Below, piece by piece: positions 1 through 64,000 of a stretch of DNA of 64,000 bases. Position 1 is the first letter of the stretch. The number at the start of each line of letters is the position of its first letter. Under the pieces are notes generated by a model that was not told the origin of the DNA, made no database searches, and saw only the letters and a list, made by a program, of their open reading frames with translations. The position numbers were made by a program, and so were the translations under genes. The stretch is taken from positions 6,289,074 through 6,353,073 of the forward strand of contig NZ_CP041186.1 in the NCBI RefSeq assembly GCF_006517175.1. The letters run 5' to 3'. Source of the stretch: Persicimonas caeni. Lineage in GTDB: Bacteria; Myxococcota_A; Bradymonadia; Bradymonadales; Bradymonadaceae.

Positions 1-3000
1 TGGTCTCCGGAGAGGTCTCCGGGCTCGAGTTCACCGACGGCGGCAGCTCGTTTCAGTTCGAGCTCATCCGGCGCGTCCACGGCATGCTTCCCGACGGCAG
101 AGGCCCGGCGATCAAGTATCGCGGCGCGTTTCGGCGCACCGAGCGCCACGCGGCCGACGCGGTCGCCCCGCAAATTCCGGCGAGCGTGACCACGACGGTC
201 AATGACTCGCAGATCTATACGCCGCTGAGCTGGGAAGCGCGTGTCGGGACCGAGATCTTGAACGACACTCCGGCGCTGTCTACCTCCGACATGAGCGCGT
301 TTGCCGACGCGCTAGACAGCCGTGGCGACGGACTGCTGCGCTTCTGCGCCAGCGACTCCCGCCAGCTCCTTCAAGATTCGGCCGATTACTGGATGGGGCC
401 GTGGTTTGACGAGCGAAATCCTCAGGACCGCTACCTCTTCGATTATGCCACCTCTTGGCCAATTTGGGGCGACATGCCGGGCCTGATGTACGGAGAGTTG
501 GCCACCTTTGCTTACGACTTCACTAATGGAAGCTTCCAACCCAGGTCTCCGCGTCTGGTCGGCATTGTCGAGGGGCGCGATTGGCAGTGGGCGTGGCACG
601 ACGTCCCCTGTGATTTCGACATGGGTGCAGCGACCTATTCGGTCAGGATGCGTGATTGGCAAGTCTTCGGATGTGCCGAGCCCGGCGACCACCCGTTCTC
701 GGCGCGGTCCATTGATCAATGCGCCGACGTGGCGGCCGACCTTGGCTGCCAGGTGACCGATGACGTGCGCGAGACCTCGTTCACCACGAACACCCGTATT
801 GAGTATAACGACGATTGCAGCTCCTACGGCGACCTCGACGTCCCGATTACGGTCAACAAGGTCTGCCGCATGCCGAAGGCGCCGCCCATTTGTCCCGAGA
901 TCATTCTGTGCGATGCGTCGGGCGTCGAGCCCGTGCTCGACCCACGCACCGGCGAATTTACCTGCGGCAAGGCGGGCTACGGCGTGGCGATTGGCGCCGA
1001 CATTCGCGCGGCCGGTGGCGAAGCGATCAAGTCCGACGCGCTCTACGAAAGTTGTATCGCCGACCTCGACCGCCTCTTCAACGGCGTCGACGCGACCAGC
1101 GATATCGAGAGCCTCCTCGCCCCGGGCGATTGCCTCAACGCCTCTCGTTTTCTGTACGCGCTGGGTTCGGCCATCAGGGCGACGCGTACCTCGGACCCGC
1201 AATATCCCACCGAGGCGTTCTCGGCCACGTCGCGGGCTCAGAAGCACGCTCACCGCCTGCTGCAGCGCTGGCTCGTGCTCCACGGCTTCTTGGCCGTCGA
1301 GATGACCCAGCGCGACGCGCTCGAGCATATCCTGCGCGACGAGAACACCACCGTGCCGACTCCGGCCGAGGCATTGACGGCATCGTTGCGAGGCTGGGAG
1401 CTGTTGATGCACCCGCGCTTCGCCACCGTGCTCGACGGACTGCCCGGCGAGGTCTTGCTGCGTCCCGACTGGCGCGTGGAGTTCGACCCGCAAGTGTCGG
1501 CGTCGGCCGAGCACGACCACCACGTGGGCATCCCGGTGGCGATGGTCGAGACGCTGGCGCATCAATACGAGCTGGCCGCCGTGCATCTCGAGCGCGCGGC
1601 CTACTCCTTCGACCAGTCGGCACTGGCCGACGTCGAGGCGCTGGGCCGCATCGAAGAGGTGATGCGCGCCGAGGCCATCGGACTCTACGCTCGCGCCCTC
1701 ACGGCGGCTCAGGCCGAGGGCCTGGCGCAAGTGCCATGGGAGCCGCGCTTCCGAAGCGCGCTCTCGCAGCTCGACACCGCTCGCCAGCGCATGCTCGAGC
1801 GTGCCGACGAGCTCGAGCGTGGCGAGGCGCCGCTTCCGATCTCGGACGTCGATCTGCCGCTCTACTTTTTCGGTGATGCAGCCGCCCCCGGCGAGCGCTT
1901 CGCCGCGGTCAGCGACTATCTGCTGGGCCGCGTCGGCACCAGCGACGTCGGCTGGGCCGAGGACGCCATCACCAAAGCCGAAGCCTCGTTTCAAACCGCG
2001 CGCACCAAGTGGGTCGCCCTCCAGGAGCGCGAATGGCGCGCCGAGATCGATGCCGCCGCCCAGGCCCAACGCGAAGAGGAGCTGCGCCAACGCTACGGCG
2101 ACCAGATCAACGAGTTGTGCTTCTTGCCGCTCGACGCCGTCGACGTGCTCGACTTGCCCGAGTTGTCGCCGCAGACGTGTTTTATCGACGAGGAAGCGCC
2201 CAAATGCGCCGTCGGCGTTGAGGACTTCGCGCACGGAGCGACGGCCGAGGACGTCGCCCTGCAGGTCTGCTCGGTCTATGAGTACGCACAGCGGGGTCAC
2301 AAGAGCGTTCGATTTGCCGACGATGATTTGACCTCCATCGCCAACCGCTACGAGGACTGCACCTCCATCGCCTACGACCCGAGCTGCACCGAGTTCGGTG
2401 AAGCCGGCTGCGTGGAGTGCGTGTTAGCGGACGAAGATAACCTGCGCGCCCCCGTGTCGCCCGCGTCGATGCGCCTGGTCCTGCCCAGTCAAATCCCCGC
2501 CGGTGACCACCGCGTGGTCTCCCGGGCGTGCGCGGCGAAACACCCCCGCGGGCGTACCTCGATTCCGGGAAGCCGGGACCTCGAGAACGCCGATTGCTTG
2601 CGCGGCTCGATGGGCGAGACGGTGCTGACCGTCCTGGCGGCCTCGAAGGACGTCGAGATCGCCCGCGCCGAATACGACGAGTATATGGAGTCGTACGACA
2701 TCGCGATGCGAGCGTGTGCGCGCCTGCAGACGGCCAACGACAAGATCGCGACCGCGACGACGAACCACAACAAGACGATGAAAGAGCTGCGCGCCGGCAA
2801 ATTCGCGGCCGACACGACCGCCTTGGTCGCAGGGAGTATCAAGGACTGCATGAGCAACATGTCGTCGGCGGCAGGCGACGGTGCAATATCGTTTGGCACG
2901 TCGGTGGCCTTCGCCGGCGTGGCCTGCGGCGCGGGCTTCGTGGAGGCGGCGGCGAATATCACGTCGGCGGGCCTGCAAATGCGCATGGACAACGTCCAGG

Positions 3001-4208
3001 CGAGTCACGAGGCCACCGTGGCAGGCTTCGAGCGCAGCGCCGAGATCGACCGTTGCCGCATCGAGGCCGAGGCCGAGCTCGTCGGCCTTCGCGCCGCGGG
3101 CTTGCGCATCTCGCGGGCGATGGATGACCTGACCCTGGCGATGTACCGGCTCGACGAGCAAAAGAACCTGGTCGCCGCGCTCTTCGCCGAGGGCAAAAAC
3201 TCGCTGGCCCGCCTCGAAGGCCGCGCCGTGGCGCCGCCCGAGGGCCAGTTGTGGCTCGACGAAGATGTCGCCGGCTTCGAGCGCCAGATGCGCCTGGCGA
3301 AACGCATCACCTACTTGACCGTGCGAGCGGTGGAGTACGAGTTCCAGCAATCGCTGTCGGCGCGCTACGATGTGCTCGGCGCGCTGCGGCCCGCCGACCT
3401 GCAGGTGGTGGTCGACGAGCTGCGCACCGAGGCGGCCACGCGTGGGGTCAACGGCAGCCGCCCCAGCGACTTGAAGGTCGTGGTGAGCATGCGTGACCAC
3501 TTGATGCAGATCTACGACCGCAGCGCGGCGGCCGAGGGCGAGCACCTGCTCACCGAGGTCGAGCGCTTCCGCAGCCTGTTGCTCTCCGACCAGTACAAAG
3601 CCTACGACGAGCAGGGCCAGTTCATCGGCCTGCGCATCCCCTTCGAGCTCGCGCCGCTGGACGCGCTGGGGCTCGGCGATAGCGCAGGCATCGGCGTCTT
3701 CGCCCAGAACGACTGCGCCGAGCGGCTCTGGTCGGCGAACGCCTCGGTGGTCGGCTCCGATGACGTCTTGCGCGGTGGGTCGAGCTTTACGCGCGTGGAT
3801 CTGCTGAAGCGAAACACCTTCTACAGCCAATGGTGCAGCACGCCTGCGGAGGGCGCCGAGCCGTTCCAGATCGCCTCGGTGCGTCCGTCGGTGAACTTGT
3901 TCAAGGACCCGCAGTACGGCACCGAATTTGGCGAGAGCCGCCTGGGCGTGGTCAACGGAACCGAGTTGTTCTCGAGGGCGCGCATGCAGCCGGCGGTCAA
4001 CGTGGCGCGTGACGCCTTCGAGGACGACGCCTACGCCAACGGGCAGACCGCCGAGTTGGCTGCGCGCGGGCTGTACGGCGATTACGCGCTATTCATCCCC
4101 GCCAATATGCTCAGCCGGGTCGAGAATGGCGTGGCCTCCGACGGGTTGGATATCAGCGAGGTCGACGATATTCTGATTCGCCTCGACTACGTCTCGGTGG
4201 CTCGTTGA
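1..4208 (+). CDS. Giant orphan protein, 5'-truncated by the window edge
   Basis: I do not recognise this protein. The frame is open from base 3 with coding-like sequence and no stop, so the true start lies outside the window; the first in-window ATG is at 84 and gives 1374 residues. The N-terminal third carries many cysteines, which suggests disulfides and export. The middle and C-terminal parts are long, charged, Ala/Glu-rich and probably helical. A short Gly/Ala-rich hydrophobic stretch follows residue about 935. No catalytic motif is evident. Downstream (4209-4256) is untranslated and then a hairpin, so it probably ends its transcript. A surface or secreted structural protein is possible, but that is inference. 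Confidence 0.75.
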   Translation, partial: VSGEVSGLEFTDGGSSFQFELIRRVHGMLPDGRGPAIKYRGAFRRTERHAADAVAPQIPASVTTTVNDSQIYTPLSWEARVGTEILNDTPALSTSDMSAFADALDSRGDGLLRFCASDSRQLLQDSADYWMGPWFDERNPQDRYLFDYATSWPIWGDMPGLMYGELATFAYDFTNGSFQPRSPRLVGIVEGRDWQWAWHDVPCDFDMGAATYSVRMRDWQVFGCAEPGDHPFSARSIDQCADVAADLGCQVTDDVRETSFTTNTRIEYNDDCSSYGDLDVPITVNKVCRMPKAPPICPEIILCDASGVEPVLDPRTGEFTCGKAGYGVAIGADIRAAGGEAIKSDALYESCIADLDRLFNGVDATSDIESLLAPGDCLNASRFLYALGSAIRATRTSDPQYPTEAFSATSRAQKHAHRLLQRWLVLHGFLAVEMTQRDALEHILRDENTTVPTPAEALTASLRGWELLMHPRFATVLDGLPGEVLLRPDWRVEFDPQVSASAEHDHHVGIPVAMVETLAHQYELAAVHLERAAYSFDQSALADVEALGRIEEVMRAEAIGLYARALTAAQAEGLAQVPWEPRFRSALSQLDTARQRMLERADELERGEAPLPISDVDLPLYFFGDAAAPGERFAAVSDYLLGRVGTSDVGWAEDAITKAEASFQTARTKWVALQEREWRAEIDAAAQAQREEELRQRYGDQINELCFLPLDAVDVLDLPELSPQTCFIDEEAPKCAVGVEDFAHGATAEDVALQVCSVYEYAQRGHKSVRFADDDLTSIANRYEDCTSIAYDPSCTEFGEAGCVECVLADEDNLRAPVSPASMRLVLPSQIPAGDHRVVSRACAAKHPRGRTSIPGSRDLENADCLRGSMGETVLTVLAASKDVEIARAEYDEYMESYDIAMRACARLQTANDKIATATTNHNKTMKELRAGKFAADTTALVAGSIKDCMSNMSSAAGDGAISFGTSVAFAGVACGAGFVEAAANITSAGLQMRMDNVQASHEATVAGFERSAEIDRCRIEAEAELVGLRAAGLRISRAMDDLTLAMYRLDEQKNLVAALFAEGKNSLARLEGRAVAPPEGQLWLDEDVAGFERQMRLAKRITYLTVRAVEYEFQQSLSARYDVLGALRPADLQVVVDELRTEAATRGVNGSRPSDLKVVVSMRDHLMQIYDRSAAAEGEHLLTEVERFRSLLLSDQYKAYDEQGQFIGLRIPFELAPLDALGLGDSAGIGVFAQNDCAERLWSANASVVGSDDVLRGGSSFTRVDLLKRNTFYSQWCSTPAEGAEPFQIASVRPSVNLFKDPQYGTEFGESRLGVVNGTELFSRARMQPAVNVARDAFEDDAYANGQTAELAARGLYGDYALFIPANMLSRVENGVASDGLDISEVDDILIRLDYVSVAR

Positions 4209-4216
4209 CTGAGAAA

Positions 4217-4315
4217 GGGGGCCTTGCAGAGCAGAAGCGCCCGCTACATAGGCAATTAAGGACATAGGGGCCGCGAATCGACCTAAAACCGCAACTCGCG
4301 ACCCTTATGTCCTTA
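4217..4315 (+). terminator. Hairpin element after the giant orphan gene
   Basis: Arms 4257-4276 and 4296-4315 pair over 20 positions with two mismatches, around a 19-nt loop. No T-tract follows, so terminator function is uncertain. The upstream block starting GGGGGCCTTGCAG (4217) and the left arm resemble the element at 45305-45418. The stem sequence differs between the two copies, yet both arms still pair, so this looks like a structured repeat family. Confidence 0.45.
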
Positions 4316-4316
4316 G

Positions 4317-4481
4317 TACTACTTGGTCACTTTCGGTGAACCCGCCCTGGAGCGGCCCAGAACCACGATCGCTTCGGCGTCATTCTTCCATGATGCGCAC
4401 CGGCATCGCTGTCAGAATGCCTTCTCGCGCTCGTGGCCCTGGTCTCGCTCAGGTGCGGGCCACGAAATTGACCAAGTAGTA
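4317..4481. mobile_element. MITE-like element with 13-bp terminal inverted repeats
   Basis: The ends 4317-4329 and 4469-4481 (TACTACTTGGTCA and its complement) are perfect inverted repeats. Weaker matching runs about 15-20 bp further inward (TTTCG, CCCGC, CCTG blocks). The element is flanked by TTAG on both sides (4313-4316, 4482-4485), consistent with a target duplication; alternatively the outermost TA is the duplication, as for IS630/Tc1-type elements. It holds no gene of useful size. The mobile origin is inferred from ends only. Confidence 0.55.
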
Positions 4482-4544
4482 TTAGATGCTCATGTAGCGG
4501 GCGTAACTCATCTGCAAAACGCATGTTTCGCGATGAATTTCTAT

Positions 4545-5108
4545 CTACGTCGTCTCGGGAAAGCGCTCTTCGACGAACCCGCGAATCTCGCCCATCTGCT
4601 CGCCGGCCAATCGCTGGCCGAACATCGCGACGGCGTAGACCAGCGCAATGCCCAACATGCACCCGCCGGCGACCCAAAAACCGCTGGTCTGCTGTTTGAG
4701 CGATATCTGGCTGAATCCCATCAACACCCCGACCCCACCGCTGATGCCGAGCACGGCGTAGGCGGCCACGAACATCGTCCAGACGCTGACGTTGGGGCCG
4801 AAGCGGCCGTCGAGCTCGGCGCCTTCGTCGGTGGGCTCGATCAGCAGGTTCAAGTAGGGCGACCAGAAATGCTGGCGCGCTTTCGGCACCGTGATCTCGA
4901 CCTGGTGGTCGTGGAAGTGGATGACGAAGGGGCAATCTTTCGATTGCACGCACTCTTCGAAGCGGGTCACGACTTCGTCGGGCGCCACAGAGACGCGTCG
5001 ACGAAAACGAGGCCGCATCCGCAGGGCGCGGACTCGATACTCCCATTCGTAATCAGACATCGGTGCGTTGGCCGGATAGGGCTGCTTAGACGTGGACATG
5101 AGGGCCAT
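4545..5108 (-). CDS. Small two-TM membrane protein, unknown function
   Basis: A 187-residue protein starting at the ATG at 5108, preceded by GAGG five bases upstream; a second ATG at 5099 is possible but lacks a ribosome binding site. The N-terminal two thirds are soluble and basic, with one Cys pair. Two hydrophobic segments follow near the C-terminus (around residues 120-145 and 153-175, Gly-rich), then a short charged tail. No family recognised. It is transcribed divergently from the paralogue pair that begins at 5247, with about 140 bp between them. Confidence 0.72.
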   Translation of the reverse strand: MALMSTSKQPYPANAPMSDYEWEYRVRALRMRPRFRRRVSVAPDEVVTRFEECVQSKDCPFVIHFHDHQVEITVPKARQHFWSPYLNLLIEPTDEGAELDGRFGPNVSVWTMFVAAYAVLGISGGVGVLMGFSQISLKQQTSGFWVAGGCMLGIALVYAVAMFGQRLAGEQMGEIRGFVEERFPETT

Positions 5109-5246
5109 TGTCGCCTCGGCGGCTCGAAAATTCAAGTGTGGGGTGCACTTTGCAGGCGGCGCGACCGTCCTAGGTTTGAACGGGAGACCGAACTCGACGA
5201 CATCGGGCGTTCTCTTCGACCGACCTCTGAACCAAAGGCAAGTGCA

Positions 5247-5987
5247 ATGTTGCGAGAGTTGGTGGGCGAAAGTGAGTGGCAAGACGTGCGCGAGTTCGTC
5301 TCGCCAAAGATATTCAAGATCGTGCCGTTTTCCACGGCGACGCGCCAGTTTCGCAAGGTGGCGTCCAATTACTTCGACAAAACGGGGTTTCACGAGGCCG
5401 TCGCCGAGCGCAGTCAGTGGCTCGGCCGCCGGCAGTTGCCCATCAAGTTGACCTCTCGACGCACGGTGGAGTTGGGCGACGGGGCGACGAGCGGTCAGCT
5501 GGTGCTGCAGCTCTACTTCCATCAGCTCTTTTACGGCAAGCGCACGCTGCTCGACCTGCGCCATGCGCGCTTCGGCGGCATCAACGGCAAGGTCGAGTGG
5601 GTGCCCCATGCTTTCTGGACCGAGTGGGAGCCCGAGTTTCGGCTCGCCGCCCAAGATATCTACATGGGGTTTTATCTCGACGACGACGCACGCTTCGAGG
5701 CGGGCCTGGACGTGATGGGCCTGCTCTGCGCCGAGGACGTCTTCGTCGAGCACTTCGGCGGCGGCGAGCAGCACGCGGTCAGCTTTCGCATGGAGCGCTT
5801 CATCAAGACCTTTCGAAAGACGTTGCAGCGGTGCAAGGCCGCCGGCCAACGCGCCCATCCCAACTTGATCCCGTTCGGGATGTATATCGTCACCCTCTAC
5901 GACCACCTCGAGCACCTGGGCGGCGAGTTCGACGTGCGCGGAGCGTTCTTCGATGCGGTCGACGTCGAAGAGTTTCGAATTCAGTGA
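5247..5987 (+). CDS. Hypothetical protein, tandem paralogue A
   Basis: A 246-residue soluble protein of unknown function. The start is the ATG at 5247, chosen because it aligns exactly with the start of the next gene; the same frame stays open far upstream but that part is antisense to the membrane-protein gene. It aligns end to end with the following protein at well over half identical residues by eye. Shared blocks include ATRQFRK, YFHQLFYG, RFGGINGKVEW, HFGGG/HFGGEE and AHPNLIP. No signal peptide or membrane segment. Conserved His, Asp and Trp residues could suggest an enzyme, but no known motif is present. Confidence 0.75.
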   Translation: MLRELVGESEWQDVREFVSPKIFKIVPFSTATRQFRKVASNYFDKTGFHEAVAERSQWLGRRQLPIKLTSRRTVELGDGATSGQLVLQLYFHQLFYGKRTLLDLRHARFGGINGKVEWVPHAFWTEWEPEFRLAAQDIYMGFYLDDDARFEAGLDVMGLLCAEDVFVEHFGGGEQHAVSFRMERFIKTFRKTLQRCKAAGQRAHPNLIPFGMYIVTLYDHLEHLGGEFDVRGAFFDAVDVEEFRIQ

Positions 5988-6007
5988 GTAACACCAGGGT
6001 TTGAGTC

Positions 6008-6736
6008 ATGCTGCGAGAGATTATCAGCGAGAGTGAGTGGAAGGACGTCCGGGAGTTTCTCTCTCCGAGGATTTTTTCGGTCGTCCCGCTGAGGAAGGCG
6101 ACGCGCCAGTTTCGAAAAATCTCGTCGAATTATTTCGACCGAGCCGCCTGCGAGCACGCCCTGGCTCACCGCCAGGAGTGGCTCGACCGCAAGCAGTTGC
6201 CGGTGGTGCTCCGCAGCACCCATACGGTGCCCTTGGGCGACGGGGCGCTGGGCGGCCAGCGCGCGCTCGAGATCTACTTCCATCAACTCTTCTACGGCCA
6301 TATTGCCGTGCTCGACATGCGCTACGAGCGCTTCGGCGGCATCAACGGCAAGGTCGAGTGGGCGCCGCAGCCGTTCTACGTCGAGTGGGACTCCGAGTTT
6401 CAGGAGGCCATTCAAGATATGTACTTGGGCTTCTACTGCGAAGACGAGGACCGCTACGACCGCGGGCTGGAGGGGATGGGGCTGATGTGCGCCGGCGACA
6501 TCTTCTTGGAGCATTTCGGCGGCGAGGAGCACGAGGTGAGCTTCAAGATCCACGACTTTATCGAGACCTTCCGCAACACGCTGCACCGGTGCAAGAAGTC
6601 GAAGGAGAAGGCTCACCCCAACCTGATTCCGCTGGGGATTTTTATCGTCACGCTCTACGACCAGCTCGAGAAGCTCGGCGGGTCCTACAATCCCCACAAG
6701 GCCTTCTTCGAGGCGGTCGATGTGGATGAGTTTTAG
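6008..6736 (+). CDS. Hypothetical protein, tandem paralogue B
   Basis: A 242-residue soluble protein of unknown function starting with ATG at 6008, 20 bp after the stop of its paralogue; the two are probably cotranscribed. Conservation between the copies is strongest in RFGGINGKVEW, the YFHQLFYG block and the C-terminal AFF(D/E)AVDV(D/E)EF motif. Surface-like segments, such as the region after residue 40, have diverged. This pattern points to selection on a common fold with possible specialisation. Right after its stop lies an inverted pair of the GGAGGCAGCGC repeat. Confidence 0.78.
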   Translation: MLREIISESEWKDVREFLSPRIFSVVPLRKATRQFRKISSNYFDRAACEHALAHRQEWLDRKQLPVVLRSTHTVPLGDGALGGQRALEIYFHQLFYGHIAVLDMRYERFGGINGKVEWAPQPFYVEWDSEFQEAIQDMYLGFYCEDEDRYDRGLEGMGLMCAGDIFLEHFGGEEHEVSFKIHDFIETFRNTLHRCKKSKEKAHPNLIPLGIFIVTLYDQLEKLGGSYNPHKAFFEAVDVDEF

Positions 6737-6744
6737 CTGAATGA

Positions 6745-6812
6745 CCAGCGCTGGAAGCGCTGCCTCCAAGACGGGTCGACCCTGCCATAGGAGGCAGCGC
6801 ATCTTGCGCTGG
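6745..6812. repeat. Inverted pair of the GGAGGCAGCGC repeat
   Basis: Copies at 6745-6767 and 6790-6812 are reverse complements of each other apart from the centre of each unit. Each unit is itself a small dyad (GCAGCGC / GCGCTGG-like). A third copy, GGAGGCAGCGC then TTCTAGCGCTGG, lies at 54409-54431 after the leucine dehydrogenase stop. The pair lies between two convergent genes, so it could act as a bidirectional terminator or be a REP-like element. Confidence 0.55.
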
Positions 6813-6823
6813 TAGAAAGCAGG

Positions 6824-8671
6824 TCAGTCGAGCCGCTTTAGCTCTTCGTCGAGCATGCCGACGAGTCCGTCGAGCTGGTCGACGACCGCTCCCACGGTCG
6901 ACTCCTCGCTCAGGTCGACGCCTGCATCCTTCAAAAGCTCCATGGGGTGGTCGCTTCCGCCGGCGCGCAGCAGGTCGAGGTAGCGCTCGACGGCCTCGTC
7001 GCGCGCGTCACCCTCTTGGTCGAGAATCTCGCGCACGATCTTGGCCGACGAGGCGTAGCAGGTCGCGTACTGGTAGACGTAGTACGGCGAGTTGAAGAAG
7101 TGCGGGATGCGCGCCCAGGTCACCTCGTAGAGCGGGTCGAGCTCGAGGGCGTCGCCGAAGTAGTGCTCGAGGCGGCCGTAGTACAGCTCACTCAAGGTCT
7201 CGGCGGTGATCGGCTGGCCCTCTTCGACCATACGGTGAGCCCGAAGCTCGTAGTCGGCGAAGAGCGACTGCATGTAGAACGTTCCCACGATGCCGTCGAT
7301 GGCGTGCTGCAGAAGCACGGCGCGCTCGGTGGGATCGTCGGTGTTGTCGAGCATGTGGTCGAGCAAGAGCGCCTCGTTGAGCGTCGAGGCGACCTCGGCC
7401 ACGAAGATCGTGTAGCTCGCCGTGGCGAACGGCTGGGTCTGGTTGGCCAGAAGCGTGTGCATCGTGTGGCCGAGCTCGTGGGCGAGCGTAAAGACGTGCG
7501 ACAGCGTGCCGTTGTAGTTGAGCAACATATACGGGTGCACCCCGTAGACGCCGGCCGAGTAGGCCCCGGAGCGCTTGCCCTTGGTCTCGTACACGTCGAT
7601 CCAGCCACCGGTCAGCGCCTCTTCGAGCTGGCTCTGGTAGCTTCCACCCAAGGGAGCGACCGACTCAATGACCGTGTCGGCGACCGCGTCGTAGTCGTAC
7701 TCCTTATCGAAGTCGACCAGCGGAATAGAGGTGTCGTACAGGTCGTAGGTGTCGAGCTCGAGGACCTCTTTTCGCAGCTTGTGGTAGCGCCGAAGTGGCT
7801 CGGTGCCGGCGGCGGCCGTCTCGATGAGCGTCTCGAGCACGCTCACCGGCACGTTGTTGCTGTCGAGCGCGGCCTGGGCGGTGCTGTCGAAGTTGCGGGC
7901 CTGGGCGCGCGCCCAGTCACGCTGGCAGATGCCATTGTAGAGCGAGGCGTAGGTGTTTCGCTTCTCGCCATAGATTTCGTACAGCGCGCGGAACGCCTTC
8001 TGGCGGTCTTCTTGCTCGCGGCGGGTGCGCAACAGCTTGCCGTAGGCGGCGTGGCTGACCTCGACGCTCTCGCCGTCGCTCAGCTCGATGGTGTTGAACT
8101 CGACGTCGGCGGTCGACAGCGCGCGGTAGGTCTCGGCGGGCTGGCCGTTGAACCGACTGTAGTACGACAAGAGCTCTTCGCCTTTCTCGTCGAGGCAGTG
8201 CTCGCGCTGGCGGTAGATCTCCGCGATCGGGAACCGGTAGTCGGCGAGCTCGTCTGTCTCGTCGATCCAGCCCATCATCTTGCCTTCGTCGATCGACAGC
8301 ATCTCGGGCTCGAACCACGCCGTCTTGGTGCCGAACTCGGCGAAGAGGTTCTGGATGCGCTGGATCTTGGCGAGCAGCTCGTTGTTTCGCTGGTCGGTGT
8401 CGTAGCTGAGCATCGGAAAGCGATACAGCTTGTAGGCGAGCATGCCGACCTTGTCGTTGAGTTGGTAGGCGCTCAGGACCTGCTCGGGGCCCTCAGACAG
8501 CGTGCCGCGCATCTCGACGAAATCATCCATCAGCTCGCGGCAGCGCTCGACGTCGGCATCCCACTCCTCCCAACTGTCGTAGATATCGCTCAAGTTCCAC
8601 TTGTAGCGATCATCGATGTCGTCGCGTTCGGGGACGGAGGTGGCCGGGGTGGGTTGTGCGGTCTGGGTCAT
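6824..8671 (-). CDS. pepF: Oligoendopeptidase F (M3 zinc metallopeptidase)
   Basis: A 615-residue cytoplasmic metallopeptidase expected to cleave short peptides in peptide recycling. It has the M3 zinc site HELGH in AHELGHTMHTLLA (about two thirds along), with the third ligand Glu in the downstream EVASTLNE segment, and the full M3B length. The start is the ATG at 8671 (MTQTAQ); a GTG at 8716 would add 15 residues without conserved sequence. No signal peptide. It is convergent with the paralogue pair, separated by the inverted repeat. Confidence 0.93.
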   Translation of the reverse strand: MTQTAQPTPATSVPERDDIDDRYKWNLSDIYDSWEEWDADVERCRELMDDFVEMRGTLSEGPEQVLSAYQLNDKVGMLAYKLYRFPMLSYDTDQRNNELLAKIQRIQNLFAEFGTKTAWFEPEMLSIDEGKMMGWIDETDELADYRFPIAEIYRQREHCLDEKGEELLSYYSRFNGQPAETYRALSTADVEFNTIELSDGESVEVSHAAYGKLLRTRREQEDRQKAFRALYEIYGEKRNTYASLYNGICQRDWARAQARNFDSTAQAALDSNNVPVSVLETLIETAAAGTEPLRRYHKLRKEVLELDTYDLYDTSIPLVDFDKEYDYDAVADTVIESVAPLGGSYQSQLEEALTGGWIDVYETKGKRSGAYSAGVYGVHPYMLLNYNGTLSHVFTLAHELGHTMHTLLANQTQPFATASYTIFVAEVASTLNEALLLDHMLDNTDDPTERAVLLQHAIDGIVGTFYMQSLFADYELRAHRMVEEGQPITAETLSELYYGRLEHYFGDALELDPLYEVTWARIPHFFNSPYYVYQYATCYASSAKIVREILDQEGDARDEAVERYLDLLRAGGSDHPMELLKDAGVDLSEESTVGAVVDQLDGLVGMLDEELKRLD

Positions 8672-9091
8672 TGGTTTGCTCGCATTCGGTCGTAAAGGAT
8701 CAATTCGGGCACGCACAGATCTAATCGCAATTCACCGGTAGGTAAATGTCGGCGGGATCGTCAATAGGTAAATGTGGCGACGGGTAGGGCTATGGCTGAT
8801 TGTCCAACACATCTTGATTAGCGTTCGCACGACTTGTTTGGGCCGCGGTCGTCTCGACCGCCGGGGTCCGTCCCGGGCCCCGAACATGGTCGAGGACGCG
8901 CGCGGTCAAACCAGGGTAGCTTGTCCGTTCGTGGCTGGTCGATTACACGCGGTCCGACGAGGCTCGCCAACTTTGTGGGAGAGCGAGACGGTCGCGGCTC
9001 AGGGTTCAACGAATGACTTGTGGTTGGCCTGCTGGTAGAGTTCGCGTGCCCGAGCTTCCAATTCAACGCAGCAAGTACGCAACAGCGGGGA
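8672..9091. other. Intergenic region between divergent genes
   Basis: This 420-bp stretch separates pepF (minus) from the lipoprotein gene (plus), so it should hold both promoters. The only pattern seen is a direct repeat TAGGTAAATGT at 8739-8749 and 8765-8775, 26 bp apart, close to the pepF start. No convincing gene is present; ORFs here lack ribosome binding sites. Confidence 0.35.
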
Positions 9092-11029
9092 ATGACAGTG
9101 CACCAGTCGATCGCGTTTCCGCTAGTGAGTCTCGTCGTGTGTTTATGCATGGCGGGCTGTAGCTCAGACAAGACAGGCGAGGGCTGGTCGATCGATGACG
9201 GCGTCGAGGTCCTTCGCCCCCTACCGGAGGTGCCCACTGGCGCTCCCAGTGCTGATGCCTGGAGCTCAACCTGCGAGCGGAGCCAGGCCGTCGGTGAGTA
9301 TGATGGAAAGCTTCTCGTGCGCCGGTACCTGCCAAGCGCGGAGCCGATTGCCGTCGACCTCGCGACCGGCGAATGGGAGCCCGCCCGGGAGATTCCGCGA
9401 CGTTGGGGAGACGAGACATTGTACGCCGCCGGTTACCGACGGATTGGCCACCAAGAGTGGGTGTGGGGACATCCGGGAATCGCGCTGTACCGACCCGACA
9501 GCAACGCCGAGTGGCGTGAAGCCACGATCGGATTCGTGAACATCGAACAAGTCAATGGGGTTACCATCGCACGCGGTGGTGCGGACCAAGAGGCGGCGTG
9601 CACGATGTTTCGATTCGGCCTGTATCGTCATGACGGTGGAGATAGTTGGACGCGAATACGCGACAATATCTCCGACATGGGTATCGCCGACGGCCGGATC
9701 TTCGTCACCGAGAACACCAACGAGGGATTGCGACTGATTGTCTCGGATGATGCCGGGACGACGTGGACCCAGGCTGACACCGAGCACCTCGGTTCTCCTT
9801 TCGAGGTCGTGCCCTACGATGGCGGTTACGCGATGAGCAGCAGTGGGCACGTGCTTATCTCGGACGACGGGCTAGACTGGCGGTCGGTGGATCTTCCGGA
9901 GGAGAGCCACTTACTGGGGGATATGATCGACAGTCCGTTTGGGCCACTTGTCTTTCTCAATGCGCCGTGGGGCCGCCCCGATTTCGAGTTGCTCCAGTTG
10001 GTGGATGGACGCCTGCAGCCCTTCGCCGTTCAACCACCCGAGGCAGGAGGGTTGGCAGTCGTCGACGGGCGGCTGGCGGTTCTCAGCCGTCAAAAAGGCA
10101 TCTTGCGCTACGATCTCGAAGCCGCCGAATGGACCCCGGTCGAACTGGCTCTCGGGCCTGTGGCGTGTTTGGCGAAAGACGAAGAGGCGTTTTACGCAGG
10201 CAATGCGAACAAGATCAATCGACTCGGCCGAGATGACGGCGAACAGTGGGAGCCGCTGCTGCTTGGCGGGCAGCGCAGCGGATGCATTATCCCCACCGAC
10301 GCCGGGATCTTTGCGAAGATTCAGGGCCATCCGGACGCACCGAACGACTCGAACTACTTCGTTGCCCACTATGAGTCGGGCAATTGGCGGCTGCTCGAGC
10401 CTCCGCTCTCGTGGGCGTATGTCCGCCGGGACGGCGAACTCTTCGGCTGCGACGACGGCATACTCTCTCGCTATGAACTCAGTGGGGATGTCGAACAAGT
10501 CGCCACGCTCGCGTCCGACTCAGGACGTTGCGTCGTCGTTTCAGCCAATCAGCAGCGCGCGATCGTACTTGCCTCGGGTTCGATGTTCATCATCGGGCTC
10601 GACGATAGAGGAGTGACTGAAGCCGAACGAGGCCTGTTGCGCAGAGGGGAGAATGACCAGTTGCGCCAAATTCGCGATGTATTCGACACCGAGGACGGGC
10701 TCTTCATGACATTCTTCGCGTTGCCCGAGGACCAGACGAATCAGGACGTGTTGATGCGGTGGATGCCCGAAGACGAGGGCTGGGTCGAGGTCGCCGCGCC
10801 AAACGCGAGCGTCGACGGCGGCGTGCGTGCGTTTGCGGCGAGCGAGACGACGGTCTACGCGACTACGCCCCAGGCCGTTTGGCGCCTCGAGAACGGTCTG
10901 CAATGGAAGCAGTTGGTCGACTGGGATGGCGCTGCCTTCAGTCCGTATGGGTTCGATGCCGCCGGCGACGAACTCTTGCTCACCACGGAAAACTTTCAAG
11001 TCTACCACTATCTTCCGCCGCACAATTGA
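9092..11029 (+). CDS. Secreted lipoprotein with Asp-box/BNR-like beta-propeller repeats
   Basis: A 645-residue lipoprotein. The ATG at 9092 starts a short signal peptide ending in the lipobox CMAGC, giving lipid attachment at Cys20. Several Asp-box-like motifs of the S-x-D-x-G-x-x-W type are visible (HDGGDSW, SDDAGTTW, SDDGLDW), typical of BNR-repeat six- or seven-bladed propellers such as sialidases and photosystem assembly factors. No sialidase Arg triad could be assigned, so enzymatic activity is not claimed; a binding or structural envelope role is equally possible. It is monocistronic by context. Confidence 0.78.
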   Translation: MTVHQSIAFPLVSLVVCLCMAGCSSDKTGEGWSIDDGVEVLRPLPEVPTGAPSADAWSSTCERSQAVGEYDGKLLVRRYLPSAEPIAVDLATGEWEPAREIPRRWGDETLYAAGYRRIGHQEWVWGHPGIALYRPDSNAEWREATIGFVNIEQVNGVTIARGGADQEAACTMFRFGLYRHDGGDSWTRIRDNISDMGIADGRIFVTENTNEGLRLIVSDDAGTTWTQADTEHLGSPFEVVPYDGGYAMSSSGHVLISDDGLDWRSVDLPEESHLLGDMIDSPFGPLVFLNAPWGRPDFELLQLVDGRLQPFAVQPPEAGGLAVVDGRLAVLSRQKGILRYDLEAAEWTPVELALGPVACLAKDEEAFYAGNANKINRLGRDDGEQWEPLLLGGQRSGCIIPTDAGIFAKIQGHPDAPNDSNYFVAHYESGNWRLLEPPLSWAYVRRDGELFGCDDGILSRYELSGDVEQVATLASDSGRCVVVSANQQRAIVLASGSMFIIGLDDRGVTEAERGLLRRGENDQLRQIRDVFDTEDGLFMTFFALPEDQTNQDVLMRWMPEDEGWVEVAAPNASVDGGVRAFAASETTVYATTPQAVWRLENGLQWKQLVDWDGAAFSPYGFDAAGDELLLTTENFQVYHYLPPHN

Positions 11030-11142
11030 GCTCGCTTCGACCAACGGTCTCTTCTGCGGCTGTTGAGGTAGATGAAGCTGGCTCTGGACTTCTTCGCGTT
11101 TAACCTACTCGTGCACAAGAATCTAAAGCACTTGCTTGCTGT

Positions 11143-11315
11143 CGGGGCCCCTCCGTCGGCTTGGCTACGCCGCGCCGACACCTCCCCTTGCTCTGGAAAA
11201 CGCGCTGGGAGGGGGATTGCAGAAACGAGGAGTGTTTCAAACGTGCAATCCCCCTCCCCGGGCCGCTTTGCAGGCCACGGGGAGGTGCCGAGTGAAGCGA
11301 GGCGGAGGGGCCCCG
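11143..11315. repeat. Long imperfect palindrome (REP/MITE-like)
   Basis: The outer arms CGGGGCCCCTCCG (from 11143) and CGGAGGGGCCCCG (to 11315) pair. An inner pair, GGGAGGGGGATTGC and GCAATCCCCCTCCC, forms a second stem around a short loop near 11235. The whole 173 bp could fold as one long branched hairpin. It has no gene. A further 8-bp inverted repeat (GGTGCAAA/TTTGCACC) follows at about 11315-11351. It probably is one copy of a genome-wide repeat; the rest of 11030-11505 shows nothing else notable before the speD ribosome site. Confidence 0.55.
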
Positions 11316-11505
11316 GTGCAAAGCTAGAGAGCTCGATGAAAAAATTTGCACCGCAGATGCAATTTCGTTTTGACGTGGCGGTTAGACAAATCTAGTGTCC
11401 CGCGCTTCAACTTTTCGCGTTCGCGCTCGACGCGTGCGGAGAGTCTGAGTTGTGGGATGGTTCACTAAACGTCACGTACCACTTGCAGCGAGGAGGACCC
11501 TGAGA

Positions 11506-11931
11506 ATGCAAACGTTCGGACGACACCTGCTGATGGAGTACCAGGGCTGCGATCGGGAGATACTAGACAACCCCGAGCAGCTCGAACAATTGATGAGAAG
11601 CGCGGCCGAGGCTGCCCAGGCTACGGTCGTTGCTGCAGTCTTTCATTCGTTTACACCCTGCGGGACAAGCGGGGTGCTGGTTTTGCAGGAGTCGCATCTG
11701 TCGATCCATACGTGGCCCGAGGTGGGCTACGCGGCGATGGATTTCTACACCTGTGGAGAGTGTGACCCGTTCGCGGGTCATTTGGTGATGTGTGAGGGGT
11801 TGCGCCCCGAGATCCACGAGATCATGGACGTCGACCGCGGCAATATTGACCGGCCGCACTCGCTCGATATCACCGACCATCGCATTGAGGGCCGACGCCC
11901 ACGACCGTTTGCCGCAGGAGGGCAGCGATGA
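11506..11931 (+). CDS. speD: S-adenosylmethionine decarboxylase family proenzyme (SpeD)
   Basis: A 141-residue class 1B SpeD-type pyruvoyl enzyme. It would decarboxylate S-adenosylmethionine to the aminopropyl donor for spermidine synthesis. The self-cleavage site is Glu62-Ser63 in ESHLSIHTWPE, with the conserved catalytic His68 and the Cys83 of DFYTCG. The ATG at 11506 follows a strong GAGGAGGA site. Its TGA overlaps the next ATG (ATGA), so it is translationally coupled to pdaD. Because some SpeD homologues have become arginine or ornithine decarboxylases, substrate specificity rests on context: here a dedicated arginine decarboxylase is adjacent, favouring the classical role. Confidence 0.93.
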   Translation: MQTFGRHLLMEYQGCDREILDNPEQLEQLMRSAAEAAQATVVAAVFHSFTPCGTSGVLVLQESHLSIHTWPEVGYAAMDFYTCGECDPFAGHLVMCEGLRPEIHEIMDVDRGNIDRPHSLDITDHRIEGRRPRPFAAGGQR

Positions 11932-12422
11932 TTTTCAAGCAACCGACGCATTATTTCATCGCCGCCGGCCACGCCGAGGGCTACTCGCCGCTCAACGCTT
12001 TCGACCAGGCTCTGCTCGAAGCAGGAGTGGGCGACACCAACCTGGTGCGCATGAGCTCCATTCTGCCGCCCAGCTGCCAGCGCATCGAGCCGATTGATCT
12101 CCCCTACGGCGCGCTCGTGCCGGTCGCCTACGCCGACATGGTCTCGAGCAACCCGGGCGAGTGGATCGCCGCGGCGGTCGCCATCGGCGTACCGGCTGAC
12201 CCGAAGCTCCCCGGTCTGATCATGGAGCACCACGGGGTCGGTCGCCTCGACGAAATCGAGGCCCAGGTGCGCGAGATGGCCGTCCAGGGAATGGCCTACC
12301 GCAACCGCGAGATCCAGAAGGTCGTCTCCATCGGCATGGAGCATCAGGTCGACAAGCACGGCGCTGCCTTTGCCGGGGTGGTCTTGTGGGACGAGAGCGT
12401 TCGCGGACGGGAGGAGGGATAA
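11928..12422 (+). CDS. pdaD: Pyruvoyl-dependent arginine decarboxylase
   Basis: A 164-residue PvlArgDC family protein converting arginine to agmatine. The self-cleavage motif is Ser43-Ser44 in VRMSSILPP, which yields the pyruvoyl group. Length and the C-terminal EHHG/AFAGVVLWDE block match the archaeal and bacterial family. The start overlaps the speD stop by four bases. This enzyme replaces the usual PLP-type SpeA. It supplies agmatine to the agmatinase and possibly directly to the aminopropyltransferase encoded next. Confidence 0.93.
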   Translation: MIFKQPTHYFIAAGHAEGYSPLNAFDQALLEAGVGDTNLVRMSSILPPSCQRIEPIDLPYGALVPVAYADMVSSNPGEWIAAAVAIGVPADPKLPGLIMEHHGVGRLDEIEAQVREMAVQGMAYRNREIQKVVSIGMEHQVDKHGAAFAGVVLWDESVRGREEG

Positions 12423-12424
12423 CG

Positions 12425-13258
12425 ATGGCACTTTGGTACGACGAAGTATTCGACGATTCGATGCGCCTCGGCCTCAAGGTCGAGCGCACCCTCTTCATGG
12501 GCCACAGCGAGTTCCAACGCGTGGCCGTGGTCGAGACGACGCTCCTCGGAAAGGCGCTGTTGCTCGACGATCTGTGGATGACCGCTGAGAAGGACGAGAA
12601 GAGCTATCACGAAATGATCGTCCACCCGGCGATGACCACCGCCCCGAAGATCGAGCGCGTGCTCATCATCGGCGGCGGCGACGGCGGCACGGCGCGCGAA
12701 GTGCTGCGCTACGCCGACGTCGAGCATGTCGACCTGGTCGAGATCGACGAGATGGTGGTCAAAGCGTGTCAGGAGCACCTGCCCGAGATCGGCAGCGCCT
12801 GGGACGACGAGCGCCTCAACGTGGTCATCGGCGACGGCATCGAGTGGGCCAAGCGCACCGATTTGGAGCCGTACGACGTCATTATCATCGACGGCTCCGA
12901 TCCAGTCGGCCCGGCCGAAGGTCTCTTCGACCGCGCCTTCTACGAAGGCTGCGCCAACCTGCTGAGCGACGACGGTGTCTTCGTAACCCAGAGCGAGAGC
13001 CCGCTCATCTTCCGTGACGTCCACATCGACATGGTGCGCGTCATGAAAGACGTGTTCGACCAGGTGCATCCGTATTACGGAAGCGTCATGATCTACGCCG
13101 GCGGCCCCTGGAGTTGGACCTACGCCTCGAAAGGTGTCTCTCCCAAGGAGATCATCGACGAGCGCGTCGGCTTCATCCAAGAGCAGACCGAGATCTACAA
13201 CCGCGACGTCCACCTGGGCGCCTTCGCAGTACCCAACCACATTCGTCGCGAACTATGA
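12425..13258 (+). CDS. speE: Spermidine synthase / aminopropyltransferase
   Basis: A 277-residue aminopropyltransferase that moves the aminopropyl group of decarboxylated AdoMet onto putrescine, or possibly agmatine. Visible family blocks are GGGDGGTAREVLRY (nucleotide-binding Rossmann loop), DLVEIDEMVV, the acidic IIDGSDPVGPAEGLF and YYGSV near the C-terminus. The ATG at 12425 lies two bases after the pdaD stop; the upstream in-frame extension overlaps pdaD and is not used. Its TGA overlaps the speB ATG. Substrate choice cannot be decided from sequence alone. Confidence 0.94.
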   Translation: MALWYDEVFDDSMRLGLKVERTLFMGHSEFQRVAVVETTLLGKALLLDDLWMTAEKDEKSYHEMIVHPAMTTAPKIERVLIIGGGDGGTAREVLRYADVEHVDLVEIDEMVVKACQEHLPEIGSAWDDERLNVVIGDGIEWAKRTDLEPYDVIIIDGSDPVGPAEGLFDRAFYEGCANLLSDDGVFVTQSESPLIFRDVHIDMVRVMKDVFDQVHPYYGSVMIYAGGPWSWTYASKGVSPKEIIDERVGFIQEQTEIYNRDVHLGAFAVPNHIRREL

Positions 13259-14127
13259 GTCGTCTCTCTTTTGCTGACGAGTGCGCGCCGCTCCTTTTGG
13301 GGGCGGTGCGCGCTTTCGAGCCCGGAAACACCGTCATCTTCGGCGTCGGCTACGACGGCACCACGTCGTATCGGCCGGGCACTCGCTTTGGCCCCGACGC
13401 CATCCGGCGGGCCAGCGACGGGCTCGAGACCTATTCGCCCACCCAAGACGCCGATCTCGAGGACCTCCAGATCACCGACGCCGGCAACCTTGCGATCACG
13501 TTCGGCTCGCCCGAGCCGGTCGCGGCACAGGTCGCCGACACCGTCGAGGAGATCCTCGAGAAGGGCGGGCGCCCGATGATGCTCGGCGGAGAGCACTCGC
13601 TTACGCCCGGTGCGGTGCGCGGTGCGCTTCGCCATCACCCCGATCTCGTCGTCGTCCAACTCGACGCCCACGCCGACCTGCGCCCCGACTACTTGGGGGA
13701 GCGCTTCAGCCATGCCTGCGCGATGCGCCGCTGTCTCGATGTGCTCGGGCCGGGCGAAGACCGGCTCTTTCAGGTAGGGATTCGCTCGGGCACGCGTGAG
13801 GAGTGGCAGGAGTTGCGCGGCACCGAGCGTTGGGTCGAGCCCAGCGCCGACGCCCTGCGAGCGCGTTTGGAGCATCTCGGCGACCTGCCGGTCTATCTGA
13901 GTGTGGACCTCGACGTGTTCGACCCGGCTTATATGCCTGGCACCGGCACGCCCGAGCCCGGAGGGATCGACTGGGCTTGTTTCGAGTCGCTGCTCGACGT
14001 GCTCGCCGAGCGTCGTCTCGTCGCCAGCGACGTCGTCGAGCTCGCTCCGGAGCTCGACCCGACCGGCGTCTCGTCGGTGCTCGCCGCCAAGGTCGTCCGC
14101 GAGATCTTGCTGGCGATGGGGCAATGA
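13255..14127 (+). CDS. speB: Agmatinase (ureohydrolase family)
   Basis: A 290-residue arginase/agmatinase family enzyme with the dinuclear manganese ligands in GGEHS, DAHADLR and SVDLDVFDP. It should hydrolyse agmatine to putrescine and urea; in the alternative Thermus-type route the same family acts on aminopropylagmatine to give spermidine. The ATG overlaps the speE stop (ATGA). It is the last gene of the operon speD-pdaD-speE-speB, which encodes a full route from arginine and AdoMet to spermidine. No clear terminator follows in the 72 bp before the convergent diguanylate cyclase gene. Confidence 0.93.
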   Translation: MSRLSFADECAPLLLGAVRAFEPGNTVIFGVGYDGTTSYRPGTRFGPDAIRRASDGLETYSPTQDADLEDLQITDAGNLAITFGSPEPVAAQVADTVEEILEKGGRPMMLGGEHSLTPGAVRGALRHHPDLVVVQLDAHADLRPDYLGERFSHACAMRRCLDVLGPGEDRLFQVGIRSGTREEWQELRGTERWVEPSADALRARLEHLGDLPVYLSVDLDVFDPAYMPGTGTPEPGGIDWACFESLLDVLAERRLVASDVVELAPELDPTGVSSVLAAKVVREILLAMGQ

Positions 14128-14199
14128 GGCGCTCCTAGTCATTCGGCGGCGCCGCCTCTTCGCTTACTCCCGCCCACGACAGCACGAACCGAGATTGCT

Positions 14200-16119
14200 T
14201 TAGCAAAGGGGGAGGCCGTCCGAGATGACGCGCGCACGGCCGCTGCGCTTGGCGCGGTAGAGCAGCTCGTCAGCTCGGCTCAGCGCGTCGTAGACGGTGT
14301 CTTGGCCGCCCACGCGGGTCAGCCCGGCGCTGAACGTCACCGAGAAGTGATTGCCCTTGTCGTCGGTGAACTTCACTGCCGAGAACGTTTCGAGCGCAGC
14401 GTTCATCGCCTCGAGCGCAGCATCGATTTGAAGCGCGCGCAGCCCCACAACAAACTCCTCGCCGCCCAGACGTCCCGCAATCGCCGAGTTGCCAAGGGTA
14501 CGTTGCAGCGTGCGCGCCAATCGTTGGAGCACGCGATCGCCTGCGGAGTGACCGTAGGTGTCGTTGACCTGCTTGAATCGGTCGACGTCGAGCAGGGCGA
14601 GGTGGAGCGGGAGGGCAGGGTGGGCGTCGCTGGCCTGCTCGAGCCGACGGAGCGTTTCGCGCCGATTCGCAAGGCCCGTGAGCGCGTCGGTGGTCGCTTC
14701 GCGATGGACGCGCTCGTAGCTCGCCGCGATCAATAAGCGCGCCGACAGCATGCCGGCGGTCAACTCGAGCACGTTGCGGTCGAAGCTCTCGAAGGTGCTC
14801 TGGCGGGCAGGGGCAACGAGGAGTACGCCCAGGCGCGTTCCCGAATAAGCAAGCTCGGCTACACGGGTCGGGTCAGCGTGGCTGCGCACGTCGCGCGACG
14901 TTTGCCAACTGCGTAATGAGGCGCGTTTGCAGTGTGCGGAGTGGCTGCGTGGGACCAACTGATTCGGAAGCGCGCGGCCGACCAGCTTGGTGAAGCTGCC
15001 ACAGGCTGCGGCGACGACCACGCCCTCTTCTTCATGCAACGCCACCGCAAGGCCGTTGACGTCGACCACCTTCGAGACCAGATCGACGAATACTTTTGCG
15101 GTATCAGCCTGGGTCAGGTCGCTGGACTGCAGCTTGTGTTGCAGGTCGAGCGCCGCCGTCATCGCCTCGTGCTCGTAGACTAGCTGTTCCTCGGTCTGAG
15201 AGCGAGTGGCGAATAGGCCCAGCCAGGTCGCCAGCATCTTGATGAACTCTTCGTCGGCCTTCGAGTAGGGACGCTCCCGTGGGGAGGTGGAAGAGAAGTT
15301 GAGCGTGCCAAAGAGTTCGCCGCCAACCTCGACGACCGCGCCGATATACGACTCCAGCGCGAAGTGCTCGTAGCAGGGGTGCGCGGCATGAGGCGACTCA
15401 CCCATGTGATCGACACAGAAGACGCTGCCACTTTCCAGAGTGAGCGAGCAGTAGGTTTGGCCCAGCTCGAAGGTGGCGCCGGACTCGAGGCCCACATGTC
15501 CGCGGCTCCAATAGTCGACGATCTGATAGCTGCTCCCGTCGATCTTGCTCAGGATGGCCACGTCCGCTTCGAAAAGCTTGCAAGCTGTTTCGAGGGCGAA
15601 GCAGACGACCTCGTCGAAAGGCTCCGACTCGCGGGTCGACAGCTCGTAGAACAGCTGGGTTCTTGCCAGGCGTCGTCGCAGGGTGTCGCGGATCTCGCGC
15701 AGCTCACAGTCGCGTTTGACGACGGTGGTGTGGTCGCGAATCACCCCCACGAACCCCAGTGTCTCACCGAGCGCATTGCGCACCGGGACGCCGCATGTCT
15801 CTCCGGGAAACACTCGCCCATTCTTGGTGCGGTAGTCCAAGATGTAGACGTCGTCGCGAATCTCCACTCGGTTGTTGAACCGCTGACGTCCCGCCTCCTC
15901 GTAATCTTTGGGGTCGGCGTAGAGCTTGCGCGTCTTCCGTCCGGCAATCTCGTCGAAGTCGTAGCCGAAGAGCTCCACGAACCGATCATTGACGAAGTCA
16001 ATCCGACGCTCGCGGTCGGCGAAGACCACCGCATCGGGCAGATGCGCGATGAGCGTCGAGAAGAACTCCTCGGTCCACTCGTTGACCACAAAAGTGGTCT
16101 CTTCGAAAAGGCTCGACAT
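14200..16119 (-). CDS. PAS-GAF-GGDEF diguanylate cyclase
   Basis: A 639-residue sensor and diguanylate cyclase making c-di-GMP. It has an N-terminal PAS/PAC domain (residues about 15-140), a GAF domain (about 150-320), a second GAF-like stretch (about 330-480) and a GGDEF domain with the active-site loop GGEEF near residue 550. The RxxD inhibitory site expected just upstream of the loop is absent (GNSA there), so product inhibition through that site is unlikely. No membrane segment. The ATG at 16119 lies 26 bp from the CheW-like gene stop, making this the last gene of the chemosensory operon and its likely c-di-GMP output. Confidence 0.88.
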   Translation of the reverse strand: MSSLFEETTFVVNEWTEEFFSTLIAHLPDAVVFADRERRIDFVNDRFVELFGYDFDEIAGRKTRKLYADPKDYEEAGRQRFNNRVEIRDDVYILDYRTKNGRVFPGETCGVPVRNALGETLGFVGVIRDHTTVVKRDCELREIRDTLRRRLARTQLFYELSTRESEPFDEVVCFALETACKLFEADVAILSKIDGSSYQIVDYWSRGHVGLESGATFELGQTYCSLTLESGSVFCVDHMGESPHAAHPCYEHFALESYIGAVVEVGGELFGTLNFSSTSPRERPYSKADEEFIKMLATWLGLFATRSQTEEQLVYEHEAMTAALDLQHKLQSSDLTQADTAKVFVDLVSKVVDVNGLAVALHEEEGVVVAAACGSFTKLVGRALPNQLVPRSHSAHCKRASLRSWQTSRDVRSHADPTRVAELAYSGTRLGVLLVAPARQSTFESFDRNVLELTAGMLSARLLIAASYERVHREATTDALTGLANRRETLRRLEQASDAHPALPLHLALLDVDRFKQVNDTYGHSAGDRVLQRLARTLQRTLGNSAIAGRLGGEEFVVGLRALQIDAALEAMNAALETFSAVKFTDDKGNHFSVTFSAGLTRVGGQDTVYDALSRADELLYRAKRSGRARVISDGLPLC

Positions 16120-16145
16120 GGGCACTTCCAGCACTGCAGATTGAC

Positions 16146-16691
16146 TTATTCGGCGGCGGCCACGTGGCCGGTGAGACGAGATGTGTCTGTCTGACTTAGC
16201 AGGGTCTCGAGGTCGAGCAGCAGGACGCTCCGGTCTTGGACGCGCGCATGACCGCGCAGCCAGGAGGTGGTGTTTACCTCGTCGATGACCGTCGGTTGCA
16301 GTCCCTCGGGCCGGATACGGTAGGTGCTGGTAATGGCGTCTACTGCAATGCCGACAGTGCGCGCGCTCGCCTCCACGCCTCCTTGATTGCCCACCTTGAC
16401 GACCACGACCATGCAAGTCGAACCGCGTTCGGACATCGGCGCGTCGCCGCGAAGGGGCTTGCGTAGATCGACGACGGGCACCTCGACGCCATCTGCTTCG
16501 AGTGAGCCGATGACAGACTCGGGCAACGAGACGCTGTGCCGGTCTTTGAGCCAGAAGCTGATCTCGCACACGTGCAGAATATTGACGGCGTATTCCTGTC
16601 CCTCGATGACAAAGCCGAGGAAACGTTCGGCAGTGGCGCATTCGACGGTCGGCTCATCGAGCGTCGACGGGGTGTAGGCATCAACAGTCAT
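16146..16691 (-). CDS. CheW-like scaffold protein (second CheW)
   Basis: A 181-residue CheW-domain protein coupling receptors to CheA. It is clearly related to the other CheW of the operon, sharing an N-terminal motif MT(V/I)..Y, F(G/T)FV..G.EY, PVVDLR and the closing VLLLDLE...L block. The start at 16691 follows GGAG at good spacing; an upstream start at 16757 has no such site. Compared with the first CheW it lacks the conserved NMRG motif and has SLEADG at that place. This may weaken the usual CheA contact and suggests a specialised adaptor. Confidence 0.85.
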   Translation of the reverse strand: MTVDAYTPSTLDEPTVECATAERFLGFVIEGQEYAVNILHVCEISFWLKDRHSVSLPESVIGSLEADGVEVPVVDLRKPLRGDAPMSERGSTCMVVVVKVGNQGGVEASARTVGIAVDAITSTYRIRPEGLQPTVIDEVNTTSWLRGHARVQDRSVLLLDLETLLSQTDTSRLTGHVAAAE

Positions 16692-16818
16692 TCTCATCTC
16701 CGCAACAGAGTGGGTCGGGTCGCCCCCGGTAGTGGAATCGTGTGGGGCAGAAGACACATCGACACGCTTGGCCCACTCTTTTAGCCGGAAGAAACGGATG
16801 CCCCGGAAGAGCAGCGGC

Positions 16819-17148
16819 TCAGCTCGCTCGCGACCCGGAGAGTTCTTCGAACTCGAAGAGCTGGTCGAAATTGGCGACCCTCAGGATGCGCGCTACGCTG
16901 CCGCTGCGTACCTGCAGCGCCACCTGCCCATTGGTCTCGGCGGCGTACTCGCGCAACAAGAGCAGCATGCCCAGCGCCGAGCTGTCGATATAGGTCGCCT
17001 CGACCAGGTCGACGACAAACCGAGAGGCCGGGGCAGGCTCTTGGTCGTACGCCTCTCGAAACTCCCGATACAGCTCGAAGTCGAAGCGGCCGCGCACCTT
17101 GATGATGAGCTCGGCGCGCGCCTCGTTGGTCCGCACAGTAATAGTCAT
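16819..17148 (-). CDS. STAS-domain anti-sigma factor antagonist-like protein
   Basis: A 109-residue single STAS domain. The phosphorylation loop is YIDSSALG, with candidate Ser56/Ser57, as in SpoIIAA/RsbV-type antagonists controlled by a serine kinase and a PP2C phosphatase. The operon also encodes a receiver-SpoIIE-HATPase protein (26323-28122), which could be the cognate phosphatase and perhaps kinase. The gene sits between the CheZ-like gene and the second cheW. The target of the partner switch is not encoded nearby. Confidence 0.85.
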   Translation of the reverse strand: MTITVRTNEARAELIIKVRGRFDFELYREFREAYDQEPAPASRFVVDLVEATYIDSSALGMLLLLREYAAETNGQVALQVRSGSVARILRVANFDQLFEFEELSGSRAS

Positions 17149-17235
17149 CGTCTCCTCGTCGTGCTCGTTAAGCTGAAGTCATGCTCGTCGTCATGAAGCC
17201 AGTGGTCGTCGTCATGAAACAGGTTCTCGGCGAGC

Positions 17236-18294
17236 TCAAAAGAGCTCGATATCTCCGGCGTCCATCGTCTCCTGGAGCACCGACTGGTGCGCGTTGCCCT
17301 CGACATGCGCGATGTGGTCGCTCACCTCCTCGCGAAGCCGGTCGAGGTGGGCCAGGTAGCTGCGAAGCTCGTCGAGATCGCGGCTGTCGGTCGGCGCGCC
17401 GAGCCGGCCGGCGAGTTGACCGAGCGGCTCCAGCCGACGTCCGGCGCCCACGAGCAGTTGGGAGGCCATGTCCTCGAATTGTAGCGAGCGCACCGCGTTG
17501 GCCACGCTGCGCTCGATTTGAGCGCCCGCATCGGCCACCTCGGGCAGCTTGCTCTCCAAAAAGGCGTCCATCTCGGCGACGTTGTCGAGCAGGGAAGCCA
17601 CGTCCTCCTTGGCCTCCATGGTCGTGCTCATGTCGCGCGAGGCCATCGCCCCCATATTGTCGCGCACCTCGTCGAGGGCGCCGCCGGCGCGCTCGATGCC
17701 GTCGCGGATCTGGTCGCTCAACTCGCGCGTGGCGTCGGCCAACGAGCTGATCTCGCGGGAGACCACCTCGAAGCCCTTGCCGTGCTCGCCGGCGCGCGCC
17801 GCCTCGATGCGCGCGTTGAGGGCGAGCAGGTGGACCTGGTCGGCGATCTTTTCGACGCTGGCGACCTGGCGAAACATCGCCTTGAGCTCGACGGCCAAGT
17901 CGTCGACCCGGTGCACGTTGGCCACGCTCTGGCGGCTCGTCTCGACGAGGGTGTTGACAAACTCACCGAGCAGGTCTTGGACCTGCACGATGAGGTGGTG
18001 CATGTCGATGCCGTCATCCGACGCGCTGGTGGTGCTCCTCTCGATGATGGAGTCGATGATCTTGCGTTGCCGGCGGGTGCTCAGGTCGACGCTCTCGAAG
18101 CTGTCGCCGAGGGTTTCGATCGCCTCGCGGATCAGCTCTTCGACGCGCTTCAAGTCGCCGCTGACCCGCTCGACGTCGCTGTCGACAGCCCGGGCGAGGT
18201 CGCCGAGCAGCCCGTCGACGCGCGAGGCGATCTCGAGGTGGGCGCCCGGCGTCGTCGATTCCGCTGAATGTCCTGCGTGAGACTGCGCGTTCAT
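17236..18294 (-). CDS. Soluble MCP-hairpin protein with CheZ-like phosphatase motif
   Basis: A 352-residue, membrane-free helical protein. The middle carries a receptor signalling tip ([20 protein letters not shown], residues 157-175). The C-terminal part has FEDMASQ (273-279), which matches the spacing of the CheZ catalytic motif FQDLTGQ: Asp275 and Gln279 correspond to Asp143 and Gln147. The protein ends in an acidic, hydrophobic tail GDIELF, reminiscent of the CheZ C-terminal CheY-binding peptide. I infer a CheY phosphatase that docks to the array through its own hairpin. The ATG at 18294 follows AAGGAG; a TTG upstream is not needed. It follows cheB by 11 bp. Confidence 0.72.
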
Positions 18295-18305
18295 GAGACT
18301 CTCCT

Positions 18306-19367
18306 TCAACTGTGCTTGCTGAGGTCAGTGGGCTTGATGGCAGCCTCGAGTGCGGCGGAGGCGATTTGGTCCAGCGGCAGAATCTGTTGGGCGGCGTCCA
18401 AGTCGACGGCGCGCCCGGGCATGCCCCAGACCACGCTGGTGGCCTCGTCTTGGGCGATGGTCGGCGCTCCGGCGCGTCGCATCGCCAGCAGCCCACGCGC
18501 GCCGTCGGCGCCCATGCCCGTGAGCAGCACGCCCACCGCATTGTGGCCCACCTGCTGGGCGACCGACTCGAAGAGCACGTCGACCGAGGGGCGGTGCCCG
18601 CTGACCGGCGCGTCCTCGCTCAACCGACACAAAAAGCGAGCCCCGCTTCGCTGCACGCGCAGATGGTGGGTGCCCGGGGCGATATAGACGTTGCCCGTCA
18701 TGATCTGCATGCCGTCCTCGGCCTCGACGACCCGCACCGCCGACAGATCGTTGACCCGGTTGGCGAACGAGCGGCTAAACCCGCCGGGGATATGCTGCAC
18801 GATGACCGTGCCGGGGGCATCGGCCGGAAACCGAGTCACGATATGGCTGATCGCGGTCGTGCCTCCGGTGGACGCGCCGATGGCCAGCAGCTTGTCGGTG
18901 GTGTCGAACATGCCGCTGCTCAGGCGCTTTTCGGCCGCGTCTGCCTTGGCCTCCAGCCGGCGCACCCGCGCTCGGGCGGCAGCTTCGATCTTGCCGATCA
19001 ACTCCTCGGCGTACTCGTGGATGGTATGACGCACGTCGATCTTGGGCTTGGTCACAAAATCGATCGCGCCCAATTCGAGGGCGTCGAGGGTGACCTGGGC
19101 CCCTTGCTCGGTCAGCGTCGACACCATCACCACCGGCATCGGGCGCAGCCGCATCAGGTTCTCCAAGAAGGTCAGCCCGTCCATGCGCGGCATCTCAACG
19201 TCGAGCGTGAGCACGTCCGGGTCGAGCTTTTTGATCTTTCGGCGCGCGATATACGGATCGCCGGCGGTGCCCACCACCTCGATATTGGGGGCGGCGGACA
19301 ATATCTCGGTCAGCAGCTTGCGAATCAGCGCCGAGTCGTCGACGACGAGCACTCGAATCGGTTTCAC
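18306..19367 (-). CDS. cheB: Chemotaxis response regulator protein-glutamate methylesterase
   Basis: A 353-residue CheB: receiver domain (Asp in [12 protein letters not shown]) followed by the methylesterase domain with catalytic Ser in GASTGG, His in VQHIPGGFS and Asp in MGADG. It demethylates or deamidates receptor glutamates for adaptation. The GTG at 19367 is preceded by GGAG with six-base spacing; the longer TTG start would include the ribosome site itself and is rejected. It lies between cheD and the MCP/CheZ-like gene, all on the minus strand. Confidence 0.93.
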
Positions 19368-19398
19368 GGGCAGCTCCTTCACAAAAACAAACAATCAT

Positions 19399-20028
19399 TC
19401 AAAAGAGGTCGACATCACCACCGACCGGCTCGCGGTCGATCTGGCGGTGATAGGCGGTTTCGTTGGCGGCCACGTCCTTGCGCTCGATCGCCTCGAGCTT
19501 GCGCACGAACGCTCGGCCGCTCTTGGGCGAGTACATCACCCGGCGGCCTTGGTCGCCGCCGACGTCCTGAGCGGTCACCCGCAGCCCCTCGAGCTGGGCG
19601 AACTGGCGAATGAAGCTGATATTGCGCCGGCCCACATCCCCCAGGCTCGACAGCATTCGCGCGCCGCCGAAAATCTTGAGCTCCAGGCGGTCGCGCCGGG
19701 CGCCCAGCTTGAGCATCGAGTTGATCAACTGCTCCATGGCATACGCTCCGTAGCGCGCCGATTCAGAGACCGGCGTCAGGGTCGATTCGCTGGCATGAGG
19801 CAACATGAAGTGGTTCATGCCTCCGACGCCGACGACCGGATCGTTCACGCACACCGCGATGCAGCTTCCCAGCCGGGTCAGCAGCCACTCGCGGTGGCTC
19901 GTCACGTAATAGTCTCCGGGCAACAGGTCGGCGACCCATTCGTCGAGGCGCGCATCCCAGCGCCGACGGATATGGTCGAAGCCCAGCGCCGCCGGCGGCT
20001 TCGAAGCGCTGCGTTCAGCGTTGGTCAT
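19399..20028 (-). CDS. cheD: Chemoreceptor glutamine deamidase CheD
   Basis: A 209-residue CheD. The catalytic Cys56 in RLGSCIAVCV and His73 in GGMNHFMLP are present with the family spacing of 17, and FGGARML follows. It should deamidate receptor glutamines and may bind the receptor directly, as reported for Che2-type systems. An N-terminal extension of about 35 residues precedes the core. The C-terminus GGDVDLF resembles the GDIELF tail of the CheZ-like protein. The ATG at 20028 follows GGAGG. The gene overlaps the cheR stop by 14 bp. Confidence 0.93.
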   Translation of the reverse strand: MTNAERSASKPPAALGFDHIRRRWDARLDEWVADLLPGDYYVTSHREWLLTRLGSCIAVCVNDPVVGVGGMNHFMLPHASESTLTPVSESARYGAYAMEQLINSMLKLGARRDRLELKIFGGARMLSSLGDVGRRNISFIRQFAQLEGLRVTAQDVGGDQGRRVMYSPKSGRAFVRKLEAIERKDVAANETAYHRQIDREPVGGDVDLF

Positions 20029-20893
20029 TCGAGCCTCCGCGTTTGCGATAGATCGTCTTTCCCTGGTGCTCGAAGGTGTGGGCCAGGGCGAACAGCGACT
20101 CGGAGTGGCCGATATACAGATGGCCGTTGGGGACCAACGCCTCGCCCAGGTGTGAGAAGAGGCGAGTTTGGGTCTCTTTGTCGAAGTAGATGGCCACGTT
20201 GCGGCAGAAGATGGCGTCGAACGGCTCGTCCCAACTCCACGGCTCGAGCAGGTTCATCGAGCCGAACGAGATCATGTCGCGAAGCTCTTGTTTGACCCGT
20301 ACTTTGCCCTCGAAGGGGCCGCTTCCTCGCAAGAACCACCGGGCCAGGCGATCCTCACCGGCGCGTTCGGCCGCCCGCAGCGCATAGACGCCCTCGACGC
20401 CTCGGCTCAACGCGTTGGTGTCGATATCCGAGGCGACGATCTCGACGCGCTCGGCCTGCCTCGCCGACAGGCTCTCGCGCACGGTCATCGCGATGGTGTA
20501 GGGCTCTTCACCGGTCGAGCAGGCCGCCGACCAGATCCGAAAGCGCTTGCCCGGCTTGACCTTGGCTTGCAGCAACTCGGTCAGGTGGTCGAAGTGGTGC
20601 GCCTCACGAAAGAAGTCCGTGCGGTTGGTAGTCAGCGCGTTGACGAAATGCTCGACCTCGTCGGGGGTCGCCTCCAGGTAGCGCCGATAATCCGCAAACC
20701 GGTTCAAGTTCAACTCTCGCAGCCGTCGGGCCAACCGGCTATACACCAGGTTTCGCTTGGCGTCGGACATCGAGATGCCCGCGTGACGCCGAATGGAGGC
20801 GCGCAGCGCAGCGAAGTCTTCGTCGGTGAAGACAAACTCGCGGTCCATGCGCTCCACGAAGGGCTGGTCGGCTCTGGCTTTGGTAAGGCTCAT
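20015..20893 (-). CDS. cheR: Chemotaxis protein methyltransferase
   Basis: A 292-residue CheR methylating receptor glutamates with S-adenosylmethionine. It has the N-terminal all-helical CheR domain and the SAM-binding motif IWSAACSTGEEPYTIAM, then ASDID and FCRNVAIYF. The ATG at 20893 is used; the extension to 20932 is not conserved. It follows the receptor gene whose C-terminus carries a WxxF pentapeptide, which fits CheR tethering through the beta-subdomain. The 3' end overlaps cheD. Confidence 0.94.
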   Translation of the reverse strand: MSLTKARADQPFVERMDREFVFTDEDFAALRASIRRHAGISMSDAKRNLVYSRLARRLRELNLNRFADYRRYLEATPDEVEHFVNALTTNRTDFFREAHHFDHLTELLQAKVKPGKRFRIWSAACSTGEEPYTIAMTVRESLSARQAERVEIVASDIDTNALSRGVEGVYALRAAERAGEDRLARWFLRGSGPFEGKVRVKQELRDMISFGSMNLLEPWSWDEPFDAIFCRNVAIYFDKETQTRLFSHLGEALVPNGHLYIGHSESLFALAHTFEHQGKTIYRKRGGSNDQR

Positions 20894-20971
20894 GGTGGCT
20901 CTTTCTGGGTGTCGAGGGTTCCCGCCGGGCACGAGGCCCGGCGGGGTGAATCAATCGGGACTAAGTCCGGC

Positions 20972-22777
20972 TTAGAACTCGTCCCAGTGGCTCTCGTCCA
21001 TCTTCGACGGCGCCTTCATCATCGGCGCGTGACCGTTGGCGCCGTTCGCACGCATGCGCCCGTTCCCGTTCCCGTTCACGTACCCGTGACCGTGACCGAA
21101 GCCGTGCCCGTCACCGTGACCGAAGCCGTGCCCGTGACCGAAGCCGTGCCCGTGCCCTAAGCCGTGCCCGTGCCCGTTCCCGCGCCCGTTCCCGTTCGCA
21201 TACCCGTTCCCGTATCCCGGCTCCCCACCCAGCTGCTCACCGACGTGGAAGAACTCGAGCAAGCGTCGCAACTCCTCGACGGTGTCGCTCGCCGACACAC
21301 TCGCCGCCGCGGTCTCCTCGACCAACGCGGCGTTCTGCTGGGTGACCTCGTCGAGCTGGGCGACCGCCTGGTTGATCTGCTCGACGCCTGCCGACTGCTG
21401 CTGGCTGGCCGCCGCGATCTCGCTGATGATGTCGTTGACCTGTTTGACCGCCTGGACGATCTCGCCGAGCGTCTCGCCCGAGGCGTTGACCAGGTCGGTG
21501 CCGTCCTCGACCTTGCGCACGCTGTCCTTGATGAGCGCCTTGATCTCCTTGGCGGCCGTGGCGCTTCGCTGGGCGAGGTTGCGCACTTCCTGGGCGACGA
21601 CCGCGAAGCCGCGTCCGTGCTCGCCGGCACGCGCCGCTTCGACTGCGGCGTTGAGCGCCAACAGGTTGGTCTGGAAGGCGATCTCGTCGATGACCCCGAT
21701 GATGTCGGCGATTTTGGTGCTCGCCTCGTTGATCTCGGCCATCGCCTCGACCGCGTCGCGCACCACCGTGCCGCCATTTTCGGCCTTGTCGCGGGCTCCG
21801 TCGGCCAACTGGTTGGCTTTGACGGCGTTGTCGGCGGTCTGGTTGATGGTAGAGGCGAACTCCTCCATCGACGAGGCGGTCTCCTCGAGGTTGGCGGCTT
21901 GCTCTTCGGTGCGCTGGCTCAGGTCGGTGTTGCCCTGGCTGATCTCGGCGGCCGACGAGCCGATGGCGTGCGAGTAGTCGCGGATGCGAGTGACCACTTC
22001 CTGCAGGCGCTGGGCCGTCGCGTTGACCGCGTCGCTCAGCTCGGCGAACTCGCCGCCGAACTCGCCGTGCATCCGCGTGGTCAGGTCCCCGCCGGCCAGC
22101 TCTTGCATGACGTTCTTGCAGGCCCGCGTCGGCGCGACGACCGCGTCCATCAACTCATTGACGCTCTCACTCAACCGGCGCATCGCGCCGTCGTAACGGT
22201 CGACTTCGAGGCGACGGTCGAGCTCGCCGGTGACCGCGCCGTCGATGAGCCGGCCCATCTGGCGCAGCGCGTCGCGCTCGTCGGTCACGTCGGTCCACTG
22301 CAGCAGGTTGCCCGCCCACTCGCCGTTCTCGTCGAGCAGCGCCGTGGCGATCAGCTCGAACTCGGCCTCGCCGACCTTGATCTCGGTGCTGTACGGCAGG
22401 TTGCTCGGGTCGCTGATCAGGTCGCGCACATGCTGGGGAGTGCGGTGGAAAATATCGATCGACCGACCCACCAGATTGTCGGCGTCGAAGTCGGGGAAGC
22501 GCGAGCGCAGGTCCTCCTCGCGGCGCTTGAACATCTCGACGGCCGCCCCGTTGACAAACGTCAGGTTGAAGTCCTCGTCGCAGGTCACCAGGCTGGTGGC
22601 CGTGCCCACCATCGCCGACTGCTGGATGGCAAGCTGGCGGCGCGCGGCTGCCAACTCCTCGACACTGTTGGCGTCGTCGAAGTCCTCCGCCATCTGCGCG
22701 GCCTCGTCGGCCACGGCCTGCTCTTCGATTTCCTTGTTGAGCTCATCAGACTTCGACGCTTTATCATTCTTCGACAT
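20972..22777 (-). CDS. Cytosolic PAS-containing chemoreceptor with Gly/His-rich tail and tether pentapeptide
   Basis: A 601-residue methyl-accepting protein without membrane segments. Layout: charged helical N-terminus (1-50), PAS domain (about 60-165), HAMP-like region (about 185-265), signalling domain with the tip [18 protein letters not shown], then a flexible Gly/Asn/His linker with many GHG and GNG repeats (about 520-575), and the C-terminal pentapeptide HWDEF. The pentapeptide matches the NWETF/GWEEF type that binds CheR. The linker could simply be a tether or could bind metal through about a dozen His. Start ATG at 22777 follows GGAG. The architecture parallels Aer2/McpB of Che2-type clusters. 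Confidence 0.92.
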
Positions 22778-22844
22778 TTATTGTTCTCCTCGAGAATTCG
22801 CGCTGCGTTTATAGTGAACGGTGGTGCACTGGTTGTTTAGAGAC

Positions 22845-23378
22845 TTACTCTTCGGCGACGGACTGCGCGGCGCGCTCCATCACCTTGAGCTCGCCGGAAT
22901 TGAGCAGGTGGTCGATGTCGAGCAGGATGATCATCTGCTCGTCGACGGTGGCCAGCCCGCGCAGAAACTCCACGCTGATGGCGCCGCCGAACTCGGGCGC
23001 TGGCTGCACCTGGTCGGCCGAGATCTGATAGGTGTCGCTCACCGCGTCGACTACGATGCCCATGGTGCGGTCGCGCTCGCCGCTGATGACCTTGAGCACG
23101 ATCACCACCGTGGTGGGGCCGTACTCGACCTTCTCGAGCCCGAAGCGCTCGCGCAGGTCGATGATGGGCACGATCGTGCCGCGCATATTGATGACCCCTT
23201 TGAGGTACTCGGGGGTGTTGGGGATGGGCGTGGTCTTCTGCCAGCCCTTGATCTCGCGCACCCTCAGGATGTCGACGCCGTACTCTTCCCCATCGAGCAC
23301 GAAGGTCAGGTATTGCTCGGTCACCGCCGCCTCGGCGGCAGGCTCGTCGAGCGCGTTGTCGTAGGTTGCAATCGTCAT
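22845..23378 (-). CDS. cheW: CheW coupling protein
   Basis: A 177-residue CheW linking receptors and CheA. It shows the expected FVLDGEEYGVDILRVREI start, the conserved GVINMRG receptor-contact motif, PIIDLRERF and the closing MIILLDIDHLL. A short N-terminal extension precedes the domain. AGGAG precedes the ATG at 23378. It lies 12 bp after cheA and 67 bp before the receptor gene, in the order usual for Che2-type operons. Confidence 0.95.
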   Translation of the reverse strand: MTIATYDNALDEPAAEAAVTEQYLTFVLDGEEYGVDILRVREIKGWQKTTPIPNTPEYLKGVINMRGTIVPIIDLRERFGLEKVEYGPTTVVIVLKVISGERDRTMGIVVDAVSDTYQISADQVQPAPEFGGAISVEFLRGLATVDEQMIILLDIDHLLNSGELKVMERAAQSVAEE

Positions 23379-23390
23379 CGGTGTTGTCTC

Positions 23391-25439
23391 CTATGCAGTG
23401 GCAGCGGTGTTGGCGGTTGCGATATTGGCGCGGGCCTGGTTGCGGCCCAGCCGCATCAATCCCCCGATGTCCAGAATGAGAGCGACCGTGCCGTCGCCTA
23501 GAATGGTGGCGCCCGAGACGCCCTCGACGCGCTTGAAGTTCTCTTCGAGGCTCTTGATGACGACCTGCTGCTGGCCGAGCAGGTCGTCGACGAAGAGCCC
23601 GGCGCGCTGCTTGCCGTTTTCGACCACGACCAACAGCCCCTCGGTCAACTCCTCGCACTCGTGGTCGACGTCGAAGACCTCGTGGACCCGAATGACCGGG
23701 ATATACTCGTCGCGGAGCTTGTAGATGCCCCGCGAACCCGACAGGCTCTTGATGAACTCGTCGCGCGGCTGCAGGCTCTCGACGATGGACAACAGCGGCA
23801 CCACGTAGACCTGCTCGCCCACCTGCACGAGTTGTCCGTCGAGGATGGCCAGGGTCAGCGGCAGCCGTATGGTGAAGGTCGTGCCCTGACCGCGCTTCGA
23901 GTCCACGGTCACCGACCCGCCCAGCGAGTTGATATTGCGGCGCACCACGTCCATGCCTACCCCGCGGCCACTGACGTCGCTCACCTCGCTGGCGGTCGAC
24001 AGGCCCGGGTGGAAGATGAGCTCGCCTGCCTGCGCGTCGGTGACGCTGTCCGAGTCGGTCAGCACGCCCGCCGCGCGGGCCTTTGCCACAATCGCCTCGG
24101 TGTTCAGCCCGGCGCCGTCGTCTTTGATCTCGACGACGATCTTGCCGCCTTCGTGAAACGCGCTCAGCTCGATGGTGCCCACCGCCGGCTTGCCTGCGGC
24201 CAGGCGCTCCTCGGGCGTCTCGATGCCGTGGTCGATGGCGTTTCGCACCAGGTGGACCAGAGGATCGCCCAGCTTCTCCATGACCGTCTTGTCCAGCTCG
24301 GTCTGCTCGCCGTTGATCCCGAGGTCGATCTGCTTGCCGAATTTGGCGCTCAGGTCGTGCACCAGCCGGGGCACCCGGTTGAACGCGAAGCTGATCGGCA
24401 CCATGCGAATGCGCATGACACCCTCTTGCAGCTCGCGGGTGTTGCGTTCCAGTTGGGCCAGGCCGTCACGGAGCTTCTCGAGCAGGTCGACGCCGTGCTC
24501 CTCCATGTCCGTGCTCGTCTGGTCGAGCATCGACTGGGTGATGACCAACTCGCCGGCGATATTGATGAGGCTGTCGATCTTGTCGATGCTCACCCGAATC
24601 GACCCCGAGCTTGCGGCGCTCCGTCCGCCGGTCGACCGGCCTGCCGCCGTCGGCGTCTCGGCCGGGGCCGATGCCTTCGTCGGCTCGTCTTCGACCTCCT
24701 CGATATGTCGCGACTCGTCTTCGACTTCCTCGGCGCGCTCGATACTCAGGTCGCAGTCATCTTCGACCCATTCGAACAGCTCGGCGATTTCGTTGTGCTC
24801 GACGTCTGCACGCAGCGTCAGAGTCCAACGCGTATGCATCTCGCGCGCATTGAGTTCGTCGAGCGAGGGCAGGCCGCTGACGTCCGCCTCGACCTCCAGG
24901 TCGCCCATCTCCGAGAGCACCTCGAACATGCGCAACGGGTCGTTGCCGAACTCCATCAGGTGAGGGTAGGGCGCGAAGCGAATCCGCCACGCCGCCGCCT
25001 GGGCGTCTTCGCCGTCTGCTGCTTGCGCTCCAGCGGTCTCTTCGTGGCTGCCTCCCACGAGTCGCTCGAGCTCCTCGCGCACGTGGGCGACCGTGTCGGC
25101 GTCGAACACCCCGCCGTCGCGCGCCGCGCGAATCATGCCGGCGATGACGTCTTTCGACTCCAGGAGCAAATCGACGATCTCCGCGCTGAACTCGCGCTGG
25201 CCGGCGCGGATCTCGTCGAGCAGCGTCTCCACCAGGTGGGTGAAGTCGGACACGGCGGTGAACCCGAACGTGCCTGCTCCTCCCTTGATGGAGTGGGCCG
25301 CCCGGAAGATTGCGTTGACGGTCTCGGCGTCGAGCGCGTCGGCTGTGTCGATCGACAGCAGCTGCGCCTCGATGAACTCGAGGCGTTCGCCCGTCTCGTC
25401 GAGGTATGTCTCGACGAATTTCGATAGGTCGATGCTCAT
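23391..25439 (-). CDS. cheA: Chemotaxis histidine kinase CheA
   Basis: A 682-residue CheA with P1 HPt domain (His49 in AAHSIKGGAGTFGF), a P2-like segment (about 145-235), a Thr/Ser/Pro linker with SASSGS, dimerisation helices, HATPase with HLVRNAIDHGIE and DDGAG, and a C-terminal CheW-like domain. It phosphorylates CheY and CheB. The ATG at 25439 lies five bases after cheY. Within the dimerisation-coding part, a 10-bp inverted repeat (GAGCATCGAC / GTCGATGCTC) flanks the segment that appears inverted in the decayed copy at 28154-28318. Confidence 0.96.
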   Translation of the reverse strand: MSIDLSKFVETYLDETGERLEFIEAQLLSIDTADALDAETVNAIFRAAHSIKGGAGTFGFTAVSDFTHLVETLLDEIRAGQREFSAEIVDLLLESKDVIAGMIRAARDGGVFDADTVAHVREELERLVGGSHEETAGAQAADGEDAQAAAWRIRFAPYPHLMEFGNDPLRMFEVLSEMGDLEVEADVSGLPSLDELNAREMHTRWTLTLRADVEHNEIAELFEWVEDDCDLSIERAEEVEDESRHIEEVEDEPTKASAPAETPTAAGRSTGGRSAASSGSIRVSIDKIDSLINIAGELVITQSMLDQTSTDMEEHGVDLLEKLRDGLAQLERNTRELQEGVMRIRMVPISFAFNRVPRLVHDLSAKFGKQIDLGINGEQTELDKTVMEKLGDPLVHLVRNAIDHGIETPEERLAAGKPAVGTIELSAFHEGGKIVVEIKDDGAGLNTEAIVAKARAAGVLTDSDSVTDAQAGELIFHPGLSTASEVSDVSGRGVGMDVVRRNINSLGGSVTVDSKRGQGTTFTIRLPLTLAILDGQLVQVGEQVYVVPLLSIVESLQPRDEFIKSLSGSRGIYKLRDEYIPVIRVHEVFDVDHECEELTEGLLVVVENGKQRAGLFVDDLLGQQQVVIKSLEENFKRVEGVSGATILGDGTVALILDIGGLMRLGRNQARANIATANTAATA

Positions 25440-25444
25440 CGTGC

Positions 25445-25807
25445 TTACCTCAACACGCGCTTGATGGTCGCCAGCAGCTTGTCCGGATCGAAGGGCTTGA
25501 CCAGCCAGCCGGTCGCCCCGGCTTGCTTCCCCTTCATCTTCATGTCCGTGGTCGATTCGGTCGTCAGCATCAGGATGGGCGTGAATCGGTACGAGCCCAG
25601 CTTGCGCAGCTCGCCCACCAGAGTGATGCCGTCCATCTCGGGCATGTTGACGTCCGAGAGCACCAGGTCGGTCGATTCCGCCTTGGCGGCTTCGAGCGCT
25701 TCGACGCCGTTGGTCGCCTCGACAATGTCGTAGCCGGCTTCACGCAGCGTGAAGCAGACCATCTGGCGCAGGGAGCGGGAATCGTCGACGACTAGTATCT
25801 TGGCCAT
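25445..25807 (-). CDS. cheY: CheY-type single receiver
   Basis: A 120-residue receiver with acidic pocket Asp8/Asp9, phosphoacceptor Asp52, Thr82/Thr83 region and Lys104 in LVKPFDP. It should be phosphorylated by the adjacent CheA. A near-identical paralogue (109 of 120 residues by eye) lies at 28325. The gene overlaps the 3' end of the STAS gene by 16 bp and precedes cheA by five, so the three are tightly coupled. No output domain, so it acts by protein contact. Confidence 0.95.
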   Translation of the reverse strand: MAKILVVDDSRSLRQMVCFTLREAGYDIVEATNGVEALEAAKAESTDLVLSDVNMPEMDGITLVGELRKLGSYRFTPILMLTTESTTDMKMKGKQAGATGWLVKPFDPDKLLATIKRVLR

Positions 25808-26139
25808 TTGTCAGTATCTCCGGTGGGGGAATCACTTGTGTTCTCGGAGGCATCTTCGGTCGGCAGCAACAGAGCCTCGCTCAGCCCGAGCTGCTCGGCG
25901 GCGCGCACCAGAGCGGGCGAGACGGCGCGCCAGCTCACCGACCCACCGGCTTGTTGCGTGGCTCGAGCGGCGGCGCACAGCAACTGCACGCCGGCGGCGT
26001 CGAGCCTGTCGACCGCGCCCGCGTCGAAGACGATCTCGTGGGTGGTTTCGAGCAAGTCGACGAGGTGTGCGTGCAGCTCGTCGACCTGTGCGAGCCCGAG
26101 TTGCTCCGGCAGAGTCACCGGCTGGCTAGAAGTGTTCAT
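25792..26139 (-). CDS. STAS-domain protein lacking the phosphorylatable serine
   Basis: A 115-residue STAS-like protein. The loop equivalent to D-S-S-G reads RLDAAGVQLL, with Ala48/Ala49 in place of Ser, so classic phospho-switching is not expected. The C-terminal 20 residues are acidic and polar. STAS proteins next to cheA are known in some chemosensory clusters, where they are thought to modulate the array; the role here is unknown. The ATG at 26139 is used. Its 3' end overlaps cheY. Confidence 0.8.
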   Translation of the reverse strand: MNTSSQPVTLPEQLGLAQVDELHAHLVDLLETTHEIVFDAGAVDRLDAAGVQLLCAAARATQQAGGSVSWRAVSPALVRAAEQLGLSEALLLPTEDASENTSDSPTGDTDKWPRY

Positions 26140-26322
26140 GCGTCGCGCCCATCGATGTGAGTAGAGGCTAATGTGCATCGGGTGTTCAGACCCGACTCAC
26201 AGTCCCCATCGACACGCTCGTCGCATTCGTTTAGCGAAAAGGTGGGAAGTATGGGTCACCGCCCGAGGTGCGCACGCGGCAAGGGAGCGAAAGTGGAGGG
26301 CGCGCGTTCGGGCGAGATGCCG

Positions 26323-28122
26323 TTAGCTGGCGTGATCGCACTCGCACTCGTACCAGTAGGTCGCCTCGACGCGGCGTCCCCCGCGCGAAAAGCGCAGCGT
26401 GTCGCACAGCTCGCGCACCAGCGTCAGGCCGTGCTGGCCCGGGGACATGCTCGTCTTGTGTCGGTCCAGACGCCGGTAATCGAAGCCGTTGCCGCTGTCC
26501 TCGACGACGACTCGCAACTTGCCGCCGTGGTCGTGGGCGGCCTCCCAACTCATCGACAGTTGCACCCACCCACCGTCGAGCTCGGAGAGGCGTCGCTTGC
26601 GCGTGGCGTAGTAGCGTGCAAACCCGTCCGCGGTGCTACGTAGGCCCCCGCTGATGCCCAGCACCCCGTGATTGACCGCGTTGGAGTACAACTCGTTGAC
26701 GATACACTCGACCACGCTTAGCTCCTCGCGGCATCCCTCGGCGCCCGACTCGGCCTGGAAGCTCTCGAGCGCCTCGGCGACCGGATCGGTGCGGGCGAGC
26801 GCCACCCCGCGGACCAGCCGCTGCCACTGCCAGCGTTCACCTGTCTGGGCCGCGCGCTCCGGGCCCGCCGTCGACACCGACGTCTCGCGTACCGCCCACG
26901 GCTCGCACCCCAGCACGACCAGCCCGATATCGTCGCGCGCGCGACCGGCTTGAAAGCTTGTGACGCGGCGCTCGATATGGTCGCAGATGTCGACCGCCGA
27001 TCTGGCCTCGACGATGGCCGACTCGAGACGTGCTTGGCCGAAGAATTCGTCGTACTCGTTCGCCGCCTCGATCACGCCGTCGGTATACATCACCACGCGG
27101 TCGCCCCGATGCACGGGGATGCGCTCGACGACCGCCTCGCGCGACGGATCTCGCCCAATGGGCTGGATGCCCAGGGCGATCTGGCGCGACGTCGCCCGGG
27201 CTTTGATCTTGTCGCCGTCGCGGTCGACGACCAGCACGTCGGGCATGCCCGCGTTCCACACGTCGACGTGGTCGAGCTTGGCGCTCAGCGACACGAAACA
27301 CGCCGAGAAGAACATCTCGACGGGCAGGATGGCGTGGACGCGCTCGTCGATCGCCTCCATGATCGCCGCGGGCGAGGCGCCGCGGCTGCTCAGGTGGCGG
27401 AAGGTATCGGCCACCGGCAGCGCCCCGATGGCCGCGGCCATGCCGTGGCCGGTGAAGTCGCCCAGCAACAAGTCGAGGCCTCCGTCGGGCCGAAAGGCGC
27501 TGAGCATGACGTCGCCGCTGAACAACTCGGCCGGGGCAAACCAGGTCTGCAACCGGTCGACGGCGATATTGCCCGAAAAGATCGCCCGCTCGTAGATCTG
27601 TTGGGCCATCGCGCTGTCGTGGGCGATGCGTCGCGACAACTGCAGCCGCTCTCGGTAAAGGTCGCGGATGCGCTCCATCGCGCCGATCTTGGCGCGCAGC
27701 ATCGGGTGGCTGAACGGCTTGGTGATCACGTCGTCGCCGCCGTGCTCGATGCACGCGATCAGCGCGTCCTCGTGGTCCATGCCCGTCACGAAGATAACCG
27801 GCACGAAGCGCTCTCCGCTCATCTCCTTGATCTCGCCGACGATCTCGAAGCCGTTTCGCCGGGGCATCATCCCGTCGAGCAGCACCAGATCGAAGCGATG
27901 CTTCGCGAACAGCTCGAGCGCCTCGACCCCGTCAGTGGCCTCGACGACCTCGAAGCCCTCGCGCTCGATCAGGCGTCGCAGCACCATGCGCTCCGACGGG
28001 GTGTCCTCGGCGACCAGCACCCTGCCGCGACTACTCGTGGTCGATTGTGATAAGTCGGAGCGTTGCCGCCCCTTGTTGGTGAGCTCGGCGCGTTCGGGGT
28101 GCGGTGTGGTGGTGATACTCAT
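26323..28122 (-). CDS. Receiver-SpoIIE phosphatase-HATPase regulator
   Basis: A 599-residue protein combining three modules. The N-terminal receiver has phosphoacceptor Asp83 in LVLLDGMMPRRNG. A PP2C/SpoIIE serine phosphatase domain follows (metal residues in LFSGD, LLLGDFTGHGMAAAIGA and RARDDIGLVVL). The C-terminal HATPase_c2 domain, of anti-sigma kinase type, has VNELYSNAVNHGV, VEDSGNGFD and PGQHGLTLV. Phosphorylation by CheA could switch phosphatase activity toward a STAS partner such as 16819-17148. The ATG at 28122 is the most likely start; a weaker ATG lies at 28155. Confidence 0.88.
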   Translation of the reverse strand: MSITTTPHPERAELTNKGRQRSDLSQSTTSSRGRVLVAEDTPSERMVLRRLIEREGFEVVEATDGVEALELFAKHRFDLVLLDGMMPRRNGFEIVGEIKEMSGERFVPVIFVTGMDHEDALIACIEHGGDDVITKPFSHPMLRAKIGAMERIRDLYRERLQLSRRIAHDSAMAQQIYERAIFSGNIAVDRLQTWFAPAELFSGDVMLSAFRPDGGLDLLLGDFTGHGMAAAIGALPVADTFRHLSSRGASPAAIMEAIDERVHAILPVEMFFSACFVSLSAKLDHVDVWNAGMPDVLVVDRDGDKIKARATSRQIALGIQPIGRDPSREAVVERIPVHRGDRVVMYTDGVIEAANEYDEFFGQARLESAIVEARSAVDICDHIERRVTSFQAGRARDDIGLVVLGCEPWAVRETSVSTAGPERAAQTGERWQWQRLVRGVALARTDPVAEALESFQAESGAEGCREELSVVECIVNELYSNAVNHGVLGISGGLRSTADGFARYYATRKRRLSELDGGWVQLSMSWEAAHDHGGKLRVVVEDSGNGFDYRRLDRHKTSMSPGQHGLTLVRELCDTLRFSRGGRRVEATYWYECECDHAS

Positions 28123-28153
28123 TTGAGTGTTCCCGTGCGTGATCCAATAGGGC

Positions 28154-28318
28154 ATCAAAAAAGCTCGATATCGCCGGCGAGCTGGTCATCACCCAGTCGA
28201 TGCTCACTCGAATGGAGCTCGAGCCGCTGCTTCTCGCCGCGCGCGCCGTGGGCGTCGCGCCCGCCTGGGCGGCCTCGTCGGGGGCAGGGTCGGTGGAGGT
28301 TGCTTGTCGTTGGTTCAT
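28154..28318 (-). pseudogene. Rearranged cheA remnant fused to a CheZ-like 3' tail
   Basis: Directly after the second cheY is a short ORF starting MNQRQ that resembles the CheA linker and then IRVSID. The next stretch (28169-28205) is CheA coding sequence for IAGELVITQSML in the opposite orientation, with one mismatch in about 36. The junction is the 10-bp repeat GAGCATCGAC, which is inverted in intact cheA. The final bases 28154-28178 match the 3' end of the gene at 17236, giving GDIELF-stop in another frame. The open frame continues to 28031, overlapping the next gene. I read this as decayed DNA rather than a functional gene. Confidence 0.65.
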
Positions 28319-28324
28319 CGTGTC

Positions 28325-28687
28325 TTACCTCAGCACCCGCTGGATGGTCGCCAGTAGCTTGTCCGGATCGAAGGGCTTGACCAGCCAGCCGGTCGCCCCG
28401 GCTTGCTTGCCCTTCATCTTCATGTCGGTGGTCGACTCGGTCGTCAGGATCAGGATGGGCGTGAACCGATACGAGCTAAGCTCGCGCAGCTTGCCCACCA
28501 GCGTGATCCCGTCCATCTGGGGCATATTTACGTCCGTGAGCACCAGGTCGGCCGATTCCGCCTCGGCCACCTCGAGCGCCTCGACGCCGTTGGTCGCCTC
28601 CATGATGTCGTAGCCCGCCTCACGCAGCGTGAAGCAGACCATCTGGCGCAGGGAGCGCGAGTCGTCGACGACTAGAATCTTGGCCAT
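28325..28687 (-). CDS. CheY-type single receiver, paralogue of 25445-25807
   Basis: A 120-residue receiver with Asp8/Asp9, Asp52 and Lys104 intact. It differs from the other CheY at about 11 positions, several of them charge reversals on the surface (K42E, E66K, K69E), which could change partner choice while keeping the active site. A strong AGGAGG site lies within the preceding remnant ORF, eight bases before the ATG. It is the only intact gene of the duplicated STAS-cheY-cheA block. Confidence 0.93.
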   Translation of the reverse strand: MAKILVVDDSRSLRQMVCFTLREAGYDIMEATNGVEALEVAEAESADLVLTDVNMPQMDGITLVGKLRELSSYRFTPILILTTESTTDMKMKGKQAGATGWLVKPFDPDKLLATIQRVLR

Positions 28688-28689
28688 CT

Positions 28690-28797
28690 TCAGACCTCCT
28701 CATGGTCGGCGTGAACGTTCTCGGCGCAGGCATACTCGGCGAGGGGCGGGGCGCTCAGCTCGTCTGGCAGCGTGATCGATGTGCTCTCGTTGCTCAT
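28690..28797 (-). pseudogene. STAS N-terminal remnant upstream of the second cheY
   Basis: A 35-codon ORF beginning MSNESTSITLPDEL and ending just before cheY. It resembles the N-terminus of the STAS protein at 25792 (MNTSSQPVTLPEQL) and occupies the same place relative to cheY, but the rest of the domain is missing. Its last codons contain the cheY ribosome binding site. It may be a relic, or kept as a leader whose translation couples to cheY. Confidence 0.5.
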
Positions 28798-28882
28798 CCC
28801 TTGGTCCGTGTCTCTTCGATTGATTGGGTCGTCCGTTCGTCGGGGGCCCGGCTCGCCCATTTCATCGTCACAGGAGTGTGAT

Positions 28883-28912
28883 ATTTTAATGAAATGTTCA
28901 AAAACGTGTTAA
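28883..28912 (-). promoter_or_regulatory. Candidate promoter of the chemosensory operon
   Basis: Reading the minus strand, TTAACA (28907-28912) and TAAAAT (28883-28888) are separated by 18 bp, a sigma-70-like arrangement in an AT-rich pocket within GC-rich DNA. It lies about 90 bp upstream of the first remnant ORF and the second cheY. Motif match only. Confidence 0.35.
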
Positions 28913-29126
28913 ATGGACCGCTGGCCACCGTTGTGCGTGCTTTGGTTAGGTTTTATGCGGGTTCGAGCGATCTCGTGAGATGTTGGTCTTGCGAAAAATA
29001 TGCGCAAATATGGGGCGTTTGCATATTTTGCGCGCTTCGTCTGGTTCACTTGTTTATATGCGGTTTAATTGCCTTGTTGGCGGCGCTTTTGTCCCTGTTT
29101 TTGCTGGGGGAGGGGGGCTCGGAGAT

Positions 29127-29335
29127 GCCTTTGAGCGGCGTAGAACGCGCGTCGTAGTGGTCGGCGAGGCTTTTGAGCGGCGTAGATCGCCTGTCGTAGC
29201 GGTTGGCGAGGCTTGGGGGAGCGTAGAACGCCTATCGTAGCTGTCGGCGAGGCTTGGGGCGGCGTAGAACGCCTATCGTAGCGGTCGGTGAGGCTCTTGG
29301 GCGGCGTAGAACGTGCGTCGTAGCGCTGGGCCGAG
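29127..29335. repeat. Tandem array, 42-bp unit, five copies
   Basis: Units centred on CGGCGTAGAACG start near 29136, 29178, 29219, 29260 and 29302, spaced 41-42 bp. They share the blocks CGTAGAACGC, GTCGTAG and TCGGCGAGGCTT with small differences. Short ORFs across it are low-complexity by-products. It lies between the che promoter and the next array. Confidence 0.7.
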
Positions 29336-29439
29336 CTTCGACACGTCTTGGACGTCTTCCGTAGTGAACTGTCGTGGCTTTGATGCCGCGAGAACGGGCG
29401 CCGTCGGCTACGACGCGCTTTCTACGCGAGCGAAAAGGA

Positions 29440-29850
29440 GCGAGAGCTGGAAGCACTCGTACCGATGGTCCGTTCGGTGCGTGGGCATCTTGCCCTCGTA
29501 AGCGAGAGCTGGAAGCACTCGCACCGGTGGTCCGTTCGGTGCGTGGGCATCTTGCCCTCGTAAGCGAGAGCTGGAAGCACTCGCACCGGTGGTCCGTTCG
29601 GTGCGTGGGCATCTTGCCCTCGTAAGCGAGAGCTGGAAGCACTCGCACCGATGGTCCGTTCGGTGCGTGGGCATCTTGCCCTCGTAAGCGAGAGCTGGAA
29701 GCACTCGCACCGATGGTCCGTTCGGTGCGTGGGCATCTTGCCCTCGTAAGCGAGAGCTGGAAGCACTCGCACCGGTGGTCCGTTCGGTGCGTGGGCATCT
29801 TGCCCTCGTAAGCGAGAGCTGGAAGCACTCGTACCGATGCGGCTTTGAGT
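29440..29850. repeat. Tandem array, 62-bp unit, about 6.5 copies, hairpin-forming
   Basis: Copies start at 29440, 29502, 29564, 29626, 29688, 29750 and 29812, exactly 62 bp apart; the last is partial. Each contains GGTGCGTGGGCATCTTGCCC then TCG and the dyad GCACCG/CGGTGC. Variation among copies is limited to a few positions (CGCACCGGTGG versus CGCACCGATGG). Single or shorter-period relatives lie at 45112, 51689 and 63036. The array ends about 75 bp before the kinase gene start. Confidence 0.8.
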
Positions 29851-29924
29851 TCATCGACGAAGTCGTTACACTCGCCCGGCAACGAAACGCCCCCACGGAC
29901 CTCAGCCTTACGAGACGCATCACC

Positions 29925-32491
<2,567 letters not shown>

Positions 32492-32495
<4 letters not shown>

Positions 32496-33562
32496 GAATT
32501 GTCGGCTTCTCCAGCCTCTCCATCCTTCTGGGCGTGCTCGGCGTGCTGCTCGAGCTTCTCGACGACCCACCGGGCGCGCTCGCTCATCGCCTCGTCACCC
32601 TCGCCGTCGACCTCGTCGCTGCGCTTGGCGATGACGTCGCACCACTTTTGCAACAACTCGGCCGGGATATGCGTCCAAGATTCGACGTCGTGGCGGTCCT
32701 TCATGAGGTCGCGGAACGCGTCGCAATGCTCTTCGACGTCGTTCGTGCGCATCAGCGCGTGGAAGCGCTCGTTTTGCTTTTGCCACTTCTTGGTGCGCGA
32801 CTTGTCACGCGGCCTCGCGACGGTCTGCTCGCTCCAGTGCACCGAGGCGGTCGGATCGACAGGGGCTGTCTGCTCGGCCGGAGCCTCGGCGACCGGTTCG
32901 GGGGCCGCAGCAGGCTCGGGAGCAGGCTCGGAGCGAGACGGCGCGGGGGAGGGCCGACGTGACGGCTCGTCGACATCCTCCATCTCCTCGGGGGTATACA
33001 CGCCGACCAACACGTCCTGATACTCCATGCGCGCCAGGTTCATCGAGGCGCGCGCGGCGAGCAGGTTTCGCGGGTACTTGCGCCACGTGCCGCTCCCCCA
33101 CAGCCCGGCGACCTGTGCGTCGTGCTTCGAGAAGGTGTAGCGCGTCGGCTCCGGGTTGCCGCGCCGCTTGGTCTCCCAGGTCGAGTACTCGTCGGTCGAC
33201 TCGATGCAGGTAAAGTACTCGCAAGCCTCCGACGCCTTGACCACGCCCACGGCCAGCGCCGCCGGCATGGTCACCTTGCCGTTGATGACGTTGAGGTTTT
33301 GCAGCGCATTGACCGCCGACAGCCCCAACTCCGCGCCGCGCTGGATGATCAGCATGGCGTCGGCGGGAGACTTGATGTGGCGCGGGCACAGGTCGCTCTG
33401 GACGACGATCTTGCAGTAGCGCATCAGCTCGGCCAAATCGCGCGGCTCGTAGCGCCCGGTGCCGAGCGCACCCGTCTGACGCGACGACGCCGCTGCGCGA
33501 CCGTGAGCATCGCGCGGTTCGCTGGTTGCTTCCGGGGTCTTCTGATTCGGTGGTGTTGCCAT
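32492..33562 (-). CDS. RecT-like single-strand annealing protein
   Basis: A 356-residue protein whose residues about 40-215 match the RecT/phage recombinase pattern: an IIQRGAELGLSAVNALQNLN helix-turn, VINGKVTMPAAL, RYTFSKHDAQVAGL and the W-K-Y-P / RASMNLAR / VLVGVYTPEE blocks. After a Pro/Ala/Glu-rich linker there is a charged C-terminal helical region. Such proteins anneal ssDNA for recombination and are usually phage-borne with an exonuclease; no exonuclease or phage gene is nearby, so this is a solitary copy. Its promoter contains a LexA-box-like site (33620-33631), suggesting SOS control. Confidence 0.8.
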
Positions 33563-33606
33563 GGTCCTCTCTCTTTCGAGTGGAAAAACGACGTTATCTG
33601 AGGACC

Positions 33607-33631
33607 ACTATACAGCACTGAACGCATGTTC
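33607..33631 (-). promoter_or_regulatory. Candidate promoter with LexA-box-like operator for the RecT-like gene
   Basis: GAACGCATGTTC (33620-33631) is a perfect GAAC-N4-GTTC dyad. Read on the minus strand with its flanks, it also fits most positions of the myxobacterial LexA consensus as I recall it. A -10-like TATAGT (33607-33612) lies eight bases downstream, so LexA binding would block the promoter. It is about 58 bp before the RecT-like ATG. Confidence 0.55.
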
Positions 33632-33658
33632 GGTAGCGTGAAGTTTTGTTGTGGATAT

Positions 33659-34288
33659 TCAGTCGTTTGTCTCGGTGTTGGTCGGGGCGGGGTTGCCTCG
33701 GATATGCCGAGAGTAGAACTGGATATAGTCGACCGCGGCCACGGCGCTGAACGCGATGGTCAGCACGGTCAACCAGGTAGGCACCTCTCGCCAGATCAAC
33801 AGCGTGAGCAGGAAGGCGAATTGCAAGGCCGTGGTGAGCTTGCCCACGATGCGAGGCCCCATGCGCTTGAGCTCGGAGCGGTCCCCGAACAAGAGGATGA
33901 AGATGCAGGCCACCGCCACGGTCACGTCTCGCAGGGCGATCAAACCGAGGATCGGCAGGCTCAACCAGCCTTGCCACACGAAGGTGAAGAGCATCGCCAC
34001 GATGAACAGCTTGTCGGCGACCGGATCGAGCATGCGCCCAAATTGGCTCTCGACGCTCCAGAGTCGGCTCAGCGCGCCGTCGAGCCATTCGGTCAGCGCA
34101 GCGACGGCTAGCACCCAGAGCCACCAGTCTTGGGGCATCGCCGGGAACGCGAACGCCAGCCCCATGCGCAGCACCGTGAGGCTGTTGGGGAAATACCGCT
34201 TGAAGGTGCGTGCGGGCGGCGAGTGGTCGGAGGCATCGGCGCCGAAGATCTTGAAGAGGTTCTCCGTATGGATTTGTTGGTCACTCAC
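33659..34288 (-). CDS. CDP-alcohol phosphatidyltransferase family membrane protein
   Basis: A 209-residue integral membrane enzyme with about five hydrophobic segments. The family motif D-x2-D-G-x2-A-R-x8-G-x3-D-x3-D is seen as EWLDGALSR...FGRMLDPVADK: the first Asp is Glu and the Ala before Arg is Ser, so one metal ligand is conservatively altered. It most resembles PgsA-type phosphatidylglycerophosphate synthases, but the altered motif leaves substrate open. The start is the GTG at 34288 after AAGGAGG, rather than the GTG at 34342. It lies divergent from the DUF924 gene. Confidence 0.8.
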   Translation of the reverse strand: MSDQQIHTENLFKIFGADASDHSPPARTFKRYFPNSLTVLRMGLAFAFPAMPQDWWLWVLAVAALTEWLDGALSRLWSVESQFGRMLDPVADKLFIVAMLFTFVWQGWLSLPILGLIALRDVTVAVACIFILLFGDRSELKRMGPRIVGKLTTALQFAFLLTLLIWREVPTWLTVLTIAFSAVAAVDYIQFYSRHIRGNPAPTNTETND

Positions 34289-34365
34289 GTCTGCACTGCC
34301 TCCTTCACGTGTGCTCGGTTTGCCACTAAGATCTTCACACACAACCTCGTCTCAAGGAGATAACG

Positions 34366-34962
34366 ATGGAAAAGCAGCAAGAAATTCTCGACTTCTGGTT
34401 CGGCAGCGACTACGTGCCCGAAGAAGGCGAGCCCGAGTTTCGCAAAGAGTGGTTCATCAAAGACGACGCCTTCGACCGGCGCATCGAAGAGCAGTTTGCC
34501 GAGGACCTCGAGCGGGCCATCCGCGGCGAGTACGATGACTGGGCCGAGACGCCGCGGGGTCGCCTGGCGCTGATCATCTTGCTCGACCAGTTCTCGCGCA
34601 ACCTCTTTCGCGGCTCGCCGCGCTCGTGGAGCCAAGATCTCCTGGCGCTCAAGCTCTCGCTCGAGGGCATCGACAAGGGCCACGATTTGGAGCTGGGCGT
34701 GGTCGAGCGCGGCTTCTTCTACCTGCCCATCGAGCACTCCGAGGACATCCATCTTCAGAATCTGTCGGTCGAGAAGTTCGGTGAGTTGCTCGAGATCGCC
34801 CCCGAGATTGCCGGCGGCGAGAACGGGCTTTACGACTACGCGGTTCGCCACCGCGACGTGATCGAGCAATTCGGACGCTACCCGCACCGAAACGAGGTGC
34901 TCGGGCGTCCGAACACGCCCGAAGAAGAAGAGTTCTTGGCCAAGCCGGGCGCAGGATTTTAA
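34366..34962 (+). CDS. DUF924 family protein
   Basis: A 198-residue DUF924 protein, recognised from EILDFWFG at the N-terminus, LALIILLDQFSRNLFRG, FFYLPIEHSED and the closing IEQFGRYPHRNEVLGR. The fold is TPR-like alpha-helical; the biochemical role of the family is unknown. AGGAG precedes the ATG. It is followed after 19 bp by the phosphatase gene, probably in one transcript. Confidence 0.93.
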   Translation: MEKQQEILDFWFGSDYVPEEGEPEFRKEWFIKDDAFDRRIEEQFAEDLERAIRGEYDDWAETPRGRLALIILLDQFSRNLFRGSPRSWSQDLLALKLSLEGIDKGHDLELGVVERGFFYLPIEHSEDIHLQNLSVEKFGELLEIAPEIAGGENGLYDYAVRHRDVIEQFGRYPHRNEVLGRPNTPEEEEFLAKPGAGF

Positions 34963-34981
34963 ATGACTGCACGGAGATAAG

Positions 34982-35485
34982 GTGAACGTTCCCCGACACC
35001 CCAAGATCATGGCCCGTTCGCTGCCGGAGGCCAATATGGAGGTCATCCGGCTCGGGCCGAACACGGCGGTCGTCTCCATCGGCTCGCCGGATGGGCCGTT
35101 GCCGTACGGCTTCGAAGAGGACAACCCACTGCACCTTCGCCTCGAGTTTCACGACGTCCTCAACCCCGACCCGGGCGCCTACGACGACACCGACGCCGAG
35201 ATTCGGCCGCCGAAGCGCGAGGATGTGGAGTTGATTCGCCGCCACGCCGAGTCGCTACGCCAGGCCGGGGTGGTCTACTGTCATTGCAACGCCGGCATCA
35301 GCCGGTCGACGGCGGTCGCCTATATCCTGCGCTGCATCTGGCGCGGCCCCGGTTGTGAAGAGGAGTGCCTCCAGGCGGTGTTCGACGACCGTCCGGAGGC
35401 CGAGCCCAACGAATTGTTGGTGCGATATGCCGACGAGATGCTGCGCCGAGGAGGGCGCATGCTCACTGCGTTGAGTGCTCGCTAG
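34982..35485 (+). CDS. Dual-specificity phosphatase-like protein
   Basis: A 167-residue protein tyrosine/dual-specificity phosphatase-like enzyme with the signature HCNAGISRS: His101, nucleophile Cys102 and Arg108 (CX5R). The general-acid Asp is probably in the DPGAYDDTDAE loop. No signal peptide, so cytosolic. It may act on phosphoproteins from the many kinases around, but the substrate is not predictable. The GTG at 34982 is preceded by GGAGATAAG. The gene's end overlaps the convergent lipoprotein gene by 23 bp. Confidence 0.85.
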   Translation: MNVPRHPKIMARSLPEANMEVIRLGPNTAVVSIGSPDGPLPYGFEEDNPLHLRLEFHDVLNPDPGAYDDTDAEIRPPKREDVELIRRHAESLRQAGVVYCHCNAGISRSTAVAYILRCIWRGPGCEEECLQAVFDDRPEAEPNELLVRYADEMLRRGGRMLTALSAR

Positions 35486-36656
35486 TCGGAGCGAGCGCGC
35501 GCCCAAACTGCACTCCTTGCTCGAGCCAGTCGGTCAGCCCCAGCCCCAGCACCGCGGCCACCACCGCCGAGGAGCGGTTCTCCGGCAGTGGGAGCGCGTA
35601 GCTGAGCACATCGCCTTGGCGCGAGACGTCCAGCGCGTCGATATAGCTCTCTCCAAGGAAGGCGACGATCGCGCCGGCCGACGCTTCCAGGAGCGTCTCG
35701 CCGGGCACCACGCGGTCGAGCTCGCGAAACTGCGACTGCAGGCGCGCCAAGTTTCGCTGGACCTCGTCTTCGATCTGGTCGAGCGACTCGGCCGAGCCCC
35801 GAAAGCTCGCCTGCACCGATGGGCCGAAGGCCAATATGGCCTCGTCGGCGCTCTCCACGCCGCTCGCGCCCATCTCGGAGCCCGGGGCTGTGGTCGGCAT
35901 TTCGTCGGCCTGCGCGCCGGCGCCGGCCACGACCAGACGTCCCCTGTCGGTCAACTCGAAGAGCGCCTCGAAACTCGCCAGCCGCTCGGAGTCGGCCAGC
36001 GACTCGGCCCCCTGGGCCATCCGAGCGGTCGCTCGCTCGACGGCCATCTCGTCGACGAAGATAGCCACACCCCGAGGCTCCTCGAGCATGACCATCCACA
36101 GGTCGAGCTGGCCGGCCATCAATTGCAGAAACTCGCCGGCGAACGCTCCCTCGAAGGGTTGGTCGAGCCGAAAGACCTCGTAGCCGTTCATCTCGAGCTG
36201 CGTGGCGCCCTGGGGCGGCTCGAATTGGCCGTCGAAGATGAGGGCGACGCGGTTTTCGCTGGCGGCCATGACCGCCGAGTTTGCCTGGGTCAGGTCGAGG
36301 CGAATGCGGTCGCGAAACACCTCGGAGAGACGCTCGCGCAGCCCGGCGGCGCGCTCACGAGCCGAGACGCCTTCGTCAGCAGGCACGAGTTCGCCGAAAA
36401 AGGCCCACAGATAAGCCGCGTCGGCAACGGCGACCAGTTCGGTATCGGCGGGAAACCAGCGCGCGCGCTGGTTCAGGTGTTCGAACGCCTCGAAGCGTGC
36501 GGGTGCTCGGCGCTCGGCAACGGCTTGTTGGGTGGCTTCGCTCTCGGCGCCGGCCTCTTCGGGCGCGCTCTTGCACCCCCACAGGCCCGCGGCCAAAAGG
36601 AGCGTGCTCAGACAGGCCATCAGGGCCAAGCGCGTCGGTCGTCGATTGTCGATCAT
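35463..36656 (-). CDS. Hypothetical lipoprotein
   Basis: A 397-residue lipoprotein: basic N-terminus, hydrophobic segment and lipobox LWGC with Cys28, followed by an acidic Ala/Glu-rich linker. The rest is soluble and has no recognised domain; Leu/Ala-rich helical stretches alternate with sheets. It probably sits in the outer or inner membrane facing the periplasm. It is divergent from the exported EEP-family gene at 36806. Confidence 0.75.
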   Translation of the reverse strand: MIDNRRPTRLALMACLSTLLLAAGLWGCKSAPEEAGAESEATQQAVAERRAPARFEAFEHLNQRARWFPADTELVAVADAAYLWAFFGELVPADEGVSARERAAGLRERLSEVFRDRIRLDLTQANSAVMAASENRVALIFDGQFEPPQGATQLEMNGYEVFRLDQPFEGAFAGEFLQLMAGQLDLWMVMLEEPRGVAIFVDEMAVERATARMAQGAESLADSERLASFEALFELTDRGRLVVAGAGAQADEMPTTAPGSEMGASGVESADEAILAFGPSVQASFRGSAESLDQIEDEVQRNLARLQSQFRELDRVVPGETLLEASAGAIVAFLGESYIDALDVSRQGDVLSYALPLPENRSSAVVAAVLGLGLTDWLEQGVQFGRALAPTSEHSTQ

Positions 36657-36805
36657 GGGGTACCCCCTGCCAGCGGCCGAGTTCGGAGTCGATGGGCGGC
36701 CGATTTTCCGCGGCTGGTATCACACCGGTGGTTGGCGGTATACTAACGGCGGACACATTGAAAAATATCGACGCATCGCGATAGCGCGCAAAGGCGAGGG
36801 TAGAG

Positions 36806-37693
36806 ATGGGCGACGATCTCACCAAATCGAAAGGACTCTCACGCCGCGGATTTCTCCGGGGCATGATCGGGGCGGCCGCAGGGGTCGGCGCCCTCTCGTC
36901 GGGCTGCGGGATGCTCTCCACCGACATCGGCCCCATCGCGGTGCGCCACCCCTCTTGGCACGACGATGCGCGCCTGCGCGCCGACCGCGTCGACCCGATC
37001 CGCTTGAAAGTCGTCTCCTACAACGTCGCGCACTGGAAGGGCGGCGACGGCAAGACCGACGCCCAACGCATTGTCGATGTCCTGGCGCCGCTCGAGCCCG
37101 ACGTCATCGCCCTGCAGGAGACCGATATGGCGCGCGTCGACGGCACCGACCAGCCTCGCCTCGACTATATCGCCCAGGCGCTGGGCCATCAGGTCATCAC
37201 CGTGCCCGACGAGGACGCCGGCTATTGTTATCGCCGAAACGCGCTGATGACGCGCTTTCCGATCAATGAGGTCAACTGCATCGACATTTCGCGCCCCGGG
37301 CGCGACAAGCGCGGCCTGCTCGAGGCGGAGTTGATGGTCGGCGACGAAATCGTGCGCGTCATCGGCACCCACCTGGGCCTCGACTCCGACGAGCGCGCCC
37401 GCCAGATCACTGACTTGCTCAACTGGCTCTTCGGCCGTCCCAAGCACCGCGGGGCGGTAGTCATGGGCGACTTCAACGAATGGTTTGGCGGCAGCGCCAA
37501 CTTCGCCGCCCTCGAGCGCTACCTGGGCGAGTCGCGCGGGCCGTCGACCTTCCCGGCCGAAGCACCGCTGTTCCACCTCGATCGCATCTGGTCCAACCCC
37601 GTCGACGGCATCAAAAAGGTCGGCGTGCCGCGCAACGCGTTGACCAAAATCGCCAGCGATCACCTGCCCATCTGGGCCCACGTCGAGTTGTAA
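36806..37693 (+). CDS. Tat-exported endonuclease/exonuclease/phosphatase family protein
   Basis: A 295-residue EEP-superfamily protein. The N-terminus has a twin-arginine signal SRRGFLRG and a hydrophobic stretch ending at SSGC, so it may be a Tat lipoprotein. Catalytic family motifs are VVSYNVAHW, ALQETD, GTHLGL, GDFNEW and SDHLPIWA. It resembles extracellular DNases, sphingomyelinases or inositol phosphatases of the superfamily; which one cannot be decided. A second exported EEP protein lies at 63161. Confidence 0.87.
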   Translation: MGDDLTKSKGLSRRGFLRGMIGAAAGVGALSSGCGMLSTDIGPIAVRHPSWHDDARLRADRVDPIRLKVVSYNVAHWKGGDGKTDAQRIVDVLAPLEPDVIALQETDMARVDGTDQPRLDYIAQALGHQVITVPDEDAGYCYRRNALMTRFPINEVNCIDISRPGRDKRGLLEAELMVGDEIVRVIGTHLGLDSDERARQITDLLNWLFGRPKHRGAVVMGDFNEWFGGSANFAALERYLGESRGPSTFPAEAPLFHLDRIWSNPVDGIKKVGVPRNALTKIASDHLPIWAHVEL

Positions 37694-37723
37694 GCCGGCG
37701 GCTTCCTCCCAGCGATGACACGC

Positions 37724-37751
37724 ACCGATACGTGGTCACATTTGTATCGGT
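37724..37751. promoter_or_regulatory. Perfect 8-bp inverted repeat upstream of a lipoprotein gene
   Basis: ACCGATAC (37724-37731) and GTATCGGT (37744-37751) are perfect inverted repeats with a 12-bp centre. It lies 31 bp after the preceding gene and 37 bp before the ATG at 37789. It has no T-tract, so it is either an operator or a simple hairpin. Confidence 0.3.
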
Positions 37752-37788
37752 AGTCACGTCTGGCTTTCGGCCACGAAGGGAGGAGACG

Positions 37789-38331
37789 ATGAGAATCACG
37801 CAAAGCTTGGGCTCGCAGGCGCGTTGGGCGATGGTGTTTCTGGCAGCGCTCGCACTTGTCGCACTCTCAATGGTGTCGTGGGGTTGTGACTCGGACTTCG
37901 GCATGGAGTACGCCGACGAGGGGGCCGCCCCGTCGAAGGCGGCTGACCAGGCCGGCCAGGGCGAGGGCGGCGATATCGAAGTCGCCGGGGTCGCCATGGG
38001 GAGCGCGATCAGCGCCGAAAAAGAGATCACCCGTCCGACCAAAACCTTTCATCCCGACGACACGGTCTACGTGGGCGTCACCCTGCGCGGCTCCGCCAGC
38101 GACACGCACCTGACCGCGCGCTGGTTTCACGGCCCCGAGTTGGAGCAGATTGCCAAGACACGCTTTCGCGCTTCGCCCGACGGGCTGGAAATCACCGAGA
38201 TGCATATCGGCGAGACCCCCGAGCCTCTCGAGGTGGGCCAGTACCGCGTCGAAGTGCGCATGAACGGCGAGATTGTCGAAGTACGCGACTTCGAGGTGGT
38301 CCCCGAGGACGTCGAACTCGAGGGAACGTGA
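37789..38331 (+). CDS. Hypothetical lipoprotein with Ig-like/beta C-terminal part
   Basis: A 180-residue lipoprotein. The ATG at 37789 follows GGAGGAGA, and the signal peptide ends at SWGC. An acidic, Gly-rich linker leads to a domain of predicted beta strands (TVYVGVTLRG, LTARWFHG, GQYRVEVRMNGE), reminiscent of small Ig-like carbohydrate- or protein-binding modules. No specific family recognised. Confidence 0.78.
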   Translation: MRITQSLGSQARWAMVFLAALALVALSMVSWGCDSDFGMEYADEGAAPSKAADQAGQGEGGDIEVAGVAMGSAISAEKEITRPTKTFHPDDTVYVGVTLRGSASDTHLTARWFHGPELEQIAKTRFRASPDGLEITEMHIGETPEPLEVGQYRVEVRMNGEIVEVRDFEVVPEDVELEGT

Positions 38332-38436
38332 GTTCGAACGCGAGGACGATTCAGGAGCCGGGCTTGAGCTGAGGCGAGCGGCGTTGTATCGGTCATGAGG
38401 TCCGCATTCGAACGCAATTTCACCCAAGAGGTTTCG

Positions 38437-39243
38437 ATGCCACAGAAGCTCGAGTTGCTCAGCAGGGACGTCGCTCGGCAGGTTGTCGAGCTCGCCGAAC
38501 GCGCCGGCGAAGCGATCATGGAGATTTACGAGACGGCCGACTTCGAGACTCAGTACAAAGAGGACGAGTCGCCGCTGACCGCCGCCGACCTGGCCGCCCA
38601 CCGGGTTCTGGTGGAGGGCCTCCAGAAACTCACGCCCGACGTGCCCGTGCTCTCCGAAGAGTCCAAGGGCATCTCCTACGAGGAGCGGCGCGACTGGGGT
38701 GACTTCTGGCTGGTCGATCCCCTCGACGGGACCAAGGAGTTCATCAAGCGAAACGGAGAGTTCACCGTCAACGTCGCGTTGATTCGACGCGACGAACCCG
38801 TCATGGGCGTGGTGCATGCCCCGGCGCTCGAAACCTCGTATTACGCGGTCAAGGAGTTGGGGGCGTTCAAGCGCACCGCCGACGGTGAAGAGTCCATCGA
38901 GACCTCTCGTGAGGTCCAGCCACCGCTGACCGTGGTGGTCAGCCGCTCTCACCTTCGCGAGCGCGACGAGCAGTTCATCGAGCAGCTTCGCGCCCGTTAT
39001 GACGAGGTGGAGCTATCTCCGACGGGCAGCGCGCTCAAGTTGTGCCTGGTCGCCGAGGGCACCGCCGACGTCTACCCACGCTTCGGGCCCACCATGGAGT
39101 GGGATATCGGCGCGGCTCAGTGCGTCGTCGAGCAGGCCGGCGGCGTCGTGCTCACCGAGGAAGGCGAGCCGCTGCGCTACAACAAAAAGCAGCTCGTCAA
39201 TCCCTTCTTCATCGCTCGCACCCCGGCCGTCGAGCTTCCCTGA
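38437..39243 (+). CDS. cysQ: 3'(2'),5'-bisphosphate nucleotidase
   Basis: A 268-residue inositol-monophosphatase-superfamily enzyme of the CysQ type, which hydrolyses adenosine 3',5'-bisphosphate made in sulfate assimilation. Metal-binding motifs are VLSEES, WLVDPLDGTKEFIKR and WDIGAAQ. The ATG at 38437 follows AAGAGG; the longer ORF is not conserved in the family. It is followed after 12 bp by two small orphan genes in the same direction. Confidence 0.93.
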   Translation: MPQKLELLSRDVARQVVELAERAGEAIMEIYETADFETQYKEDESPLTAADLAAHRVLVEGLQKLTPDVPVLSEESKGISYEERRDWGDFWLVDPLDGTKEFIKRNGEFTVNVALIRRDEPVMGVVHAPALETSYYAVKELGAFKRTADGEESIETSREVQPPLTVVVSRSHLRERDEQFIEQLRARYDEVELSPTGSALKLCLVAEGTADVYPRFGPTMEWDIGAAQCVVEQAGGVVLTEEGEPLRYNKKQLVNPFFIARTPAVELP

Positions 39244-39255
39244 GATGATGGCCAG

Positions 39256-39495
39256 ATGATGGACGTACGCACCACGTTGGAGCGAGAGTTCGGCGGCTCC
39301 TGGGACGGGGGCCGCCGTGAGGTTCACGGGTTGGTCGTCGACCGGGAGCGCAAGCTCAAGGTCGAGCTACTGTACTCGCCGTCTCGGAAGATCTGGAACT
39401 GCACTTTGTTTTACGGAGGTGCCTGTGTGGGACAGGCCAGCCGCGAAGATCCCGTCGACGCGGTCCGAAACGCCCTCGATTGCTCGAACGATTGA
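39256..39495 (+). CDS. Small hypothetical protein
   Basis: A 79-residue orphan, predicted alpha/beta. No membrane segment or known motif; it has two Cys in the C-terminal half (CTLFYGGAC). ATG at 39256 or 39259, with no clear ribosome site. It is flanked by cysQ and another small gene at four-base spacing, so it is probably cotranscribed and expressed by coupling. Confidence 0.55.
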   Translation: MMDVRTTLEREFGGSWDGGRREVHGLVVDRERKLKVELLYSPSRKIWNCTLFYGGACVGQASREDPVDAVRNALDCSND

Positions 39496-39498
39496 CTC

Positions 39499-39903
39499 AT
39501 GTGGGAACCTCCTTGGAAGAGGCTCGTCGAGCGCCTCAAAGCCGAAGACTTCGAAAGCACCTACCTCGACCGGCTCGACCGACGCCTGTCGATCGCCGCT
39601 GGGTCCAACACCCTCGAAAAAGAAATCATCGAGGAGATGGCTTACGCGTTGACGAAGTCGGGCGACAAGATCAACGTCGCCTTGCTCGAACTCGACGTGC
39701 TCCGCCGCGACTACGATAACGCATCCGACCCTGCCGAACGGGCTCGCTTGGCCGACGGGTTCAACGAGAAGCGCCGCGAGGCCATGCGTGCGCGCTGGGA
39801 GTTGATGGTTCACCGCGAAGCGCTCGGATTTCTGCGCCACGACGGCATCGAGGAGGATTTTCCCATTCCGCCGCAACTCGGTGCGTTAAAGCAGATCGGG
39901 TAA
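39499..39903 (+). CDS. Hypothetical protein, helical
   Basis: A 134-residue soluble, highly charged and mostly helical orphan. It starts three bases after the preceding stop, which supports a shared transcript with cysQ. The middle part (DYDNASDPAERARLADGFNEKR) resembles a coiled-coil linker. No enzyme motif. The stop TAA is followed by an AT-richer 110-bp gap before the histidine kinase gene. Confidence 0.65.
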   Translation: MWEPPWKRLVERLKAEDFESTYLDRLDRRLSIAAGSNTLEKEIIEEMAYALTKSGDKINVALLELDVLRRDYDNASDPAERARLADGFNEKRREAMRARWELMVHREALGFLRHDGIEEDFPIPPQLGALKQIG

Positions 39904-40011
39904 AACCACTGTTGTTTTGACCTTTTGGTTAAACGGAAGGTGACGCCCGTGCTCTCGGCTGGTATTGTGCCGGCCAGTAAACAACAGTTCGAGCGTTTTT
40001 AGGTGTCCTTC

Positions 40012-41547
40012 ATGTCCGCCAACTACCCACGCGAGGTTATCATCCGCGCAGTGGAGAGCGTCTCCGACTGCGTCGAGATTACCGACGCACAGGGGCGTAT
40101 CGAGTACGTCAATCGTGCCTTCGAGGAGAAGACCGGTTGGTCGTTCGACGAGGTGAAGGGCAAGACTCCCGCCGAAGTCTTGCGCAGCGGTGAGCACTCC
40201 GACGAGTACTACGACCAGATCTGGGAGCATATCCAGACCGGTGAGCCGTGGATCGGCCGCATGATCAGCGAGGCCAAAGATGGCCGGCGGCTCATCCAAG
40301 AGATGCTCATCACCCCCATCAAAGACGACGACGGCGAGATTACCCACTTTATCGCGGTCAAACGCGACGTGACCAAGCGAATCCAGCTGGAGACGCAGCT
40401 CCTCGAGGCCGACCGCCTCGCCGCGGTCGGGCGCTTGGCCGCGGGGGTGGGCCACGAGATCAACAACCCGCTGTCGTATGTGCTCGCCAATATCGAATAC
40501 CTCAAGCGCATGATCGGCAAGCTCGAAGATAGCGTCGAGCAGGCGACCTTGGCCGAGATGAGCGAGGTCCTCGACGAGGCGGCGCAGGGCGCCACCCAGA
40601 TTCGTGACGTCGTGCGTCTTTTGTCGAAGATGGCTCGCCCCCAGGATTCTTCGGGGCAGGTCGACCTCGAGAAGGTGCTCAACTTCGCGCTGCAGCTGGT
40701 CGGCCACGAGCTCAAGCACCGCGTCGAGCTCGATGTCGAGTGCGACGAGCTCGCGCCGGTCATTGGTAACAAGTCTCGCCTGACTCAAGTCTTCGTCAAT
40801 CTGCTGATCAACGCCGTGCAGTCGATCGAGGTGGGCCACCGCAGCGAACACAAGATTAGTGTGCGCGGCTACATGGACGACGGCGAGGTCGTGGTGCAGG
40901 TCTCGGACAACGGCCGGGGGATCCCCGACGCGATCGTCCAACGCATCTTCGAGCCCTTCTTCACCACCAAAGAGGTGGGCCAGGGTACCGGTATGGGCCT
41001 TTCGATTTGCTACGGCATCGTCACCGACCTGGGCGGCACGATCAGCGTCGACAGCGAAGAGGGCGTGGGGACGACGTTCGAAGTGCGGCTGCCCCCCGCG
41101 CAGCTGCCATCGGACGCGACTTCGACGTTGAGTGATAAGGAGTCGTCGGTCGCCGACAGCGCGCTGCACGTGCTCTTCGTCGACGACGATGCCTTGATTC
41201 GACGTGTCGCCGAGCGTTTCCTGACCAAGCATCACGCCTTGGTCATGGCCAGCTCGGGCGCCGAGGCGCTCGAGTTGCTCCAGGGCGTCGATTTCGACGT
41301 GGTCGTCTGCGACTTGATGATGCCCGAGATGGACGGCCGCGAGTTGTACGCGCGTTGCGTCGAGCTCGACTTGCCCTGCCAGGACCGCTTCGTCTTCATC
41401 ACCGGCGGCGCCTTCACCGAAGAGGCGGCCCGCTTTGCCGAGACCGTCGACGCCTCGACGGTGCTCAAGCCGTTCTCACGGCGCGACCTGCTCGACGCCA
41501 TCTCCGAGGTCGCTGAAGGAGCCGCGGGGAATGTGACACCAGCCTAA
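40012..41547 (+). CDS. PAS hybrid histidine kinase with C-terminal receiver
   Basis: A 511-residue cytosolic kinase. It has a PAS/PAC domain (residues about 10-120), HisKA with phosphoacceptor His148 in [10 protein letters not shown], HATPase with N and G boxes ([24 protein letters not shown]) and a receiver with phosphoacceptor Asp434 in [13 protein letters not shown]. No transmembrane segment, so it senses an internal signal through PAS. No separate response regulator is adjacent. ATG at 40012 is preferred over the GTG at 40003. Confidence 0.92.
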
Positions 41548-41596
41548 GATGTGATCTATGGTGGCCGCGAAGCGTTGAACCTACCCAGGAGGACGC

Positions 41597-42616
41597 GTGA
41601 AACGCTGTGGCGCCGCCGAGTTTCTCGAGCTGGCAAAAGAATATCCCGTCTTCGATGCGCGCACCCCCGCGGAGTTCGAAGACGGCCATATCCCCAACGC
41701 CCATAACTTGCCGCTCTTCTCGAACGAAGAGCGCGCCGAGGTGGGAACGCTGTACAAGCAGAAGAGCCGACGCGAGGCGATCTTGCGCGGGCTCGACTTC
41801 GTCGGCCCCAAGATGCGCGATTTCATCGAGCTGGTCGAAGAGGTCAGCGAGCCGCCCGGTCCGGTGCTGGTGCACTGCTGGCGCGGCGGTATGCGCAGCT
41901 CGAGCCTGGGCTGGCTGCTCGGGACGTACGGCTACGACGTCGTCGCGCTCGACGGCGGCTACAAGGCGTACCGCAACCACGTGCTCGACACCTTCGAGAC
42001 GAAGCTCCCCCACATGATCGTGCTCGGCGGGCTGACCGGCTCGGGCAAGACCGAGGTGCTCCACGAACTCGCCGCGTTGGGCGAGCAGATCATCGATCTG
42101 GAGGGCCTGGCCAATCACCGCGGCTCGTCGTTCGGCGGCATCGAGCGTCAACGGGTCACCCAGCAGCAATTCGACAACGACCTGTCGCGCGTGATCACCG
42201 AGCTCGACCCGAGCCGACGCGTCTGGGTCGAAGACGAGAGCCTGATGGTCGGCCGCTGCCGCGTGCCGCACCCGCTCTTCGACCAAAAGAAGGAGGCGCC
42301 GCTCGTCTGCCTCGAGGTGTCCGACCGCGATCGCCTCGACCGGCTCGTCGAGGAGTACGGCGAGCACGCCGACGAGGCGTTGGTCGAGGCGTTCGAGCGC
42401 ATCAAAAAGCGGCTGGGCGGCGAGCGCTACCGGCGCGCCCTCGAGGCGATCGAGGCGGGCGATTTTCGCACCGCCGGCTGCGAGGCGCTGCGCTATTACG
42501 ACAAGGCCTATGGCTACGGCCTCGAGGAGCGAGACGGGCCGATCATCGCGCGCTTGACCTACGACGTGCGTCCCTCGTCGGCCGAGATCGCGCGCCACTG
42601 CATCGAGCAGGTCTGA
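41597..42616 (+). CDS. mnmH: tRNA 2-selenouridine synthase (geranylation/selenation)
   Basis: A 339-residue MnmH/SelU. The N-terminal rhodanese domain has the catalytic Cys94 in VHCWRGGMRS; the C-terminal P-loop domain has GGLTGSGKT (residues 144-152). It converts 2-thiouridine at the wobble position of tRNA to 2-selenouridine through a geranylated intermediate using selenophosphate. The presence of this gene implies selenium use elsewhere in the genome (selD), not seen here. The start is GTG at 41597 after AGGAGG. Confidence 0.93.
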   Translation: MKRCGAAEFLELAKEYPVFDARTPAEFEDGHIPNAHNLPLFSNEERAEVGTLYKQKSRREAILRGLDFVGPKMRDFIELVEEVSEPPGPVLVHCWRGGMRSSSLGWLLGTYGYDVVALDGGYKAYRNHVLDTFETKLPHMIVLGGLTGSGKTEVLHELAALGEQIIDLEGLANHRGSSFGGIERQRVTQQQFDNDLSRVITELDPSRRVWVEDESLMVGRCRVPHPLFDQKKEAPLVCLEVSDRDRLDRLVEEYGEHADEALVEAFERIKKRLGGERYRRALEAIEAGDFRTAGCEALRYYDKAYGYGLEERDGPIIARLTYDVRPSSAEIARHCIEQV

Positions 42617-42714
42617 GACCCGCCAAACAACTGGTTGTCGACACCGCCCACGCGCACTATGTTGGGCGGCGTTGACGTCTTGAATGCTCAGTAGAACTAC
42701 CCAGGAGAGCTGTC

Positions 42715-45108
<2,394 letters not shown>

Positions 45109-45111
45109 AAC

Positions 45112-45297
45112 CGGTGCGGGGGCATCTCGCCCTCGTGGAAATCGGTGCGGGGGCATCGTGCCCTCGTGGAAATCGGTGCGGGGGCATCGTGCCCTCGTGG
45201 AAATCGGTGCGGGGGCATCTCGCCCTCGTGGAAATCGGTGCGGGGGCATCGTGCCCTCGTGGAAATCGGTGCGGGGGCATCTTGCCCTCGTGATGTC
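45112..45297. repeat. Tandem array, 31-bp unit, six copies
   Basis: Copies of CGGTGCGGGGGCATC then (T/G)(C/T)GCCCTCGTGGAAAT start at 45112, 45143, 45174, 45205, 45236 and 45267, exactly 31 bp apart. The core (GGTGCGGGGGCATC..GCCCTCGT) is the same as in the 62-bp array at 29440 and the single copies at 51689 and 63036. It starts three bases after the glnS stop codon. Confidence 0.82.
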
Positions 45298-45304
45298 GTG
45301 TTTC

Positions 45305-45418
45305 GGGGGCCTTGCAGTAGAGTAGCGCCATCTATTTGGGGCGCGCTGAACAACGCGCGATAAAGATTTAGGGGCTGCGAGTCGTGACCACGTCGCGATA
45401 CGCAGCCCCTAAATTTTT
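45305..45418 (+). terminator. Hairpin element with T-tract (terminator-like)
   Basis: Perfect 14-bp arms ATTTAGGGGCTGCG (45366-45379) and its complement (45401-45414), followed by TTTT. This is a good intrinsic terminator for glnS. Together with GGGGGCCTTGCAG at 45305 it resembles the element at 4217-4315, with paired changes in the stem. Confidence 0.65.
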
Positions 45419-45428
45419 GCGCCCGCAA

Positions 45429-45541
45429 GGCCCGGGCGTTCGACTCGACCGACCCCCCTCAACAACCCACGCGCAGCGGTTGCTTGCTGCCCGCGGAGCG
45501 CCTCGCCGGTGCAGCCCCAATGGCTTGCCTTGGGGTAAACC
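45429..45541. repeat. 113-bp direct repeat, copy A
   Basis: Nearly identical to 46957-47070, about 1.5 kb away, on the other side of the LD-carboxypeptidase gene. The most conserved part runs from CTCAACAACCCACGCGCAGC to the end and contains a CCCCAA/TTGGGG stem. A fragment of the leading block (GGCCCGGGCGTTCGA) recurs at about 46707. Confidence 0.75.
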
Positions 45542-45659
45542 GTGCGATCCCTGAACTCCGCCCCACTATGGTTGTCGTGATTGGCGCTCGATATGGAGCC
45601 ATGCTATTCCAACCCACCGACAATTCCAAAGTGCAGACACAGTGGGGCAGAGACGAACG

Positions 45660-46694
45660 ATGGCTAAAGAACAGCAACCCCCAAACCCGGTGGCCAAAAC
45701 AATCATCCGCCCGCCACGCCTCTCCACAGGCGCGACGCTCGGCGTCATCGCCACCTCGTCGCCCATCGACGAGGCGGGCGATGCGCTCGTCGAGCGCGGC
45801 TATGCTCGGTTGAGAGACAAGGGCTTCGAGGTCGTCGAAGCGCCCAATTGTCGAACCCACCGCGGCCACGCCGCCGGCACCATCCAGGCGCGCGTCGACG
45901 CGCTGCACGCGTTTTTCGCCGATCCCGACATCGACGGCATCATCTCGTTTTGGGGCGGGATGCAGACTCACCAACTGCTCGAATACCTCGACTGGGAGCT
46001 TATCGCAGCCCACCCCAAGCCGCTGGTGGGCTACAGCGACCTCACCGCGTTGACGAGCGCGATTACCCACATGACGGGTCTGATCACGTTTTCGGGCCCG
46101 GCGGTCATCACCTTCGCCAAGCCCACGCTCTTCGATTACTCGTGGCGCTGCTTCGAGCAGGTGTTGATGCAAGGCGGCGACACGCTCGCCTACGAGCCGT
46201 CGCCCATCTTCAGCGACAATCCGTGGTACGAGCGTGACGACAACCAGATGATCGAGCAGCCAGCGCCCGGCTGGCGCTGCTACCGCGAGGGCCAAGCCTC
46301 GGGCCCGATCGTCGGAGGCAACCTCGGCACGCTGCTCCTGCTCGCCGGCACACCGTACTGGCCCGATATGCAAGGGCGTATCTTCTTCGTCGAAGAAGAC
46401 GAGGTCGAAAGCTCGTCGACCCTCGACCGCATGTTCACCCAGGCCCGCCAGATGGGCGTCTTCGACCAGATCTCGGGCATGGTCGTCGGCCGACTCGCCT
46501 CGTGCGTCGAACTCTCCGAAGACGACTCCCTCGAGATGATCTTGGACGACGCTCTTCTGGGCTACGACTTCCCCGTCATGCTCGACGTCGACTTCGGCCA
46601 CACCGACCCGCTGCTGACATTTCCGCTGGGCGTGCAGTGTCGTATGAACGCCGGGCAGGGAACGCTCGAGTTGGTCGAGCCGTGGGTTACATAG
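45660..46694 (+). CDS. LD-carboxypeptidase (S66 family)
   Basis: A 344-residue S66 serine peptidase, of the type that trims the terminal D-Ala of murein tetrapeptides in recycling, or cleaves microcin C-like compounds. The triad is seen as Ser126 in VGYSDLTAL, Glu245/Glu246 in FFVEEDEVE and His314 in FGHTDPLLTFPLG. No signal peptide, so cytosolic. The ATG at 45660 is preferred to the GTG at 45642; neither has a strong ribosome site. The gene is bracketed by 113-bp direct repeats, which could allow its loss or duplication. Confidence 0.88.
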   Translation: MAKEQQPPNPVAKTIIRPPRLSTGATLGVIATSSPIDEAGDALVERGYARLRDKGFEVVEAPNCRTHRGHAAGTIQARVDALHAFFADPDIDGIISFWGGMQTHQLLEYLDWELIAAHPKPLVGYSDLTALTSAITHMTGLITFSGPAVITFAKPTLFDYSWRCFEQVLMQGGDTLAYEPSPIFSDNPWYERDDNQMIEQPAPGWRCYREGQASGPIVGGNLGTLLLLAGTPYWPDMQGRIFFVEEDEVESSSTLDRMFTQARQMGVFDQISGMVVGRLASCVELSEDDSLEMILDDALLGYDFPVMLDVDFGHTDPLLTFPLGVQCRMNAGQGTLELVEPWVT

Positions 46695-46956
46695 TCGCCG
46701 TGCGGCCCGGGCGTTCGAGCCATTCCGTGACCCTGACCTTGGCCGTGGCCGTGACCCGCCGTTTGTGCTGCTAGGCGAACAAAAAGAGCCCACCGCTCCG
46801 GTCGAGCATACGCGCCAACACGCGGCGGGTTGCCGCGTCGGCCGCTTTGCCCGGGAACGACGGGTCGCGGTCGCGGTCACGGTCACGGGTTCGAACCGCC
46901 GCGCTTGGGCCGGGCTGAGCGCGCAATCACAATGGGGGCGCCGAACACGTCCGCCT
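46695..46956. other. Low-complexity intergenic stretch
   Basis: It contains pyrimidine/purine runs such as GGCCGTGGCCGTGACC and GTCGCGGTCGCGGTCACGGTC and a copy fragment of the 113-bp repeat at about 46707. No ORF here has a ribosome site or a recognisable product. It looks like degraded repeat DNA. Confidence 0.4.
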
Positions 46957-47070
46957 GGCCCCGGGCGCTCGAATCAATCAACACCCCTCAACAACCCACG
47001 CGCAGCGGCTGCTTGCTGCCCGCGGAGCGCCTCGCCGGTGCAGCCCCAACGGCTTGCCTTGGGGTAAACC
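46957..47070. repeat. 113-bp direct repeat, copy B
   Basis: Second copy of 45429-45541, in the same orientation, differing at a handful of positions mostly near its left end. The CCCCAA/TTGGGG stem is kept. It ends about 105 bp from the stop of the convergent Nudix-GNAT gene; nothing else was seen in 47071-47174. Confidence 0.75.
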
Positions 47071-47174
47071 TGCCAAGAGTGGCGTGTCGGTTCTCGCCGC
47101 GTGGCGCCGGCGCTCCCGCTGGGGCGCCAAACGTGTGTTGCGGCTTGGGCGTGCAAGGGTTGCCCTAAGGGCCA

Positions 47175-48266
47175 CTAGCCGAGCCATTTAACCATCTGCA
47201 AACACGGGTTGCGCTCGTCCCATAGCGTCGGGAACTCTTCGAGGGGCTCGAAGCCGACGGCGCGATAGAATTCGCGCGTGCGGGCGTACTCCGGTGACGG
47301 GTGCGCTTCGCTCAAAGTCTTGACCTGCAAGAACCGAACGCCTCGGTCGCGAAGGTGCGCCTCGGCGGCCTCGACGAGTGCGCGGCCGACGCCGCGCCGG
47401 TGATGTGACTCCGCAACTCCCATCACGATAATCTCCGCGGCGGCCGCGCTGTGTTGCTCGACGCTCAGAAACCCAACGATCTCGCCCCTTGAGCGGGCGA
47501 GGAAGGTGGGAAGCTCGGCGATCTGCTCGACGTACTCGACGATAGCTTCCTCGATGCCGAACCAAGCCGGAAGCTCTCGCAGGATCCGTTCGCAGGCGTC
47601 GATGTGGTCCGGGTCGTCGGCAAGATTGAGCTTGATGCGCGAATCCAGTGCAGCACTAAGACAGGCCCGCAGCCTGGCGAAGTTCGACTTCAGCCACGCC
47701 TTCTGGCTCTTCAAACCCTCGACGAGCGGAATGTCCTCGCTCAGCCGTGTCCAACGCACCTCGAAGTCGTGCCCATCGGCTCGCCGGACCCATGGGGCGG
47801 CGCGTTGGACAGGCTCGACGAAGAGCACGAAGTGGCGTCGGATACGGTGGGCGAGGGCGGCTACAGGGACGTCGCCTTCGGTGGCCGAAATCACCTCCGG
47901 CGGCGTGGTGTTGTAGTCGAGAATCTCCTCGCGGATACGCGCGGCTTCGCGGGCTTGGTCGTGGGCGAGGACTTTGACGTGGTGCCCGCGCCGGAACGTG
48001 ATGCCGTCGCTGGCGACCGTCTCGAGCATCACCGCAAGATCCGGCCCCAACTCGCTTAGCTGCTCGCAGAGCACGACGCCGCGGCTCGCCACCTCGAGTC
48101 CCGTCTCTTCCCACACTTCGCGCTTCGCAGCCGCAATCGGCGTCTCGCCGGGCTCGACGGTGCCCGCGGGCAGTTGCAGTCCGGCGGTTGGGTGCCCGAA
48201 GACGAGCAGGTGATGCGGCTCGTCGGCGGTGACGACGAAGGCGGTGACTTTGACGAGTTCGTTCAT
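47175..48266 (-). CDS. Nudix hydrolase-GNAT acetyltransferase fusion
   Basis: A 363-residue two-domain protein. The N-terminal Nudix domain has the full box G-x5-E-x7-REVWEETGLEV (residues about 35-57) for hydrolysing a nucleoside diphosphate-linked compound. The C-terminal GNAT domain (about 215-363) has the acetyl-CoA motif ESHHRRGVGRALV and a C-terminal FYRAVGFEPL. Between them is a helical linker of unknown role. This pairing suggests a damage- or antibiotic-directed bifunctional enzyme, but no substrate is indicated. ATG at 48266. Confidence 0.87.
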   Translation of the reverse strand: MNELVKVTAFVVTADEPHHLLVFGHPTAGLQLPAGTVEPGETPIAAAKREVWEETGLEVASRGVVLCEQLSELGPDLAVMLETVASDGITFRRGHHVKVLAHDQAREAARIREEILDYNTTPPEVISATEGDVPVAALAHRIRRHFVLFVEPVQRAAPWVRRADGHDFEVRWTRLSEDIPLVEGLKSQKAWLKSNFARLRACLSAALDSRIKLNLADDPDHIDACERILRELPAWFGIEEAIVEYVEQIAELPTFLARSRGEIVGFLSVEQHSAAAAEIIVMGVAESHHRRGVGRALVEAAEAHLRDRGVRFLQVKTLSEAHPSPEYARTREFYRAVGFEPLEEFPTLWDERNPCLQMVKWLG

Positions 48267-48429
48267 GTTGTCTCACTCGTTGGGCCTGAGGGCGGCCTTG
48301 CTGGGCGTGGCGTTGCGCATTGTAATCATAAACGTCGCTGCGCGAAACGCAGGTCGGGGCGCGCCCGCTCCCGCGGCGCCGGCGCTCCGCTCTGCGAAGC
48401 TTCTGGCGCGCAAAAACTCGTCAGCCGGT

Positions 48430-48760
48430 GAATTCGTGGTCGTTTGAAAATGAAACACCCGTCAATTGGCCGATTTGTGCTCGTTTCAAAATCAAACACG
48501 CACGATTTCGCCGATTTGTACTCGTTTGGCGGCCAAGGAGGCGCAAATCGGCGACCTCACGGCTTTTTGCGCGCAGGAAGCTACGCGGTGGCGAATTCGT
48601 GGCAGTTTCATTTTCAAACGACCACAAATCGCAGGATTCGTGGCAGTTTCATTTTCAAACGACCACAAATCGGCAAACTCGTGACTATTTCAAATGCAGA
48701 CGACCACGAGGCGGCGAATTCGTGGCCGTTTCAAACGCAAACGACCACAAATCGGCGAAA
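48430..48760. repeat. Degenerate tandem array, about 42-bp unit, in both orientations
   Basis: Units begin near 48430, 48472, 48513, 48593, 48635, 48677 and 48716, about 42 bp apart with one double-length gap. The core is GAATTCGTGGCAGTTTCA then TTTTCAAACGACCACAAATCGGC. The first unit carries the reverse complement of the central block (GTCGTTTGAAAATGAAAC versus GTTTCATTTTCAAACGAC). AT-richer than its surroundings. ORFs across it are repetitive and not credible proteins. 48267-48429 shows only GC-rich low-complexity DNA. Confidence 0.7.
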
Positions 48761-48769
48761 ACACGGGAG

Positions 48770-49210
48770 CTATGGCCGGGGCCGATGCGTGCGCGGCTCT
48801 TGCCGGCTCAAAAGCTCGCCGATGGTCGAGAACTCCTCGGCGAGCAGGTCGAGGACGTCGTCGAGGGCCAGGAGGCCGACCAATTTGTCTTGGTCGTCGA
48901 CGACGATCACGCGGCGTACGCGGCGCGACTTCATGTGGTCGAGGGCGCGCTCGATGGGCGTCGCCTCGCGCACCGTCTCCGGGTTGCTCGTCATAATCTC
49001 GTCGACGAAGGTGCGCTCGGGGGCGCGGCCGGCGGCGACCACGCGGGTGGCCAAGTCGCGGTCGGTGAGCATGCCCACCGGGTGTTGCTCGCCGTCGATG
49101 ACCACCAGCGTGCCCACCCGCTCGGTGCGCATGCGCTCGGCGGCGTCTTGGGCGGTCTCGTCGGGGTTGGCGAAGACGACTTCTCGAATGCAGACCTTGC
49201 CTACGGACAT
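48770..49210 (-). CDS. CBS-domain pair protein
   Basis: A 146-residue stand-alone CBS-pair protein (residues about 8-60 and 72-128), each with the DRDL/VIVVDD..LVGLL type sequence. Such modules bind adenosyl ligands (AMP, ATP, SAM) and regulate partners. The ATG at 49210 follows AGGAG at five to six bases. The C-terminal tail is short and Arg/Pro-rich. No partner gene is obvious; the M20-YbdK pair is divergent from it. Confidence 0.9.
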   Translation of the reverse strand: MSVGKVCIREVVFANPDETAQDAAERMRTERVGTLVVIDGEQHPVGMLTDRDLATRVVAAGRAPERTFVDEIMTSNPETVREATPIERALDHMKSRRVRRVIVVDDQDKLVGLLALDDVLDLLAEEFSTIGELLSRQEPRTHRPRP

Positions 49211-49372
49211 ATGAGCTCCTGCGCGTTCGCGGTTTCGTGAGGGCGAGCGATGCCCTATGTGCGCGTCATCCCTCAACATTGTGACGAGTCTGTCGGTGTT
49301 CAACCGTGCGCTCGTGTCCACGTTTGGCCCACGGGGGAGTGATCGGTTCTTATAACCCACGGGCGGTACACC

Positions 49373-50542
49373 ATGGCTCGATTGATGCAGTCCGACGAGA
49401 TCTTTCCGCACATGGTCGACATTCGGCGTGCGATTCACCGGCACCCCGAGTTGGCCTTCGAGGAAGTCCAGACAGCGCAGACCATCATCGCCGAGCTCGA
49501 GCGGCTGGGGATTCCCTACGAGTACGGTGGCAAGGGCAGCGGTGTGGTGGGGCGGATTCAGAAGGGCGAGCAGTACCCGACGGTGGGGCTTCGCGCCGAG
49601 ATGGACGCGCTGCCGGCCCAGGAGAGTACGGGGCTTCCGTTCGCCTCCGAAATCGACGGGCGCATGCACGCCTGTGGGCACGACGCGCACACCGCCATGG
49701 TGCTCGGCGCGGCGGCGCTGCTGGCCGAGCAGCCGCCCGACGGCAACGCCGTGTTCGTCTTCCAGCCCGCCGAGGAGCGCGGCGGCGGCTCGCGGGTGGT
49801 GATCAATTCGGGGCTCATCGACGACCTCGACGCCATCTTCGCCGGCCACGTCACCCGCAAATACCTCGTCGGCGAGATCATGGTCGGCGACGGGGTAATC
49901 ACCGCGCAGTCGGACAAGTTCGCCATCGAAGTCAAAGGGCAGGGCGGCCACGGCGCGCGCCCCCACGAGGGCATCGACGCGGTGACCATCGCCGGCGGCA
50001 TCATCAACGCGGTGCAGACGATGGTCTCGCGCGAGCTCAACCCGGTGCACCCGTCGGTCATCACCATCGGGCGGGTCGTGGCTGGCAGCGCGCCCAACGT
50101 GATCGCCGAGCGAGCCACCCTCGAGGGCTCGATTCGCACCACCTCGCCGCCCATCCGCGAGCATATCCACAAGGGCCTTCGGCGCATGGCCAACGCCTTC
50201 TCCGAGCTGCACGGGGCCAAGATCAGCGTCGACATCGTCGGCGGCTACCCGCAGGTCGTGAACACCAAGCGCGAGGCCGACATCGCCCGGCGCGCGGTGC
50301 GCACGGTCGTCGGCCCCGAGCACCTGCACGATATGGAGCATCCGAGCATGGGCTCGGAGGACTTCTCGTTCTTTCTCCAAAAGTTTCCCGGCGCCTACGT
50401 GCGCCTGGGCGCTCGAAGCGAAGGCGAGGACCATATCCCGCTGCACAGCCCGTCGTTCACCATCAACGAGGAGGTGCTCAAGGTGGGAGCGGCGTTTTAC
50501 GACGAGGTCGTCCGCGAAGCGATCTTCGAGCTGAGCAACTAG
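49373..50542 (+). CDS. M20-family amidohydrolase (hippurate/N-acyl amino acid hydrolase type)
   Basis: A 389-residue M20D metallopeptidase. Metal-binding motif is HACGHDAHTAM, with PAEERGGG after it; the dimerisation domain starts near residue 180 (VKGQGGHGARPHEGIDAV) and the last ligand is near MGSEDFSFF. It removes acyl groups from N-acyl amino acids, or hydrolyses related amides. No signal peptide. It is only three bases from the YbdK-type gene, so the two form an operon. Confidence 0.9.
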   Translation: MARLMQSDEIFPHMVDIRRAIHRHPELAFEEVQTAQTIIAELERLGIPYEYGGKGSGVVGRIQKGEQYPTVGLRAEMDALPAQESTGLPFASEIDGRMHACGHDAHTAMVLGAAALLAEQPPDGNAVFVFQPAEERGGGSRVVINSGLIDDLDAIFAGHVTRKYLVGEIMVGDGVITAQSDKFAIEVKGQGGHGARPHEGIDAVTIAGGIINAVQTMVSRELNPVHPSVITIGRVVAGSAPNVIAERATLEGSIRTTSPPIREHIHKGLRRMANAFSELHGAKISVDIVGGYPQVVNTKREADIARRAVRTVVGPEHLHDMEHPSMGSEDFSFFLQKFPGAYVRLGARSEGEDHIPLHSPSFTINEEVLKVGAAFYDEVVREAIFELSN

Positions 50543-50545
50543 GCG

Positions 50546-51685
50546 ATGTTGGAGTTTCAGCCGTCAAAGCCGCTGACCGTGGGCATGGAGCTCGAGTTCC
50601 AGCTCCTCAACGCCCGGAGCTTCGAGCTCGCCGACGGGATCTTGCCCTTGTTGGAGGACTATCCCGACTCCGACAACGTCCAGCCCGAGTTCATCCAGGA
50701 GACCGTCGAGGTCGTCTCCGACCCGTGTGAGGACATCGCCGAGCTCGAGGCGCATATGCGTGCGCTGGTCGCCGACGTCGACGAGCATGCGGCAGGCCTG
50801 GGCATGCGCATGTGTGGTGCGGGCACGCACCCCTTCTCGACGCGCTTCGCCGCGATCACGCCGAAGCCGCGCTACCTCGAAATCGAGGACCGCTCCGGCT
50901 ACCTGTCGCACACGCGCATCACCTACGCCACCCACGTGCATATCGGCGTGCCCGACGCCGACGAGATGGTCCGGCTCACCGGCGAATTAGTCCCCTACTT
51001 GCCGATGCTCATCGCCCTGTCGGCCAACTCGCCGTTCTGGCATGGGTGTCAGACCGGGTTCGCCTCGTATCGTCAGCGCGCCCTGGCGGCGACGGGAAGC
51101 TACGGCAATCCACCCAACTTCGACGACTGGGCCGACTTCCAGCGCTTCTTCAAGGCCGCCAAAAACGCCGAGATGTGCCGGGAGGTCGAGGACTTGCACT
51201 GGGATGTGCGTCCTCAGCCAGGCTTCGGCACTGTGGAGGTGCGCACGATGGACGCGGTGACGACGGTCTCCGAGGCGGTCGCGTTGGCGGCTCTGATTCG
51301 GTCGCTGGTGGCGTACCTGCGGGAGACGCCGGCTCACGAGCGGCCGCCGGGCCTGCCGAGGCGCCTGCCGGACTGGGCCGAGCGCGAGAATCACTTTCGT
51401 GCCTCCCACGAAGCGCTCGGCGCTCGTCGCATTGCGAACGCCCATGGCGAGTCGATGCGCATCGACGAGACGACCGAGCGCTTGCTCGAGGTGCTGGAGC
51501 CTGTGGCTGCGGGGTTGGGTGAGTCGCACTACCTCGACGGTGTGCGCGGCACGCTCGCGCAGGGGCCGGGGAGCGCGCGCCAGTTGCAGGTGCACGAAGA
51601 GACCGGCTCGCTCGAGCAGGTCGTGCGCGCGCAGGTCGAGCACTTGCGGGCCGATCTCGATCGTTCGATGCGGGCGCGTCTCTGA
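50546..51685 (+). CDS. YbdK-type carboxylate-amine ligase (GCS2 family)
   Basis: A 379-residue glutamate-cysteine ligase-like ATP-dependent ligase. The motifs TVGMELEFQLL, HTRITYATHVHIGVPD and GTVEVRTMD are those of the YbdK family, which forms amide bonds between glutamate and amines with uncertain physiological substrate. Coupled to the amidohydrolase upstream, it could belong to a make-and-break system for a gamma-glutamyl or acyl amide. A member of the hairpin repeat family follows four bases after its stop. Confidence 0.9.
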   Translation: MLEFQPSKPLTVGMELEFQLLNARSFELADGILPLLEDYPDSDNVQPEFIQETVEVVSDPCEDIAELEAHMRALVADVDEHAAGLGMRMCGAGTHPFSTRFAAITPKPRYLEIEDRSGYLSHTRITYATHVHIGVPDADEMVRLTGELVPYLPMLIALSANSPFWHGCQTGFASYRQRALAATGSYGNPPNFDDWADFQRFFKAAKNAEMCREVEDLHWDVRPQPGFGTVEVRTMDAVTTVSEAVALAALIRSLVAYLRETPAHERPPGLPRRLPDWAERENHFRASHEALGARRIANAHGESMRIDETTERLLEVLEPVAAGLGESHYLDGVRGTLAQGPGSARQLQVHEETGSLEQVVRAQVEHLRADLDRSMRARL

Positions 51686-51688
51686 TAA

Positions 51689-51742
51689 TTGGTGCGAGGG
51701 CATCTTACCCTCGTCTGCGAGAGCTGGAAGCACTCGCACCGA
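51689..51742. repeat. Single copy of the dispersed hairpin repeat
   Basis: GGTGCGAGGGCATCTTACCC then TCG, followed by TGCGAGAGCTGGAAGCACTC and GCACCG: the whole can fold with ends GGTGCGAG/CTCGCACC. It is the same sequence as the 62-bp array unit at 29440, rearranged in phase. It lies four bases after the YbdK stop codon. Confidence 0.65.
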
Positions 51743-51768
51743 AAGACGAAAGTCCTCCCTGCTTGCAC

Positions 51769-53097
51769 TTAGTTACACGGGCTGTCCATCGGCGGCGAGA
51801 TATACATGAAGTTAAAGCACATCTCGTCGCCGGTGCCCTCGCCGAAGTAGACCGAGTGGTCGTTGGGGTTGTCGTACTTGCACCGCGTCCGCAGCTTGTC
51901 GCCCGGTGAGAGCTGCGCTGGAGTGTCGTAGATGAGTTGCGCCTCGAAGGACCAGCCGGTTAGGTCGATGAGCGTCTCTTCGGTGCCGTCGGCGCGCTCG
52001 ATGATCGTCTCGAACTCGGTGCCGATTTCGTGCATATGCGGCCAGCTCGCCCGGATGTAGACGTCGCGTTTGACTTCGCACGAGTCGGCGGTCTGTCCCT
52101 CGGAGTTCGGCCGCACGTAGATATACGGCGAGCCCACGGACGCGAGCCCGTATTCGGTCCCCTCGGTCGGCCCGTGATAGACGCGAAAGCCGCTCGAATC
52201 GCGCACGCCCTCGACGCCCGCGCCGTTGTTGTAGTGAATCTGGAGCACGAATTTGTCGTCGGGTCCGATGCGCACACCCCCGTCCTCGAATTCGATCGGC
52301 GCCTGACCGGGCGCCCACACGTACACGTAGCCGTCGCCGGGCGGGAAGCCTCCGCAGCGGAACGAGTCGCGGGTCTCGTCGCTGTCGCGGTCGATGCTCA
52401 CCAGCAGGTGGTGGACGACGCGCTCGTCGTCGATGACCGGCTCGAAGCGACGCATGAACCGGTCGGCGTCGACCGGGGCGTCGATGACGAAACATTCGTA
52501 GTGATCGAGAGTATCGAGCCCGATCTCGAAGGCATTGGCGGTGACGTCGAAGTGGTCGGCGTCTGAAGGCGGGTCCTCCGGAGCCGTCCACACCGGCGCG
52601 GAGGCCTGCAGGCCTTGGCTGTGGTCGGGGTGCTGTTGGCCGCAGGTGGTCCACTCGACCAGCGTATCGAGGTCGGTGTGCGGAAGCCGCGCGCTCGTGG
52701 GCGGCGGCATCGTCCCGTCGAGCAGCCGCTCGGCCATCCGGTCGACCTTGCGCTCGCCGGGCTCACCGGCCAAGAGCGCGTCGTAGTCGAGGAGCGAGTA
52801 GGGAGCGCCGAATTGCGGCTCCTCGCCGTGACACGTGCTGCAATAGGTCTCCACGAGCGGCTTGGAGTGGCGTTGCCACGCCTCGAAGCTCGGCTCGCAG
52901 TTGGCCGGATCCCAACCGTCGGGCCCCGCATCTACCGTCGGGGTGGCGTCCTCGTCGGCCGTGTCGGCGCTCACGTCTGCGCTCGAAGCCGCGTCGTCAG
53001 CCAAGCCGGTGTCGGTCGCCCCTTCGGAGTTTTCCTCTTCACAGCCGGCGGTGATGCACAACAGCGAAATCAACAGCCAATAGCGAGCGCGGGTCAT
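51769..53097 (-). CDS. Cytochrome c/copper type II monooxygenase-like lipoprotein
   Basis: A 442-residue lipoprotein (lipobox ITAGC, Cys19) with an acidic Ala/Asp/Thr linker. A mono-haem cytochrome domain follows: CSTCH at 86-90, axial Met130 in TMPPP. The C-terminal part has all six copper ligands of the PHM/DBH type: HH at 229-230, His288, HMH at 354-356 and Met426 in GDEMCFNF. It would sit in the envelope and could couple electron transfer through haem to a copper hydroxylation. Substrate unknown. Confidence 0.85.
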   Translation of the reverse strand: MTRARYWLLISLLCITAGCEEENSEGATDTGLADDAASSADVSADTADEDATPTVDAGPDGWDPANCEPSFEAWQRHSKPLVETYCSTCHGEEPQFGAPYSLLDYDALLAGEPGERKVDRMAERLLDGTMPPPTSARLPHTDLDTLVEWTTCGQQHPDHSQGLQASAPVWTAPEDPPSDADHFDVTANAFEIGLDTLDHYECFVIDAPVDADRFMRRFEPVIDDERVVHHLLVSIDRDSDETRDSFRCGGFPPGDGYVYVWAPGQAPIEFEDGGVRIGPDDKFVLQIHYNNGAGVEGVRDSSGFRVYHGPTEGTEYGLASVGSPYIYVRPNSEGQTADSCEVKRDVYIRASWPHMHEIGTEFETIIERADGTEETLIDLTGWSFEAQLIYDTPAQLSPGDKLRTRCKYDNPNDHSVYFGEGTGDEMCFNFMYISPPMDSPCN

Positions 53098-53183
53098 TTC
53101 TCTCCTCTGGTCTCTGGAATGCGCACAGAGTAGCCGTTCGATGAGCGGGCTTCAATCGTGCTCGGAGACCTTTACGCCGCCCC

Positions 53184-53240
53184 TTTGCGTCGAAGTTATC
53201 AAAATGACGCAAACCCGCTAAATCCTTGACGCATCGCGTC
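53184..53240 (+). promoter_or_regulatory. Cluster of GACGC dyads upstream of leucine dehydrogenase
   Basis: TTTGCGTC (53184-53191) and GACGCAAA (53206-53213) form a perfect inverted repeat with a 14-bp centre; GACGCATCGCGTC (53228-53240) is another dyad, next to a -35-like TTGACG at 53226-53231. All share GACGC, as for a regulator binding twice. It lies about 120-180 bp before the ATG. Confidence 0.4.
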
Positions 53241-53361
53241 ATCGGATTGATCCAAAAGTGCCCTTGCGAAGCCTATGGGTGCCGACTATATGTGCATCAG
53301 TTGTAGGAAAAAAACGCGTGCCGTGAATACGGCGCATAATCGTAACAAGTGGAGAAGAAAT

Positions 53362-54405
53362 ATGGATTTGTTCGAGTATGCAACGGAGCTCGAGTACGGC
53401 GAGCTACATCTCAAGACCAATCCCAAGACCGGCCTTCGCGCCATCGTCGCTCTGCACAACCTGCAGAACGGCCCGGCCATCGGCGGGTGTCGCTTCATCG
53501 AGTACGATTCGACCGACGCCGCGCTCAACGACGTGATGCGTCTGGCCCGCGGAATGACCTACAAGGCCGCGATCACCAAGCTGCCGCACGGCGGCGGCAA
53601 GTCGGTGATCATCCGTCCGCCGAACCTGACCGAAGAGCAGCGCACGGCGATCTTCGAAGAGTTCGGCGAGTTCGTCGAGAGCCTGGGCGGCAAGTACATC
53701 ACCGCCGAGGACAGCGGCACGCGCGTGGCCGACATGGACCTGATCAGCCAGAAGACCGACCACGTGCTGGGCACCAGCGCCGACGCCGGCGGCTCGGGCG
53801 ACCCCTCGCCGGTGACGGCGCGCGGCGTGCGCCATGGCCTCGAGGCAGCCGTCAAATACAAGTACGGCCGCGACGACGTCGACGGGCTGCGCATCGCCGT
53901 TCAGGGTGTAGGCAACGTCGGCTGGTACCTGGCCAGCGAGCTGCACGAGCTGGGCGCCGAGCTGATCGTGACCGATATCAACGAAGAGGCCGTCCAGCGC
54001 TGCGTCGACGAGCTCGACGCCACCGCCGTCGCCCCCGACGAAATCTTCGGCGTCGACTGCGACATCTTCGCCCCGTGCGCGCTGGGCGCGATTATCAACG
54101 ACGAGACGCTGCCGCAGCTCAAGTGCGACATCATCGCCGGCGCTGCCAACAACCAGCTCGCCGAAGAGCGCCACGGCGAGTTGCTTCGCCAGAAGGGCAT
54201 TCTGTACGCCCCCGATTACGCCATCAACGCCGGCGGCCTCATCCACGTCGCCGCCGACTACGCCGGCAAAGACAGCGACTGGGCGCGCACCGAGACCGAG
54301 CGCATCTTCGATACGATGATCGAGATCTTCGAGCGCGCCGACGCCGACGAGCTTCCCACCGGTGTGGTCGCCGACCGCATCGTCGAGGAGAGCCTGTTCG
54401 GCTAA
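53362..54405 (+). CDS. Leucine/valine/phenylalanine dehydrogenase family
   Basis: A 347-residue Glu/Leu/Phe/Val dehydrogenase. The substrate Lys pair is MTYK and GGGK, twelve residues apart; the catalytic Asp is in ITAEDSGT; the dinucleotide-binding motif is GVGNVG. It reversibly deaminates branched-chain or aromatic amino acids with NAD+; leucine dehydrogenase is the closest fit by length and motifs. The ATG at 53362 follows GGAGAAG; upstream in-frame codons are not conserved. Ends with the repeat and terminator at 54409-54483. Confidence 0.92.
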   Translation: MDLFEYATELEYGELHLKTNPKTGLRAIVALHNLQNGPAIGGCRFIEYDSTDAALNDVMRLARGMTYKAAITKLPHGGGKSVIIRPPNLTEEQRTAIFEEFGEFVESLGGKYITAEDSGTRVADMDLISQKTDHVLGTSADAGGSGDPSPVTARGVRHGLEAAVKYKYGRDDVDGLRIAVQGVGNVGWYLASELHELGAELIVTDINEEAVQRCVDELDATAVAPDEIFGVDCDIFAPCALGAIINDETLPQLKCDIIAGAANNQLAEERHGELLRQKGILYAPDYAINAGGLIHVAADYAGKDSDWARTETERIFDTMIEIFERADADELPTGVVADRIVEESLFG

Positions 54406-54408
54406 GTT

Positions 54409-54431
54409 GGAGGCAGCGCTTCTAGCGCTGG
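54409..54431. repeat. Third copy of the GGAGGCAGCGC repeat
   Basis: GGAGGCAGCGC then TTCTAGCGCTGG, three bases after the leucine dehydrogenase stop. It matches the inverted pair at 6745-6812. Confidence 0.6.
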
Positions 54432-54440
54432 TTTGCCGCC

Positions 54441-54483
54441 AAAAAACCGCAGCGGATCTTACACGATCCGCTGCGGTTTTTTT
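54441..54483. terminator. Bidirectional intrinsic terminator
   Basis: 18-bp arms AAAAAACCGCAGCGGATC (54441-54458) and its complement (54465-54482) with a six-base loop and an A-run/T-run on the two sides, so it can work for the convergent leucine dehydrogenase and MYXO-CTERM genes. The minus-strand gene ends inside the stem (stop at 54459-54461). Confidence 0.85.
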
Positions 54484-55418
54484 CGTGCTCGAAAGACTCC
54501 GAACAACAGAACGCCGAGCAGGGCGAGTGCAGGTGTCTTGCTTCTGCCATTTACGCCCGCGACCGAACACGCCTCGTCATTCGATGAGCCTCCGCTCGAA
54601 CCCTGTCCGGGCGCCGAGCCTCCACATTCGGGCAGGTCGGCGAAGAGATTCTCGAGGTCGACGTCGTCGGGCTGCGTCAGCAAACACCTGTCTGCCTCAC
54701 AGCTTTCGGCGGATTCGCCGCGCTCGCCATTTTGGCCCACCGGGGTCACGCTCACGCAACCGACCGGAAAATCGACGCGCATTTCGCGCGTCACCTGTGC
54801 GCCGTCGCTCTCGGAGAGGCCCGGGACCACGGCGAAGCGCTGCGACTCCCCTCCATCCTCCATGCCGAGTTCGACCTCGTACCACAACGGAGCGTCGCCC
54901 TCTTTGGCCGGCTCGATGACCAGCCGCGTGGCGTTGTTGTAAGACTCGCACTGACCCATGACTCCGGGCGCGAAGGTGACCGTGTCCCATTCGGCGATTG
55001 TCGGCTTGGCGAGCGTGGCCGCGTCACCGTTTTCGACTTGGAAGCTCGTGCCGATGGTCTCGGCGTCGCCACCTTGAAAGGGATAGGACGCAAAGAAATC
55101 GTAGGCCGTCGGACTCAACGGCTGGGCGGGGCGGTAAATGGCGAGCCAGCTGAATAAGTTGGGGCGCGCCAGAACCTCGCTCTCGAGGCTGACTTCGCCG
55201 CCGGCGCGGTCGGTCAGCGACACCTCGGCTTCGCTCGACGGCTTCATGCCACCGCCGATGACCAGGATCTCGACTGACGGCAGGACGCGGTCGCCATTGA
55301 GCGGTACGACGGCCTGCGGTGTGGTGCCGGCGGGGTCGCAGGCGTGGGCTTGTTGGGGGAGAGCCATGGCGGCCGTGGAGCAGATAGCCGCCGCGCAAAG
55401 CAAAAGTTTCGAAGTCAT
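54459..55418 (-). CDS. Secreted protein with MYXO-CTERM-like sorting tail
   Basis: A 319-residue exported protein: Sec signal (MTSKLLLCAAAICSTAAMA), a beta-rich body with several Cys, a Gly/Ser-rich linker, then ACSVAG followed by a hydrophobic helix (LALLGVLLFGVF) and a basic end RARKK. This is the layout of MYXO-CTERM tails, cleaved after export to anchor the protein at the surface. The function of the body is unknown. The last codons are part of the bidirectional terminator stem. Confidence 0.85.
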   Translation of the reverse strand: MTSKLLLCAAAICSTAAMALPQQAHACDPAGTTPQAVVPLNGDRVLPSVEILVIGGGMKPSSEAEVSLTDRAGGEVSLESEVLARPNLFSWLAIYRPAQPLSPTAYDFFASYPFQGGDAETIGTSFQVENGDAATLAKPTIAEWDTVTFAPGVMGQCESYNNATRLVIEPAKEGDAPLWYEVELGMEDGGESQRFAVVPGLSESDGAQVTREMRVDFPVGCVSVTPVGQNGERGESAESCEADRCLLTQPDDVDLENLFADLPECGGSAPGQGSSGGSSNDEACSVAGVNGRSKTPALALLGVLLFGVFRARKKPQRIV

Positions 55419-55492
55419 ATCGGGCAGTACCGTCAGATTGCGGAGTCACGTTCACACCGCGTAGCCTACTCGATCGCCCCCGGAACACAAAA

Positions 55493-55521
55493 AGCCCCGG
55501 TCGCTGAGGGCGACCGGGGCT
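55493..55521 (-). terminator. Intrinsic terminator downstream of the CDC48/VAT gene
   Basis: 12-bp arms AGCCCCGGTCGC and complement around a five-base loop. On the minus strand the stem is followed by TTTTTGTG, fitting termination of the CDC48/VAT transcript, whose stop is 41 bp upstream. Confidence 0.75.
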
Positions 55522-55561
55522 CTTGTCGTGTCTATTGGGCCAAATCACACGCGACTACACG

Positions 55562-57847
55562 TTACTCCTCACTCGCTCCGGTCGAGAACCCGAGCTGGCG
55601 ACGCCCGCCGGGGTTCTCTTGCTTGAGCTTGTCGTGCATCTGCTCGTACTCGCTCTCCATCTCGGGGGTGACCGAGGGATGCGACTGTTCGAGCGCCTGC
55701 TCGAAGACGTCCATGGAGACCTTGTCGGCCTCCAAGTTGGCGCGAAGCGCGTTGAGGCCGGCGCGACGCACGAGGTTTTCGAGGTCGGCGCCGGTGAACC
55801 CCTGGGTGCGCGAGGCGAGCGCCGCCAGGTCGACGTCGTCGGCCAGCGGCATCTTCTCGGTGTGAATCTGCAAGATCTTGAGGCGGCCTTCTTCCTCGGG
55901 TACTGGCACGTAGACCACCTCGTCGAAGCGTCCCGGGCGCAGCAACGCCGGGTCGAGCAGGGTGGGGCGGTTGGTGGCGCCGACGACGACCACGCCGTCC
56001 ATGCCCTCGAGGCCGTCCATCTCGGCCAGCAGCGTGTTGACCACGCGCTCGGTGACCGCCGGCTCGCCCAAGCCGCCGCCGCGCTGCGGGGCGAGCGAGT
56101 CGATCTCGTCGATGAAGATAACTGTGGGCGCGACCTGCCGGGCGCGGTTGAAGAGCCGGGCAATCTGCTGCTCGGACTCGCCGTACCACTTGGAGAGCAG
56201 GTCGGAGGACTTCGTCGACACGAAGTTCGCCTCCGCCTCGCGGGCGACGGCCTTGGCCATCAGGGTCTTACCCGTGCCCGGAGGTCCATAGAGCAAGAAC
56301 CCCTTGGCCGGTCGAATGCCCACGCGGCGGAACGCCTCGGGCTGCTGCAGCGGCAACTCGATGCCCTCGCGAAGCTGCTGCTTGGCCTGGTCGAGGCCGC
56401 CGATATCGTCCCAGTGGACGTCGGGCACCTGGATCATGATCTCGCGAAGCGCCGACGGCTGGATGCGCCGCAGGGCGTCGTGGAAGTCTTCGTTGGTCAC
56501 GAAGAGGTTCTCGAGCACCTCGGGGGCGAGCTCCTCCTCGTCGAGATCGATGTTGGGCAGGTTTCGCCGGAGCGCCTCGATGGCCGCCTCGCGCGCCAGG
56601 GCGGCGAGGTCGGCGCCCACAAAGCCGTAGGTCTTGTGGGAGAGCTCGTCGACGTTGACGTCCTCGTCGAGCGGCATGCCACGGGTGTGGATATTGAGGA
56701 TCTGGTTGCGACCCTCCTGATCGGGCACGCCGATGACGATCTCGCGGTCGAAGCGCCCGGGGCGCCTCAGCGCCTCGTCGACGGCGTCGGGACGGTTGGT
56801 CGCCGCCACGACGACCACGTTCTGGCGCGGCTCGAGGCCGTCCATCAGGGTCAGAAGCTGGGCGACTACGCGTCGTTCCGTCTCGCCGGTGACCTGCTCG
56901 CGCTTGGGCGCGATCGAGTCGATCTCGTCGAAGAAGATGACCGCCGGCGAATTATTCTGGGCCTCCTCGAAGATTTCGCGAAGCCGCTCCTCGGACTCAC
57001 CGTAATAGCGCCCCATAATTTCGGGCCCGGCGATATGGTAGAACGCCGCGTCCGACTCGTTGGCCACGGCGCGCGCGAGCAGCGTCTTACCGGTGCCAGG
57101 CGGGCCGTGAAGCAGCACGCCCTTGGGGGGATCGATGCCGAGGCGCTGGAAGAGCGCGGGCTGCTTGAGGGGCAGCTCGATCATCTCGCGCACTTGCCCG
57201 ATGGCGTCGCCCAGGCCGCCGATATCGTCGTAAGTGACGTCGACGCGGTGCGACTCTTCCGGCTCGACGTACTCCGGGCTGAGCTCGATCTCGGTGTCCT
57301 GAGTCACCCGCACGATGCCGCGCGGCTTCGTCGAGATGACTTGCAGGCGAATCTCTTGAAGGCCGAACGCACGCTGCTGGAAGAAACGGCGGAACACTTC
57401 GTCGGGAAACTGGCTCTGGTTCATGCCCGGCTCACGCCGGTAGACCGACGTCGAGACGACATCTCCGGCGACCAGCGGTCGCTCGAGAAGGGTGCGAAGC
57501 AAGGCTTGGCCGCTTCCCTGCAAGCGCAGGTTCTCCTGCGCAGGTCCCAGAACGACCTTTTTGGCGGGCTTTGTCTCCGCCGCGCCCACCTGGACGCGGT
57601 CGCCCATGCTCACTCCGGCGTTGGCGCGAATCAAGCCGTCGAGCCGGATGATGGGGAGGCCTTCGTCTTCGGGATACGGAGGCAGCGCGATAGCCGCCGT
57701 GGTGCGTTGGCCGTGTATCTCGATCACGTCGCCCTGGCGGATGCCGAGCTCCTCAATGACATTCTTGTTGATGCGGGCCGTGCCCTTGCCGACGTCTCGC
57801 TCGTTGGCGCCGGCAACTTGAAGTCGCAAGCTATCTTCTTCAGTCAT
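55562..57847 (-). CDS. CDC48/VAT-type AAA ATPase
   Basis: A 761-residue double-ring AAA unfoldase of the archaeal VAT/eukaryotic p97 type. The N-terminal double-psi barrel and following subdomain cover residues 1-190. D1 has Walker A GPPGTGKT at 248-255, Walker B FFDEIDS at 306-312 and ATNRPD; D2 has Walker A at 521-528, FIDEIDS and a GATNRP block. Arg fingers are likely in RRPGRFDRE/RPGRFDEV. The C-terminal tail is short and lacks the HbYX motif. It would unfold proteins for degradation or disassembly. Upstream lies the 10-bp-phased array. Confidence 0.93.
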   Translation of the reverse strand: MTEEDSLRLQVAGANERDVGKGTARINKNVIEELGIRQGDVIEIHGQRTTAAIALPPYPEDEGLPIIRLDGLIRANAGVSMGDRVQVGAAETKPAKKVVLGPAQENLRLQGSGQALLRTLLERPLVAGDVVSTSVYRREPGMNQSQFPDEVFRRFFQQRAFGLQEIRLQVISTKPRGIVRVTQDTEIELSPEYVEPEESHRVDVTYDDIGGLGDAIGQVREMIELPLKQPALFQRLGIDPPKGVLLHGPPGTGKTLLARAVANESDAAFYHIAGPEIMGRYYGESEERLREIFEEAQNNSPAVIFFDEIDSIAPKREQVTGETERRVVAQLLTLMDGLEPRQNVVVVAATNRPDAVDEALRRPGRFDREIVIGVPDQEGRNQILNIHTRGMPLDEDVNVDELSHKTYGFVGADLAALAREAAIEALRRNLPNIDLDEEELAPEVLENLFVTNEDFHDALRRIQPSALREIMIQVPDVHWDDIGGLDQAKQQLREGIELPLQQPEAFRRVGIRPAKGFLLYGPPGTGKTLMAKAVAREAEANFVSTKSSDLLSKWYGESEQQIARLFNRARQVAPTVIFIDEIDSLAPQRGGGLGEPAVTERVVNTLLAEMDGLEGMDGVVVVGATNRPTLLDPALLRPGRFDEVVYVPVPEEEGRLKILQIHTEKMPLADDVDLAALASRTQGFTGADLENLVRRAGLNALRANLEADKVSMDVFEQALEQSHPSVTPEMESEYEQMHDKLKQENPGGRRQLGFSTGASEE

Positions 57848-57937
57848 ATCTCCAATCCGCTACTGAATTGAGTTGAAACGCGCGTATGATTTGGCCGCAA
57901 TAATCATCGGCACGCGCGTGCGGATGTCCAGTTTGGA

Positions 57938-58067
57938 GCTAAGGGAGACTAAGGGGGACTAAGGGAGACTAAGGGAGACTAAGGGGGACTAAGGGAGACT
58001 AAGGGGGACTAAGGGGGACTAAGGGAGACTAAGGGGGACTAAGGGAGACTAAGGGAGGCTAAGGGGG
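57938..58067. repeat. Helically phased CTAAGGG array, left arm (13 units)
   Basis: Thirteen units of the decamer (G/A)CTAAGGG(A/G)G, exactly 10 bp apart, so the same motif faces one side of the DNA helix. Units differ mainly in A/G at one position. It lies about 90 bp upstream of the CDC48/VAT start. The right arm (58101-58200) carries the complementary motif. Confidence 0.85.
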
Positions 58068-58100
58068 GCAGAAACCAAAAAGGGTCACCAGCTCCGCTAG

Positions 58101-58200
58101 TAACCCTTAGTCACTCTAAGTAACCCTAAGTAACCCTTAGTTCCCCTTAGTTCCCCTTAGTTCCCCTAAGTAACCCTAAGTAACCCTAAGTAACCCTTAT
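58101..58200. repeat. Helically phased CCCTTAG array, right arm (10 units)
   Basis: Ten decamers of the form TAACCCTTAG, TAACCCTAAG, TTCCCCTTAG or TTCCCCTAAG, exactly 10 bp apart, complementary in sense to the left arm. One unit (58111-58120) has decayed. It abuts the stop codon of the M23 peptidase gene. The 33 bp between the arms (58068-58100) have no unit. Confidence 0.85.
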
Positions 58201-58874
58201 CACTCAATCCAACACGCCGGACCGGCATCTTTGTCCGGTCCGTCGACACCACCGGTGGCGTCTTCGGGGGTATACGAAGCCATCTGGGGCTCTTCAGTCG
58301 GACGCGTGCAGTTCGATGAGGTGATCTGCTGGCCGGTCGACGGGTCGCCGTGCTCGGCGAAGTTTGCCTCGACCGACGAGCACCACCACGAATCGCAGGT
58401 TTTCTGGATTTGGAAGTGCAGGTGCGGGCCGCAGGTCCAGCCCGACATGCCCACGCGGCCGATGAAGTCGCCGGTGCGCACGCGGTCGCCGACTTCGAGC
58501 GGCGAGGAGTTCGCCTCGAGGTGCAAGAAGAGCGCCTCGGTGCCGTCCTGGAAGGACAAGATGACGTAATTGGCGTCGTAGGCGTACGACGAGTCGCACC
58601 CGTAGCGCGTCGAGTCTTGGCGCACGGCGCGCACGATGCCGTCGGCCGGAGCGATCAACGCCGTGCCCACGGGCATGGCGAAATCCCAACTCCAGGTGCC
58701 CTTGCCGATATGACTCCCCGTATTGTGCGATTGGGAAACCGGATAGGCTTCTCCGCACGCCCAGGGGGCTCGCAGCGAGGGGGCTGCCGATGCTGGCGCC
58801 GCTCCGAGGAGCAGGCACGCCAAAATCAACAACGAGGTGGTGGCGACGGACGCGGTTCGAGGAAGGCGGTACAT
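58200..58874 (-). CDS. M23-family peptidase (LytM-like), exported
   Basis: A 224-residue secreted M23 metallopeptidase. The ATG at 58874 gives a clear Sec signal (LLILACLLLGAAPASA); longer starts have none. Zinc ligands are His and Asp in GSHIGKGTWSWDF and the HLH in GPHLHFQI. Several Cys may form disulfides; the C-terminal 45 residues are acidic and unstructured. It is likely to cut peptidoglycan cross-links in own or foreign walls. Its 3' end adjoins the phased array. Confidence 0.88.
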   Translation of the reverse strand: MYRLPRTASVATTSLLILACLLLGAAPASAAPSLRAPWACGEAYPVSQSHNTGSHIGKGTWSWDFAMPVGTALIAPADGIVRAVRQDSTRYGCDSSYAYDANYVILSFQDGTEALFLHLEANSSPLEVGDRVRTGDFIGRVGMSGWTCGPHLHFQIQKTCDSWWCSSVEANFAEHGDPSTGQQITSSNCTRPTEEPQMASYTPEDATGGVDGPDKDAGPACWIE

Positions 58875-59015
58875 CAACGGCGTTGTACGGCTAAGACTGC
58901 GTTTAGAACGCCGGATTCTCCAGAGAACCCAAGACGTTAGGTGGACGTTGCCCACCATACGACGCCAACGGGTTGCTGTACAGTATTATTTTAAAATTAC
59001 AGCGATATCAGACAG

Positions 59016-60137
59016 TTAGCGCTCGGAGGGGCGTGCGGCGGTGCGCTCGGTGGGGGTGGGCTGGCAGTCGATGCTGACCGAGGTGCTCGAGCGCAGATCG
59101 GTGCCGTCGATGCGTACGGCGCTGGGGTGGAGGCCTGCATCCTCGTCACAGCGGAAGGTGCGCTCGTAGGTGATCGTATCGCTCTTGTCGAAGGTCCACG
59201 ATCGGCCGGTACTAGCGGTGACGTACACGCTATCAGCGACCTCTTCGACCTGCGCGCTGGCAAAGTCGATATGGGCGCTGGCGCTGGCGCCCTCGACGGG
59301 GCCGCTGGTGCGTACGAGCGCGGTGGCCGAGCGCGAGGCGTCGTCCGAAAGGCGGGTCTGGTACTCGCAGCTAAGCGAGGCGCCCGATTCGAGGACATAG
59401 CCGGGCAACTCGACGCCGCAGTCGATCTGGGCGGCCACGCCGTCGCTGGTCATGTCGACGACTTCGTCGATGACCGCGTTGGACGGGGTCAGGTTGTCGA
59501 TGGTGATCGTGCCGGTCACCCGCCATCCGCTGTCGGTGCCCGAGTCGCGTGATACCTCCACGCGATACGTCGACACGCCTTGTTCGTCCTTGGACAGACG
59601 CCACTGGGAAGGCTCGACGGTCTCCCGAATGTCCCACTCGTACACACGGGTCAACGCCGGGTTGGCGTCCTTGTTGACGGTCAGCTCGAGGTCGTAACAG
59701 AAGGTGACTTTGGTGAGTTCGGATGTGTCGCCGACTTCGTGACGCTCGAAGAAGCGCTCCGAGTCGAAGCGACGAATTTTCGTCTCGGCGCGGCTGTGCA
59801 GCAACACGGCGTCGACGCCCAGGTCGGAACTCCAATGCAGTTGGGTGGGGGCTTTGGCGGTGGAAGCGACCAGCTTGGCCGAGCCGACATGCGTGGTCGC
59901 CTCGGAGTCGGGACTCATAGCGAGCTCGACGCTATGCCATTTGTATTGGTCGCCCGACACGTCTTGGCAACTCGGCCGGTCTCGGGCCGGCGCGCCCGGT
60001 GAGCCTTCGAGCGCAGTCGAGATCGAGATCCCGAGCGAGTCGATGCCCGCGCTTGCAGCGAGCCACACGCTCCCGGCGATCAGTGTGAGGCCGACCGCCG
60101 CCAACCAGCCGCGTCGATTCGTTCCAACGGCGTCCAT
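59016..60137 (-). CDS. Hypothetical exported or membrane-anchored protein
   Basis: A 373-residue protein. The ATG at 60137 follows GAGGGGG. An N-terminal hydrophobic segment (WLAAVGLTLIAGSVWLAASA, residues 11-30) is a signal peptide or anchor; the remainder is beta-rich with repeated T/S/E and several Cys, resembling cell-surface beta domains (an LTPSNAVIDEVVDM strand pair and an SVYVTASTG strand). No family recognised. 58875-59015 and 60138-60286 hold no gene. Confidence 0.75.
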   Translation of the reverse strand: MDAVGTNRRGWLAAVGLTLIAGSVWLAASAGIDSLGISISTALEGSPGAPARDRPSCQDVSGDQYKWHSVELAMSPDSEATTHVGSAKLVASTAKAPTQLHWSSDLGVDAVLLHSRAETKIRRFDSERFFERHEVGDTSELTKVTFCYDLELTVNKDANPALTRVYEWDIRETVEPSQWRLSKDEQGVSTYRVEVSRDSGTDSGWRVTGTITIDNLTPSNAVIDEVVDMTSDGVAAQIDCGVELPGYVLESGASLSCEYQTRLSDDASRSATALVRTSGPVEGASASAHIDFASAQVEEVADSVYVTASTGRSWTFDKSDTITYERTFRCDEDAGLHPSAVRIDGTDLRSSTSVSIDCQPTPTERTAARPSER

Positions 60138-60286
60138 AATCCCCCTCGCGACCAACACGCCATCGGCGGCGCTCTCCCCCGAGCGCCGTGTGTGCCGTGT
60201 TCGTACAGTCTCCTACATGGTTCCCTTTGGAAACTAGACGGATTCGGCGCTGTGACAAGAGGCGCGGCGGCCTTACGAAGGCCTAT

Positions 60287-61132
60287 TTATCGGTTGTCTT
60301 CAGCCCAGTGGCACCGCTTGTACTTTTTGCCGCTGCCGCACCAGCACGGGTCATTGCGTCCGATGTCGCGCGCGTTTTTGACGGTCGCGCTGTCGTCGGG
60401 TGCTTTCTTTTTGGCGAGCTTGTCGAGCACTTCTTCGGAGCGGGTGCGAAGCGACTTGAGGTCTTCGACGACACGGTGCTCTTCCTCGGTCAACTCGCCG
60501 CCGAGCGCTTCGATGGACTCGGCGAGCGTGATGATCGGCCGGCGGTACTTCGGGTCGCCGGCGGCGGCGACGATGTAGCGGTCGAGGGCGACCTCGAGCG
60601 CGTCGATGGCGGTGGGGTCGCCGTAGTTGGCGAGCAATTCGGCGCCGGGCACCGGGTTTTTGACAAAATACTTGAGCAGGACCTGCAGGATCTTCTCGTG
60701 GCGCACTGGCAGCCCGCTGAAGACGTAGGCGAGGTCTTCGAGGAACGGGTCGTCCCACGAGTCGAGTTTTCGCAGGCCCGGTTTGATGGCGTCTTGGCCG
60801 AAGGCGCGGATGCTGTCGGTGATGGCGTCGTCGAGGATGGCGTCGGGGTCGACCTCGCGAAGCACGTCGAAGAGGGGGCTGAGCGCCTCTTCGTCGCGCA
60901 ATTCGCCCAAGATCTCGGCGGCGTAGATCGGCGCGAACCCTTCGCCCGGGGCTTGATCGTCCCACAGGCGCTTGTCCTGCACGATCGCAACGAGCCGCGG
61001 GGTGGCCGCCTCGCCAAGTTCGACGATGCGACGCCGCGACTCGTGGTCGAGCGACTCTCCGTGCTCGAAGAGGGCGTTGATGCGCGCCTCGATTTCTTCG
61101 TCTGTGTAGGTGCTGCTTTTGTTTTCACTCAT
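60287..61132 (-). CDS. SEC-C motif protein with helical repeat body
   Basis: A 281-residue cytosolic protein. The last 20 residues are a SEC-C zinc-binding motif (GRNDPCWCGSGKKYKRCHW), as at the end of SecA and many stand-alone proteins that bind ribosomes or SecB. The rest is predicted alpha-helical, HEAT-like (EILGELRDEEALSPLFDVL). The ATG at 61132 is in a good position. It may be an accessory of protein export or translation, but that is inferred only from the motif. Confidence 0.87.
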   Translation of the reverse strand: MSENKSSTYTDEEIEARINALFEHGESLDHESRRRIVELGEAATPRLVAIVQDKRLWDDQAPGEGFAPIYAAEILGELRDEEALSPLFDVLREVDPDAILDDAITDSIRAFGQDAIKPGLRKLDSWDDPFLEDLAYVFSGLPVRHEKILQVLLKYFVKNPVPGAELLANYGDPTAIDALEVALDRYIVAAAGDPKYRRPIITLAESIEALGGELTEEEHRVVEDLKSLRTRSEEVLDKLAKKKAPDDSATVKNARDIGRNDPCWCGSGKKYKRCHWAEDNR

Positions 61133-61149
61133 GGCGCGCGAACTCTACA

Positions 61150-61674
61150 TCACGTGCGCCCCGGATTGAAAGAGGGCGAATCGCTGGCTGGAAACGATTC
61201 GACGCTGGCCTCGTGGACGACCTCGTCGTCGTCGATGTTCTCGTACTCTTGGTCGCGCTCGTTCTGCATCTTCGAGCGGATCTCTTTGAGCTTGTCGATC
61301 GTCTCGTTGAGCACCTCGACGGTTTCGTCGTGGGTGCCCTCCATGCGCTTGATCTGGGCGCGCAGCTCGCGGTGACTCTTGTCACCCTCCGAATGCCCGT
61401 CGAGAGCGTCCTGGTCGAGGGTCGACTCGCCGTTTCCTTTCTGGGCGGCGATCACGCGCTCGTGGCGCGAGATATGCTGCTCGTGGCGGTGGATCTGGCC
61501 GAGCTGCTCGTCGATCTCGGCGTTGTGGTCGAGAAGGGCGGCCTGCAGCTTGGAGAGCTTGGCGAGCACGCGCTGGTGCTCGGCGCGCCAACGGTGCAGC
61601 TTGTCGAGCCACTCGGCGTGTTCCTTCTGGGCGTGCAAGTGCTGCTTCTGCATCGACTCTTCTTTGGATGGCAT
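61150..61674 (-). CDS. Coiled-coil hypothetical protein
   Basis: A 174-residue, His/Gln/Glu-rich helical protein with clear heptad-like coiled coils (about residues 10-80 and 95-145) and an acidic C-terminus. ATG at 61674 follows AGGAGG; the very long ORF upstream of it is antisense to the oxygenase gene and is not used. No known family. It ends 17 bp before the SEC-C gene start, suggesting one transcript. Confidence 0.72.
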   Translation of the reverse strand: MPSKEESMQKQHLHAQKEHAEWLDKLHRWRAEHQRVLAKLSKLQAALLDHNAEIDEQLGQIHRHEQHISRHERVIAAQKGNGESTLDQDALDGHSEGDKSHRELRAQIKRMEGTHDETVEVLNETIDKLKEIRSKMQNERDQEYENIDDDEVVHEASVESFPASDSPSFNPGRT

Positions 61675-61860
61675 GGAAATCCTCCTGGGTACGGCGAATT
61701 TGGGTTTACGCGAATCCGTTGGGAATGTGTGTGCGGGGCGGGTCGAGTCAAATTTGGGTGACGATTCGCTCGCCCTTCTTGATCTCCTCGGTCCATCGGC
61801 GATAATCGCGCCCCGAGACCATGTCCGTAGCCACCTGCCGTTGTCCTGGAGTTGCCAACG

Positions 61861-63030
61861 ATGTCCGAGAGCACTCACGAAATTCCCGTCGTCGACCTCA
61901 ATGACTTGACCAGCCCGCAGTCCGACGTGCGCGCCGAGGCGGCCGCCGCCGTGCGCCGCGCTTTCGGTCATTACGGGCTTATTTACATCCGCAACCACGG
62001 GGTCGACATCGACCTCCTGGAGAAGTTCTACGACGCCTTCTTGGAGTTCACGTCGCGCTCCGAGGACGACAAGCAGAAGATGTCGACGCCCGATATCTGG
62101 TACCAGCGCGGTTGGACGCCTCCGAACACCGAGAAAGCGGTCGTCGCCGGTGGCCAGCCCGACTTCAAGGAGTGCTTCTTCATCACTCCGTACGAGCCGG
62201 CCGACGAGCTGAAGCAGCAGTATCCCGAGATCTACGCCTCCAATATCTGGCCGGAGAACGCCGACGAGTTCGAGGGCAGCTACACCGAGCTGAGCCGCCA
62301 ACTCCAACAGGTCGGCGTCAACCTGCTGCGCGGCTGCGCGCTGGCGCTCGGCCTGGCCCCGCAGCAATTCGAGGCCGCGGTCGACGGTGGCCCGCACGTC
62401 ACCCGCGCGCTGCGCTATATCCCGCTCGACGACGAGCAGGTCGACACCGACATCCTGTGGGGCGAAGAGCACACCGACTTCAACTTCCTGACGATCCTCC
62501 CGGGCGGACGCTTCCTCGACCCGAGCGGTGAGCGTTGCAGCAAGCCCGACCCCGACGCCGGGCTCTACCTGCGCACTCGCCCCAACGAGGAGCACCCCAA
62601 CGGCAAGCTCGTCCAGGGCCAAACCCCCGAGGGCTGCATCGTCGCTCAGGTCGGCCAGCAGCTCGAGATCGTGACCGGCGGCGAGTTCATCGCCACGCCG
62701 CACGTCATCGAGGCGCCCAAGCAGCCGGGCTATTCGCGCGTGGCCATGGCCCACTTCGTCCACCTGCACGCTCACGAGCAGCTCTTCCCCCTCGAGCCGT
62801 TCCGCACCGACGAGAGCGTGCGCGCCTATGGTCCGCCCAAGATGGTCGGCACCTACAACCTCAAGACGCTCATCGACATCGGGTTGGCCCCCAAAGAGGC
62901 GTTCGACCGCCTCGGCTACACCCAATACGAGCGCCTCGACAAGATCCGCCAAGAAGAAAAAGGCGGACAAGAAGAGATGGGCGGACAAGAAGAAAAAGGC
63001 GGACAAGAAGCCGGCGAACCGGCCGAATGA
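61861..63030 (+). CDS. 2-oxoglutarate/Fe(II) oxygenase (isopenicillin N synthase-like)
   Basis: A 389-residue member of the IPNS-like non-haem iron oxygenases. The facial triad is His204-x-Asp206 and His281, with Arg293 in the S-R-V cosubstrate position. The N-terminal DIOX_N part (PVVDLNDL, GLIYIRNHG) is also present. The C-terminus ends in a repeated GGQEE(K/M) tract encoded by 18-bp units (62962, 62980, 62998). ATG at 61861 follows GGAG. Substrate unknown. The hairpin repeat at 63036 comes six bases after its stop. Confidence 0.9.
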   Translation: MSESTHEIPVVDLNDLTSPQSDVRAEAAAAVRRAFGHYGLIYIRNHGVDIDLLEKFYDAFLEFTSRSEDDKQKMSTPDIWYQRGWTPPNTEKAVVAGGQPDFKECFFITPYEPADELKQQYPEIYASNIWPENADEFEGSYTELSRQLQQVGVNLLRGCALALGLAPQQFEAAVDGGPHVTRALRYIPLDDEQVDTDILWGEEHTDFNFLTILPGGRFLDPSGERCSKPDPDAGLYLRTRPNEEHPNGKLVQGQTPEGCIVAQVGQQLEIVTGGEFIATPHVIEAPKQPGYSRVAMAHFVHLHAHEQLFPLEPFRTDESVRAYGPPKMVGTYNLKTLIDIGLAPKEAFDRLGYTQYERLDKIRQEEKGGQEEMGGQEEKGGQEAGEPAE

Positions 63031-63035
63031 CCGAG

Positions 63036-63086
63036 TCGGTGCGGGGGCATCTTGCCCTCGTCGCGCCCCACAGCCCTCGCACCGAT
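63036..63086. repeat. Single copy of the dispersed hairpin repeat
   Basis: CGGTGCGGGGGCATCTTGCC then CTCGT, followed by a spacer and CCCTCGCACCG, so the ends pair. Same core as 45112-45297. Starts six bases after the oxygenase stop. Confidence 0.65.
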
Positions 63087-63160
63087 TTCTTAGATCCTTT
63101 CCCGCGCGTCCTCGTTTGTACCGTCGAGTCCCCTGACCGCTTCGACCGACGAGGATATCG

Positions 63161-63967
63161 ATGTTCCATCCCCGACTCTTTTCGCTTCTGACGTTTCTGC
63201 TCGCGACTTCGCTCTCGGCGAGTTGCTCGACGCCCAAGCCGCGCAGCGAACCGGCCCCCAACCAACCCCACGTGCGGGTGATGAGCTACAACGTCAACTA
63301 CGGGCTGGCCGGCGATCCGGCAGCGATCGAGGCGATTCGGCGCGGCGGCACCGACGTGGTCTTTTTGCAGGAGACGACGCCCGCTTGGGAGACCAAGCTT
63401 CGCGAGGAGCTGGCTGCCGACTACCCCTACATGCATTTTCGGCATTGTTGCGGCGCGGGCGGTTTGGCCGTGCTGTCGAAGCATCCCCTTCGCCTCGCCG
63501 ACTACATGCAGGCGCCGCGGGGCGGCTGGTTTCCGGGGTGGCGTGTGGTCGTCGACTCGCCCATCGGCGAGTTGCAGGTGCTCAACGTGCACCTGCGCCC
63601 GCCGGTCAGCGACACCGGCAGCGTCGTGTCGGGCTACTTCTCGACGGGTGATATCCGCCGGCGCCAAATCGAGACCTTTTGGGAGAAGGTCGACCCCGAA
63701 ATGCCCACATTGGTCGTGGGTGACTTCAACGAAGACACCGATGGCGACGCCCTCGAATTCTTGGCCACTCGGGGGCTCGAGAGCGCGCTACCCGAGTTCG
63801 AGCCGTCGGCTCAGACCTGGCGTTGGCCCACGAGCGTCGGCCAGATCGACAGCAGGCTCGACCACGTCGTCTACGACGAGCGGCTGCGCCCGCTCGACGC
63901 GCGCGTGCTGCAGGCGGGGCGCTCCGACCACTTACCCGTGGTCGCGACGTTCGTGCTCGGCGATTGA
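63161..63967 (+). CDS. Lipoprotein of the endonuclease/exonuclease/phosphatase family
   Basis: A 268-residue EEP-superfamily protein. The signal peptide ends in the lipobox LSASC, followed by a Pro/Ser linker. Motifs are VMSYNVNYG, FLQETT, NVHLRP, GDFNED and SDHLPVVA, the full catalytic set. It is a surface-facing nuclease, phosphatase or phospholipase by family; the exact substrate is unknown. It is the second exported EEP protein in the window (the other at 36806 uses Tat). Confidence 0.88.
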   Translation: MFHPRLFSLLTFLLATSLSASCSTPKPRSEPAPNQPHVRVMSYNVNYGLAGDPAAIEAIRRGGTDVVFLQETTPAWETKLREELAADYPYMHFRHCCGAGGLAVLSKHPLRLADYMQAPRGGWFPGWRVVVDSPIGELQVLNVHLRPPVSDTGSVVSGYFSTGDIRRRQIETFWEKVDPEMPTLVVGDFNEDTDGDALEFLATRGLESALPEFEPSAQTWRWPTSVGQIDSRLDHVVYDERLRPLDARVLQAGRSDHLPVVATFVLGD

Positions 63968-64000
63968 GCCGTATCGAGTTTCAATAACCCTCCCGAAGTA

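Follow-up and report, generated by a model that had tools for sequence, protein, structure and literature searches.

A putatively lineage-specific family of inverted decamer arrays at gene 3' ends in Persicimonas caeni

Dispersed 3'-end repeats and the decamer family

The GGGNATC heptamers of Xanthomonas and Nostoc are intergenic, lie less than 50 bp from stop codons or overlap them, and are rarer between divergent genes (PMC4692102). REP and BIME sequences are single palindromes of 20-40 bp that carry GTAG or CGTC tags and occur in high copy number (Di Nocera et al., 2013; PMC3733652). The arrays described here share with the heptamers the spread of short, G-tract-containing tandem repeats through the genome, the variable number of units and, as in some heptamer loci, inversion (Rehm et al., 2015; PMC4692102). 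However, their unit is ACTWAGGGNN with a period of 10, not the seven-base GGGNATC or GGGGAYT, and they are two-armed and inverted, with a centre hairpin and heterotypic arms, at about 27 loci of a single genome. With REP/BIME they have in common that they are dispersed extragenic palindromes located 3' of genes or between convergent genes, where such sequences have been proposed to act as terminators or mRNA stabilisers (PMC3733652), but the two-armed loci are built from tandem decamer arms and mostly measure about 105-265 bp, beyond the 20-40 bp of a REP. Bidirectional intrinsic terminators are likewise hairpin dyads between convergent genes and right after stop codons, and one array, that of the window, has a T-tract at its centre; most arrays, by contrast, are devoid of a U-tract, and their stem consists of tandem decamers that are regularly mismatched. 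CRISPR arrays combine repeats of 23-50 bp with unique spacers, whereas the decamers run head to tail without spacers. The preliminary description of this DNA was right to regard the pattern as neither coding nor CRISPR. By their position the arrays may thus be filed as a variant of the dispersed 3'-end repeats, heptamer- or REP-like in where they lie and unlike either in the unit or size that defines it.

The window, by which the whole analysed stretch of 64,000 nucleotides is meant (NZ_CP041186.1, positions 6,289,074 to 6,353,073), holds one of these arrays, and the search for further copies that had been proposed for it was productive, since pattern and covariance-model searches place the total at about 27 dispersed loci in the 8.05-Mb Persicimonas caeni genome. 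The consensus ACTWAGGGNN is drawn from 290 units. A typical locus reads (ACTWAGGGNN)n, followed by a centre hairpin of about 28 bp and the same decamers inverted; most loci are two-armed, and about six (L166, L169, L170, L171, L175 and L181) have a single arm. Two types of centre hairpin recur, AAGGCAGCC..GGCTGCCTT, which could be aligned over eight loci, and GCTCGCTTCGCTCGC, and the sharing of centres by several loci argues for dispersal of a common element. The outer array ends tend towards GAGTAAGGG, and no target-site duplication was identified there. A chance origin is excluded, because the genome matches the triple-decamer pattern 96 times and its reversed control not once, and because CTWAG is scarce outside the arrays (about 0.2 per kb).

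Among relatives, all of them outside the genus Persicimonas, the family was found neither in 57 genomes by pattern search, nor, with two mismatches allowed, in 378 further genomes from the phylum, nor in 20 family members with a structure-aware covariance model. It thus appears to be lineage-specific, confined to this genome among those searched. Viral contigs gave the pattern in three cases, against 2, 2 and 10 contigs for permuted-pattern controls, and these matches are background since they equal the controls; an overly loose pattern run on all GTDB genomes gave, among the matches listed, scattered and mostly single occurrences at about chance expectation. As a free-standing repeat, the centre hairpin stayed below its own reversed-pattern control, no minimal two-decamer hairpin was found outside the arrays (the exact pattern recovers known arrays only), comparison with Rfam gave matches only far below the curated thresholds, and a literature search found no paper on bacterial CTAAGGG repeats. 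Elsewhere in the genome, at L268:8238-8280 (genome 1308238-1308280), a minimal hairpin TAAGGGAACTAAG-CCACC-CTTAGTTCTCCTTA followed by TTTT lies directly at a predicted stop codon, and resembles an ancestral array of a single unit.

The array between the M23 peptidase and CDC48/VAT genes

Arm A of the window array comprises 13 CTAAG decamers at 57938-58067 on the forward strand, of the purine type ACTAAGGGAG / ACTAAGGGGG, with the G-rich strand reading inward; its 12 consecutive spacings are all exactly 10 bp, as first noticed. A core of 24 bp (58068-58091) separates it from arm B (58092-58201), the flanking CTWAG sites being 47 bp apart from first base to first base. Arm B is oriented in the opposite direction, on the reverse strand, and consists mainly of ACTTAGGGTT together with ACTAAGGGGA; nine exact CTWAG decamers occupy 58106-58190, and one degenerate unit at either edge keeps the strict 10-bp register. 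The ten complementary decamers of the preliminary description hold as regards the inversion and the register, but the number varies between 9 and 11 according to how the edge units are counted (about 10-11 with them), and complementarity to arm A reaches only about 8 of 10 positions, since arm B mixes CTTAG and CTAAG. The proposal that the motif repeats on one face of the helix fails for arm A as a whole, because with units of exactly 10.0 bp the phase slips by about 17 degrees at each step relative to B-DNA of 10.5 bp, or about 206 degrees over the 12 steps. That the arms could pair is borne out by the RNA fold of the array, which on the M23 strand reaches -137 kcal/mol (z -9). On the same (reverse) strand a hairpin scan of the array centre shows an intrinsic-terminator-like hairpin, AAGGGTTACTAGCGGAGCTGGTGACCCTT then TTTGGTTTCT, at 58070-58108; one such hairpin with T-tract was found against 0.5 +/- 0.7 in shuffles, which is no more than suggestive.

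Both neighbouring genes lie on the reverse strand. The array had been presented as lying upstream of the gene for a CDC48/VAT-like AAA ATPase (CDC48_N and AAA domains; 55562-57847), and the start codon of this gene (57847) is indeed 90 bp past the outer end of arm A. On its other side, however, arm B starts right at the stop codon (TGA TAA GGG) of an M23 peptidase gene (58200-58958; PF01551, E 7e-18), whose 3' end adjoins the array. Since the array follows the M23 stop codon directly, it belongs at least equally to the 3' end of that gene. Between the array and CDC48, a consensus match to a weak sigma-70-like site (TGGACA-16-GATGAT; 57903-57930, reverse strand) could possibly be the CDC48 promoter, outside the array.

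G008, a family member with a single contig of 5.0 Mb, has a CDC48 that is 81% identical and an M23 gene in the same place, and its M23-CDC48 locus is without decamers. Instead, the M23 stop codon is followed by AAAGCCAAGCGG-CAACCAA-CCGCTTGGCTTTTTTG, a textbook intrinsic terminator, which suggests that at this junction the array occupies the place of a terminator, the two standing at the same spot in this one pair of genomes. In 16 further G008 orthologues the result is mixed because the operon context differs: a terminator is clear by eye in about four (L213, L222, L224 and, weaker, L226) and absent from others whose neighbours differ, so that about 5 of the 17 orthologues checked, M23 included, carry a clear one.

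These comparisons also bear on the multi-site operator that had been suggested for the array. Control of CDC48/VAT from a position 90 bp before its start is conceivable by location, but kindred arrays adjoin unrelated genes at about 27 places, nearly always at their 3' ends and once in a divergent gap, and an array upstream of CDC48 is absent in the relatives where this can be checked. The preliminary description had named absence from relatives as part of what would refute its reading, and as regards control of CDC48 this absence is seen, G008 keeping both CDC48 and M23 with the array missing. An operator for CDC48 is thus largely refuted by the distribution of the family and the array-free syntenic locus, and we consider it highly improbable.

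Position at gene ends, folding and terminators

Nearly every array adjoins a stop codon, usually within 0-20 bp; genes were called by codon usage, so that stop codons are more robust than starts, which are approximate. The arrays supply stop codons in all six frames, and in 10 of 32 adjoining genes the array-derived TAA or TAG is itself the stop codon, giving protein tails such as KGD or KGN. PyrG, for example, ends in ..SYIAACLAAKGN here and in ..SYIAACIK in the G008 orthologue. With orientation classes assigned by hand to 27 loci, reading through inserted IS copies, convergent contexts are over-represented (11/27 arrays vs 39/305 sampled gaps; Fisher p 6e-4) and divergent ones under-represented (1/27 vs 63/305; p 0.04). 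In several convergent pairs (e.g. L176 and L165) the array makes up about the whole intergenic region. The lone divergent locus, L181, is placed shortly before a start codon and has an insertion sequence inside it.

On either strand, two-armed loci fold far below shuffled sequences (z about -3 to -11); one-armed loci show no significant fold, apart from a fold of L181 on a single strand that is weak at best. Of the features of an intrinsic terminator, a GC-rich hairpin soon after the stop codon is present in two-armed loci and missing from one-armed loci, and a U-tract straight after the hairpin is generally missing, the window copy alone having one within the array itself. The gaps of this genome differ in hairpin stability, with median z values of -3.9 for convergent, -0.9 for tandem and -0.3 for divergent gaps, and a hairpin with U-tract occurs in 7 of 24 convergent gaps. 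Since convergent gaps mostly carry hairpins without a U-tract, such hairpins at gene ends are the local style. One section of an RNA-seq-checked survey describes poly A/U trails as not necessary (PMC8355165). As a separate count, hairpin-plus-U-tract terminators are scarce at gene ends in the window, L184-L190 and L264-L281, with 5 in 100 and 3 in the shuffled control.

From position and fold, we infer a role in termination or capping, and an about even probability is given to the reading that the family is a lineage-specific bidirectional 3'-end hairpin element, a terminator or mRNA cap, that has been enlarged by slippage. Transcription from either side would produce a long, regularly mismatched stem-loop immediately 3' of the stop codon, and this stem-loop would end transcription or protect the 3' end of the mRNA. 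In a convergent pair both genes would be served in this way, in a co-directional pair the upstream one (here M23). The decamers would multiply within an arm by replication slippage, copies would have been dispersed through the genome, as the common centre sequences indicate, and mismatching between the arms may be tolerated or even favoured because perfect palindromes are unstable. Against this reading speak the lack of covariation support for the stem (the covariation term of the alignment fold is unfavourable, +1.5), the poorer agreement at variable positions between arms of one locus than between arms of different loci, the existence of about six one-armed loci, the U-tract that is mostly missing, the low share of G008 orthologues with a clear terminator (about 5 of 17), and the location of L181 before a start codon. 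The arrays show a bacterial lineage that builds long, regularly mismatched hairpins out of short tandem decamers right at gene ends, with the repeat even supplying stop codons, in a genome that seems poor in U-tract terminators. If the arrays do terminate transcription, they would offer a recent and traceable origin of terminators, open to comparison with the ordinary terminators of relatives.

The preference for positions after stop codons and the avoidance of divergent gaps are shared with the Xanthomonas and Nostoc heptads (GGGNATC; PMC4692102), and would fit a G-quadruplex element of the same kind. The G3-N7-G3 spacing agrees with the canonical G4 motif, and of 25 loci examined 19 have such a motif on one strand or both. 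It is missing in the other 6, however, the G-tract is broken in many arms (ACTAAAGG), and in one-armed loci the coding strand is not always the G-strand. Loops of seven bases moreover give weak quadruplexes, which counts against a G-quadruplex, and we regard this explanation as improbable.

Arm variation, mobile elements and neighbouring repeats

Most two-armed loci combine an arm of ACTTAGGGTT (or ACTAAAGGTT) with one of ACTAAGGG followed by GA, AG, TG or GG. At the W and NN positions the arms of the same locus agree less (0.34) than arms of different loci (0.44; permutation p 0.02), and about 8 of 10 positions stay paired between the arms of a locus; the hairpin is thus regularly mismatched because its two arms differ systematically. 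Units within one arm are more alike than units from other loci, as slippage would give, and higher-order periods of 20 bp occur within arms. The lengths of the two arms are correlated from locus to locus (permutation p 0.005).

The main rival to the 3'-end hairpin is a tolerated, non-functional repeat: decamers born by slippage would persist only where they do no harm, in convergent gaps and just past stop codons, and the inversion and the insertion sequences would be by-products. This account, a serious contender to which we give a somewhat lower probability, draws on the homogenisation and the 20-bp periods within arms, on the absence of the family from all relatives searched, on the near-absence of arrays between divergent genes, which fits plain tolerance, on the missing covariation and the one-armed loci, and on the seven IS/MITE insertions that the arrays have tolerated. 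It does not readily explain the correlated arm lengths, the two-armed layout with a common centre at many loci, or the distribution of changes within arms. Indeed, deviations number 24 at W, 34 at N9 and 36 at N10, but only 4 at A1, 2 at C2, 1 at T3, 5 at A5 and 0 at G8, so that the ACT-A and last-G core is shunned; the chain finder, which allows up to two core mismatches per unit, exaggerates this conservation, while single changes are still counted. This constraint on the core is the best argument that the repeat has a function, through pairing or through recognition.

Recognition would be expected if the ACTWAGGG sites formed a multi-site array for a DNA-binding protein, of the nucleoid or roadblock type, that might halt converging polymerases. 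The core is kept while W and NN vary, and it is retained in one-armed loci; many sites per locus and a genome-wide spread would likewise suit such a protein. On the other hand, the 10.0-bp period turns successive sites away from one another along the helix and the decamers occur only at the 3' ends of genes, and a protein-binding array is in our view unlikely, as the G-quadruplex is, relative to the tolerated repeat. The nucleoid-protein site or DNA cruciform raised in the preliminary description may still be entertained, the conserved decamer core being its one positive support.

The 3'-end hairpin element, if such it is, also serves as a target for mobile DNA. An element of about 1.46 kb with a DDE_5 transposase domain (PF13546), which we take to be IS701-like, and a MITE of about 165 bp have common ends (TACTACYTGRTYA) and insert into CTWAG, duplicating the 4 bp TTAG/CTAA, so that the arrays present one target every 10 bp. 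Seven of the 14 genome copies of this family, including all three full-length ones, lie inside decamer arrays. With about 20 array loci free of an IS, the element visits the arrays but did not give rise to them, and the arrays illustrate cleanly how a repeat family can serve as a safe harbour. This strong association differs from the heptamers, for which generally none was found (Rehm et al., 2015; PMC4692102). One of the 14 copies, a MITE with ends TACTACTTGGTCA and a TTAG duplication, is found in the window at 4317-4481, where it lies in a convergent gap and has entered a hairpin, TAAGGACATA..TATGTCCTTAG, at its CTTAG end. At L168:1255-4967 (genome 3452550-3456270), two inverted MITEs, 98% complementary over 182 nt, accompany one IS, and the copies have mismatched target duplications, a pattern that would fit recombination between the MITEs that inverted about 2 kb with a YchF-type GTPase gene.

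The window has other repeats as well. A second, unrelated inverted pair of tandem arrays, with 41-bp units, lies between genes at 48432-48528 and 48590-48759, and intergenic tandem arrays with units of 41, 62 and 31 bp are located at 29129-29839 and 45107-45292. Palindromes of the type GGGCATC(T/G)TGCCC are contained in the units of 62 bp (98% matches) and of 31 bp (94% matches), and sequences like these palindromic units recur as hairpins in convergent gaps (e.g. 51686-51768 and L278:13427-13616).
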